Source: Deltaproteobacteria bacterium
GTDB lineage: Bacteria > Desulfobacterota > Desulfarculia > Desulfarculales > Desulfarculaceae
DNA: 42,042 nt
Direction of reading: 5' to 3'
NCBI GenBank assembly: GCA_020444205.1
Contig: JAHLLJ010000018.1
Span: forward strand, 1 to 42,042
Shown here in pieces: positions 1 to 42,042 of this stretch. A model generated the notes under the pieces. It was not told the origin of the DNA. It ran no database searches and saw only the letters and a list, made by a program, of their open reading frames with translations. Position 1 is the first letter of the stretch; the number at the start of each line of letters is the position of its first letter. Position numbers and translations under genes: made by a program.

Positions 1-151
1 GGTTGGCCCAGGCGGTGGGGTCCTGGGTGTAGGCCTCGGCCTTTACCCCGCCCACTCGCGCGGCCAAGCCGCGCACCAGGGGCACAAAGGCCGGCCGCTC
101 CAGGGGCTCGCCCCTCAGGAAGCAGGAAAACAGCTCCCGCCCGCTGGCCAT
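1..151 (-). CDS. Uroporphyrinogen decarboxylase-like protein, N-terminal fragment (cut by window edge)
   Basis: The N-terminal 50 residues of a protein that runs off the left edge. The ATG is at 151-149, two bases after the stop of the upstream small-subunit gene, so it belongs to the same minus-strand operon. The start (MASGRELFSCFLRGEPLERP, then FVPL and a short AARVGG stretch) resembles the opening of uroporphyrinogen decarboxylase/MtaA-CmuA methyltransferase-like proteins, which begin with a helix followed by an RPP-type loop. In anaerobes these proteins are often corrinoid-linked methyltransferases rather than haem enzymes. The active-site region lies outside the window, so neither activity can be assigned. 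Family assignment rests on 50 residues only. Confidence 0.55.
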   Translation of the reverse strand, partial: MASGRELFSCFLRGEPLERPAFVPLVRGLAARVGGVKAEAYTQDPTAWAN

Positions 152-153
152 GG

Positions 154-483
154 TTAGCTACTATGCCTTTGCTTCAAGGCGTCGATGTCCAGCTCTATGT
201 CGTGGGTGATGGGGTGGCCCGGGGGAAGATACTCGTTTTCGATCATCACCCCGCAGCCGGGGCAGTAGAACTCCAGCAGGCGGCAATAGTTGGGGTCGGG
301 CGTAAAGCTGTAGGCCTGGCCGGTCACCAGAGGCGGGTGCACCGAGGCCATGTCCTTTTCCGCCACCAGGCAGCCCTTCTTGTAGTTCTCCGCCGCCGCG
401 ATCAACTCCTTGCCGCAGCGCTGGCAGCACCACGCCTCCCGGTCGAGGTCAATCTCCAGGTACTCCGTGATCCTCACCTTCAT
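154..483 (-). CDS. Small zinc-motif subunit, acetone/acetophenone carboxylase gamma-like
   Basis: A 109-residue protein with two CxxC pairs, C20/C23 (in WCCQRCGKEL) and C74/C77 (FYCPGCGVMIENEY), then a PPGHPITHDIELD tail. This pattern is typical of the small gamma subunit of acetone carboxylase and the about 15 kDa subunit of acetophenone carboxylase. The frame stays open far upstream, but the start is set at the ATG at 483-481, two bases after the stop of the hydantoinase A gene; the upstream part is a shadow of that gene. It is shorter than acetone carboxylase gamma (about 165 residues) and closer to the acetophenone carboxylase small subunit. It probably binds zinc and assembles with the upstream ATP-dependent subunit. 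The ketone substrate is unknown. Confidence 0.75.
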   Translation of the reverse strand: MKVRITEYLEIDLDREAWCCQRCGKELIAAAENYKKGCLVAEKDMASVHPPLVTGQAYSFTPDPNYCRLLEFYCPGCGVMIENEYLPPGHPITHDIELDIDALKQRHSS

Positions 484-485
484 GA

Positions 486-2519
486 TCAGACCTCCTCCAA
501 CAGAGAGTTGTTGTACTCGTCGATCTTGAGGCCCCAGCCGGTGGGCAGATAGACCGTGGTGTGCTCCGACTCCACCAGGGCCGGGCCTTGGATGGCGTGG
601 CCGTTGCCCAGCAGCTCGCGGTCGTACACCGGCACCGTGGTCCCCTTGCCGCCGTTTTCGGCAAACACCTGGCGATCCCCCTTGATAGCCTGCTTGGCGT
701 CGCCTGGGGCGGGGGGCATCTTGGGGAACTGGTAATGAGCCACCGCTGCCTGGGCCAGCAGGCTTATGGTGTTGACCTTTAAGGGGCTGTCTCCGCTCCA
801 ACCGCCGGAGGCCAACAGGGCCTGGGCTTCGGCCTTCACCGCCTGCATGGCCGCGGCGTCTTGGGCCAGCCCGGCGGGCGCGGCCACCTTGACCTCCGAA
901 TCACCGTCCGCGGGCTGCACCAGAAGCTCCAGGGAGTAGGCGATATCCTCTGGGGCGAAGCCTTCGCCGCGCATGTCGCGCTTGGCCTCCTCGGTCATGG
1001 ACTCCATTGCCGAGGTCATGGCTTCGCCCAGCCCGGCGTCGTCCAGGCCCAGGCCCAAGCGGCGGTAGTAGAGGTGCCCCACGTCCATGCCCAGGGAGGA
1101 GAAGGCCGAGAACACCGCCGAGAAGGGAGTCATGACGATCTTCTTGAGCCCGGCGGCCGAGGCGATATTGCAGATGTGGGCCGGTCCGGCCCCGCCGTAG
1201 ACCACCAGCAGGGGGTCGAAGTCCGGGCCCATGTCCTGCTTGATCTTGGACAGGCCGTCGGCCATGGCCCGGTCGATGTCGCGTTTGATGGCCAGGGCCG
1301 CTTCCTCGGGGCTCACCCCCAAGGGCTCGGCCACCTTTTGGGTCAGCACCTCTTTGGCCTTGGCCGCGTTGAGCTTCATGCTCCCGCCCAGGAAGTAGTC
1401 GGGGTCCAGCAGGCCCAGCACCAGGTCCGCGTCGGTCACCGTGGGCTCGCCGCCGCCCAGGTCGAAACACACCGGGCCGGGTAAGGCGCCGGCGGACTGC
1501 GGGCCCACTTGCAGGCCCTTGCCGTTCACCGAGGCGATGGAGCCTCCTCCCGCGCCCAGGGCCCGGATGGAGAGCATGGGCACATTCACCGGGAAGCCCT
1601 CCACGTCGGGTTGCAGGGTGTAGCTGGGTTGGCCGCCCCGCACATAGCCCAGGTCAAAGGAGGTGCCCCCCATGTCGGCCGAGATCAAGTCTTCGGCCCC
1701 GTAGAGCTTGCCGATCATGCGCGCGCCCAGCAGGCCCGCCGCCGGGCCGGAGTTGTAGGTGTTGATGGCCCTGGTTTTGGCCACCCGAGCCACGGCCCCG
1801 TTGTTGTGAACGATGAACAGGTTCTTGCCGTAGAGCCGCTGGCGCAGCTCTTCGCCCGCCTTGTAGAGCAGGCGCACCAGCTTGGCGTGGATGTAGGCGT
1901 TGAGCACTGCCGCGTTGATGCGCTGGGCCTCGCCGCCGCGCTGGGAGATATCCGAGGAGAGGAACACCGGCACCGAGCCCAGAAAATCCCGGGGATATAG
2001 CTCTTTGATGAAGCCCCGGGCCAGGCGCTCGTTGGCGGGGTTGCGGTCCGAGCCCTGCAGGGCCAGCACCAGGCAGCGGGCCCCGGCGTCGATCAATTCC
2101 TGGGCCATGGCCAGGGCCTCCTCGGCCTCGGGCTGGGAGAGCACCTGGCCGTCCGGACCGATCTCGCCGCTTATCTCGCGCACCATGTCCTGGGGCACCA
2201 GGGGAGTCTTGCCGTCCTGCTCCTGGCTGGGGGCCAGGCCGACGTGCCCCTTGCTGACCAGCAGGCCCACCTTGGCCCCGTCGCGCTGGATGATGGTGTT
2301 GGTGCCGATGGTGTTGGAAAAGCGGATCACCTCGGTCTGATACAGCAGGTCCTCCACCGGCAGCTCGAAACAACCGGCTCCGGCCTCTATGCATTTCAAG
2401 AAGCACTCGGTCAGATCGTGTGGCGTGGTAGGCACCTTTACCGATGCTGATTTTTCGCCTGACAGGAAAAACCCGTCGGTGAATGTGCCTCCAGTGTCGA
2501 TATCTATGCTGAAGCTCAT
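486..2519 (-). CDS. Hydantoinase A/oxoprolinase family subunit, acetophenone/acetone carboxylase-type
   Basis: A 677-residue protein of the hydantoinase A family, the ATP-dependent ASKHA-fold subunit that phosphorylates carbonyl or lactam substrates in acetone carboxylase, acetophenone carboxylase and oxoprolinase. Phosphate-loop motifs are visible: DIDTGGTFTDGFF at the N-terminus, ADMGGTSFDLGYV mid-protein and VVYGGAGPAHI in the C-terminal half. Domain order is Hydant_A_N (about 4-190), hydantoinase A core (about 210-490) and a C-terminal domain. The ATG has a GGAGG ribosome site eight bases upstream. It lies 46 bases after tetR and two bases before the gamma-like gene. The matching hydantoinase B subunit is not in the window and may lie beyond the left edge. 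A ketone or enol-carboxylating role is inferred from the gamma-like partner; hydantoin or oxoproline hydrolysis is less likely. Confidence 0.85.
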   Translation of the reverse strand: MSFSIDIDTGGTFTDGFFLSGEKSASVKVPTTPHDLTECFLKCIEAGAGCFELPVEDLLYQTEVIRFSNTIGTNTIIQRDGAKVGLLVSKGHVGLAPSQEQDGKTPLVPQDMVREISGEIGPDGQVLSQPEAEEALAMAQELIDAGARCLVLALQGSDRNPANERLARGFIKELYPRDFLGSVPVFLSSDISQRGGEAQRINAAVLNAYIHAKLVRLLYKAGEELRQRLYGKNLFIVHNNGAVARVAKTRAINTYNSGPAAGLLGARMIGKLYGAEDLISADMGGTSFDLGYVRGGQPSYTLQPDVEGFPVNVPMLSIRALGAGGGSIASVNGKGLQVGPQSAGALPGPVCFDLGGGEPTVTDADLVLGLLDPDYFLGGSMKLNAAKAKEVLTQKVAEPLGVSPEEAALAIKRDIDRAMADGLSKIKQDMGPDFDPLLVVYGGAGPAHICNIASAAGLKKIVMTPFSAVFSAFSSLGMDVGHLYYRRLGLGLDDAGLGEAMTSAMESMTEEAKRDMRGEGFAPEDIAYSLELLVQPADGDSEVKVAAPAGLAQDAAAMQAVKAEAQALLASGGWSGDSPLKVNTISLLAQAAVAHYQFPKMPPAPGDAKQAIKGDRQVFAENGGKGTTVPVYDRELLGNGHAIQGPALVESEHTTVYLPTGWGLKIDEYNNSLLEEV

Positions 2520-2565
2520 TGCCGTACCCTCCCTGTCGACTTAAACCCTTTTAATTTTTGGCTGT

Positions 2566-3153
2566 TTAAGTCTCCCGCACCGGTGTGATGCCGTGCAGGA
2601 TGAACTCTATTACTTCCTGGGTTGTCTCCTCGAAGCTCATTTGCCCCTCGGGCCGGTACCAGCGCAGGTGCCAGTTGATCACGCCCAAAATATTGAAGGC
2701 GGTGATGGTGGGGCTTTTGAAATTGACCTCGCCCGCTTTTTGCAGCGCCACGAGGTGCTCGCGGTAAAGGTCCAGGATTTCGCGTTGATAGGTAAGATTG
2801 GCCCGGTATCCCTCGGGCGAAAGGTGTTCCTCGTCCAGGAAAAAGATCTTGGCCTCTTTTCTCAGGCCGCGCGCAAGCTGCAGATGAGTCTGGACCAATT
2901 TTTTGAACCGCTCTATGGGGGTTCCCGGCTGGTTGCTGGCCTCTTGCAGCTCGCGGAGCAAGCGCGCCGATGCGGTTTTCAGGATGGCCAGCAGTAGGCC
3001 TTCCTTGTTGCCGAAGTGATGGTAAATATTGGAAATACTTAATCCGGTGGCCTTGGCGATGTCTCTGATGGAGGTGCCCACGAAGCCGTGCTCGGCAAAG
3101 AGTTCCAGGGCATTTAGGGCGAGCTTGTCTTTACCGCTGTTAGGTTCAGCCAT
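2566..3153 (-). CDS. TetR/AcrR family transcriptional regulator
   Basis: A 195-residue TetR-type repressor. The N-terminal helix-turn-helix is clear at residues 27-50 (TSIRDIAKATGLSISNIYHH, then FGNKEGL), followed by an all-helical ligand-binding domain resembling those of regulators of CoA-thioester or lipid catabolism. The ATG has GGGGAG five bases upstream. It is the first gene of the operon, 46 bases before the hydantoinase A gene, and probably represses its own operon through the near-palindromic boxes at 3266-3320. The ligand is unknown; a ketone, acyl-CoA or aromatic intermediate is plausible from the neighbours. Confidence 0.9.
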   Translation of the reverse strand: MAEPNSGKDKLALNALELFAEHGFVGTSIRDIAKATGLSISNIYHHFGNKEGLLLAILKTASARLLRELQEASNQPGTPIERFKKLVQTHLQLARGLRKEAKIFFLDEEHLSPEGYRANLTYQREILDLYREHLVALQKAGEVNFKSPTITAFNILGVINWHLRWYRPEGQMSFEETTQEVIEFILHGITPVRET

Positions 3154-3265
3154 ATGGTCTCCCCGTATTTGGTGGATGGCGGCTCACTGAATCCGGTTGT
3201 CTCCCGGAAGCCTGGCCCGCCATCGACATTGTTGTGGAAACTAAGGTGCGAAGGGGTAACTGCTT

Positions 3266-3320
3266 TAGATCGATCGATTGATCTAGTGTGACAAAAATGC
3301 TAACCGAACGATCGATCTAG
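3266..3320. promoter_or_regulatory. Probable TetR operator pair and promoter of the tetR operon
   Basis: Box 1 (3266-3285) reads TAGATCGATCGATTGATCTA and matches its own reverse complement at 18 of 20 positions. Box 2 (about 3304-3320) carries the same half-site in the opposite orientation, ACGATCGATCTAG. They are 100-170 bases upstream of tetR. A possible minus-strand -35 (TTGTCA, just above box 1) would place box 1 across the spacer and -10 region, a normal layout for a repressor. The palindromes are seen directly; binding by this TetR is inferred. Confidence 0.6.
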
Positions 3321-3494
3321 AGTCAAGGGGAAATCTTGCCCGAACGCCTCTCAGGCCCAAAAACCTTTCTTCACAAATCGGGATTGTGCTACAACCATCT
3401 TTTATTATTAATTAAAACATGGTGAGCTCTGGGATGGGCTGGAGGTTGGCCCCGTTGATTTGGAATGATGAGGGCGAAAAACAGGTTGTTCCGC

Positions 3495-3538
3495 AAAAAA
3501 GGCATGGACCCGTCCGGACTGGACGAGCCCATGCCTTT
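3495..3538 (-). terminator. Rho-independent terminator of the DUF35 gene
   Basis: AAAGGCATGG pairs with CCATGCCTTT across an inner GTCC/GGAC hairpin, and a T-run follows on the minus strand. It begins about 28 bases after the DUF35 stop. Confidence 0.8.
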
Positions 3539-3565
3539 GTGGAGATGCATTGGGCTGGTTATGGG

Positions 3566-3970
3566 CTATAGCGGCCGGAACTTGGGCAGGCTACACTCCT
3601 GGGTAATATCGTCCCACTCCACCCGCACGGGCATGTCGCAAGCCAGGGAATCGGGGGAACAACCCACGATGTTGGTCAACAGCATGGGGCCTTCGTCCAG
3701 TTTCACCACACCCACCACATAAGGCAGCTTGTCCTTGAAGGCCGGGTGAAAAGGTTGGTGGTACACGGCAAAGGTGTAGATGCTTCCCCGGCCCGAGGCC
3801 TCGATCCACTTGGTCTGCTGGGAGTGGCACTGGGGACAGAGGATGCTGGGGGGCCAGCGCACCTCACCGCAGGCGACGCACTGCTGGAACTTGAGTTGAT
3901 GCTCGCGGCAACCTTCCCAAAACGGCTTGCTGTCCGCGTCCGGCATGGGAACTATTTTTTCAACCGTCAT
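3566..3970 (-). CDS. DUF35/OB-fold zinc-ribbon protein, thiolase or aldolase partner
   Basis: A 134-residue protein with a rubredoxin-like zinc ribbon, C31/C34 and C45/C48 (CVACG, then LCPQC), followed by an OB-fold from about residue 55 containing GSIYTFAVYH and PYVVGVVKLDEGP. This is the DUF35 architecture found beside thiolase-like proteins, for example BbsA with BbsB in benzylsuccinate degradation and the ChsH2 DUF35 domain with the Ltp2 aldolase in steroid degradation. Here the thiolase-like gene is on the same strand immediately upstream, so a two-subunit CoA-thioester lyase is likely. The ATG follows a GGGGG run. The two genes, normally adjacent, are separated by about 355 bases of repeat sequence. 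Confidence 0.85.
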   Translation of the reverse strand: MTVEKIVPMPDADSKPFWEGCREHQLKFQQCVACGEVRWPPSILCPQCHSQQTKWIEASGRGSIYTFAVYHQPFHPAFKDKLPYVVGVVKLDEGPMLLTNIVGCSPDSLACDMPVRVEWDDITQECSLPKFRPL

Positions 3971-3984
3971 GGTTTGCCCCCATA

Positions 3985-4300
3985 TTTCATGAAAGTCGAG
4001 TGTCCGGCTGCGCCAAGCAGCGTGCCGCTGCGGTCATAGCGGTCAGCGCAACTGACTGATTGGCCCAACCCACCTTGCCCGCATCGAATCTCTCTGGTAG
4101 CCCAAGCCTTGAGCCCGGCATGCGGCGTTGCCGCCTGTGCTCGGGCCTCGACGTAGCTATGGCTACGCCATCAACCCTCGCTTGCCGGACGCCTTGTCTG
4201 CCGCTGGTTGACTGTGCCGGTGATTGGCACAAACTGCAGCTTGATGATGTAAACACTTTTTTCATAACGGCCCCATAGATAATGATCCGTTGCTGATAAC
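3985..4300 (-). repeat. Mosaic intergenic repeat, copy 1
   Basis: Read on the minus strand, this non-coding stretch shares ordered blocks with 31225-31515: a head ATGGGGCCGTTATGAAAAAA (complement 4257-4276), an ACCGG-ACAG block, CAAGGCTTGGGCTACC (about 4096-4111) and AGCGGCACGCTG (4018-4029). A module of about 78 bases with a GTAGCCATAGCTAC hairpin lies between head and middle block here, whereas copy 2 has the related module at its far end. No protein is supported; open frames across it are chance. It sits between two genes that are normally adjacent. This entry also accounts for the 3971-4325 gap. Confidence 0.7.
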
Positions 4301-4305
4301 CACCC

Positions 4306-4327
4306 AACCCTCATAAAAATGAGGGTT
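4306..4327 (-). terminator. Hairpin at the stop of the thiolase-like gene
   Basis: A perfect nine-base-pair stem, AACCCTCAT/ATGAGGGTT, with a four-base loop overlaps the thiolase stop codon. There is no following T-run, so termination is uncertain. It also marks the edge of the mosaic repeat. Confidence 0.45.
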
Positions 4328-5489
4328 AGCCCCTCCTGAAGATCAAGCAGGCGTGGGATTGCAGGGTCCCGCCGTTGTCGCTGCACAGGATAATTTCCGG
4401 CTCCTTGGTTTGGGTCTTGGGGCCGAGCTGCCTCTCGCCGCACCGCCCCATGAGCTGCATCACTGCCTCGGATATGGGGGTGAGGCCCATGTAATAGGCC
4501 TCGGAGAGCTGGCCGCCGGAGGTGTTCACCGGCATGCGACCTCCAGGCTCGATGGTTCCGCCCTGGAGCCAGTCCTCCCCCTCGCCGTACTCAAAGAAGC
4601 CATAGTCCTGCAGGGTGACCTCCACGGTGTAGGTGAAGCAGTCATAGATCTGGCAGGCGTCGATGTCCTTGAGGCCGATGCCGGCCATCTCCAAGGCCGC
4701 CTTGCCCGCCTTTTTGGCGCCGGTGGGCCCGGCGGTGTATTGGGCCTGGGCTATTTCATTGGATGGGTTGTGCAGGCCCAGGCCCATGAGCAGCACAGGC
4801 GGGCGCTTGAGGTCCTTGGCTCTTTCGGCGGTGGTGACGATTATGGCTCGTCCCCCGTCGTTGATTTGGCAGTTGTCGAAAAGCCGGAAGGGCTCCACCA
4901 CCAGGGGCGCACCAAAATAGTCTTCCTCGTTCATGGGCTTGTCATGCATGATCGCCGCGGGGTTGAGGTTGGCCCACTTCCTTTGGCCCATGGCGATGTG
5001 CTTCCAGGTCTCCGGGCCGCGGGAAAACTCGTGCATGCCCCTCCTGGCGGCCAAAGCATAACGGCCCACCGCCCCAAAGTGCCCGAAGGCGGCTTCATTG
5101 GCCCTGGTGTTGAAAAGCAGCTGGCGCATGCCTCCACCCCACAGGCCGCTGTGCCCATAGGAGATGACCACGTAGTTGCAGATCCCTGCGTCGAGCACGC
5201 CAACTGCGTGCTGTAGATGGGCCCTGCTTCAGTTGGCGTCTTGGCTGATGTAGGTTGGGGTCATGCCTAGATGCTGGGCCAGCAGCTGCGGGGTCAGGTC
5301 CGGTTCGCCAGGGCAGGGAGGAAAGTGGCGATAGGCTATCAGCCCGTCGATATCCTCCTTTTTAAGCCCCGCGTCAGCTATGGCATTGGCAACCGCCTCC
5401 AAATGAAAGCTCAGCGAGGTGCGGTCCGCTACCTTGCCCTGAGGGGTGTAACCCACGCCCACAACCGCGTACTTGTCTTTCAAGCTCAT
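4326..5489 (-). CDS. Thiolase-like (SCP-x/lipid-transfer) protein interrupted by one in-frame UGA
   Basis: Reading through a single TGA at 5231-5229 gives a 387-residue product, a normal length for SCP-x/lipid-transfer thiolase-like proteins. Residues 1-86 and 88-387 are in the same frame, and both parts look like the family: N-terminal YAVVGVGYTPQGK, mid-protein VEPFRLFDNCQINDGGRA, then QIYDCFTYTVEV (about 280-291), EYGEGEDW and NTSGGQLSEAYYMG (about 322-335). The usual thiolase C-terminal GHP is missing, as in aldolase-type members such as Ltp2. The UGA is residue 87, in the loop/helix that carries the nucleophilic Cys in true thiolases; my by-eye alignment puts it two residues past that Cys. 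The ATG has TTGGAG eight bases upstream. Options are selenocysteine recoding, a nonsense mutation or a sequencing error. The DUF35 gene downstream is its expected partner. Confidence 0.75.
5194..5231 (-). promoter_or_regulatory. In-frame UGA with SECIS-like hairpin
   Basis: On the minus strand the UGA (5231-5229) is followed after 16 bases by a perfect seven-base-pair stem AGCACGC/GCGTGCT with the five-base loop AGTTG (5212-5194). The loop begins 23 bases after the UGA and has G at its second position, within the published range for bacterial SECIS elements. A second inverted repeat, ACGCCAACTG/CAGTTGGCGT, overlaps the UGA and could instead reflect a template-switch mutation. The structure is seen; the function is unproven. 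Confidence 0.4.
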
Positions 5490-5567
5490 GAAAAATACTC
5501 CAACCGCGTGGATAGAAGTCAGCTTTGTTAGCTGAACGATTCTATCATCATCGATGGGGCATTAATA

Positions 5568-5591
5568 GAAAACGCGCCTGGGCAGGGCGCG
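5568..5591 (-). terminator. Probable terminator of the 5621-6055 gene
   Basis: CGCGCC/GGCGCG stem with a TTTTC tract on the minus-strand side, about 30 bases after the stop. Confidence 0.5.
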
Positions 5592-5620
5592 CTCGGCGGC
5601 CGGAGAGCAGGATAGGGGGC

Positions 5621-6055
5621 CTAAAGAGAGGTCAGCCCGCTCAATGCCTGGGGCTGGGGGGCATCGCAGCCCTGGGCTAGTTCTGGCGACTTCTCCAGGC
5701 CCCGGACCCACATGGCCACGAACTCCTCGAGGGAGGCGATAAAGTCCGGGTCGTGCTCAGTGCGGTTAATGGTGCAGTGCACCACCACCTTTTCGGAATC
5801 GGGCGCAAAGCCGGTGGTCACGGTCCAGGCCAGAGAGTTGGGGCAGGTGGGCATGGTAAAGCGCACCCCGCCGTTGATGTTTTCCTTGCGCAGGGCAAAG
5901 TGGCCCCACATGCTATAAACCTCGCCCTCGAGCTCGCTCACCGCCTTTACCAGGGAGCTGATGCCCTCGCAGAACTCGGGCAAGCGATCCAGGCGCAGGC
6001 ACTCTTGCAGTCGTTGCTCATTGGTGCGTATGTCGGCCAGGCCGAAAAATTCCAT
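5621..6055 (-). CDS. Hypothetical protein, 144 residues
   Basis: I do not recognise this family. The product has no signal peptide or membrane segment and looks like a small alpha/beta cytosolic protein, with a helical N-terminal third (LQECLRLDRLPEFCEGI), a central strand-rich part (WTVTTGFAPDSEKVVVHCTI) and an amphipathic C-terminal helix (FIASLEEFVAMWVRGLEKSP). The ATG has CGGAGC six bases upstream, and the G+C-rich coding bias supports a real gene. It is flanked upstream by an HD-GYP remnant and followed by a probable terminator, so it appears to be transcribed alone or with the 64-residue ORF upstream. Confidence 0.65.
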   Translation of the reverse strand: MEFFGLADIRTNEQRLQECLRLDRLPEFCEGISSLVKAVSELEGEVYSMWGHFALRKENINGGVRFTMPTCPNSLAWTVTTGFAPDSEKVVVHCTINRTEHDPDFIASLEEFVAMWVRGLEKSPELAQGCDAPQPQALSGLTSL

Positions 6056-6135
6056 GAATGCTCCGTGCTTTTCCAGTTGATGCTTGTATGAATTATACCG
6101 AAACCATAGCTGGTAGCCAGGGTATGGGGGTCCGG

Positions 6136-6273
6136 TTGAAAGGCGACAAACCCGGGCAAGGGCGCAAAGGCGTCGGCAATGTCCGGGTCAAAGTGAGAGC
6201 CGCGCCCATGGGTGATGATCCGGACCGCCTTTTCATGGGAAAAGGCCGGTTGCATCAAAGCCTGTGGGTCGAA
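6136..6273 (-). pseudogene. Remnant of an HD-GYP domain C-terminus
   Basis: The minus-strand frame encodes PAFSHEKAVRII followed by GRGSHFDPDIADAF, the hallmark end of HD-GYP cyclic-di-GMP phosphodiesterases (normally preceded by a DVFDALTS.R.YK segment). Only the last 40 or so residues are present: the catalytic HD and GYP motifs are absent, no plausible full-length start exists, and the frame runs into the start of the downstream gene. It lies in frame behind the 64-residue ORF, separated by a TGA. It is best read as a decayed fragment. Confidence 0.65.
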
Positions 6274-6468
6274 TCACTCCATGTTCACCGCGTCCTTGAT
6301 CCGCTTTACATGGCCCCGGCCCAGCCCCTTTACCTCACAGCCCAGCTCGAAGTAGCGGCGTATCTTTTCGTCGTCCAGCAAGGCAAAGCAATCGATGATT
6401 GCCATGGGCCCGCCGCAGGCTTCCACCAGCCAATCCGGGTCCAGTTCCAGGTACTGGCGATGGCGCAC
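6274..6468 (-). CDS. Hypothetical small protein, 64 residues
   Basis: A GTG start with AGGAG four to five bases upstream gives a 64-residue acidic/basic soluble peptide (MRHRQYLELDPDWLVEACGG at the start, GCEVKGLGRGHVKRIKDAV near the end). No family recognised. The ribosome site and coding composition argue for a real small gene. Because the HD-GYP remnant continues in the same frame after its TGA, it could instead be the surviving front of a larger broken gene. Confidence 0.4.
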   Translation of the reverse strand: MRHRQYLELDPDWLVEACGGPMAIIDCFALLDDEKIRRYFELGCEVKGLGRGHVKRIKDAVNME

Positions 6469-6484
6469 GCAGCTCCTAATGAGC

Positions 6485-6513
6485 TTGTTTCAACTCCAGT
6501 CGTGGCCTATTAT
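6485..6513 (+). promoter_or_regulatory. Sigma-70-like promoter of the PAS-GGDEF gene
   Basis: TTGTTT (6485-6490) and TATTAT (6508-6513) with a 17-base spacer, followed by an A/T run. It lies about 80 bases upstream of the cyclase start and points towards it. Confidence 0.5.
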
Positions 6514-6595
6514 AAAAAATAATTTGGTACGTATGCCCCAAATTTAGTCTTAAACATCTTATCGGTGAGCTGCCCCACATCCGCAATGTGGAAAT

Positions 6596-7501
6596 ATGCA
6601 CCAATCTGACTCTTTTGTAACCCGAGACGTTTTAGATTCCCTTCATGAAGGATTGTACGTAACCGATCCAGAACAACGCATTACTTTCTGGAACAAGGGA
6701 GCCGAAAGGATCACCGGCTTTTCCGCCCATGAGGTAATGGGCAAGCAGTGCGAAGATAACATTCTGATGCACGTAAACGAGGCTGGTGAGCGGTTGTGCG
6801 AAGGCCTTTGCCCATTGGCCGAAACCTTGTCTGACGGCCGGTTCCGGGAACAAGACCTCTACCTGCAACACAAGGACGGCCACCGCGTGCCGGTGAAGGT
6901 GCGAGTCAGCCCCTTGCGGGATGGGCGTGGCCAGGTCACGGGCGCGGTGGAGGTGTTTTATGACAACTCTTGGCAAGTCCAGACGCTACGGCGCATCAAG
7001 GAACTCGAGGAGTTGGCCATGCTGGACTCCCTCACCCAGCTTCCGAATCGGCACTTCATAAATGAGTTGCTGCAATCGCGCTTGGCCGAGTTTGACCGGG
7101 TTGGATGGATCTTCGGCCTGCTGTTCATGGACCTGGACAACTTCAAATGGATCAACGACCACCTTGGCCACGGAACGGGGGACGAGGCCTTGGTGAGCGT
7201 GGGCAAGACCCTATCCAACGTGTCTCGCCCCTATGACGTGGTGGGCCGCTGGGGCGGCGATGAATTCGTGGGTCTGGTGACCAATGCAAATTTTGAAACC
7301 CTGACCAGGCTGGCGGAGCGTTACCGGGCCCTGGTGGGAAGCACCCAGTTGAAACGCGGCTCACAAGAGGCGCGCATCACCATATCCATAGGCGGCACCT
7401 TGGTAAGAGCCGGAGACGACGCCGAAAAAATATTGGCCAGGGCTGATGGTAATCAGTACAGGGCCAAAAGGGCTGGACGCGATAGGGCGGTCATAGGCTG
7501 A
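6596..7501 (+). CDS. PAS-GGDEF diguanylate cyclase
   Basis: A 301-residue soluble protein with an N-terminal PAS domain (about 8-122, including ITFWNKGAERITGFSAHEVMG) and a GGDEF domain (about 140-300). The catalytic GGDEF motif is intact at residues 220-224, and an inhibitory RxxD site (RPYD, 211-214) lies five residues before it, so it should make c-di-GMP with product feedback. The start ATG has only a weak ribosome site (GTGGAA). There is no membrane segment, so the signal is cytosolic, perhaps redox or a ligand through PAS. It is transcribed alone, away from the surrounding minus-strand genes. Confidence 0.9.
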   Translation: MHQSDSFVTRDVLDSLHEGLYVTDPEQRITFWNKGAERITGFSAHEVMGKQCEDNILMHVNEAGERLCEGLCPLAETLSDGRFREQDLYLQHKDGHRVPVKVRVSPLRDGRGQVTGAVEVFYDNSWQVQTLRRIKELEELAMLDSLTQLPNRHFINELLQSRLAEFDRVGWIFGLLFMDLDNFKWINDHLGHGTGDEALVSVGKTLSNVSRPYDVVGRWGGDEFVGLVTNANFETLTRLAERYRALVGSTQLKRGSQEARITISIGGTLVRAGDDAEKILARADGNQYRAKRAGRDRAVIG

Positions 7502-7707
7502 CCCCTTCCTCAAATCCGTTTCCAGGGCTTTGCGGAGATCATTCAAGCTTGACAGGCCCCCATCCCTAGGGGCAAGGTTCCTTTACCCGGCAAAGCATGT
7601 AGAAAGTATGTTAATTACTTTAAGGGGGTTGTTGCGCCTTGCGACGCAAGCGCCCATGGCTGCTCTTAGGTGAGCTAACCCTTGGTTCGGGGAGTTGATC
7701 AGCATCC

Positions 7708-10020
7708 TTGCCCCTGCTGAATAAAAAACCTGCCTCGCTTCATCTGGCCGGCTGCGCGATTTTGTCCTTGGTCGCCATGGTCACTCTGCGCTGGCTATGG
7801 GGCTATCTGGTGTTGCCGGACACGGTGCCCGCCGATCCATGGGACTGCGTGCAGCCCTGGGGCCTGAGGCGTTTCGTCTTCTTGGGGCTTCCCGGCATAT
7901 GTCTGGCCGCCAGCCTGGGCCTGGAGCTGCTGCTGTGGCTGGCCCCAACGCCACGCGGGCCCGCACTGGCGGGAGTTGCTTCCCGGGTCCGCGCCTGGGA
8001 CCTGGCCAGCTACGGCCTGCTGGGGGCGGTGGCCCTGGGGGCCTGGTGGTGGGGACGCCCTGGCTCGGGCATGCTGCCCCTGGCCCTGGGGGTGGTGGCC
8101 TTGCTGGCGGCCAAGGCGGCACTGCTGCTGCGGCTGCTGTGGTTGGCCTGGTTGCGGCCCCTGGAAGGCCCTGCTCTGGGCTGGCGGCGGCATGTGGCCG
8201 TTTTTCTGACGGTGTTTTTCATCATGGGCGCCACCAGCCTGTGGGTGAAGCAGGCCTCCAGCACTGCCGGGGATGAGGTCTCCTATTTGCTCATGGCCCA
8301 AAGCCTGGCCCAGCACGGCACCCTGGACCAGGAAGCCACGGTGCGTGGCAAGGAGTTCCGCGAGTTTTACTTTTGCCGCTGGAGCGACGGCCTGCGCTGG
8401 ACCATGGAGTCCTCGCACTCCTACTTCCCCTTGTTTTTGTATCCAGCCTACGCCTTAGGCGGCCGCCTGGGGGTGATGCTGTTTTTCGCGGGGATCATGG
8501 CCCTGTTGGCCGGGCAGCTCTATGCCTGGCTGCTGCGCGCCGGCCTGGGCAAAGGCGCGGCGGCGCTCAGCGCGGGCCTGGTGTTGTTTACCACGCCGGT
8601 GCTGTGCCTGGGGCAGCACGCCCTGAGCGAAGCGCCGGGCATGCTCTTGCTGGTGATAGGCATGCGTCTGGCCGGGACCGCGCCGCGGCGGCCCCTGGCC
8701 GCGGGTTTGGGCCTGCTGGCGGTAACCGCCTGTCTGTACTTCGTCAAGTTCCGCCTGGCCGCGCTAGGGGGCGGTCTGCTGCTGGCCGGCGGGTTCTGGT
8801 GGCTGGAGTCCCGGGTCGGCGCGCGCCGGGCCTTGCTGACCGCCCTGGGCGCGGCGGTGGTGGCCGTTTTGGCCGTACTGGCGCTGTCCGCCGGTTGCTG
8901 GCCTCACTCTTATTTATGGGGGTGCGCCTCTTTCTCGGAGGAGCTCCGCTATGGGCTGGATATGTGGGCCCGCTGCGACCGCTTATATACTCCCCTGTGG
9001 GTGATGTTCGGCGGACTGGCTTTGGATCAGACCTTTGGCCTGCTTTTGACCGCCCCGGTGATGCTGCTGGCCCTGGCCGGGATACCAGCGGCCCTGCGCC
9101 GCCACCTCCGCCCGGCGGCCGTGGCCCTCGTCCCGGTCATCGTCTACGTGGGCATGGTGTGCCTGATGCGCTGGTACCGCTGGCAAGGCGGCTTTGACCT
9201 GCCCGCCCGCCTGTACCTGGTGGCCTTCCCGGCCTTGGCCCTGTTCCTGGGGGTTATGCTCTCGGCCCTGGCCCGGCCCTGGTGGCGGCTGGTGGCCTGG
9301 GCCACGGCCCTGTGGGGCCTGGCCTACACCCTGGTGATGGTGATGATTCCCGCCCTGCGCTGGGGTCGCTCGGGGATGATCAATCCGGTGGTCTCGTTGG
9401 TCCAGAGGCGCTCGGGCTTGGAGTTTTATCACCTGCTGCCCAGCACCTTTGTCTACTCGCCGCTTTTGCCTTGGTTCGCCGTACTGACCGCCCTTAGCCT
9501 TTTGGGCCTGGCCTGGCTGGCCTGGAGAAACACTTCACCCGGCCGGCAAGGCGCTTGGCGCCTCAGCGCCAAAGAGGTGGTGGTGCTGGTGTCGGGCCTG
9601 GCCCTGCTGGCAGCCGCTCCACTGATAGGGGCCAAGCTGTGGCCGCCCCGGGCCCTGGAGGCCGAGCTGGTGCGCGGCGGCCCTCACTCGCCTTTGTGGG
9701 TGGAAAACGCCTATCCCTGGGACATGCACGGCCGCGCCCTGAGCAACGGAGGGTGGGTCAGCGGAAGGCTGTACTTCCCCGGCGGCGCGGCCCGTATGCG
9801 ACTTGTGGCCCGGGCGGGCAGCCCCGGCACAGTGGTGCTGAGCCTGGATGGCCGTTCCCTTCCGGGCCTGAGCTTTGGCCAAGGCAGTGCCGTGGAGATC
9901 GCGCTGCCGCCGGTGAGCAGGGGTTGGCACCAGGTAAGTCTCGCCTGGCGCTCCTGTCCCCGGCGCGATTGCTACCTGTTGGTGGACCGCTTGGAGCTGT
10001 TACCCGGCGGCCCCGGATAA
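7708..10020 (+). CDS. Large polytopic membrane protein, GT-C (PMT/ArnT-like) glycosyltransferase candidate
   Basis: A 770-residue protein with many hydrophobic segments through about residue 650 and a soluble C-terminal beta-rich domain (about 655-770) on the outer face. An early loop contains STAGDEVSYLLMAQSLAQHG, resembling the acidic first-loop motif of GT-C enzymes that use polyprenyl-phosphate sugars, and a later one SSHSYFPLFLYPAYALGG, like the conserved YPP region of ArnT/PMT proteins. The TTG start at 7708 is the best fit but its ribosome site (GGGGAG) is about 13 bases away; another start nearby is possible. It converges on the radical SAM gene, overlapping its end by 21 bases. The GT2 gene of the opposite operon could supply a lipid-linked sugar donor. 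The acceptor is unknown. Confidence 0.7.
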   Translation: MPLLNKKPASLHLAGCAILSLVAMVTLRWLWGYLVLPDTVPADPWDCVQPWGLRRFVFLGLPGICLAASLGLELLLWLAPTPRGPALAGVASRVRAWDLASYGLLGAVALGAWWWGRPGSGMLPLALGVVALLAAKAALLLRLLWLAWLRPLEGPALGWRRHVAVFLTVFFIMGATSLWVKQASSTAGDEVSYLLMAQSLAQHGTLDQEATVRGKEFREFYFCRWSDGLRWTMESSHSYFPLFLYPAYALGGRLGVMLFFAGIMALLAGQLYAWLLRAGLGKGAAALSAGLVLFTTPVLCLGQHALSEAPGMLLLVIGMRLAGTAPRRPLAAGLGLLAVTACLYFVKFRLAALGGGLLLAGGFWWLESRVGARRALLTALGAAVVAVLAVLALSAGCWPHSYLWGCASFSEELRYGLDMWARCDRLYTPLWVMFGGLALDQTFGLLLTAPVMLLALAGIPAALRRHLRPAAVALVPVIVYVGMVCLMRWYRWQGGFDLPARLYLVAFPALALFLGVMLSALARPWWRLVAWATALWGLAYTLVMVMIPALRWGRSGMINPVVSLVQRRSGLEFYHLLPSTFVYSPLLPWFAVLTALSLLGLAWLAWRNTSPGRQGAWRLSAKEVVVLVSGLALLAAAPLIGAKLWPPRALEAELVRGGPHSPLWVENAYPWDMHGRALSNGGWVSGRLYFPGGAARMRLVARAGSPGTVVLSLDGRSLPGLSFGQGSAVEIALPPVSRGWHQVSLAWRSCPRRDCYLLVDRLELLPGGPG

Positions 10021-11433
10021 CAGACGCCAGGCGGTGCGGGCGAAGTCCCCGGCGGTGGGCCGGTTGGGCATCACCCGGTTGACCATGCACCAGCCTTTCC
10101 ATCCCTTGCGCAGCACCTCGTATACCGGGCCAAAGGGCAGGCGGATCAGGCCGGGCACATAGGGACGCAGCCAGGGGAACTCCACGGTGAGGGCGAAAAG
10201 CCTGCCCAGGTTGGCCAGCTCCTTGCGCCGCTGAACCTTGAGCACCGAGCCGTGAAAGTAGGCTTGGTCCAGGCCGCTGAGGTCGCCGTCGAAAAGGCCC
10301 ATCTCCTGGGCCATGTCGTGGATGGGCGTGCCGGGGTAAGGGGTTAGGAAAGACACTGTGGAAAAGGCGGGCTTAAGGGCGATGTTCATGTCCAGGGTCT
10401 TGAAGTCCGCCTCCAGAGAGCCGCCGGGTAGACCCACCATGTTTTGCACCCAGCTCACCAGGCCGTGCTTCTTGAGCAGGCGGCCCATGTCATAAATCTT
10501 GGCGTCGGGCACCGGGCGGTTGAGGATGGTGCGCCGGATTCCCTCGTCGCCGGTTTCCACCGACCAGTTCACGCTGTGGCAGCCCGCTTGTTTGAGCAGG
10601 CTCATCACCTCGTCGTCAGCCTGCAAGGGGTTCAGGGCGCAGCTAAAGGGCACCTCCACCTCCTGGGCATAGGCTGGGGAGAACTCGCGCAGCCACTTTT
10701 TGCTGAAGCCCAGGGAGGCGTCCACGAAGCGGAAGAACTGCACCGGATAGTTGTCCCTGAGCCCGGCCAGCTCTTTGACCAGCAGATCCACCCGGCGCAT
10801 GCGCACCTTGTTGCGCAGCCCATGCTTGGTCATGAAGTCACGATGAAAGCAGTAGGAACACTTGAAGGTGCAGCCCCGCCCGGCCAGTACCGTTTTCATG
10901 GGGGTGCGGGCCAGGTGAGGGAACTTGTCGTAGAGCAGGGCCCGGTCCGGAAAGGGCAACTCGTCCAAGGAGCGCTGTCCGGGCTCCACCGGCCCGGCCA
11001 GGATATGCCCGTCCTTCTTGCGGCGCAGGTTGGGTATGCCCTCAAGGCCGCGGCCTTGCTCCAAGCGGTCGCAAAGCTGCACCAGGGCGCTCTCGCCCTC
11101 GCCCACACAGATGAGGTCCAGGCCCGGCTCATCCTCCAACACCGCGGGCACGAAGGTGGGGTGGGGTCCGCCGAAGATGCTGGTGAGTGGCACCAGGCGC
11201 TTGAGGCGGCGGTTGAACTCGGCGAAGCGCTGGTGGGCTCCGGTAACCACGCTGTAAGCCACCAGCTTGATGCCGTGCTCCTTTACCGTGGTTACCGCGT
11301 CGGTCAGGTCCAGGTCGCAGATGTGCGGTGTGTGCCCCGCCTTGCGCAGGCAGGCCGAGAGGTATTCCACCCCCAGGGGCTCGAAGCCGCCCAGTGCAAA
11401 GTTTTTGATGTCCGCCACAAAAAGAACCTGCAC
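10000..11433 (-). CDS. B12-binding-domain radical SAM protein
   Basis: A 477-residue protein with an N-terminal cobalamin-binding-like Rossmann domain (1-140; GGPHPTF and CVGEGE motifs present) and a radical SAM barrel with the CxxxCxxC cluster C188/C192/C195 (RGCTFKCSYCF). A DxHxxG cobalamin-ligand motif is not evident, so B12 would bind without that histidine. Family members perform methylations or C-C rearrangements on lipids, hopanoids, cofactors and natural products. The GTG start has AAGGAG about 11 bases upstream. It is the last gene of the GT2-FAD-radical SAM operon and ends inside the convergent membrane protein gene. The substrate is unknown; an envelope lipid or glycolipid is inferred from the neighbours. 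Confidence 0.85.
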   Translation of the reverse strand: MQVLFVADIKNFALGGFEPLGVEYLSACLRKAGHTPHICDLDLTDAVTTVKEHGIKLVAYSVVTGAHQRFAEFNRRLKRLVPLTSIFGGPHPTFVPAVLEDEPGLDLICVGEGESALVQLCDRLEQGRGLEGIPNLRRKKDGHILAGPVEPGQRSLDELPFPDRALLYDKFPHLARTPMKTVLAGRGCTFKCSYCFHRDFMTKHGLRNKVRMRRVDLLVKELAGLRDNYPVQFFRFVDASLGFSKKWLREFSPAYAQEVEVPFSCALNPLQADDEVMSLLKQAGCHSVNWSVETGDEGIRRTILNRPVPDAKIYDMGRLLKKHGLVSWVQNMVGLPGGSLEADFKTLDMNIALKPAFSTVSFLTPYPGTPIHDMAQEMGLFDGDLSGLDQAYFHGSVLKVQRRKELANLGRLFALTVEFPWLRPYVPGLIRLPFGPVYEVLRKGWKGWCMVNRVMPNRPTAGDFARTAWRLLSGAAG

Positions 11434-11458
11434 CGCTGCTATCTCTCCTTTGGTGTGC

Positions 11459-12739
11459 TTAGGCCGCCCGGGCCTGGGCCTCCAGGCGTTCCAAGGCCAG
11501 GGCCGCCGCCCGTTGCCCCGAGCCGATCACGCTGCTGACGGTGCGGCTGTGGGGATAGATGGTGGCGTTGCCCGCAAAGAAAACGTTGTGAAGGCGGTTT
11601 TGTAGATCATGAGTCTGTTGCCGGTAGTCCACGTCGAACACCGGGGTGGCCACTGTGCTTTGGGTCACCAGACAATCCACCAGCTCCACCGGCCCAATCA
11701 TGGTCCGAAGGTCCTTGAGGTAAAGCTCGCGAACCTGGTCGGCAGGGGCGCTTATCAAGGGATGGTCGTCGGGCAGGTAGGCTGAGCAATAGACCAGGTT
11801 GGCGCGGTGGCGGCCCAGTAAAGACTGGTTCACCACCACCTTGAAGGAGAAGCCGGGCTCCAGGATGTTGGTCCAATAGGGCAAATCCAGGGGCTCGGCC
11901 AGGGCCATGAGCGCGCAGGCCGCGCCCTGGTACTTCACCTGGCTGTCAAAGTCGAAGTTCACCGGCAGCTTGGCGAAGTAGTTTAGCGGTAGGGTGTTGA
12001 TCACCACTTTGGCGGGGTGGCTCAGGCCGCCGGCGTGCACCATGTAGCCGTCCTTGGTGCGCTCCAGGGCGGTGACCGGCGATTGCAGCTTTACCTCCGC
12101 GCCGGTGGCCAGCTCCTGGGCCAGGCGGCGGGTCAGGCGATCCAGGCCGCCATCCAGATAGGCCAGCATTTCGCCGCCCACCCCCTTGGCCTTGGTGGCT
12201 GAAAGCCCTTTTATGCGGCCGTGCAGGAACCCGGCGCATACCCGCTCGGGGGGGATGCCGAACTTGTTGCGCATCATGGGGGCCATCATCTTGTGGTACA
12301 CGCTACGGCCCCAGTGGCGCACGATCCAATCCTTGGCGCTCATCCCGGCCAGGTTTTGGCTCTGAGTGAAGCGGGAGCTTAGCATGCCCGCGCAGAAGCG
12401 CAGCTTGTCCGCCAGATTGAACGGCGCAAAGCGAATCAGATCCTGGGGGCGGCTGAAGGGGTAGAGCCGCCGGCCCAGATAGAAGGCCATGAAGGTCTCT
12501 TGCCACAGCAGGGAGTCGGCAAGGCCCATCTGGTCGATCAAGTCCAGAAGAAAGGTGTCATGGGGTTTGATGTGGTGGTAAAACCACTCCACCGATTCAC
12601 CGGCAACCGGTCCGCAACGCCCGGCCCCTCCCAGGCCGTCGCCGGCCTCCAGCACCAGACACCCGGCTCCACCCTGCATCAGGCTGCGGGCGGCGGCCAG
12701 GCCGGAGTAGCCGCCGCCCAACACAACTGCGTCATACAT
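11459..12739 (-). CDS. FAD-dependent amine oxidase/protoporphyrinogen oxidase-like protein
   Basis: A 426-residue flavoprotein with an N-terminal FAD-binding Rossmann motif (VVLGGGYSGLAAARSL), an early EAGDGLGGAGRCG segment, and a C-terminal VFFAGNATIYPHSRTVSSVI region that closes the FAD site in amine-oxidase-superfamily proteins. The central part (KKMM-type helices, PPERVCAGFLHGRIKGL) is like the NAD(P)/FAD proteins found in polysaccharide and lipid biosynthesis loci, including UDP-galactopyranose mutase relatives and dehydrosqualene desaturases. It overlaps the GT2 gene by eight bases and precedes the radical SAM gene by 25 bases, so the three are co-translated. The reaction is not predictable from sequence alone. 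Confidence 0.8.
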   Translation of the reverse strand: MYDAVVLGGGYSGLAAARSLMQGGAGCLVLEAGDGLGGAGRCGPVAGESVEWFYHHIKPHDTFLLDLIDQMGLADSLLWQETFMAFYLGRRLYPFSRPQDLIRFAPFNLADKLRFCAGMLSSRFTQSQNLAGMSAKDWIVRHWGRSVYHKMMAPMMRNKFGIPPERVCAGFLHGRIKGLSATKAKGVGGEMLAYLDGGLDRLTRRLAQELATGAEVKLQSPVTALERTKDGYMVHAGGLSHPAKVVINTLPLNYFAKLPVNFDFDSQVKYQGAACALMALAEPLDLPYWTNILEPGFSFKVVVNQSLLGRHRANLVYCSAYLPDDHPLISAPADQVRELYLKDLRTMIGPVELVDCLVTQSTVATPVFDVDYRQQTHDLQNRLHNVFFAGNATIYPHSRTVSSVIGSGQRAAALALERLEAQARAA

Positions 12740-13448
12740 GACCGTTCAACCGCAAGTTAAGCAGGTGGCGCAGGGAAATCGGGTAGCGCCGGCTGGTGGC
12801 GTATTTGGACTGGCCCCACTGGCGGCGGCGGTGCCGGACAGGCACGCCCTTGACCCGGCCGCCTTGCATATGGATGAGCAGGGGGACCAGGCGATGAGCC
12901 CCCCGGTCCCACTCCAAGGAGCGCAGCCGGTCGGTGGGAACGGCGCGCAGGCCGCAGTTCACGTCTCGGAAGCGGCGATTGAAAAGCAGCCAAATGAGTT
13001 GGTTGTATAGCCAGGAGGGCAGGCGTTTGCCCAGGAAATCATCCTGGCGGTGAACCCGGATACCGTGCACGCACTCATATCCTTGCCGCACCAATTTCAC
13101 CATTTCAGGGATGTGGCCTGGGTCTTCCTGCAGGTCGGCGTCGATGGTCACCGTGATCGGGGCCCTGGCCCGGGCCAACCCGGCTGCCAAGGCGGCGCTT
13201 TTGCCTGAGTGAGGGATGCGCAGCAAGGTGAAGCCCTGGCACTCTTGCAGCAGGCTCTCAGTGCGGTCGTCGGAGCCGTCGTCCACCACGATAACCTCGG
13301 CCTCCAGGGAGTCGATCAGCCCGGCCAGGCCTTTGTAAAGATCGGCTATGCAGTCTTGTTCGTTGTAGACAGGAACTACTATGGAAACGGCAGGTGATGC
13401 CTTGTTACACAGCTCAGCCTCTAATATGCTCGTTTGGCGGGCAGACAC
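12732..13448 (-). CDS. Family 2 glycosyltransferase (polyprenyl-phosphate sugar synthase-like)
   Basis: A 238-residue GT2 protein with the GT-A start VSIVVPVYNEQDCI, the VVDDGSDDRT segment, the catalytic DADLQEDPG (from residue 103) and a C-terminal QWGQSKYATSRRY, typical of dolichyl/undecaprenyl-phosphate mannose or glucose synthases. It lacks C-terminal membrane helices, as in the short DPM1 type. The GTG start has GAGGAG five bases upstream. First gene of the operon. It probably attaches a nucleotide sugar to undecaprenyl phosphate at the cytoplasmic face; the convergent GT-C-like protein could then use that donor outside. Confidence 0.88.
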   Translation of the reverse strand: MSARQTSILEAELCNKASPAVSIVVPVYNEQDCIADLYKGLAGLIDSLEAEVIVVDDGSDDRTESLLQECQGFTLLRIPHSGKSAALAAGLARARAPITVTIDADLQEDPGHIPEMVKLVRQGYECVHGIRVHRQDDFLGKRLPSWLYNQLIWLLFNRRFRDVNCGLRAVPTDRLRSLEWDRGAHRLVPLLIHMQGGRVKGVPVRHRRRQWGQSKYATSRRYPISLRHLLNLRLNGHV

Positions 13449-13934
13449 GTCAACTCCTCAAAAATGGCGGACACGGAGCTCGGCGCACGTACAATGTTGG
13501 AAAATGCTTAGTAAATTCTAACAAAACTTCCACTGCCAAAGAACCACTTAATAAGCTGAAAAGCAGTCTTTTGGGGCGGGGCTTTTGTCGGCGCGTCGAC
13601 ACCGGAGAGGCCCGGGCCGGTGCGAGGAAAAAGCACTATCATTGGCAGGAAAATTTAATTGCAGTACCATGGCATAAAAATAGGGGATAGGCAAGTATCC
13701 CTCATTATATCACTGAAAATTCTGGTCCTATTGGCGGGACGGGCGTCGGCGGCTCGCAACTTAGCAGGCGGTTGGCTTAAATCTAGGTACAGTGTGCGCA
13801 CCGCCAGCATCTTGGGCACGATGTTCCCTGTTCGGGCGCTGGGCCGATGATTTGTTGGCAGCAAGGCCTGGCACCTGTAATTTCCAGGATCAGAGTCCCG
13901 GCGGGTTTGGCCGTCTTGCCGCCGCGTGGCGGCT
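13449..13934. other. Intergenic region upstream of the GT2 operon
   Basis: About 490 bases with lower G+C near 13480-13560 that must contain the GT2 promoter. A GCCGCC/GGCGGC hairpin (13918-13933) directly follows the stop of the receiver-PAS-GGDEF gene and may end its transcript, though no T-run follows. A 69-codon minus-strand frame (13655-13864) has no ribosome site or recognisable sequence. I see no gene. Confidence 0.5.
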
Positions 13935-15200
13935 TCAGGCCTTCAGGGCCTCCACCCGGTTGCGGCCTTTTCCCTTGGCCTGGTACAGGGCCTGGTCACC
14001 GCGTTTGAGCCAGGAATCCAGGTCGTCGGACTCGGGGTCAAAAGCGGCTACCCCCAGGCTTATGGTGCAGGCGATTTGACGGCCTTCGGCCTTGAAGGTG
14101 TGTCCCTGAATGCGCCAGCGCAACCTTTCGGCCACTTCCAATGCGGCTTGCAGACCAGTTTCCGGCAGGATTATGGAGAACTCCTCACCGCCCACCCGGC
14201 CAAAAAGGTCGCTTTCGCGCAGCTCTTGGCTGATCAGCTGGGTGAGCTTTCTGAGCACCAGGTCGCCGGCATGGTGCCCCAGGTTGTCGTTGACCGTTTT
14301 GAATTCATCGACATCCACGTTTATCAAGGAGATGGGGTTGCCGTAGCGCCTGGCGCGCTTGGTCTCCAAAGAGGCGGTGTACATGAACTGGCGGCGGTTG
14401 GCGATGCCGGTCAGCTCATCGGTGATGGACAGGCGGCGCAGCTCCTCCTCCATCTTCTTGAGGTTGGAGATGTCCAGGAAGCTCTCCACCAGGCGCTCCC
14501 GGCCGTCCAGGCTGACCTGGGCCACGGTCTTGAGGATGGGCCTCATTTGGCCGTTGGATTGGCGCAACTCCTGTTCGGAGTTGTCGGAGGCTTTTCCTTG
14601 ATCGGTGATGGGGCATCCCCCCTTTTGATCCAGGCACAGGTAGCGGTGGCAGACAGACCCGATCACCTCAGCGGGGGAGGCCTTGAACATCTCCAGGGCC
14701 ACGGAGTTGGCGTCCACGATGCGGTGGTCGGTGGGCTCGACGATGAGGATGCCCGCCTGTATGGAGTCCAACAACTCGCGCACCAGCTTTTGGCTGCGCA
14801 ACAGGGCCTGCTCTATCTCGTTTCGCTCCCTGGAGTAGCGTATGGCCCGCTCCATGGTCTTGGGGTCGGTCTCGGATTTAACCAGGTAATCCTGGGCCCC
14901 CTCCCGGATAGCCTGAAAGGCGATTTCCTCGTCATCAAGGCTGCTCAGCACCACTATGGCTTTGTCCGAGAAAAGGTTTTTCATGCTGCGCAGGGTGTCC
15001 AGCCCCTCGCTGTCGGGCAGGAACAGGTCGAGCAGAATGGCGTCAGGATCAAAGTCCTGGGCCGCGGCGGCGGCCTGCTCCACAGTCTCCACCGCCCTCA
15101 GTTCATACTCGTCATTGGCCATTTCGTGCAAAATGCCTTTTATGAGCACGCTGTAGGTCTTGCTGTCCTCCACTACCAAAAGGCGAACCAAGCGGCGCAT
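13935..15200 (-). CDS. Response regulator with receiver, PAS and GGDEF domains
   Basis: A 421-residue protein: receiver domain (1-125, phospho-acceptor D58 in LLDLFLPD), a PAS domain (about 140-250) containing a Cys-rich CHRYLCLDQKGGCPI stretch that might bind a metal or sense redox, and a GGDEF domain. The active motif GGEEF is at 337-341 and an RESD inhibitory site at 328-331, so it should be an active, feedback-controlled diguanylate cyclase switched by phosphorylation. It lies 382 bases downstream of the phosphorelay operon on the same strand. Kinases of that operon are the obvious phosphodonor candidates. Confidence 0.88.
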   Translation of the reverse strand: MRRLVRLLVVEDSKTYSVLIKGILHEMANDEYELRAVETVEQAAAAAQDFDPDAILLDLFLPDSEGLDTLRSMKNLFSDKAIVVLSSLDDEEIAFQAIREGAQDYLVKSETDPKTMERAIRYSRERNEIEQALLRSQKLVRELLDSIQAGILIVEPTDHRIVDANSVALEMFKASPAEVIGSVCHRYLCLDQKGGCPITDQGKASDNSEQELRQSNGQMRPILKTVAQVSLDGRERLVESFLDISNLKKMEEELRRLSITDELTGIANRRQFMYTASLETKRARRYGNPISLINVDVDEFKTVNDNLGHHAGDLVLRKLTQLISQELRESDLFGRVGGEEFSIILPETGLQAALEVAERLRWRIQGHTFKAEGRQIACTISLGVAAFDPESDDLDSWLKRGDQALYQAKGKGRNRVEALKA

Positions 15201-15582
15201 GAGATTTACCTCACCAAGACAAAATCACAAGGTGTTTGCTGTTTAGTGCAAGGCTGAAGGGCGGGACAATCACTGGTAGACCCATGGTAATAGAGCATTT
15301 TCCCCGGCGGCGTCCGCCATCCAACCTTTGGTCAGAGCATATCCGGCGAGAGGCCGGGGGGCAAGCAAATGTCCCTGCCCCGCCCCGGTAGGAGGGGTGT
15401 TTGCCCTCGGGGCGGGCAAGAAAAGCAAGTGGGTTTTGCCACACCGGAGGTGGGCCCGAACCATGCCGCTACTGCGGTCCCTCTGGCATGGCTCATGGCC
15501 CTGCTTCATGCCCGGCCAGGGCATTTGGCTCTAATGATCGGGCAGGCGGGGGGCGCTCGGCCAGGAACGGGTTTGGCAGGCC
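15201..15582. other. Intergenic region with a large G+C-rich hairpin
   Basis: Lies between the single-receiver gene and the GGDEF response regulator. It holds an 11-base-pair stem with one bulge, TGCCC(C)GCCCCG, at 15376-15418 and probably the promoter of the GGDEF gene nearer 15200. No open frame here is supported and no known riboswitch core was recognised. Confidence 0.5.
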
Positions 15583-16014
15583 CTACCAGCCGTACTTCTT
15601 TAGGGCCTCGCGGACCGCGGCTTCCCTGGTCTGGTCGTCGATATCGATGCGCCGCGCCTTGCCTTCCTTGATCTTTTCAACCAACTGGTCCAGGTCCGCG
15701 GGCTTTTCCATGAAGTCCAGGGCCCCCAGGCGCATGGCCTCCACGCCGACTTGCACGCTGGCGTGGCCGGTAAGCAAGATTATCTGGAGGCTGGGCTTGT
15801 TGGCCAGGGCCTGCTTCAAGGTTTCCATGCCGTCCACCTTGGGCATTTGCAGGTCCAGTACGATGGCGTCGTAAAGATTCTGACCAATCTTTTCCAGGGC
15901 CTGGGCCCCGTCCAGGGCCGTGTCCACCAGGCAACCCCGGTTGCTCAGGCGTTCGCTGACGCTCTCCAGGAAGTCGGGATCGTCATCGACAACTAACACC
16001 CTGATGTCTTGCAT
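15583..16014 (-). CDS. Single-domain response regulator (receiver)
   Basis: A 143-residue receiver: acidic pocket VVDDDPD (from residue 8), phospho-acceptor D54 (IVLDLQMPKVDG), the LLTGHAS switch segment and the FMEKPADLDQL lysine motif. About 25 residues follow the domain (TREAAVREALKKYGW) without a recognisable output domain, so it probably works as a phosphorelay intermediate or through protein contact. It is the last gene of the phosphorelay operon, 68 bases after the beta-carbonic anhydrase gene. Its receiver resembles those in the cytidylate-kinase fusion and the 17396 gene. Confidence 0.88.
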   Translation of the reverse strand: MQDIRVLVVDDDPDFLESVSERLSNRGCLVDTALDGAQALEKIGQNLYDAIVLDLQMPKVDGMETLKQALANKPSLQIILLTGHASVQVGVEAMRLGALDFMEKPADLDQLVEKIKEGKARRIDIDDQTREAAVREALKKYGW

Positions 16015-16082
16015 CGCTACCCTCCTATTTGGTTGCGGCTTTGCGCGGCCGCCAGGTTCCGTTGGTTGGGCGCTTCGCCCGT

Positions 16083-16748
16083 CTACTCAGGTTCCAGCCA
16101 TCTTACACGACCATGGGCCAGATCGTATATGGCTCCCACCGCGGCGAAGTCGCCGTCGGCCACTCCCTGCTTTATGGCCGGGCTCTGCTGGAAAAGCGTG
16201 CGCATGGTGTGCCTGACGTTTTCCTCTATGGCCCGGTCCAGCAGCTCGCCACCCTCTGCCTCGGCGGAATCGGCCATGGCCTGGTGCACTGCCGGGGCGA
16301 TGCCGTCCAACAGTTGGCGCAGGCTGGCCTCGTGGGGCACCGCGTTGTCCTTGACCATGTTCAAGGCAGCGGTCACCGCGCCGCAGCTGCTGTGGCCCAG
16401 CACCACCAATAGTGGGGTGTGCACGTGCAGCATACCGTATTCCACCGAGGCCAGGGTGGCGGAGTCCAGAGCGTGTCCCGCTGTCCGTACCACGAACAGG
16501 TCCATGATGCCAACATCGAAAATAAGCTCAACCGGCACCCGCGAATCCGAGCAGGACAACACCGTGGCCAGGGCATGATGGGCTTGGTCGCCCAAATGGG
16601 CTTGGCGCCGCCGCAACATGCCGCTGCGGGGATAGCGGGGACGGTCCATCACAAAACGCTGGTTGCCTTCGCTAAGGTCGGCCAACACCTCCCGGGGCTC
16701 CGGTTTGTCGGGCCGGGCGGCGTGTTTGGCTTGCTCGTTACTGCTCAT
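16083..16748 (-). CDS. Beta-class carbonic anhydrase
   Basis: A 221-residue beta-carbonic anhydrase that interconverts CO2 and bicarbonate. All zinc-site residues are visible: C66 and D68-R70 in CSDSRVP, then H119 and C122 in LGHSSCGAV. There is no signal peptide, so it is cytoplasmic. Six bases separate it from the kinase-like gene upstream, and it is transcribed in one block with the SulP transporter. Bacterial SulP proteins include bicarbonate importers and some are found fused or linked to beta-carbonic anhydrases, so joint handling of inorganic carbon is a reasonable inference. Confidence 0.92.
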   Translation of the reverse strand: MSSNEQAKHAARPDKPEPREVLADLSEGNQRFVMDRPRYPRSGMLRRRQAHLGDQAHHALATVLSCSDSRVPVELIFDVGIMDLFVVRTAGHALDSATLASVEYGMLHVHTPLLVVLGHSSCGAVTAALNMVKDNAVPHEASLRQLLDGIAPAVHQAMADSAEAEGGELLDRAIEENVRHTMRTLFQQSPAIKQGVADGDFAAVGAIYDLAHGRVRWLEPE

Positions 16749-16754
16749 TATATT

Positions 16755-17393
16755 TTACCCTCCCTTGGCCCGCGCCGGGGGCAACTCCACTTCCATGAGG
16801 TTGCCATCCAGGCGCAGGTTTACTCCCAGTTCGGTCAGAAACTCAGGGGGCAGCTCCCCGGGCTCCTGCTCCAGCTCCCCCTGGAGCCGCAGCAACGCAC
16901 CGGGCTCGGCGCTTTGCAGGCCCACGCGCAGCACCGATCCCCTAACCGCGGCCTGAACCATGGCCGACAGGCAGCGCCACAGCAGCCTTTCCATGTCCAG
17001 GGTGGGCAGGCCCACGCTCAGGGAGTCCGGGGTGTCCTGCTCCAGGGTCACGTTCATCAGCGCGGCCTGCCTGGTGAACAGGCCGCACATAAGCTGGAGG
17101 CACTTGACCGCGTCGCATACGGGGCCGGTCTCCTCGGCGCTGTGGGCAAAGGCGTTCAGGCGCTTGACCGCCTGGTCGGCCCGCGAAACCCGCTCTATCA
17201 CCCGCCCGATAAGCTGGTGCAGGCGATCGGGGTCCGGCTCCCGCCCCTGGGCGGCCATCTCCAACATCTCGCTGATAAGGTGGCTCTGCTCATTGATGAC
17301 GGCCAGTTCGTTTTTGATCTCATGGGTGGCGCTGCGGGTGACCTTGCCGAACAGCTCGGCATATCCCGGATGTTGCCCTGGGGTGTCCGCCAT
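16755..17393 (-). CDS. Histidine-kinase-like protein with a degenerate ATPase domain
   Basis: A 212-residue protein with a HisKA-type dimerisation helix, H24 in SATHEIKNELAVINEQSHLI, and a second long helix (about 55-85). The C-terminal half occupies the place of a HATPase domain, but the N-box is replaced by LLWRCLSAMVQAA and no DxGxG or GTGLGL box follows, so ATP binding is unlikely. It may act as a histidine phosphotransferase or a phosphatase/scaffold between the neighbouring receivers. It is two bases from the receiver gene upstream and six from the beta-carbonic anhydrase gene. No transmembrane segment. Confidence 0.75.
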   Translation of the reverse strand: MADTPGQHPGYAELFGKVTRSATHEIKNELAVINEQSHLISEMLEMAAQGREPDPDRLHQLIGRVIERVSRADQAVKRLNAFAHSAEETGPVCDAVKCLQLMCGLFTRQAALMNVTLEQDTPDSLSVGLPTLDMERLLWRCLSAMVQAAVRGSVLRVGLQSAEPGALLRLQGELEQEPGELPPEFLTELGVNLRLDGNLMEVELPPARAKGG

Positions 17394-17395
17394 TG

Positions 17396-17758
17396 CTATT
17401 GCTCCCGTTCGCCGCCACCCTGCATCAGGGCGATCAGGTCGTCGATGTCCACCGGTTTGACCAGATACAGATCAGCCCCCATCTCCAAGGCGCGGTCCAG
17501 ATCCTCCGGGGCGCTGTGCCCGGTGAGCAGGATTATGCGCGCCTCGGGGCGGGCCAGCTTGATGGCCTGGATGGCCTCGTAGCCGCTGAGCCCGGGCATT
17601 TTAAGATCCACCACCACCCAGTCGTAGGCCTGGTCCCGGACCATCTTCAGGCCCTGTTCGCCGCTGGTGGCCCAATCGCTGTCAATGTCGCGGATCTCCA
17701 GGCGCTCGCATAAAGTGGTCACCAGCTCCTTCTCATCGTCGATGAGCAAAACCCTCAT
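17396..17758 (-). CDS. Single-domain response regulator (receiver)
   Basis: A 120-residue stand-alone CheY-like receiver: LLIDDEKE acidic pocket, D51 in VVVDLKMPGLSG, LLTGHSA switch segment and LVKPVDIDDL lysine motif. It fills the whole protein, with no output domain. The gene is one base from the sensor kinase upstream and two bases from the kinase-like protein downstream, which suggests kinase to receiver to phosphotransferase flow. Confidence 0.9.
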   Translation of the reverse strand: MRVLLIDDEKELVTTLCERLEIRDIDSDWATSGEQGLKMVRDQAYDWVVVDLKMPGLSGYEAIQAIKLARPEARIILLTGHSAPEDLDRALEMGADLYLVKPVDIDDLIALMQGGGEREQ

Positions 17759-17759
17759 T

Positions 17760-19514
17760 TCATACTTCCATTCTTGCGGCGTCCTCGCCGCCGGCGCCTT
17801 CCATACGGTGGGAGCGTTGCTTCACGGGCAGGTAAACAATAAAGGAAGTTCCCTGGCCGGGTTCACTGATCACGTCGATGTGTCCGCCCAGCTTCTGGAC
17901 GATACCGTAGGTGATGGACAGGCCCAGGCCGGTTCCCTTCTCCCCCTTGGTGGAGAAAAACGGTTCGAAAATGTTCTTGAGGTCTTGGGAGGCGATGCCG
18001 ATTCCATAGTCGGTTACGGTGATGGCCACCTGCTCGTCGTCCGGGCTGGCCACCGAGATATCTATGCTGTCGCCGTCTTCGACAGCCGCCAGGGCGTTGT
18101 TGATGATGTTTAAAAGCACCTGCTGTATTTGGCCCTTGTCGGCCTCCAGGGTGGGCACGTGGTCGGGTATGTCCACGTTGATGGTGATATTGCGGTACTG
18201 AGCCTCCCGCCCCAAAAAGCCCAACACCTCCTTGACCAGCGCGGCCAGGTGTATCTGCTCGGACTTCACCGGCAAATGGCGGGCAAAGCCCAGCAGCCGG
18301 TGGGTGATCTCGCTTACCCGGCGTACCGAGTCCTTGATCACCTTGATCTGGTCCATGAACTTTTCCTTGCGGGGGAAGTCTTCACTCAGCCCCAGGATGT
18401 CGCCCATGAGGCCCACCTTCTCGTTGATGATGGCCACCGGGTTGTTGATTTCGTGGGCCACCCCCGCGGCCAGGCGGCCGATGGAGGCCAGCTTGTTGGT
18501 GTATTCAACCTCGTGCAGCATGGCCACCCGCCTCAGGTCCGCCTCGTAGATGCGGTTGACCAGGGTGGCCGAGCCCCACCAGATGACCACCAGGATGGCG
18601 GCCACCGACAAGCCCACCATGACGATGATGTTGATGCGCAACAGATCCCACTTCTGCAGCAGGGCCGCCGGCTGCTTTACCACCACCAGCAAGAACGGCG
18701 AACCCTCCACCTTGGCCGAGGCCACCAAAAAAGGCGGCTCATCGCCTTGGCGGGTCTCGGTGACCTTGCCCACCGAGGCGGGCAGGGACTCGAAATGGGT
18801 GAGCACTCCGCCGAACAAGGTGGACGGGGTCTGGAGGACTCCTTCCTGGTTGACCAGGAAGATGTCGCCGATGGGGTGCAGGTCCGTGGCTGAGAGCAGG
18901 CTGTTGAGCTTGCCGGTGTCTATGGTGGCCCGAAGCACATAGGACTGCTCGTCATGTCGCTCATGGCGCACCGCGATGACGAAGTGGGGGAAGTTGCGGT
19001 GTCCCAGGAACACATCGCTGATGTAGATGCCCCGAATCTGCACTTCCTTGTACCAGTCTTGGTTCTTGTAGTCGCGTCCCTCCAGGTTGTATGGACCAAT
19101 GTAGGCGCGCTGGATGCCCTGGCCGTCGATGAGGCCCAGGTCCACGAAGCCGCCGAAGGCCATGCGCAGGCGTCTAAAAACCGTGGACAGGTGCTTGCGG
19201 TCCGATAGCTCGTTGAAGGTGTTGGCCAGGTTCACATAGGCCAGAGCAGCCCGGCGCTCTTCCAGGAAGTTGGCCAGCTGCACCTTGTTCACTGCCAGCA
19301 GGCGTTGGACGTGGCTGGTTATCTCCTTGCGTTGAAGCTGGTACTGCTCCTCGAACTGGTAAAAGTTGATGCCCGCCAAAAACACCAGGGGGGCCAGGGT
19401 AACGGCAATGGCCGAAAACAAGGTGGTGCGCCACAAGCGGCGGTAGTTGAGCAGCTCCAGCTCCGAATCGCTCCGGTTCCAGAAAGCCGGCTTGATTTTG
19501 CGCCAGATGCCCAA
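17760..19514 (-). CDS. Membrane sensor histidine kinase with a periplasmic Cache-like domain
   Basis: A 584-residue kinase. One membrane helix near 30-50 and another near 310-335 frame a periplasmic region (about 52-305) with double-Cache features (AYIGPYNLEGRDYKNQDWYK, then ISDVFLGHRNFPHFVIAV). The HisKA box has H354 in AAGVAHEINNPVAIINEKVG, and the HATPase domain has an N-box (INNALAAVEDG), DYGIGIA and GTGLGLSI. It therefore senses a small external ligand and autophosphorylates. Two bases separate it from the cytidylate-kinase/receiver gene and one from the next receiver gene, its likely phospho-acceptors. Confidence 0.92.
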   Translation of the reverse strand: MGIWRKIKPAFWNRSDSELELLNYRRLWRTTLFSAIAVTLAPLVFLAGINFYQFEEQYQLQRKEITSHVQRLLAVNKVQLANFLEERRAALAYVNLANTFNELSDRKHLSTVFRRLRMAFGGFVDLGLIDGQGIQRAYIGPYNLEGRDYKNQDWYKEVQIRGIYISDVFLGHRNFPHFVIAVRHERHDEQSYVLRATIDTGKLNSLLSATDLHPIGDIFLVNQEGVLQTPSTLFGGVLTHFESLPASVGKVTETRQGDEPPFLVASAKVEGSPFLLVVVKQPAALLQKWDLLRINIIVMVGLSVAAILVVIWWGSATLVNRIYEADLRRVAMLHEVEYTNKLASIGRLAAGVAHEINNPVAIINEKVGLMGDILGLSEDFPRKEKFMDQIKVIKDSVRRVSEITHRLLGFARHLPVKSEQIHLAALVKEVLGFLGREAQYRNITINVDIPDHVPTLEADKGQIQQVLLNIINNALAAVEDGDSIDISVASPDDEQVAITVTDYGIGIASQDLKNIFEPFFSTKGEKGTGLGLSITYGIVQKLGGHIDVISEPGQGTSFIVYLPVKQRSHRMEGAGGEDAARMEV

Positions 19515-19516
19515 GC

Positions 19517-20743
19517 TCAGCCCTCCTGGCCCCGCACCTTGTCATAGGCCGCTTGCATGGTCTGGGAGAGCTTATCGATGTCCACCGGCTTCTCCAGGTA
19601 GGCAAAGGCGCCCAGGTCCATGCACATCTCCATGTCGCGTTGCGAGCCGTGTCCGGTGAGGATTATCACCTCCACCTTGGGGTAGTCGCTCTTGATGCGC
19701 TTGAGCACCTCGATGCCGTCGATGCCGGGCATCTTGAGATCCAGCACCAGCACCTCGGGCTCGTCCTCGGCCACCATCTTGAGAGCCTGTTCGCCGTCGT
19801 AGGCCACCGCCGAGCCGATCTCCCTGAGCAGCAGGCGCTCGGACAAGGTCTGGGCGAACTCGCGCTCGTCGTCCACCAAAAGCACCTTGGAGGGGAGCTG
19901 GAAGTCGGCCTGACGGTACACGTCGGCATGGTAGAAGCCAGGGCCCGGCTCCACCTTGACCTCCTTGACCCCGGCCACCTGGCCGGCCAGGTCTTCCAGG
20001 TCCTTGCTCAGCTTGTTCAAGCGCAGCACCTTCTTGTTGACCTGGATGTCTATGGTTCCTCCCTTGGCAGCCACCTGGATGTCTTTGCCGCTATGCCCGT
20101 GGCCGGAAAGGACCTGCTCCACCTGGGCGGCCAACAAGAAGTCCTGCGCCGCCTGGCGCGAAATATCGGTCACCGCCAGGGGGCCTCCCTGGGCCTGCTC
20201 GACAATGAAGCCGGCGGCCTCGCCCGGCTCACGCTTGTCCATGGGCAGCAGGATGTCGTAGTGCTTGGCGTCCCAGGGGTCCAGGTCCAGCAAGTACTCC
20301 GCCCAGCGGATGGCCGATTCGTCGTCGCGGTGCACCCGGGCCAGGGCCTCCTTTTCGCCCAAGCCAAGCTCCCGACCGGCCCGGGCGGCCCGGTATTTGG
20401 TTTCGGCGATAAGGCAGACCTCCAGCACGTGACTGATGGTCCGGGGCACCAACAGGGACAGATGCCCCAGCAGGACCAGGCCGTCCTTTTCAGCCAGCAG
20501 CTTGGCCGTGGCCAGCTTAAGGGCGCTCACGGCCCGCTCTTTTTCATGGGAGAATTGGTTGAATATGGAGGTGCGGCCGTAAATGGCCCGGCGCAGCACA
20601 CCGGCCTCCGGGCCGCCGTTACGGTCCACCAGGCCCATGACGTCCTCATCGCGCAGCATCTCGACCTGCAGGCGCGAAGCCACATCCTGGGCCACTTCCT
20701 CGGCCCCGCAAAAGGAGCCGCTCATTATGGTTACCACGCTCAT
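19517..20743 (-). CDS. Cytidylate-kinase-like domain fused to a receiver domain
   Basis: A 408-residue fusion. Residues 1-205 resemble the cytidylate kinase-2 family (VTIMSGSFCGAEEVAQDVAS, a helical lid with KYRAARAGRELGLGEKEALA, and the DESAIRWAEYLLDLDPWDA region). The P-loop, however, is SGSFCGAEE without a GK[ST], so nucleotide phosphorylation is doubtful. A linker (about 215-300) has a BON-like strand/helix pattern. Residues 285-408 are a receiver with D335 (VLDLKMPGIDG), LTGHGSQ and LEKPVDIDKL. The gene sits three bases from sulP and two from the sensor kinase gene. The kinase-like domain may sense nucleotides or be an output module. Confidence 0.82.
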   Translation of the reverse strand: MSVVTIMSGSFCGAEEVAQDVASRLQVEMLRDEDVMGLVDRNGGPEAGVLRRAIYGRTSIFNQFSHEKERAVSALKLATAKLLAEKDGLVLLGHLSLLVPRTISHVLEVCLIAETKYRAARAGRELGLGEKEALARVHRDDESAIRWAEYLLDLDPWDAKHYDILLPMDKREPGEAAGFIVEQAQGGPLAVTDISRQAAQDFLLAAQVEQVLSGHGHSGKDIQVAAKGGTIDIQVNKKVLRLNKLSKDLEDLAGQVAGVKEVKVEPGPGFYHADVYRQADFQLPSKVLLVDDEREFAQTLSERLLLREIGSAVAYDGEQALKMVAEDEPEVLVLDLKMPGIDGIEVLKRIKSDYPKVEVIILTGHGSQRDMEMCMDLGAFAYLEKPVDIDKLSQTMQAAYDKVRGQEG

Positions 20744-20746
20744 GAT

Positions 20747-22939
20747 TTATGCTCCCTCTCCCACGTGGACCTTGTCCAGCGGGCAGACTGTCGTCAGGGG
20801 GCAGGACTCCTCGCGCGAGTCCCGGTGCGCCGATTCATGGATGGCGGCTATGGCGTTGGCCGCCAAGGGGTAGATATGGTCTTCCCCAATCTTGGCCAGC
20901 AGGTGGGTGCGTTCCATGACATCCAATACGCCTTCTTTGATATGAGAGAAGCTAATGTCGTATCCGGCGCTGCGCACCCGGTCTATCACCAGCGACAAGG
21001 CCTCCTCGCCCGAGGCGTCAATGTCGTTGATGCCGTTGGCTACCACCAGTATATGCCTTAGATTAGGCATGTTGCGGATTCTCTCGTCGATCTGGTCTTC
21101 CAGGAAGCTGGCGTTGGCAAAGAACAACGGGCCGTCGAAACGGACAACCGCCACGTGCTCGCACTGCCTAAGCTTGAAGTGCTCGGCGTCGCGCAGGGCG
21201 CAATCGTTGTGCATGGCCAGGGCGGCCACCTTGGGCCGCATGCTCTTGTACAAAAACACCAGCAAAGAAAGGACCACGCCGATCATGATGCCCTTGTCCA
21301 GGTGAGGGGCATAGATCAGGGTGCAGATGAAGGTCAGAATGCTGATGGCGCCGTCATACCACTGGGCCCGCCAGGCGTGAATGAAACCGGTGACGTTGAT
21401 CAGCCCCACCACCGCCATCATGATGACCGCGGCCAACACCGCCTGGGGCAGGTTGTAGAGCAGGGGAGTGAAGAACAAGAGCACGATGACCACCATCAGG
21501 CTGGTCACCACGCTGGACAGGCCGGTGAATGCGCCGGCCTGCAGGTTTACCGCCGACCTGGAGAAAGAACCCGACACCGGATAGCTTTTGCCCAGGCAGC
21601 CGATGATGTTGGCCAGGCCCTGGCCGACCAACTCCTGGTTGGGGTCCAGTCGCTGGCCGGTCTTGGCGGCCATGGCCTTGGCGATGCTGATGGCCTCCAT
21701 AAAGCCCAGCAGCGAGATGATGATGGCATAGGGGAAAAGCTGCAGACCCACGCCCCAGTCCAGCGAGGGGATGGACAGGGTGGGCAGACCGGGCGGGATG
21801 TCGCCCACCACCGCGCCGCCGCCCATCATGGTCAGCTTGGTGGTGTCCAGGGGACGGTTGCCCACCTTGACGCGCCAGGTCCGGCCGTCGGTCTCGGTAC
21901 CCGCCGGTTGGCTCCCCTCCAGATAGAAGAGCAGGTCGCCGCCCGGCTGAGGCACGCCCACGAACTTGTGGTCGCGCAGGGCGGTGCGCAGATGGTGAGC
22001 CTTGCCCTTTTCCAGCTCGATCAGGGCGGTGTCCAGGGAAGCCTCCTGCTTGAGCTTGAGGCCTTCCAGGGATTCGGTCCCCTTTTCCTGGGTAACCTGC
22101 TGGACCTTTTTGTTCACCGTGGCCCGGGCATCGCCCAACTCGTTGATGCGCTTGACCTCCTGGTTGAACTGGGTGATCTGGCCGCGCACCTGGGGAGACA
22201 TAATGGAGGCCAGCTCCACCTTGCGGTCGTGGTGGAAGCCGGTGGCCCAGGAAACCAGGATGGCCGCGGCCACGGCCACCAATACGTAAGGAATCTTGGG
22301 GTTGAGCCTCTTTAGGCCGTACATCACCGCGAAGGCCCCCACCCCCATGGCCAGGGTGGGCCAGTGGGTGTAGTCCACCGCCCCCTCGATGACCCGCCAG
22401 ATGGTCTCGTAGTGGTGCTCGGCCTTGTCCACGTAGACCCCGAACATCTTGGAGAGCTGGCTGGAGGCGATGATTATGGCCGCCGCGTTGGTGAATCCGT
22501 TGACCACCGGGTGGGAAAGAAAGTTCACCACCAGGCCCAGGCGCAGCACTCCCAGGAGTAGCTGGAAGATGCCCACCACCAGGGCCAGCAGGATGGCATA
22601 GGCGATGAACGCCTCGCTGCCCGCGGTGGCCAGGGGCTCCAGGCTGGCGCTGGTCATCAGCGACACCACGGCCACCGGCCCGGTGGCCAGCTGCATGCTG
22701 CTGCCGAACATGGCGGCGATCATGGGCGGCAAAAAGGCCGCGTACAGGCCGTAGTAGGCGGGTAGTCCCGCCAACTGGGCATAGGCCATGGATTGGGGTA
22801 TCAGCACCAGGGCCACGGTGATGCCCGCAATGGCGTCCACCCTGAAGGCCGATACGCTGTAGTTGCGGAACCAGCCCAAGAAGGGCAGCAGGCGTACTAT
22901 GATGCCCGGCTCCGAATTGTTGGCTGAGGTTTTGCTCAT
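20747..22939 (-). CDS. SulP family anion transporter with STAS domain and an unusual cytosolic insertion
   Basis: A 730-residue SulP transporter (sulfate/bicarbonate/anion). The N-terminal signature is clear (LIPQSMAYAQLAGLPAYYGL) as are ATGPVAVVSLM and the later SYPVSGSFSRSAVNLQAGA. The C-terminal STAS domain (about 590-700) contains NGINDIDASGEEAL. Between about residues 235 and 377, where usual SulP proteins have only a short loop, lies an extra 140-residue hydrophilic segment, partly coiled-coil (EVKRINELGDARATVNKKVQ) and partly beta-rich. The start is the ATG overlapping the NtrC-type stop (ATGA), not the longer upstream frame. Substrate is uncertain: sulfate or bicarbonate, the latter favoured by the nearby beta-carbonic anhydrase. 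Confidence 0.9.
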   Translation of the reverse strand: MSKTSANNSEPGIIVRLLPFLGWFRNYSVSAFRVDAIAGITVALVLIPQSMAYAQLAGLPAYYGLYAAFLPPMIAAMFGSSMQLATGPVAVVSLMTSASLEPLATAGSEAFIAYAILLALVVGIFQLLLGVLRLGLVVNFLSHPVVNGFTNAAAIIIASSQLSKMFGVYVDKAEHHYETIWRVIEGAVDYTHWPTLAMGVGAFAVMYGLKRLNPKIPYVLVAVAAAILVSWATGFHHDRKVELASIMSPQVRGQITQFNQEVKRINELGDARATVNKKVQQVTQEKGTESLEGLKLKQEASLDTALIELEKGKAHHLRTALRDHKFVGVPQPGGDLLFYLEGSQPAGTETDGRTWRVKVGNRPLDTTKLTMMGGGAVVGDIPPGLPTLSIPSLDWGVGLQLFPYAIIISLLGFMEAISIAKAMAAKTGQRLDPNQELVGQGLANIIGCLGKSYPVSGSFSRSAVNLQAGAFTGLSSVVTSLMVVIVLLFFTPLLYNLPQAVLAAVIMMAVVGLINVTGFIHAWRAQWYDGAISILTFICTLIYAPHLDKGIMIGVVLSLLVFLYKSMRPKVAALAMHNDCALRDAEHFKLRQCEHVAVVRFDGPLFFANASFLEDQIDERIRNMPNLRHILVVANGINDIDASGEEALSLVIDRVRSAGYDISFSHIKEGVLDVMERTHLLAKIGEDHIYPLAANAIAAIHESAHRDSREESCPLTTVCPLDKVHVGEGA

Positions 22940-24300
22940 TGATCCAGTCCGAATTTCTTGATCTTGCGCCACAGGGACACTCGATCGATACTCAGTATTT
23001 CGGCCGCCCTGGTCTTGTTCCCCCCGGTGTGGGCGAGCACTTGCTTGATGTACTCGCACTCCTTCTCTTCCAGGGTGGGCAGCCGCCCCTTCCCTTGCTT
23101 ATGGCCCGCGGCCTCCACCGCGGCCTTTACCTCCTCGGTCAGATCCGCCGTCTCCAGCCTTCCACCGGCCTTGAGCGTCACCGCCCGTTCGATGATGTTT
23201 TCCAGCTCGCGCACGTTGCCCGGAAACTCATAGGCCATGAGCATTTCCATGGCCTCTGGGGACATCTCTATGGTGTCCTTGCCTTGGTGGCTGGCGTGCT
23301 TGCGCAAAAAGTGATTGGCCAGCAGCGGGATATCATCGCGGTGCCGGCGCAGCGGCGGCAGCTCCAAACGCACCACGTTGATGCGGTAGTAGAGGTCCGA
23401 GCGGAAAATTCCCTCCTCCACCAGGGCGGACAGGTCGCGGTGGGTGGCGGCCACGATGCGCACGTCCACCGGGATGGGATCGGTGCCGCCCACCCTGGTC
23501 AGCTCCTTTTCCTGTATCACCCTTAGGAGCTTGACCTGCATGGCCTTGGGCATGTCGCCGATCTCGTCCAAAAGCACCGTGCCCCCATTGGCCGCCTCGA
23601 ACAAGCCCGGCTTGGTGGCGTTGGCCCCGGTGAAGGCGCCCTTTTCGTGGCCAAAGAGTTCGCTGACCAAAAGCTCCTGGGCAAAGGCGCCGCAGTTGAA
23701 GGCCACGAAGCGCTTCTCGGCCCGGTGACTGGCGTGGTGCAGGGCCCGGGCGAAAAGCTCCTTGCCGGTGCCGGTCTCGCCCACGATGAGAACGCTGCTG
23801 TCGCTGGGGGCCACCTGGGCCACCACCCGGATCAGTTCCTGGATACGCGGATGGTTGCCCACGATGCCCTCCACCCCGTCGCGGGCCCTTAGGTCCTGCT
23901 TGAGGGTTTCCACCTCGCGGGTGAGGCGGGCCTTTTCCAGGGCATGGGCCACCTGGGCCCTGACCTCGTCGATCTTGTAGGGCTTGGCGATGTAGTGGAA
24001 AGCGCCGTGCTTCATGGCCTGGATGGCCGAATCCACCGAAGCGAAAGCGGTGAGCATGATCACCTCGGTGGTGGGGCTGGCGCGCTTTACCTCTTCCAGG
24101 ACCCGCATACCGTCTATCTTTTCCATGCGCAGGTCGGTGAGCACCAGGTCGTAGGGCTTCTTGGCAAAAAGCTGCAGGGCCTCGGCCCCGCCGGAGGCGG
24201 CGGTCACCTGGTACTCGCCGCCGTGCTCCAGGATGTGCTGCAGGTTCTTGCGGGCCAGGGCGTCGTCTTCCACTATGAGGAGCTTGGGCTTGGTACTCAT
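22936..24300 (-). CDS. Sigma-54-dependent NtrC-family response regulator
   Basis: A 454-residue three-domain regulator: receiver (1-125, D56 in LVLTDLRMEKIDG), sigma-54-interacting AAA+ domain with Walker A GETGTGKE, the GAFTGA loop (HEKGAFTGANA) and Walker B GTVLLDEIGDM, and a C-terminal Fis-type helix-turn-helix (NKTRAAEILSIDRVSLWRKI). It activates sigma-54 promoters when phosphorylated. It overlaps the sulP start by four bases and follows the sensor kinase by three bases, so the kinase-regulator pair heads the operon. The GAFTGA motif is intact. The target promoters are not identified; none of canonical spacing was found just upstream of the operon. Confidence 0.94.
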   Translation of the reverse strand: MSTKPKLLIVEDDALARKNLQHILEHGGEYQVTAASGGAEALQLFAKKPYDLVLTDLRMEKIDGMRVLEEVKRASPTTEVIMLTAFASVDSAIQAMKHGAFHYIAKPYKIDEVRAQVAHALEKARLTREVETLKQDLRARDGVEGIVGNHPRIQELIRVVAQVAPSDSSVLIVGETGTGKELFARALHHASHRAEKRFVAFNCGAFAQELLVSELFGHEKGAFTGANATKPGLFEAANGGTVLLDEIGDMPKAMQVKLLRVIQEKELTRVGGTDPIPVDVRIVAATHRDLSALVEEGIFRSDLYYRINVVRLELPPLRRHRDDIPLLANHFLRKHASHQGKDTIEMSPEAMEMLMAYEFPGNVRELENIIERAVTLKAGGRLETADLTEEVKAAVEAAGHKQGKGRLPTLEEKECEYIKQVLAHTGGNKTRAAEILSIDRVSLWRKIKKFGLDQ

Positions 24301-24303
24301 GAC

Positions 24304-25740
24304 TCAGCTCCTCCCGGTGTCCATGGGCAGGATTATGGTGAAGCGGGCCCCGCGCCCGTCCTTGTTCTCGGCCTCTATGTGGCCGTTGTGGCGCTCCACC
24401 ACCCCGTAGGTGATGGACAGGCCCAGGCCGGTGCCTCTGCCCACGTCCTTGGTGGTGAAAAAGGGATCGAAGATGCGCGGCAACACCTCGCTGGGAATGC
24501 CCGGGCCGGTGTCTTCCAGCACCAGCTCCACCCGCCTGGTCTGGGCCAGGGTGCGCGCGGTTATGGTCAGGGTGCCGGCCTCGCCCATGGCCTGGACGGC
24601 GTTCATGGCCAGGTTCAACAGGGCTTGCACCATGTGGGCCTTGTCCATCTGCACCTGGATGCCGTCGGGCACCAGCAGGCGCACCTCCACCCCGGAGGGG
24701 ATCTCGCCCCGGATCAATTTGAGGCCATCCTCCACCACGGTGCGCAGGTTCTCCCGGCGCAGCCGAAAATCGCGCTGGCGGGCGAACTCCAAAAGGGAGC
24801 TGACGATGTCGCGGGCCTTGGCCACCTGCTGGTCTATGGCCGCCAATAGCTCCCGGTGATACTCGCCCACCTCCTGGCCCAGCTCTTCCAAAAGTATCTG
24901 GCAGGAGGTGGAGATGTTGTTCAGGGGATTGTTCAGCTCGTGGGCCACGCCGCTGGTCAGGGTGCCCAGGGCGGTGAGCTTTTCGGTCTGGATCATTTGC
25001 TCATTGTTGTGCCTGAGCTGCTTGACCATGCGGTTGAAGGCCTGGACCAGGCTGCCGATCTCGTCACGGTGCTTGGCCCAGGGGATGGTCTGATAGTCGC
25101 CGTGGGCCACCACCTCGGTGGCTTCTTCAATGACGTGCAGGGGGCGTATGAGGCGGGCGATGAGCGAGTAGGCCAAGATGGCCCCCAGCCCGGCCAGGAG
25201 CACCAAGAAGGCCACCAATAGGGGACGGTATTCACGCAAAAGGTCGGTGATGCCCTGGCGCTCGGAGCGGGCCAAGACCTCCAGACGCTGGATCAGCTCC
25301 TTGCCCGAGGCGCGCAGCTTGGTGATGGCCTGGTCCATCTCGGCCACCCCGGAGCCGCCGCCAAAGTGATCATGCACCCATACGAACTGGCGCCGGTAGT
25401 CGGCCGAGACCTTTTGCAGCCCGGCGATGGCCGCCTCGCCGTGGCCGCGCGTCAGGTGCTTACGGTCGGCGGCCAGCATGGCCTCGTAGCGGTCAAGATA
25501 GTCCAGGGCTTGGCGGAAGTCCTGGTCGTGGCGGTATAGGAAATAGTTCTTCTCGTAGCGCCGGGCCTCCAGGGCCATGTTGACCATGCCGTCGGCCTGA
25601 CTCAGGAAGACCAGTTTTTGCTCCATGCCCAGGAAGTAGCTGTAGCTGAGCACCCCGAAAAGGGCCATGCCCAAAAAGGCGGCCACAAACCCCACCGCCA
25701 GGCGAACCCTGATTTTGCTCAGTCCCTGCCAAATCCCCAT
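24304..25740 (-). CDS. Membrane sensor histidine kinase with HAMP domain
   Basis: A 478-residue kinase: transmembrane helix 1 (about 10-32), an extracytoplasmic helical sensor (about 35-165; GMVNMALEARRYEKNYFLYR is like the four-helix sensors of NtrY-type and chemoreceptor proteins), transmembrane helix 2 (about 175-197), HAMP (about 198-250), HisKA with H267 (GVAHELNNPLNN) and HATPase with N-box NLAMNAVQAMGEAG, EDTGPGI and GTGLGLSITYG. The longer upstream frame is rejected because the ATG at 25740 has GGAG six bases before it. It is the first gene of the phosphorelay operon and the cognate kinase of the NtrC-type regulator three bases downstream. Confidence 0.92.
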   Translation of the reverse strand: MGIWQGLSKIRVRLAVGFVAAFLGMALFGVLSYSYFLGMEQKLVFLSQADGMVNMALEARRYEKNYFLYRHDQDFRQALDYLDRYEAMLAADRKHLTRGHGEAAIAGLQKVSADYRRQFVWVHDHFGGGSGVAEMDQAITKLRASGKELIQRLEVLARSERQGITDLLREYRPLLVAFLVLLAGLGAILAYSLIARLIRPLHVIEEATEVVAHGDYQTIPWAKHRDEIGSLVQAFNRMVKQLRHNNEQMIQTEKLTALGTLTSGVAHELNNPLNNISTSCQILLEELGQEVGEYHRELLAAIDQQVAKARDIVSSLLEFARQRDFRLRRENLRTVVEDGLKLIRGEIPSGVEVRLLVPDGIQVQMDKAHMVQALLNLAMNAVQAMGEAGTLTITARTLAQTRRVELVLEDTGPGIPSEVLPRIFDPFFTTKDVGRGTGLGLSITYGVVERHNGHIEAENKDGRGARFTIILPMDTGRS

Positions 25741-26274
25741 GATGTTCTCCGCTCCCGCCCCGGCTGCCGCATCTCGGCGGCTCTTTTGCCCGGCAAAAAG
25801 GCCTCGAAGTCCCGGCAATGGCGCGAAGAGGCTATGCACATCTGACGCATGCATGCCCTCTATTGCATGTAAGAATCATGCCAAAGACCTATATGCCCCG
25901 GCTCAACCGGTGATTATAGTTGTGAAAAACCCCTCAAGCCGCCATCCGCTCCGGCCTTTGCCGGTGTTGTCATTTGCAACAATAGCTAATGGGTAAACCC
26001 ACAAATTGCCGCGATATTACAAGCAATTATACCAAATATAGCCTACCTGGCGGAAAGTGTTTCATAATTCAACGATAAGCCCGGTGCGTGGGCCGAGGGA
26101 TGTGAGCGGCCAAGGCCATGGATAGGCGAAGGGCCCGCATAGGCCTGGCAGGCCCGGCCGCCGCGCTCGGCCAAAAAAATAAATCCACCCTTGCCCCAAG
26201 GGGCGCGGCATGGGAGCCTGGGGACCACAAGATGGCCGTAAAGGTCCATGAATATGTGCTGTTAGGGGGTAGTT
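25741..26274. other. Divergent intergenic region between the phosphorelay operon and the MFS gene
   Basis: About 530 bases, AT-rich between 25860 and 26080. It must hold the promoters of the large minus-strand operon and of the MFS gene. It contains a 17-base palindrome at 25965-25981. No canonical GG-N10-GC sigma-54 site of good quality was found, and no gene is supported in it. Confidence 0.55.
25965..25981. promoter_or_regulatory. Palindrome TGTTGTCATTTGCAACA, possible activator site
   Basis: TGTTG-N7-CAACA, the size and shape of an NtrC-family upstream activation site. It is about 225 bases before the sensor kinase start and about 295 before the MFS start. Function is inferred only from form. 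Confidence 0.4.
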
Positions 26275-27549
26275 GTGCTGGCGGGAATCAAGGCCTATAC
26301 CGACAAATGGTACCAAGGTTATGCTTTTCAGGGGATGGCGGTGTTGGGGGTGGCCCCCATTCTCATTCCCATCATAGTGGCCAAACTGGGCAGCAATTCG
26401 GACGCTGGGGCAGTGGTGGCCGCCTTTTACCTGGGGCAGCTCACCGCCCCACTGTGGGGGCACCTTACCGACAAGGGTGGCCTGTACCGCGCCATCTACT
26501 CTCTGGGCTACGTCCTTTTGGCCGTGGGCATGGGTGCTTTCGCCTTTACCCATGACCTGGCCTTTTGGCTGGGTCTGGCCTTTGTGCAGGGGGCGGGCTC
26601 GGCGGCCACCAACACCGTGGCGGCCATGTTCATCGTGGAGTTCAAGCCCAAGCAGGAGTGGGAACCGCGCATAGGCTGGATGCAGACCTTTTACGGCACG
26701 GGCCAGGCCCTGGGCCTGGGCCTGGCCGCCGCCGCCCAGCTGGCCCCCTTGTGGGGCATGGGCCTGGCCGCCGCCCTGATGGTCCCCGGATATATCCTTG
26801 GCCGCCGGGGCCTTCCCCCGGACAAGGCCCGCCACAAGGTGGACAAGGTGATCCTCAAGCCCCACTCCATTCGGCCCGCCCGCCACGCTTACAGCCAGCT
26901 GCACCGCAGCCGGGCCATTTCCCTTGCCGGGATCAAGAACCTGGCCAAGGAATGGAAAGGCCCCTTCGGCCTTTATATCCTGAGCTGGCTGTTGGGCATG
27001 TTGGGCACCTGGATGGTCTACAACCTCTACCCCCTGTTGATGAAGGACCTCTATGGGGTGGACGCGGGCATGAGCTCATTGACCTACGCCATCGCCGCCA
27101 CCTTGGGGGTGTTCGCTTACGCCCCCTCCGGGATGCTGGCCGAGAAGATCGGCGATGGGCCGGTGCTGGTGATCGGTATTCTGATGACCCTGGTGTCCAT
27201 GGTGGGCATGGCCCTGCTGGCCTATGTGAACACCGGCTACAACTGGTGGCTCAGCCAGGCGGTGTTCATCTCCATGCCCATCGCCTGGTCTCCCTTGATC
27301 GTGGCCGGCACCGCTTACACCGCCCAGCTGGCCACCATGCCCGAGGGCAACGCCCTGGGGATTTTCAACTCCAGCACCGCGGTGGGTTCAGTGCTGGGGG
27401 CCTTGGCCGCTGGTTGGCTCTCCGATGCCTGGGGCTACGGGGTGGTGATGATCGGGGCCACCGCCTTGACCGTGGCCAGCCTGGCAGTGCTGGTGTGGCT
27501 GCTGTTGCAACGGCGGGGTAGTGCCAAGAAGGCCCCAGAACCGGCTTAA
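26275..27549 (+). CDS. Major facilitator superfamily transporter
   Basis: A 424-residue, 12-helix MFS protein. The loop between helices 2 and 3 has GHLTDKGGLYR, a variant of the MFS motif A, and the corresponding loop of the second half has SGMLAEKIGDGP. The central cytosolic loop (about 185-230) is basic. The GTG start has AGGGGG five bases upstream. It is monocistronic, with a hairpin terminator at 27565-27610. The substrate is not predictable; close family members are set-type sugar or drug exporters. Confidence 0.88.
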   Translation: MLAGIKAYTDKWYQGYAFQGMAVLGVAPILIPIIVAKLGSNSDAGAVVAAFYLGQLTAPLWGHLTDKGGLYRAIYSLGYVLLAVGMGAFAFTHDLAFWLGLAFVQGAGSAATNTVAAMFIVEFKPKQEWEPRIGWMQTFYGTGQALGLGLAAAAQLAPLWGMGLAAALMVPGYILGRRGLPPDKARHKVDKVILKPHSIRPARHAYSQLHRSRAISLAGIKNLAKEWKGPFGLYILSWLLGMLGTWMVYNLYPLLMKDLYGVDAGMSSLTYAIAATLGVFAYAPSGMLAEKIGDGPVLVIGILMTLVSMVGMALLAYVNTGYNWWLSQAVFISMPIAWSPLIVAGTAYTAQLATMPEGNALGIFNSSTAVGSVLGALAAGWLSDAWGYGVVMIGATALTVASLAVLVWLLLQRRGSAKKAPEPA

Positions 27550-27564
27550 ACCTCAGGTCTGGCC

Positions 27565-27610
27565 AAAACTTTGCCGGGCCCCCGCCACTGGGAGGCCCGG
27601 CGAATTTTCG
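27565..27610. terminator. Bidirectional terminator between MFS and nitrilase genes
   Basis: GCCGGGCC (27573-27580) pairs with GGCCCGGC (27594-27601). TTTT follows on the plus strand and AAAACTTT precedes it, giving T-rich tails on both strands between two convergent genes. Confidence 0.7.
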
Positions 27611-27625
27611 CGATTGTAACTCGCC

Positions 27626-28777
27626 TTAGTTGTTTTTCTGCCTTTCGCCCTTGGGCAGCTTCTCTCCCTTGGGCATCACTTCCTTGCCGTCCTTGTACTG
27701 GGGATAGACCCAGCCGCCGGGCACAAAGTCGCACTTGGGGGCCACCAGCTCCTTGTACAGATCGGGCCGGCGGTCCTTGAGGTAGTTGCTCTCCGGGTGG
27801 CTGGCTCCGTAATAGGCCGGGATCACGTCAGCAATGAGCATGGTGTCCTGCTGATGACCCGCAGCCACGATCACGTCGCCGTGGGGACCGCAGATAATGG
27901 AGTTGCCCCGGTAGTGCCACTCAACACCTTTGAGCGACTCATAGCCGCAGTGGTTGCTGTAGGCGAAGAAGATGTTGTTGGCATAGGCATAGGCCGGGAT
28001 GAGCAGGCGGGAGATGTCCGGGTAGGGGACGGCGCTGCGCTGGCCGTCGGGCTTGGTGGCGTAGCAGTCCGCCGCCGTGGGCCCCACCACCAGCTTGGCC
28101 CCCTTGAGGGCCAGGATGCGGGTGAGCTCGGGGAACTCGCACTCGTAGCAGTTGAGCACGCTCACCGGGAAGCCGTTTACCTTGAACACCGGGCACAGCT
28201 TGTCGCCGAAGCTCCAGTTGGCCCGCTCGTCCCGGCCCCAAAGGTGGGTCTTTTTGTAGCTGGCCACCAGACCGCCGTCGGCGGAGATCACCGCGATGCT
28301 GTCAAAGTACATCAGCTTGCCGTCCTTACCCTTAACCTTTTCGGCGTAGGGCACCAGCAGGGCCATTTTGTACTGCTTGGCTATTTGGCGGCACTTGGTG
28401 ACGATGGGGCCGTCCTTGAACTCGGCTTCGGCCTGGGCCTCGGGGCGGCTCATGGTGTAGCCGTTTACGTATAGCTCCGGAAAGCTAAGTAGCTGCACCC
28501 CGCGCTGGGCCGCCTGCTTCACCGCCTCTTGCAGGCGGGCCATGTTCTTGGGAATGGCCCCCTGGCCATAGGCCCCCTGGGCCTGGTACACGCCCAGGCG
28601 CACACCCTGGCCCGCCTTGGGCGGCTGGGCGTAAACGCTCATCTTGAACATGAGTTGGTGGTAGCTGTTCATGACCGTGCGGTCGTAGCGGGGCGAGCAG
28701 CAGTCCGGCACCGGACCGGCCCAGGCCGGAGCCGCCAGGGCCGCGGCCAGTAGCAGAGTCAGGAAAAATCTTTTCAT
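27626..28777 (-). CDS. Exported carbon-nitrogen hydrolase (nitrilase superfamily)
   Basis: A 383-residue protein with a Sec signal peptide (MKRFFLTLLLAAALAAPAWA, cleavage after AWA) and a nitrilase-superfamily domain. The catalytic triad is in place: E101 (FPELYVNGY), K176 (KKTHLWG) and C210 (NCYECEFPEL). Such enzymes hydrolyse amides, nitriles or N-carbamoyl compounds and are usually cytosolic, so the signal peptide is notable. Two adjacent ATGs are possible; the second was chosen because AAGGAGG lies six bases before it. The C-terminus is lysine/glycine-rich. It is divergent from the exported cyclase gene and may act with it in the periplasm. Confidence 0.85.
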   Translation of the reverse strand: MKRFFLTLLLAAALAAPAWAGPVPDCCSPRYDRTVMNSYHQLMFKMSVYAQPPKAGQGVRLGVYQAQGAYGQGAIPKNMARLQEAVKQAAQRGVQLLSFPELYVNGYTMSRPEAQAEAEFKDGPIVTKCRQIAKQYKMALLVPYAEKVKGKDGKLMYFDSIAVISADGGLVASYKKTHLWGRDERANWSFGDKLCPVFKVNGFPVSVLNCYECEFPELTRILALKGAKLVVGPTAADCYATKPDGQRSAVPYPDISRLLIPAYAYANNIFFAYSNHCGYESLKGVEWHYRGNSIICGPHGDVIVAAGHQQDTMLIADVIPAYYGASHPESNYLKDRRPDLYKELVAPKCDFVPGGWVYPQYKDGKEVMPKGEKLPKGERQKNN

Positions 28778-29078
28778 CATCCCCCTCCTTGGGGCAGTGC
28801 GAAGCCCCACCAAGGTTTCGGTGTTTATCCAGCAATACCTTTTTTAAACAAAACCGCGCAAGTGCTGGTGCAAAATGATTCCAAACCTTGGGCCTATGGC
28901 TGATACAGACCCTGATTGGCTTGGCCGCCATATAGAACCGGTGGCGGTTGGAGCCGTGTAGTTTGCTTTTTAAATCAGGCCAGGGATTGTCCTTACGGCT
29001 ATGAAATATTGCGGGCTGGTTTCCAAAGTATCGAGCCGTCGAAAGCATAACAACAGGCGGGAATTATCACCGCATATG

Positions 29079-29095
29079 TGTCGCAGGGTGAGACA
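29079..29095. promoter_or_regulatory. Upstream activator palindrome of the cyclase promoter
   Basis: TGTCGCAGGGTGAGACA, a near-perfect dyad (TGTC.CA-N3-TG.GACA). Its centre is about 126 bases upstream of the -24 element at 29213, the usual distance for an NtrC-family activator site. Confidence 0.6.
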
Positions 29096-29210
29096 TGTGT
29101 TGCAGGTTAATTTAATTTTCTCATCCAGCAAAAACCCGACCGATTAGATATAAAAAAGTTAACTTTCTAATTTCCCTAAGCTTATCTCGCACCGTTAAAA
29201 GTATGGATAA

Positions 29211-29227
29211 TTGGCATGTGTATTGCT
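29211..29227 (+). promoter_or_regulatory. Sigma-54 promoter of the exported cyclase gene
   Basis: TTGGCATGTGTATTGCT has GG and GC separated by exactly ten bases and differs from the TTGGCACG-N4-TTGCT consensus at one position. Transcription would start near 29239, giving an untranslated leader of about 260 bases. Confidence 0.75.
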
Positions 29228-29500
29228 CTTAATACTATGGCGAATACTAGTAAATTATAATTAGGTCCGTTTTGACTCCTGATAATTTGCCTTTGCCATC
29301 TGCCCCGATAGGTGCTCAGGGGTGGGGAGGATCTCCACCAGCCAAGGAGGAGGGGAGGCTCTATGGTTTAGGTGCGAGTGCGGATCATCTAAGGAAAAAC
29401 GGGCGGGCCGCATTTTTAAATTGCACATCTCTGATAGCCCTTCTTGATTGACTTTCATCGAAATTATTAATTGTTTTTAAAATACCCGGGAGAGATCACC

Positions 29501-30484
29501 GTGAAACACAGACTAATGAAGTTGGTATTAGTTTTGATCGGCATTTCGTTGGTGTGCATGGCCGGCCAGGCCATGGCCGAAAACAAGTACATGCCCAAAC
29601 CGTCCAAGTGGGGGCCCGATGACCAGATCGGCAATGCCAACTACCTGACCCCCAAAAAGGTCCTGGAAGCATCGAGGCTTATCAAGGAAGGCAAGGTCTT
29701 CGACCTGGGCAACGAATACTACAAGGGCTTTCCCGCTTACCCCCCCCGGGACGTCTTTGTCTGGCTGTTGGTCCATGGCCTTACGGTGGACCCCCCGCGC
29801 GGCTACGACAAGGCCACGGACATGGAGGAGTTCGTGTCCATGTCCACCGGCCTGTCCACCCAGCTGGACGGCTTCGCCCACGTGGGGCACGACCATGTTT
29901 TTTATAACGCGACCCCCCAAAAGGACATCGTGAGCGCCGCTGGAGCCAAGAAGTTCGGCATGGAGACGGTGCCCCCCCTGGTGACCCGGGCGGTGCTGGT
30001 GGACATGGTGGATTTCCTGGGGCGCAACCTGGGCGACGCAGAAGAGATCAGCCTCAAGGACTTCAAGGCCTGCCTGGCCAAGCATAAGCTGGAGATTCAA
30101 CCCGGTGACGCGGTGCTGATCAACACCGGTTGGATGCGCATGCTGGGCACCGACGACAAGAAGTTCGGGGCCAGCAACCCGGGCATCAGCGAGGATATCG
30201 CCTGGTTCCTGGTGGACAAGGGCGTGGTAGGCGTGGGCACCGACCAGTGGTGCACCGAGGTCTACCCTCACAAGGGCTTCCCCAAGGACCTCTATGGCGC
30301 GGGCTTTATCCCCTGCCACGTGATCCTGTTGGGCAACGGCGTCTATCAGTTCCAAAACCTCAGGCTGGCTGAACTGGCCAAGGCCTGCAAAAAGGACGGG
30401 AAATATGACTTCTTCTTCAACTTCACCCACCCCAAGATTCGGGGCACGGTGCAAGGTATCGGCCAGCCCATTGCCATAAAGTAG
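29501..30484 (+). CDS. Exported cyclase-family metal-dependent hydrolase
   Basis: A 327-residue protein with a Sec signal peptide (hydrophobic LVLVLIGISLVCMAGQAMA) and a cyclase-family (PF04199, kynurenine-formamidase-like) domain. The metal-binding stretch appears as LSTQLDGFAHVGHDH, where the usual first His is Gln, as in the longer members of the family; a second conserved region is GDAVLINTGWMRM. The GTG start has GGGAGAG six bases upstream; the longer TTG start is rejected. Family members hydrolyse formamides, isatin or lactone-like rings. The gene is controlled by a sigma-54 promoter. The exported nitrilase-like protein is encoded divergently, hinting at a shared periplasmic amide or ring-opening route. 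Confidence 0.85.
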   Translation: MKHRLMKLVLVLIGISLVCMAGQAMAENKYMPKPSKWGPDDQIGNANYLTPKKVLEASRLIKEGKVFDLGNEYYKGFPAYPPRDVFVWLLVHGLTVDPPRGYDKATDMEEFVSMSTGLSTQLDGFAHVGHDHVFYNATPQKDIVSAAGAKKFGMETVPPLVTRAVLVDMVDFLGRNLGDAEEISLKDFKACLAKHKLEIQPGDAVLINTGWMRMLGTDDKKFGASNPGISEDIAWFLVDKGVVGVGTDQWCTEVYPHKGFPKDLYGAGFIPCHVILLGNGVYQFQNLRLAELAKACKKDGKYDFFFNFTHPKIRGTVQGIGQPIAIK

Positions 30485-30499
30485 CTGACCCCGTCCTAC

Positions 30500-30606
30500 C
30501 CGGCGCTGCGCGGCCCAAAAATAAACCGCGCATCACTGTCCGCGGCAGCGCACTTCCCCAGGGGCCGTGAATGACTTACCCCCAAAGGGCGTCATTCGCG
30601 GCCCCT
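30500..30606. terminator. Convergent terminator region between cyclase and gamma-carbonic anhydrase genes
   Basis: Two strong hairpins: GCGCTGC...GCAGCGC with an extended bulged stem (about 30502-30552), and a 15-base arm GGGGCCGTGAATGAC at 30561-30575 matching its partner at 30591-30605 in 14 of 15 positions. The T-rich tail is short (CCTTT). Confidence 0.6.
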
Positions 30607-30607
30607 T

Positions 30608-31132
30608 TCATCCCACCTGCTTGAGGCTTTGCAGGCTGCGGGCGGCCAGCCCTTTGTACAGCTCTAGGCCCTTGGCCGTGGCCTCCAGGCGCCGGGCGCT
30701 CAGCGGCCCCTTGACCTGGGCCGGGTGGCCCTGGGCCAGGTGCCCGGCGGGCACTTCCATGCCCACCGGCAGCAGGGAACCCGCGGCCACCATGGCCTTG
30801 GCCCCCACCTTGACCCCGGCCAAAAGCACCGCGGCCATGCCGATCAGAGCCTCGTCGCCCACCTGTGCGTCGTGCAAAATGGCTCCGTGGCCTATGATCA
30901 CTCCCCGGCCCACGATCACCGCCCGGCCGGGGTTCATGTGCAGCACGCTGTTTTCCTGCACATTGCTGTCCGGCCCTATTTTGATGCGGCCCAGGTCGCC
31001 CCTTAGGGCCGCCCCAGCCCCGATAAAGCAACCCGCGGCCACGCTTACTTCCCCAATAAGGGCTGCCTGAGGGTGCACGAATGCGCTGGGATCCACCTTG
31101 GGGATTTTGTCCTCAAACTGATAAAGGGCCAA
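30608..31132 (-). CDS. Gamma-carbonic anhydrase-like hexapeptide-repeat protein
   Basis: A 174-residue left-handed beta-helix protein of the gamma-carbonic anhydrase/YrdA family, with hexapeptide repeats from about residue 10 to 140. The zinc histidines are present in VLHMNPG and IGHGAILHDAQVGD. It may hydrate CO2 or serve as a metal-binding acyl-transferase-like protein; many family members have no proven activity. The start is the TTG at 31132, with GGAG seven bases upstream, where family homology begins. A frame open to 31342 would add 70 residues encoded by repeat DNA and is rejected. Together with the beta-class gene, the window has two carbonic anhydrase classes. Confidence 0.85.
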   Translation of the reverse strand: MALYQFEDKIPKVDPSAFVHPQAALIGEVSVAAGCFIGAGAALRGDLGRIKIGPDSNVQENSVLHMNPGRAVIVGRGVIIGHGAILHDAQVGDEALIGMAAVLLAGVKVGAKAMVAAGSLLPVGMEVPAGHLAQGHPAQVKGPLSARRLEATAKGLELYKGLAARSLQSLKQVG

Positions 31133-31224
31133 ACTCTTCTCCTCGCTGGTGGGGACAAAAAAACCGCCAGCGTCATTGTAAGCCAACCAGGATATTTCGT
31201 GAAAATTTTGAGGCACCCAACAAG

Positions 31225-31515
31225 GGATAAGCGTCCATGGGGCCGTTATAAAAAAAGTTAATCTGGATAAGGTGCAGACCGCACCCATTACCGGAACAGC
31301 CAGACGCCGTAGGGCAAGGCGACCCAAGGCTTGGGCTGCCAAGGAGCTTCAAAGGGAGCGGTTGCCGTATATGGTGGCATTTTGGCTACTCGACCCGATC
31401 CGCCGCCAGCGGCACGCTGGGTGAACGAGGGACGCAGGGGTAGTCTATCTAACCCGAGGACCGAGTGACGCCGACAACGCAGCCATGCGGGGTCTGGCGA
31501 AGCCGACAGCATATG
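31225..31515 (+). repeat. Mosaic intergenic repeat, copy 2
   Basis: Same orientation order as copy 1 (which is on the minus strand): head ATGGGGCCGTTATAAAAAAA (31237-31256), an ACCGGAACAG block, CAAGGCTTGGGCTGCC (about 31325-31340), AGCGGCACGCTG (31408-31419). It then ends with a GAGGG...GTAG...CTAAC...CGAGGACCGAG...ATGCGGGG module related to the internal module of copy 1. Spacing between middle and AGCGG blocks is nearly equal in both copies (83 and 85 bases). Confidence 0.7.
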
Positions 31516-31534
31516 TGAAATGTCCAAGTTGAAT

Positions 31535-31678
31535 AAAAAACCGTCGGCCGCCAGGCAAGGGGCTGGGCAGAGGTTATCTCCCTGTCCCTCTCACCTGGAA
31601 GCCGACGGCGGGCCGATTGCGCGGGGGCTTGGCTGCGTTAGTGGGGTTCGCTTAAGCGCTACCCGCGCCCTCGGGCCC
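31535..31678 (-). ncRNA. Structured RNA 3' end and terminator downstream of the lipoprotein gene
   Basis: On the minus strand, starting 17 bases after the lipoprotein stop, two nested structures follow one another. The first has an outer stem TCGG(G)CCC/GGGCCGA, an inner GCGCGGG/CCCGCGC stem and a CGCTTAAGCG palindrome. The second has CCGTCGGC/GCCGACGG (31541-31548 with 31601-31608), inner CCAGG/CCTGG and AGAGG/CCTCT, and then six T. It is clearly a terminator; the extra structure could be a small RNA released from the 3' end or a separate small RNA gene. No known RNA family recognised. Confidence 0.45.
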
Positions 31679-31694
31679 AGATGAAATTTCCAGG

Positions 31695-32198
31695 CTAGAA
31701 TCCCCCCGGCCTTGAGCCGGGCCTGCCGCCGCCCGGAGGGCCGCCGGGGCCGCCGCCTTGGCCCTTTTCAGATTCAAAGCGTTTGCGCTGCCCCTTAAGG
31801 TAGTCGATGTATTCATCCATCTGGTCCTCGGTGAGCACCTTGCTAAGGGCCTTTTGGGTGTTCAGCTCCACTTGATGAACCCCCTCAAACATCTTTTGCA
31901 TATCTTTTGGGTTGTTGCTGGCCGATCCCTGCTCAAATAATTTCTGCTTCTTGTCCTCGCCGGCCCTGATGATCTGTTTGACCTTTGCCGCCTGTCCCGG
32001 CTTGAGCTTCAAGCGGATGGTGATCTCGCGCATGGTGTTTTCCAGGCGCTGAGCCGGGTCCATCTCCGGGCGCGCGCCGGGAGGCGGGCCGGACGGGGCT
32101 CCGGCGGGCCCGCCGCCGGGAGGGCCGTCTTGGGGCGAGGGGCCGCCGCAGCCCATGGCGGCTACCAACAGCAGGAGGGGAATCAGGTGGCGGATCAT
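31695..32198 (-). CDS. Small Gly/Pro-rich periplasmic lipoprotein with a Spy/CpxP-like helical core
   Basis: A 167-residue protein with a lipoprotein signal (MIRHLIPLLLLVAAMGC, lipobox ending at C17). A Gly/Pro-rich stretch leads to a helical core of about residues 50-140 (RLENTMREITIRLKLKPGQA and VELNTQKALSKVLTEDQMDE) like the LTxxQ helices of Spy/CpxP periplasmic chaperones, followed by a second Gly/Pro/Arg-rich tail. The ATG has GGAG eight bases upstream. It probably acts in periplasmic stress or metal handling. It lies 60 bases downstream of the SH3-domain protein gene on the same strand, so the two may be co-transcribed. Confidence 0.75.
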   Translation of the reverse strand: MIRHLIPLLLLVAAMGCGGPSPQDGPPGGGPAGAPSGPPPGARPEMDPAQRLENTMREITIRLKLKPGQAAKVKQIIRAGEDKKQKLFEQGSASNNPKDMQKMFEGVHQVELNTQKALSKVLTEDQMDEYIDYLKGQRKRFESEKGQGGGPGGPPGGGRPGSRPGGF

Positions 32199-32258
32199 GG
32201 GTGATGCTCCAATAGGTGATTAAAGATATTGCCGCTTTTTCGGTAAAGGGTTCCGCTC

Positions 32259-32954
32259 TTAGCCGCTGGCCGGGACTCCGCTGGTTTGGGTGGTGAACTC
32301 CTGGGACACCCAACCAGAGTCGCCGTTGGGGGAGCGCACGAACAGCCAAGAACCGGTGCGGCCCAAAATACTCAAGTCGGCCCCCAGGTTGACCACCTGC
32401 AAAACAGGGTAGGCCAGGCCGGGGCCGCTACGCACGTTCAGGGCCTGGGCGATCACCGTGGCCGTACCGGAGGAGCCTTGCGCCGGCGCCACCACTCCGG
32501 TGGGCGCACTCACCACGGTTTGGGCAGGGACGGCGGCTGGGGGAGAAACCACCACATAGCCACCCGGCGCGGGCCGGTAATAAATGCCGTTATATAGGTA
32601 ATAGTTGATCCCGCCGAACACCATCACCCGGAAGCCGGGAGGCAGGACGCTGATAACTAAGCCCACCGGCGGGAACACCGACATATAGCCGCCACGCCAG
32701 GGCCGGTAGTACCGGCCGCCCCAGAAGTAATAGGGGGCGCCTCTAACCACCACCCGGCGATGACCCGGAGGGGGGGCGCCGCGCCAGCCGGGGCCGCCAC
32801 CATGGCCGCCGCCGTGGCCGTTCCAGTGTCCTTTGCCCCCTCCACCCCCCGGTCCGCGGGCTGCCGCCGGAGCGGCCAGGCCCAGGGTGAGGGCGATGAG
32901 GGCGGTAAGCAATATGAGCCCCACCTTGCGAGGGGCATGACGTAGGCGTGGCAT
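32259..32954 (-). CDS. Exported Gly-rich protein with C-terminal bacterial SH3 domain
   Basis: A 231-residue exported protein. The signal peptide is basic then hydrophobic (LILLTALIALTLGLAAPAAA). A His/Gly-rich segment follows (GHWNGHGGGHGGGPGW), which could bind metal, then a Tyr-rich DUF6515-like region (YYFWGGRYYRPW and YYLYNGIYYRPAPGGYVV), and a C-terminal SH3b domain (about 165-225; ALNVRSGPGLAYPVLQ, GSWLFV, GWVSQEF). SH3b domains usually bind cell-wall peptides. The ATG has AAGGAGG seven bases upstream. Probably an envelope protein co-transcribed with the Spy-like lipoprotein. Confidence 0.78.
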   Translation of the reverse strand: MPRLRHAPRKVGLILLTALIALTLGLAAPAAARGPGGGGGKGHWNGHGGGHGGGPGWRGAPPPGHRRVVVRGAPYYFWGGRYYRPWRGGYMSVFPPVGLVISVLPPGFRVMVFGGINYYLYNGIYYRPAPGGYVVVSPPAAVPAQTVVSAPTGVVAPAQGSSGTATVIAQALNVRSGPGLAYPVLQVVNLGADLSILGRTGSWLFVRSPNGDSGWVSQEFTTQTSGVPASG

Positions 32955-33182
32955 GGTTAGTCCTCCTTAAAAAGCAACCAAGTCATGGTCTGGTGCGTAT
33001 CTTTTAGCGAAGCAAAAAGAGTGCCCACCAGGCCTGCAAAGCAAATTTGAGTGTTTACTCAGTTTATTTGCCGGGTTGGAAAGCAGGGCCCAGCGGGCCG
33101 GGCAAGCGGGAAGGCTGATAGTCGCAACTTTTTTATGCGGGCATAAGTGAGAATGGGTAAATTTTTTGCGCCCAGGCGGGCA

Positions 33183-33214
33183 CAAAAAACGCCCCGGCCA
33201 TTACGGGCCGGGGC
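33183..33214 (-). terminator. Rho-independent terminator of the universal stress protein gene
   Basis: GCCCCGGCC (33191-33199) pairs perfectly with GGCCGGGGC (33206-33214), with a GTTTTTTG tract on the minus strand. Confidence 0.85.
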
Positions 33215-33245
33215 ATGGGCTATATGCAGCCTTGTGCGGTGTAGT

Positions 33246-33731
33246 CTATTTGGCGGCGCGCATGTGCTCCGGGCCGCGTACGGTGAGAACCGGGCAGGGG
33301 GCGTGACGCTGCAATTTTTCCGCCGCGCTGCCGAAAAGCACTCCGGCCACGTCGCCGCGTCCTTTGCTGCCCACCACCAGCATATCCGCGCCGGTCTCCT
33401 TGATGGCGTGGATGATCTCTTCCCAGGGCAGGCCTTGTTTGAACACCAGCTTGGTATCCACCCCCTGGGCCCGCGTCAGGTAATCCTTTTCAATAAGCTC
33501 TTGGCGGTCGTCGATGGTCCTCTGGATGATCTCGCCGCGGTCCAGGCCCAGGCCCGCTCCGCCGTACTGCTCCAGGGAGTCCAAGTAACGTGTATTGATG
33601 ACATTCACCAAGATAAGCTCCGCACCCAAGGCCCGCGCAAGGGTTAGGGCGTGCAAAAAGGTGTCCTCGGAGTACTTGGAGAGGTCGATGGCGGCCATCA
33701 CCTTTTTAATTTCCACTTGATCCGCTTGCAT
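33246..33731 (-). CDS. Universal stress protein (UspA family)
   Basis: A 161-residue Usp protein with the opening VMAAIDLSKYSEDTFLHAL and the ATP-binding signature G-x2-G-x9-G-S (GSKGRGDVAGVLFGSAAEKL) near the C-terminus, so it belongs to the ATP-binding class. The start is placed at the ATG at 33731, where family homology begins, with GAGGAAG about seven bases upstream; an 18-residue longer frame is less likely. It has its own terminator and appears monocistronic. Role: stress, starvation or redox survival, not further specified by the neighbours. Confidence 0.88.
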   Translation of the reverse strand: MQADQVEIKKVMAAIDLSKYSEDTFLHALTLARALGAELILVNVINTRYLDSLEQYGGAGLGLDRGEIIQRTIDDRQELIEKDYLTRAQGVDTKLVFKQGLPWEEIIHAIKETGADMLVVGSKGRGDVAGVLFGSAAEKLQRHAPCPVLTVRGPEHMRAAK

Positions 33732-33856
33732 GATCGCTTCCTCTTCAGTTTGGTTGGCACTGCCGGGCCCAATGGCTCCTATCAATTTTTTGCCATTTAT
33801 TTACTCAAATGGCCAGCGTTAATCCCGGATTTGGGCCGGGCTTGCTTGCTGGGCAG

Positions 33857-34201
33857 CTAATCCACCAGCACCCGGTCCTGATGGCTCGGGGGGGCGGATA
33901 CCACGAGAAAAGCAAGGTCTTGCTCGCCTTGGTTCAACAGCCGGTGCGGGGTTTGGGGCTCTACGGACAGCCCTTGCCCAGGGCTGATGATAAGAGTCTC
34001 CTCTGGCAGCTCCATAGTGGCCCGGCCGGAGAGAACATAAAAAAACTGCTGAGAGTGCTGGTGATAATGGCGCGCCTCGGCCCCGCCCGGTGGCACGCGC
34101 TCCTCAATGACGCTAAGGCCGCCTGATTTCAGCAGGTGCCAACCATCGCAAATTTCACCCCAGGTGTAATGTTCGGCATTGGCGGGACTTATGGTTTTCA
34201 T
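33857..34201 (-). CDS. Small cupin-domain protein
   Basis: A 114-residue single-domain cupin. Motif 1 is visible as ARHYHQHSQQFFYVLSGRAT, giving two candidate metal histidines, and motif 2 as PGQGLSVEPQTPHRLLNQGE. The ATG has GAGG six bases upstream. Such small cupins often bind a transition metal and act as isomerases, dioxygenases or regulators. It stands alone between the Usp gene and the Fsr-type MFS gene, and nothing nearby suggests a substrate. Confidence 0.8.
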   Translation of the reverse strand: MKTISPANAEHYTWGEICDGWHLLKSGGLSVIEERVPPGGAEARHYHQHSQQFFYVLSGRATMELPEETLIISPGQGLSVEPQTPHRLLNQGEQDLAFLVVSAPPSHQDRVLVD

Positions 34202-34323
34202 GGCCTACCTCACCTTTTTGCTTGGATATTTTCTATGTCAGCCGGTACGGACGGCCCTGTTTTGATTTTTGCCGCCAATCCCACCTTGTGGCCGGGGCTA
34301 TTTGCCTACAGGCTTCCCGGTTA

Positions 34324-35499
34324 CTAGGCCTGGGAGGCCCGGGCATAGTCCTTGTCCCCGGCGGGGATAAACAGGGCCACCAGGGCGCTGAGCAAGGGAA
34401 GCACGGTGATGATATGTATGACCGAGTTCACTCCCCAATGGTCGGCCACCACTCCCATCAGGGTGGCTCCAACTCCGCCCAGGCCCATGGCAAAGCCCAC
34501 CAGCATGCCCGAAACGGTGCCCGCCCGGTCGGGCAGAATCTGTTGACCCATGACGATGCAAACCGACCAGGAGGACAGCAGCACCCCGCCCACCAGGGCC
34601 AACACGATGTAGAGCAGCATGCCCGGCTGAAGCATCTGCAGCCAGATCATAAGGGGGGTGACGATAGCCACGCTGATCACGAAGAAACGCTTGGGCCCCA
34701 TTTTTTCGGCCAGGGGAGCCCCGGCCAAGGTGCCCACAACCCCGGCGGCCAGGAAGATGGTTAACAGCGAACCCGCGGTGACCGGGTCGCCATGCAGCAC
34801 GCTGACGAAATAAAAAGGTATAAAGGTGGCGATGCCGGTGTGCACCCAGGCCCTGACGACCACCGCTCCCATGAGGATGCCCAAGGGTTTCAGGCGGCCC
34901 CTGAGCGGCTTGCGCTGGGGGTGGACCTGCTCTTGGGCCTGCTTGCCGTTTTTGCGGGTGAGACGGCGCCAGTAGGCCAGGATCAATACGGCCATGGTCA
35001 CCCCGGGGATCGCGAAAAGCAGGGTGCCGTTGAATCCGCCCCAGGAATAAAAGGCCATGATCATCACCGGCCCCAGGGCCAGGCCCGCGTTGCCCCCCAC
35101 CATGAACCAGCTCACCCCCACCACCTTGCGCGAACCGGCGGAGCCCAAGACCCCCTTGAAGGCCTCGGGATGGAAGCTGGCCACTCCCAGCCCGGAGAAG
35201 ATAACCACCAGCATGAGCAGGGTGTAGTTGGGGCAGATGCCGATAAGCCCAAAGCTGAGCCCGGACACCGCCACTCCCAACGGCACCAGCCAGCGCAGAT
35301 TCAGGCTGTCGGTAAGGTGGCCGAACAATGGCTGGATCACCGAGGAGGTGAGGTTCATGACCATTATCAAGGCGCCGGCCTGGGCATAGCTCAGCGAATG
35401 CACCTGTTTTAGGATGGGAAGAAAGGCGGGCAGGGCCCCGGTGGTGGTATCGGTCACCAAGTGGGCGAGGATCAAAAGGATCAGAGCAACGGCGTTCAT
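34324..35499 (-). CDS. MFS transporter of the fosmidomycin-resistance (Fsr) type
   Basis: A 391-residue, 12-helix MFS exporter. The N-terminal half has SLSYAQAGALIMVMNLTSSV and GHLTDSLNLRW, and the GLGVASFHPEAFKGVLG motif is characteristic of the Fsr family. Members export fosmidomycin and other compounds; the real substrate here is unknown. The ATG has AAGGTGAG about nine bases upstream. It is monocistronic, 122 bases from the cupin gene on the same strand. Confidence 0.82.
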   Translation of the reverse strand: MNAVALILLILAHLVTDTTTGALPAFLPILKQVHSLSYAQAGALIMVMNLTSSVIQPLFGHLTDSLNLRWLVPLGVAVSGLSFGLIGICPNYTLLMLVVIFSGLGVASFHPEAFKGVLGSAGSRKVVGVSWFMVGGNAGLALGPVMIMAFYSWGGFNGTLLFAIPGVTMAVLILAYWRRLTRKNGKQAQEQVHPQRKPLRGRLKPLGILMGAVVVRAWVHTGIATFIPFYFVSVLHGDPVTAGSLLTIFLAAGVVGTLAGAPLAEKMGPKRFFVISVAIVTPLMIWLQMLQPGMLLYIVLALVGGVLLSSWSVCIVMGQQILPDRAGTVSGMLVGFAMGLGGVGATLMGVVADHWGVNSVIHIITVLPLLSALVALFIPAGDKDYARASQA

Positions 35500-35651
35500 T
35501 AACTAAGTCTCACCTTGTGCTGCGGCGGGCAGGGGGCCGTCGATGATGAATAACAGATTTTAATATTATAGGAGCGGTCAAGCCCCCGAGGGAAATAGAG
35601 AGGCCCGGCGGCGGGTTGCCGCCTGGCCGGTGCGGGACGGAGTGGCCGGTT

Positions 35652-35682
35652 AAAAGGGCCGGGGCCACCAAGGCCCCGGCCC
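35652..35682 (-). terminator. Strong terminator without an obvious gene
   Basis: GGGCCGGGGCC (35656-35666) and GGCCCCGGCCC (35672-35682) pair perfectly over 11 base pairs with a five-base loop, followed on the minus strand by TTTTA. Confidence 0.75.
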
Positions 35683-36176
35683 AGCATCAGGAGGGAAGTT
35701 GGTCACGCCGCTTTGGCGATGACCAAGGAAAGCCACGATCCGTCGTCTCAGAAGTAAAAAAAGGACCCTCCAAAGCGTCCGTCCCGGATGCGGGGCCGGA
35801 AAATGATGGCGGTTTCCGGCCGCGGTGGCTCATGGGTCGGACCTTGTAAGGGTGAAGCCGCTCCTCAGCCGGCATAACAGCCAGCCCCCAAAATTGCTTC
35901 GAGCGGTATCACCCTTGGTTGCCACGATAATTGCCTTTTCCCCAGATGGGCGCCCTTTTCCCGAGACAGGCGAGGGCGCCGGATCGTGTTTGGACCGTTG
36001 AACAAGCAACGGCTGTGCCAGTGGCGCACGCAAAAAGATGATAGCGCTAATTGTTTGTTTTAACTAAACAATATGGTGATACACTGCGTGGGGCTCAAGC
36101 CGGGTTAAGCATACCGGAGGGTATTTGGAACATGTAAATGTTACCTCGGGGTAGTTTCGACGGCGCGCAGGCAATA

Positions 36177-36206
36177 CACAAGCCGGGCCACGGAGCCCGG
36201 CTTGTG
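36177..36206 (-). terminator. Hairpin downstream of the uracil permease gene
   Basis: CACAAGCCGGGC and GCCCGGCTTGTG form a perfect 12-base-pair stem with a six-base loop about 18 bases after the stop. The T-tract is weak. Confidence 0.65.
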
Positions 36207-36224
36207 AGGCTATGAGAGCCGCGC

Positions 36225-37526
36225 TCAGTCCATGAGAATGCGCTCGTCGGGCTTTTGTTCGCCTGGCGCGCACAGGGAGGCGTCGGCCTCTTTGCGGCCG
36301 GGCAGCACCAGGTTTAGCACCACCCCCAGCACCCCGGCCAGGCCGATGCCGGCCAGCTTGAAGGTGCCGATGGGAAGGGCCATGCCCCCGGTGCCGAAGA
36401 TGACGATCAGGGCCACGATGGTCATGTTCCTGGGGTTCATGAGGTCGTGCCCGGCGCGCACCAAGGTGTTGATGCCCACCACCATGATGGCCCCAAACAA
36501 GAGCACCATGATGCCGCCCATCACCGGGGTGGGGATGGTGAGCAAAAAGGCCCCCAGCTTGCCCACAAAGGCCAGGGCCATGGCCACGATGGCCGCCCAG
36601 GTCATGATGGCCGGGTTGAAGGCCCGGGTCAGGGCCACGGCGCCGGTCACCTCGGAGTAGGTGGTGTTGGGCGGGCCGCCCAGGAAAGAAGCCAGGCTGG
36701 TGGCCAGGCCGTCGCCCAACATGGTGTTTTTGATGCCCGGGTCTTTAATATAGTCCCGGCCGGTGATGCCGCCGATGGCCAGGACGTCGCCAAAGTGCTC
36801 AATGGCCGGGGCGATGGCGATGGGAACGATGTAGAGAACCGCCTCCAGGTTCCAGGTGGGCATGGTGAAGTCCGGCACCGCCAGCCAGGGGGCCTTAGCC
36901 ACGGGAGAGAAATCCACGATGCCGTATATCAGCGAGAGCACATAGCCCGCCCCGATGCCTATGAGGATGGGCACCAGGCGCAGCCAGCCCTTGCCCAGCA
37001 GGGACACGGCGATGGTAACCGCCAGGGAAAGCAGGGAGATGACCAGGGCGGTGCTCTGGGGGAACAGCACCGCCGAGCCGTCGCCGGTCTTGCCCAGGGC
37101 CATGTTTACCGCCACCGGGGCCAGGATAAGGCCGATGACCATGATCACCGGGCCGGTGACCACCGGGGGCAGCACCCTCTTGAGGATGTCCGGCCCGCCG
37201 ATGCGCACCACAAAGCTGATGACCACGTACAGGCCCCCAGCCGCGGCCAGGCCGCACAGGGTGCCGGGCACGCCCCAGGTCTGGGTGCCGTAGATGATCG
37301 GAGCGATGAAGGCAAAGGAGGAGGCCAGGAAAACCGGCACCTTGCCCTTGGTGACTATCTGGAACAACAGGGTGCCCGCCCCGGCGGTGAACAGGGCCAC
37401 GTTGGGGTTGAGGCCGGTGAGCAGAGGCACCAGCACCAGGGCCCCAAAGGCCACGAAAAGCATCTGAGCCCCCAAGAGCAGGCCCTTGGGCGAAAATTGG
37501 TAGTCGGGATTGGAAAGATCGCTCAT
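36225..37526 (-). CDS. uraA: Uracil permease (NCS2 family)
   Basis: A 433-residue NCS2 nucleobase:cation symporter with about 14 membrane segments. Signature regions include an early LVPLLTGLNPNVALFTAGAG and the EHFGDVLAIGGITGRDY stretch, which contains the conserved glutamate of uracil-type members, then GGPPNTTYSEVTGAVALTRA. The ATG has GGGGAGG two to three bases upstream. It is 48 bases downstream of the uracil phosphoribosyltransferase gene on the same strand, so together they import and salvage uracil to UMP. The C-terminal tail is hydrophilic. Confidence 0.92.
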   Translation of the reverse strand: MSDLSNPDYQFSPKGLLLGAQMLFVAFGALVLVPLLTGLNPNVALFTAGAGTLLFQIVTKGKVPVFLASSFAFIAPIIYGTQTWGVPGTLCGLAAAGGLYVVISFVVRIGGPDILKRVLPPVVTGPVIMVIGLILAPVAVNMALGKTGDGSAVLFPQSTALVISLLSLAVTIAVSLLGKGWLRLVPILIGIGAGYVLSLIYGIVDFSPVAKAPWLAVPDFTMPTWNLEAVLYIVPIAIAPAIEHFGDVLAIGGITGRDYIKDPGIKNTMLGDGLATSLASFLGGPPNTTYSEVTGAVALTRAFNPAIMTWAAIVAMALAFVGKLGAFLLTIPTPVMGGIMVLLFGAIMVVGINTLVRAGHDLMNPRNMTIVALIVIFGTGGMALPIGTFKLAGIGLAGVLGVVLNLVLPGRKEADASLCAPGEQKPDERILMD

Positions 37527-37574
37527 GGCCTCCCCTTGGCAGAAAGTTTCAAGGATATTTCGCTGGCGTAACCT

Positions 37575-38201
37575 TTATTTGGTGCCGAATATCTTGTCCC
37601 CGGCATCCCCCAGGCCGGGCAGTATGTAGCCGTTTTCATCCAGGCCGTGGTCCACCGAGGCGGTGTAGATGTCCACGTCCGGGTGGGCCGCCTCCACCCG
37701 CTGGATGCCCTCTGGCGCGGCCACCAGGAAAATACCCCGGATCTGGCCACAGCCCGCCTGCTTGAGCAATTCGATGGTGGCCATCAAAGTGCCGCCAGTG
37801 GCCAACATGGGGTCCAGAATCAGGGCCATGCGGTGCTTGATGTGCTTGGCCAGCTTCACGTAATACTGCACCGGCTGCAGAGTCTCTTCGTTGCGGTAAA
37901 AACCCACCACGCTCACCTTGGCCCCGGGGATCATGTCCAGCACCCCGTCCATGAGCCCCAGCCCAGCCCGGAGGATGGGCACCACGGTGATTTTCTTGCC
38001 CTTGATTTCCTCCACCTGAACCTTGCCCGCCCAGCCCTTGATGGTCTTGGGCTCGGTGGTCAGGTCCTTGGTGGCCTCGTAGGTCAACAGCAGGCTGACC
38101 TCGCTGGCCAGGGCCCGGAAGCTGGAGGTGCTCAGGTCGTGTTTGCGCAATATCCCCAGCTTGTGACGTACAAGAGGGTGGTCTACCACGTGGACAGCCA
38201 A
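37575..38201 (-). CDS. upp: Uracil phosphoribosyltransferase
   Basis: A 208-residue enzyme that makes UMP from uracil and PRPP. The family start [13 protein letters not shown], the TYEATKDL segment, the PRPP loop [13 protein letters not shown] and the C-terminal [13 protein letters not shown] are all present. The start is the TTG at 38201 with AAGGAG six bases upstream, which gives exactly the usual length of 208; a frame open to 38240 would add 13 atypical residues. First gene of the upp-uraA operon. Confidence 0.95.
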
Positions 38202-38246
38202 GGAGGTCTCCTTTAAGGTAGGTCGTGAATGGTTCCTCATTTCTAA

Positions 38247-38268
38247 TTGACCCAGGCTTCTGGGTCAA
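38247..38268. promoter_or_regulatory. Inverted repeat in the upp/ptx divergent region
   Basis: TTGACCCAG/CTGGGTCAA, a perfect nine-base-pair stem with a GCTT loop, between the divergent upp and ptxA-like genes. It could be an operator or an RNA hairpin; there is no T-run. No clear Pho box was found. Confidence 0.35.
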
Positions 38269-38426
38269 CCCGCATTTTGCACGCCCACTCTGCCTGCCAT
38301 TTCATGCAAACGTAACAGTCTTGCCTCAGCGCCGTTAAACCACTTGTCTAGATTGAAAGCCGTATACAAACCGTTTGCCCCTTTAGCGCCCACCTCGGAA
38401 GGACGCATAGTCAGGAGCTTGGCGCA

Positions 38427-39170
38427 ATGATCAGTTTGAACGATGTATCCATGGTTTATCCCAACGGGTTCATCGGCCTGCACCCCCTGAGCATAGAGTT
38501 TCACCCAGGCCAGTTCACCGTGTTGATCGGCACCTCCGGCGCGGGTAAGTCCACCTTGCTGCGCTGCCTCAATTTCCTCAACCGCCCTTCCACCGGCACT
38601 GTAAAGGTTGAGGGCCTGGGCTGCTTGGGCTCGGGCACCAGCCTGCGCCGCCACCGCCGCCGCACGGCCATGGTCTTTCAGCAACATCAGCTCATCGGCC
38701 GCCACAGCGCGCTCAAGAATGCCCTGGTGGGCCGCTTGGGCTACCACCACCCCCTGCGGGGTCTGGCGCCATTACCCAGGGCGGATCAGCGCTTGGCCCT
38801 GGAGTGCCTGGAGCGGGTGGGTCTTTTGGACAAGGCCTTCGAGCGGGTGGATAAGCTTTCCGGCGGGCAGCAGCAGCGGGTGGGCATCGCCCGGGCCCTG
38901 GTGCAAAAGCCCCGCATCATCCTGGCCGACGAGCCGGTGGCCAGCCTGGACCCGGCCACCTCGGACAATATCCTCTCTCTACTGCACCGCATCTGCGTGG
39001 AGGACGGCATCCTGGCCATCGTCAGCCTGCACCAGGTGGAGCTGGCCCGGCGCTACGCGGACAGGGTCTTGGCCCTGGCCGGCGGGCGGCTGGTTTTCGA
39101 CGGCCCGCCCAGGAACCTGTGCTCCGAAACCCTGGAGGATATCTACAACTGCACCACCCTGGCGGCTTAG
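38427..39170 (+). CDS. ptxA: Phosphite/phosphonate ABC transporter ATP-binding protein
   Basis: A 247-residue PhnC/PtxA-type ATPase. Walker A is GTSGAGKSTLL, the signature motif LSGGQQQRVGIARAL, Walker B IILADEPVASLD, and the H-loop histidine is in IVSLHQVELA. The ATG has AGGAG nine bases upstream. It starts a plus-strand operon ABC ATPase, binding protein, permease, dehydrogenase, the order of ptxABCD. It powers periplasmic uptake of phosphite or phosphonate. The symbol is given because of the downstream phosphite dehydrogenase; without that gene, phnC would fit equally well. Confidence 0.88.
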   Translation: MISLNDVSMVYPNGFIGLHPLSIEFHPGQFTVLIGTSGAGKSTLLRCLNFLNRPSTGTVKVEGLGCLGSGTSLRRHRRRTAMVFQQHQLIGRHSALKNALVGRLGYHHPLRGLAPLPRADQRLALECLERVGLLDKAFERVDKLSGGQQQRVGIARALVQKPRIILADEPVASLDPATSDNILSLLHRICVEDGILAIVSLHQVELARRYADRVLALAGGRLVFDGPPRNLCSETLEDIYNCTTLAA

Positions 39171-40121
<951 letters not shown>

Positions 40122-40151
40122 CCGGCGGTCCCCTTAGCCGTTGGGAGTCAT

Positions 40152-40979
40152 ATGTCTAAACTTGCTGTGTGGAACCGGCCGGTGAGCCCCGGCTACGACG
40201 AACTGATAAACCGCTCCCAACGCCAATGGTGGCGCACCACGGGACAGGCGGCCGCGGCCCTGGCGGTCGTGGCCGTCTGCTCCCATTACGTGGGCCTGCT
40301 GGACTTGGAGCGCCTGGCCGACGGCGTGCCCAGTATCCTTTCGCTGATGCTGGAAAGCCTGCCCCCGGATTTTTCCGACGCCTCCAGCTGGATCAAGCCC
40401 CTGTGGGACACCCTGGCCATGAGCGTGGCCGGCACGGCCATGGCCATCATTCTGTCGCTGCCCGTGGCCCTTTTGGCCGCGCGCAACACCACCCCCCATC
40501 CATTGCTCTACCACCCGGCCCGCTGGCTTCTTAACTCCCTGAGGGCCATCCCCGAGCTGATCATGGGCATCATCTTCGTGGCCGCGGTGGGCTTCGGCCC
40601 CCTGCCCGGTGTGCTGGCCCTGGGCCTGCACTCGGTGGGCATGGTGGGCAAGTTCTTTTCCGAGGCCATAGAGCACGTGTCCGAAGCGCCCATAGAGGCG
40701 GTGCGCTCGGCCGGGGCCGGGCCTTTCCAGGTGATCCTGCACGGGGTGCTGCCCCAGGTGTTGCCCCAGATGATCGACGTGAGCATCTACCGCTGGGAGT
40801 ACAACTTCCGCGCCTCCACGGTGATGGGCATGGTGGGGGCCGGGGGCATCGGCTTTGAGCTCATCGGCTCGCTACGCATCATGCAGTATCAGGATGTTTC
40901 GGCCATCCTCATCGTGATCCTGGTGATGGTCACCCTGGTGGACGGCCTGGGAACCTTCCTGCGTAAACGCTTCAAATAA
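40152..40979 (+). CDS. ptxC: Phosphite/phosphonate ABC transporter permease
   Basis: A 275-residue inner-membrane permease with about six helices and the EAA-type loop as EAIEHVSEAPIEAVRSAGAG, the contact with the ATPase. A hydrophobic N-terminal helix (about 30-50) and the SVAGTAMAIILSLPVALLAA segment are clear. The ATG has GGGAG four bases upstream. It sits 30 bases after the binding-protein gene and 12 before the dehydrogenase gene. PhnE-like in family; ptxC-like by context. Confidence 0.9.
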   Translation: MSKLAVWNRPVSPGYDELINRSQRQWWRTTGQAAAALAVVAVCSHYVGLLDLERLADGVPSILSLMLESLPPDFSDASSWIKPLWDTLAMSVAGTAMAIILSLPVALLAARNTTPHPLLYHPARWLLNSLRAIPELIMGIIFVAAVGFGPLPGVLALGLHSVGMVGKFFSEAIEHVSEAPIEAVRSAGAGPFQVILHGVLPQVLPQMIDVSIYRWEYNFRASTVMGMVGAGGIGFELIGSLRIMQYQDVSAILIVILVMVTLVDGLGTFLRKRFK

Positions 40980-40991
40980 AGGAAACAACCA

Positions 40992-42002
40992 TTGTCCCTA
41001 CCTACCGTGGTCCTTACCCATTGGGTGCACAACCAAGTGATCGAGGTTCTCTCCGAGCACTGCCAAGTGGTGCCCAACCTCACCCGGGAAAGCTTGCCGC
41101 TCGAAGAGCTGTTGACCCGCTGTGCCTCGGCCGAGGCGGTGATGATGTTCATGCCCGACCGGGTGGACGAGGCTTTTTTGGAGGCCTGCCCCAAGCTCAA
41201 GGTGGTGGGCGCGGCCCTCAAGGGCTATGACAACTTCGATGTGGCCGCCTGCACCCGGCGCGGGGTGTGGTTCACCATCGTGCCCGATCTGCTCACCATC
41301 CCCACCGCCGAGCTGGCCCTGGGCCTGGTCATCGGCCTGGCCCGCCATTTGCTGAACGGCGACCGTCTGGTGCGCTCGGGCAACTTCCCCGGCTGGCGGC
41401 CCACCCTTTACGGCCAGGGGCTGGAGCACTCCAGCCTGGGCATGATCGGCCTGGGCGAGGTGGGCAAGGCCCTGGCCTGGCGGCTGCAGGGCTGTGGCAT
41501 GCGCCTGTGCTATTGCGACCCCCGGCCCCTGCCCCGGGAGCAGGCCATGGAGTTGGGGCTCAGGCGGGTGGAGCTTAACGAGCTGCTGGCCACCAGCGAC
41601 TACGTGCTGCCCCTGACCCCGCTCACCCCCGAGACCTTCCACCTGATTGACGACCAGGCCCTGGGGCGCATGAAGCCCGGAGCGTATCTGGTCAATGTTT
41701 CGCGGGGCTCGGTGGTGGATGAGCAGGCCGTGGCGCGGGCCCTGCAATCCGGCCGCCTGGCCGGCTACGGGGCCGACGTGTTCGAGATGGAGGAATGGGC
41801 CCGGCCCGACCGCCCCGCCGGAGTGCCGCCGGAGCTATTGGCCATGCCCGAACGCACCCTGTTTACTCCCCACCTGGGCTCAGCAGTGGAGCGAGTGCGT
41901 CTGGAGATCGCCCTGGAGGCGGCGGGAAACATCCTGGAGGCCTTGGCCGGGGAGCAGCCCCGGGGAGCGTTGAACCTGCCGGTACCTGATCAGGCTGCCT
42001 AG
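40992..42002 (+). CDS. ptxD: NAD-dependent phosphite dehydrogenase
   Basis: A 336-residue D-2-hydroxyacid-dehydrogenase-fold enzyme that oxidises phosphite to phosphate with NAD+. It shares long characteristic stretches with Pseudomonas stutzeri PtxD as I recall it: [67 protein letters not shown]. The catalytic Lys is K77 (K76 in P. stutzeri) and the Met53 equivalent is M54; the Arg of VSRGSVVDE, the Glu of DVFEMEEW and the His of TPHLGSAVE complete the site. The Rossmann GxGxxG is GLGEVG, and CYCDPRP carries an Asp consistent with NAD preference. The TTG start has AAAGGAA eight bases upstream. It ends 40 bases before the window edge, so later operon genes cannot be seen. Confidence 0.9.
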
Positions 42003-42042
42003 AAAAATCTTGCCTCCGGGCCGGGCCTCGTGTTTTGTTGGC

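Follow-up and report, generated by a model that had tools for sequence, protein, structure and literature searches.

A receiver-rich SulP transporter operon in Desulfarculaceae as a putative sulfate-uptake control relay

What does a single anion transporter do in an operon that also encodes several receivers, kinase-like proteins, and a carbonic anhydrase? We addressed this question for a locus of a Deltaproteobacteria bacterium of the family Desulfarculaceae, analyzing a window that spans positions 1–42,042 of the forward strand of contig JAHLLJ010000018.1 (GCA_020444205.1). Pfam domain assignment and gap measurement place nine genes on the minus strand between 25740 and 15583, in the order sensor kinase HK1, NtrC-type regulator, SulP transporter, cytidylate-kinase-like/receiver fusion, sensor kinase HK2, stand-alone receiver REC1, HisKA-only protein, beta-carbonic anhydrase, and stand-alone receiver REC2. 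The gaps in transcription order are 3, −4, 3, 2, 1, 2, 6, and 68 bases, the last lying between the carbonic anhydrase and REC2, and a further 382 bases separate REC2 from a neighboring REC-PAS-GGDEF gene. An earlier, sequence-only reading had described nine same-strand genes, eight of them spaced by −4 to +6 bases, and the measured gaps bear this out; likewise, Pfam matched each protein identity it had given for the nine genes and their GGDEF neighbor, as well as its count of five receivers and three HisKA-type proteins.

That reading had also treated the nine genes as one conserved unit, which the relatives do not support. The conserved part is a smaller core, ordered as SulP, cytidylate-kinase-like/receiver fusion, dCache kinase, receiver, HisKA-only protein, and receiver, while HK1/NtrC and the carbonic anhydrase are lineage-specific and the GGDEF gene lies outside. 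Redundant loci were merged by the final 150 residues of the fusion, which left 117 unique loci, with enough flanking sequence in 108, 90, or 89 depending on the count. SulP immediately preceded the fusion in 97 of 108 loci, the dCache kinase was the next gene after the fusion in 78 of 90, and the strict four-gene tail (kinase, receiver, HisKA-only, receiver) occurred in 57 of 90, or 56 of 90 under alternative gene labels. By strict label, a HisKA-only gene lay within the run in 75/90 loci (78/90 in a looser count that takes in three genes labeled only HK, L119–L121). Fifty module genomes with 21 family labels had strong matches to this marker fusion (E ≤ 1e-34; 74 weaker genomes were left out of the reading), and loci were read in 48 of the 49 other than the window's own (G301 was left out). 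SulP together with the strict tail order was found under 12 of these 21 labels, and two genomes of an Acidobacteriota sample carried the core in other arrangements. One relative set comprised the best 80 of at least 300 relatives, and alignment subsets A1, A2, and A3 held 32 of 53, 53 of 58, and 55 of 77 sequences. Because the core order recurs in relatives, the gene arrangement reflects more than chance, and its recurrence with the marker fusion across families supports the proposal of a multi-receiver relay built around SulP. The window's nine genes are nevertheless not one evolutionary unit. In two congeners (G196 and G053), SulP and the carbonic anhydrase stay in the operon while the HisKA-only gene is found at another site alongside a REC2-type receiver; this is, in part, the dispersal of signaling genes that the earlier reading had named as evidence against its model.

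We then considered which anion the transporter carries, for which sulfate or inorganic carbon had been suggested. The SulP gene (20747..22939, minus strand) matches the Pfam Sulfate_transp and STAS families (STAS: 47.3 bits, cut-off 22.6) and passes TIGR00815 with 440.5 bits (cut-off 380.45); a GTG start at 23059, taken from a mechanical ORF call, is unlikely, as it overlaps the regulator gene. Its closest solved relative is AtSULTR4;1 (318 bits), with 88 bits for 6ki1 (BicA). Alignment places Glu415 (codon 21695..21697, minus strand) at the position of AtSULTR4;1 Glu347, and a glutamate is found there in all 96 SulPs that reach the site, the remaining three of the 99 in the set being fragments that end short of it. 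Glu347 has been tied to proton coupling in PMC8298490. The window SulP thus has in common with AtSULTR4;1 and the SLC26/SulP H+/sulfate symporters its family, its STAS domain, and this glutamate, and differs from AtSULTR4;1 by a receiver partner or fusion and by approximately 130 extra residues between TM7 and TM8. This loop has 144 residues in the window SulP (21803..22234, minus strand) and is predicted to be periplasmic; it measures 138–169 residues in 94 of 96 SulPs spanning the region, and the two exceptions (111 and 131 residues) are ORFs cut short.

With BicA the window SulP shares its family, but it scores only 128.7 bits against the BicA equivalog model NF050096, a long way under the cut-off of 880. 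A BicA-type aspartate in TM8 is also absent, glutamate standing in 96/96 SulPs where a discussion passage of PMC8298490 gives an aspartate for sodium in BicA, although glutamate is given for BicA elsewhere in that paper. Both observations weigh against an inorganic-carbon homeostasis system, in which SulP would import or exchange bicarbonate and the carbonic anhydrase would supply or consume it. The enzyme itself speaks for such a system: its gene (16083..16748, minus strand; Pfam Pro_CA) encodes CxDSR and HxxC motifs, corresponding to CxDxR and HxxC, the metal-site motifs of beta-carbonic anhydrases, its best solved relative is the carbonic anhydrase 2a5v, and it lies inside the operon in seven loci of the window's genus. 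Searched with the window's enzyme as query, which other carbonic anhydrase classes would escape, carbonic anhydrase was present in 9 of 90 runs, seven of them those of the genus, and in none of the six other Desulfarculaceae operons read. The gene is a local, lineage-specific addition. Carbonic anhydrase genes also follow REC2 in L131, L162, and L136, with 37–47% identity to that of the window (L131 and L162 are 78% identical to each other, L136 and L162 49%; L136 falls outside the 9/90, its run having been interrupted by an ORF called on the opposite strand). We therefore consider it probable that the enzyme was recruited to the SulP operon more than once and that it adjoins this operon in two or three distinct lineages. 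This repetition lends something to the inorganic-carbon reading, which its rarity among the runs and the BicA comparisons nonetheless leave very improbable. It also favors a sulfate/bicarbonate exchange in the lineages bearing the enzyme, where carbonic anhydrase would hydrate metabolic CO2 and SulP would export the bicarbonate in return for sulfate. Such exchange is known among animal SLC26 proteins, but the plant symporter that has this glutamate moves protons along with its substrate (both from PMC8298490), and no carbonic anhydrase was detected in most loci; we regard exchange as unlikely.

Variants of the operon and the genomes that carry it point to sulfate as well. Among 11 loci without an adjoining SulP, three have a DASS and two a TauE transporter in the run, which argues further against inorganic carbon; L122 has a DASS gene upstream, L118 has one on the opposite strand only, SulP lies one gene further in L148, and no recognized transporter was found in the runs of L116, L188, and L196. 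Matches to dsrA over the cut-off were present in 46 of 50 module genomes vs 141 of 345 others, and under 20 of 21 module family labels vs 34 of 86 others, with kinship handled by family label only (dsrA status and the tally of 107 labels were read by hand). In the Acidobacteriota sample, both strong-match genomes had dsrA, vs 19 of 199 overall. The bin from which the window comes (82% complete) gave no dsrA match and only weak aprA matches, all under the cut-off, and dsrA over the cut-off was also absent from G042 (67% complete), G078 (62%), and G043 (94%). With AtSULTR4;1 as nearest relative, the invariant glutamate, the failed BicA model, the DASS and TauE variants, and the dsrA enrichment, the cargo is more likely to be sulfate than inorganic carbon, and the SulP probably carries sulfate or a close oxyanion. 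Most of the gene set recurs, largely in sulfate reducers, and therefore probably controls sulfate uptake; we accordingly favor, on genomic grounds, reading the operon as a sulfate-uptake control relay of sulfate-reducer type.

How might such a relay be wired? HK2 (17760..19514, minus strand) is a dCache-HisKA-HATPase sensor kinase by Pfam, its dCache match reaching 36.0 bits under a cut-off of 45. REC1 (17396..17758, minus strand) has a phosphoacceptor aspartate that is kept in 86/86 aligned relatives, and REC2 (15583..16014, minus strand) has a C-terminal tail ending in tryptophan. The HisKA-only protein between them (16755..17393, minus strand) gave a weak HisKA match (18.5 bits, under the cut-off of 26.9) and no HATPase match. 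Across 53 such proteins, His24, Asn28, Glu35, and His84 are invariant, 40 match the HisKA model, none matches HATPase_c at E 0.01, and no histidine-phosphotransferase model is among the five Pfam families matched; its best PDB profile matches are kinases. Caulobacter ChpT and Bacillus Spo0B likewise combine a kinase-like phosphoacceptor segment with no detectable ATP-binding domain, and the HisKA-only protein resembles them in this and in its invariant histidine, differing in that it has no histidine-phosphotransferase Pfam match and that its partners appear to be transporter-linked receivers. It is thus a candidate dimeric phosphotransferase of the ChpT/Spo0B type, and a multi-step relay running through it seems probable.

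The fusion (19517..20743, minus strand) matches Cytidylate_kin2 with 57.8 bits (cut-off 28), and this domain was present in 55/55 fusion relatives scanned, none of which has a canonical Walker A P-loop, taken as GxxxxGK[ST]. REC1 spans 79–156 residues across 85 loci and REC2 79–181 across 81, lengths at which both look too short for the usual DNA-binding domain beside a receiver, and in the window, Pfam found no such domain in either receiver or in the fusion. In five loci, a receiver is fused directly to SulP; four are in the window's phylum (two genera) and one is in Acidobacteriota, with a receiver that groups elsewhere. Such a fusion probably arose twice in evolution. The apparently short receivers and these fusions make direct control of the transporter protein plausible, at a little under even chances in our estimate. 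The competing explanation is a purely transcriptional two-component control of transporter expression, in which the HisKA-only protein and the additional receivers would only adjust how much phosphate reaches regulators that bind DNA. PMC11887813 proposes such a model for Desulfobacteraceae, with response regulators acting at promoters, and the genes upstream of SulP indeed encode transcription factors, TetR in 57 of 89 loci and NtrC in 12 of 89. The same short receivers and SulP fusions count against it, the latter by pointing to the transporter.

In the window, the upstream genes are HK1 (24304..25740, minus strand; alternative open start at 25854), a HAMP-HisKA-HATPase sensor kinase, and the NtrC-type regulator (22936..24300, minus strand), with REC, sigma-54 AAA+, and Fis HTH domains. 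A kinase with NtrC stood upstream of SulP in 11 of the 89 upstream-testable loci, all 11 of them Desulfarculaceae, so that the pair is a marker of the family and occupies the position of TetR in most relatives. The regulator is real by Pfam, yet the sigma-54 output once proposed for it gained no promoter: no convincing −24/−12 site precedes HK1 in 10 Desulfarculaceae loci (−450 to +60). Scored against the consensus, the best core matches there reached 4–8 of 12, and since 670 sites score 6–8 over both strands of the window, no candidate stands out; sigma-54 autoregulation of HK1 was rejected, its matches being no better than this background. The lack of a strong site before HK1 in these loci also tells against purely transcriptional control, which we consider unlikely. 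A proposed c-di-GMP output was not upheld either, as the REC-PAS-GGDEF gene (13935..15200, minus strand) lies beyond the 382-base gap and GGDEF occurs in 2/90 runs, one being that of the window. A scan of 13400–16100 found no terminator-like site between REC2 and this gene, so the two may be co-transcribed in the window's organism; the sole such site in the scan lies after GGDEF (one found vs 3.0 expected by chance).

In the relay that we favor, the dCache domain of HK2 would sense an outside anion, most likely sulfate, and HK2 would phosphorylate REC1, the receiver of the fusion, or both, whereupon the HisKA-only protein would pass phosphoryl groups among receivers in the manner of ChpT and Spo0B. 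The fusion, encoded beside SulP, would act on the transporter through its STAS or membrane domain, and uptake would thereby track outside sulfate and cell state. In Desulfarculaceae, the second kinase and the NtrC-type regulator would replace the usual TetR as transcriptional control, and in the window's genus the added carbonic anhydrase might buffer protons or bicarbonate near an H+-coupled SulP. The full scheme, in which a dCache kinase, a kinase-derived phosphotransferase, and a SulP-docking pseudo-cytidylate-kinase receiver switch a SulP/SLC26 transporter directly and jointly set sulfate influx in sulfate reducers, with receiver–SulP fusion probably occurring twice and carbonic anhydrase recruited more than once, is one that we advance tentatively.

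The kind of cluster is already described. The 2025 paper PMC11887813 finds SulP and DASS genes of sulfate reducers clustered with genes for cache-domain kinases, proposes sulfate sensing, and describes a Desulfobacteraceae SulP cluster with two-component systems and TetR. Like that cluster, the window's operon combines SulP, a cache-domain sensor kinase, and response regulators, and it is a variant with HK1/NtrC instead of TetR, plus a carbonic anhydrase. The main text of that paper contains no mention of cytidylate, phosphorelay, STAS, or carbonic anhydrase, and the fusion may appear in its figures or supplements under another name. Literature searches on the fusion, on SulP with a receiver or phosphorelay, and on SulP with carbonic anhydrase returned nothing on this system among the matches listed, which covered few subscription papers.

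Dissimilatory sulfate reduction begins with sulfate uptake. The proposed regulation of this uptake rests on genome context, for which the conserved core now gives concrete partners in the cytidylate-kinase-like/receiver fusion, the HisKA-only protein, and the long-loop SulP, and the natural receiver–SulP fusions render direct phospho-control of SulP testable.

Pfam scans confirmed all ten genes of the sequence-only reading in the same order and on the same (minus) strand, and bore out its tally of five receivers and three HisKA-type proteins. From 25740 down to 15583, these genes encode a sensor kinase (HK1), an NtrC-type regulator, SulP, a fusion of a Cytidylate_kin2-like (kinase-like) domain to a receiver, a dCache kinase, a receiver (REC1), a HisKA-only protein, a beta-carbonic anhydrase (CA) and a second receiver (REC2), followed by a GGDEF protein, with successive junction gaps of 3, −4, 3, 2, 1, 2, 6, 68 and 382 bases. 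The first eight genes thus lie head to tail, 68 bases precede REC2, and the GGDEF gene is set off from the rest. The most probable SulP start is 22939, giving the four-base overlap with the regulator gene; HK1 starts at either 25740 or 25854, and residues 1–38 of its long form are less similar than the remainder among three sequences compared. REC2 ends in a short post-receiver tail (15583–15620) whose final residue is Trp, and the compared loci hold 68 stand-alone receivers of 138–160 aa with this ending, a set selected on the Trp.

With the fusion's kinase-like domain serving as a marker for the module, we found matches in 124 of 395 genomes of the window's phylum; 50 genomes, from 21 family labels, matched at E ≤ 1e-34. 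Sixty stretches from phylum genomes, together with 80 named loci (the best 80 of 300), yielded 117 unique fusion loci, and each count was restricted to the loci with enough flank (108, 90 or 89). SulP lay directly upstream of the fusion in 97/108 loci, within 100 bases in 88 of the 99 gaps measured, and the dCache kinase was the next gene downstream in 78/90. At least two receivers followed downstream in 68/90, a HisKA-only gene fell within the same-strand run in 75/90, and the strict kinase–REC–HisKA–REC order was kept in 57/90; 12 family labels combined this order with SulP. The proposed co-occurrence of nine genes therefore holds for the core from SulP to REC2, which recurs, and fails for HK1/NtrC (11/89) and CA (9/90), which are lineage-limited. 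The kinase, receivers and HisKA-like gene are divergent from SulP at two loci (L171 and L091), as are the relay genes, fusion included, at a third (L211).

Upstream, the regulator was TetR in 57/89 loci and NtrC in 12/89; NtrC had an adjoining kinase in 11 of those 12, all Desulfarculaceae and including the window. Of the nine runs with CA, seven belong to the window's genus and the other two are L131 and L162; L136 also has a CA, of a third type, and none was found in six other Desulfarculaceae operons. GGDEF genes occurred in 2/90 runs, those of the window and L158.

The sulfate-permease model accepts the window SulP, whose closest relative among solved structures is SULTR4;1, an H+/sulfate symporter of Arabidopsis; passages of PMC8298490 describe its Glu347 as required for H+-driven transport. 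Glu415 of the window SulP aligns with this residue, and Glu occupies the site in all 96 fusion-adjacent SulPs that reach it. The TM7–TM8 loop spans 138–169 residues in 94 of 96 SulPs, the other two being ORFs cut short; from family topology, we infer that it faces outside. The window SulP did not pass the model for BicA, a bicarbonate transporter of this family. A CPL motif follows the STAS domain at the SulP C terminus (20747–20850) and is present in >85% of aligned SulPs.

SulP was missing beside the fusion in 11/108 testable loci. DASS transporters lay in the run (L119–L121), upstream (L122) or on the other strand (L118), TauE lay in the run at L115 and L117, SulP was one gene further away at L148, and no recognised transporter was found at L116, L188 or L196; Pfam confirmation covers one TauE and the DASS of L119, L122 and L084. 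Passages of PMC5840216 count both SulP and DASS among the sulfate transporter families of sulfate reducers. DASS clusters L119, L121, L122, L084 and L086 also encode a sigma-54 activator and a Nitro_FeMo-Co (NifX-like) protein, joined by CBS proteins in L119, L121, L084 and L086.

Clusters in which SulP or DASS genes accompany two-component genes, with a kinase proposed to sense sulfate, have already been described in PMC11887813. We did not meet the conserved fusion, the HisKA-only relay protein, receiver–SulP fusions or recurrent CA in the literature searched, nor the SulP loop or NtrC swap in that searched for the module's other features. The phosphoacceptor Asp is present in 117/117 fusion receivers, 86/86 REC1 and 77/80 REC2 long enough to align. 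Because REC1 and REC2 reach at most 156 and 181 residues, leaving little room for a DNA-binding domain, the kinase–regulator–promoter model of PMC11887813 does not by itself fit the core.

His24, Asn28, Glu35 and His84 are kept in all 53 HisKA-only relatives, of which 40 match the HisKA model and none matches HATPase_c; in a profile comparison, the protein aligned to kinases of known structure over their phosphoacceptor and a portion of the ATP-binding region. It thereby resembles ChpT, which, in passages of PMC3433190, shuttles phosphate via His33 and cannot use ATP, and since none of the 53 matched a phosphotransferase family we term it ChpT-like rather than a ChpT. In two genomes (G196 and G053) the gene sits elsewhere beside a REC2-type receiver, a pairing that suggests the two are partners. 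Walker A was absent from all 55 kinase-like domains examined, so that, judged by motif, this domain is more likely to serve in binding or docking than in phosphorylation. Receivers are fused to SulP at four loci in two genera of the window's phylum, where they group as a single clade (support 0.95) whose closest neighbours are the receivers of the kinase-like fusions (support of only 0.73 at the parent node), and at L211 in the Acidobacteriota sample, whose long-branched receiver groups elsewhere; two separate fusion events probably occurred.

The sulfate-reduction gene dsrA exceeded the cut-off in 187/395 phylum genomes: 46/50 with a strong fusion match versus 141/345 others (Fisher P = 2e-12, inflated by shared ancestry), or 20/21 versus 34/86 by family label (P = 3e-6, with ancestry above family level uncontrolled). 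Counting against a link to sulfate reduction, the bin of the window itself, 82% complete and in 342 contigs, held no dsrA and only weak, never full, aprA matches; dsrA was present in all five other sampled members of its genus. Among 199 Acidobacteriota genomes, both with a strong fusion carried dsrA, found in 19 overall (P = 0.009). Kinase-like matches at E < 1e-12 occurred in 16 of the 199, many in frames of ~270–310 aa without spare length for a receiver; dsrA at E < 1e-110 was found in 15 of these 16 genomes versus 5/183 others (relatedness uncontrolled), and in one (G436) four kinase-like matches share a contig with dsrA. The kinase-like family may mark sulfate or sulfite metabolism.
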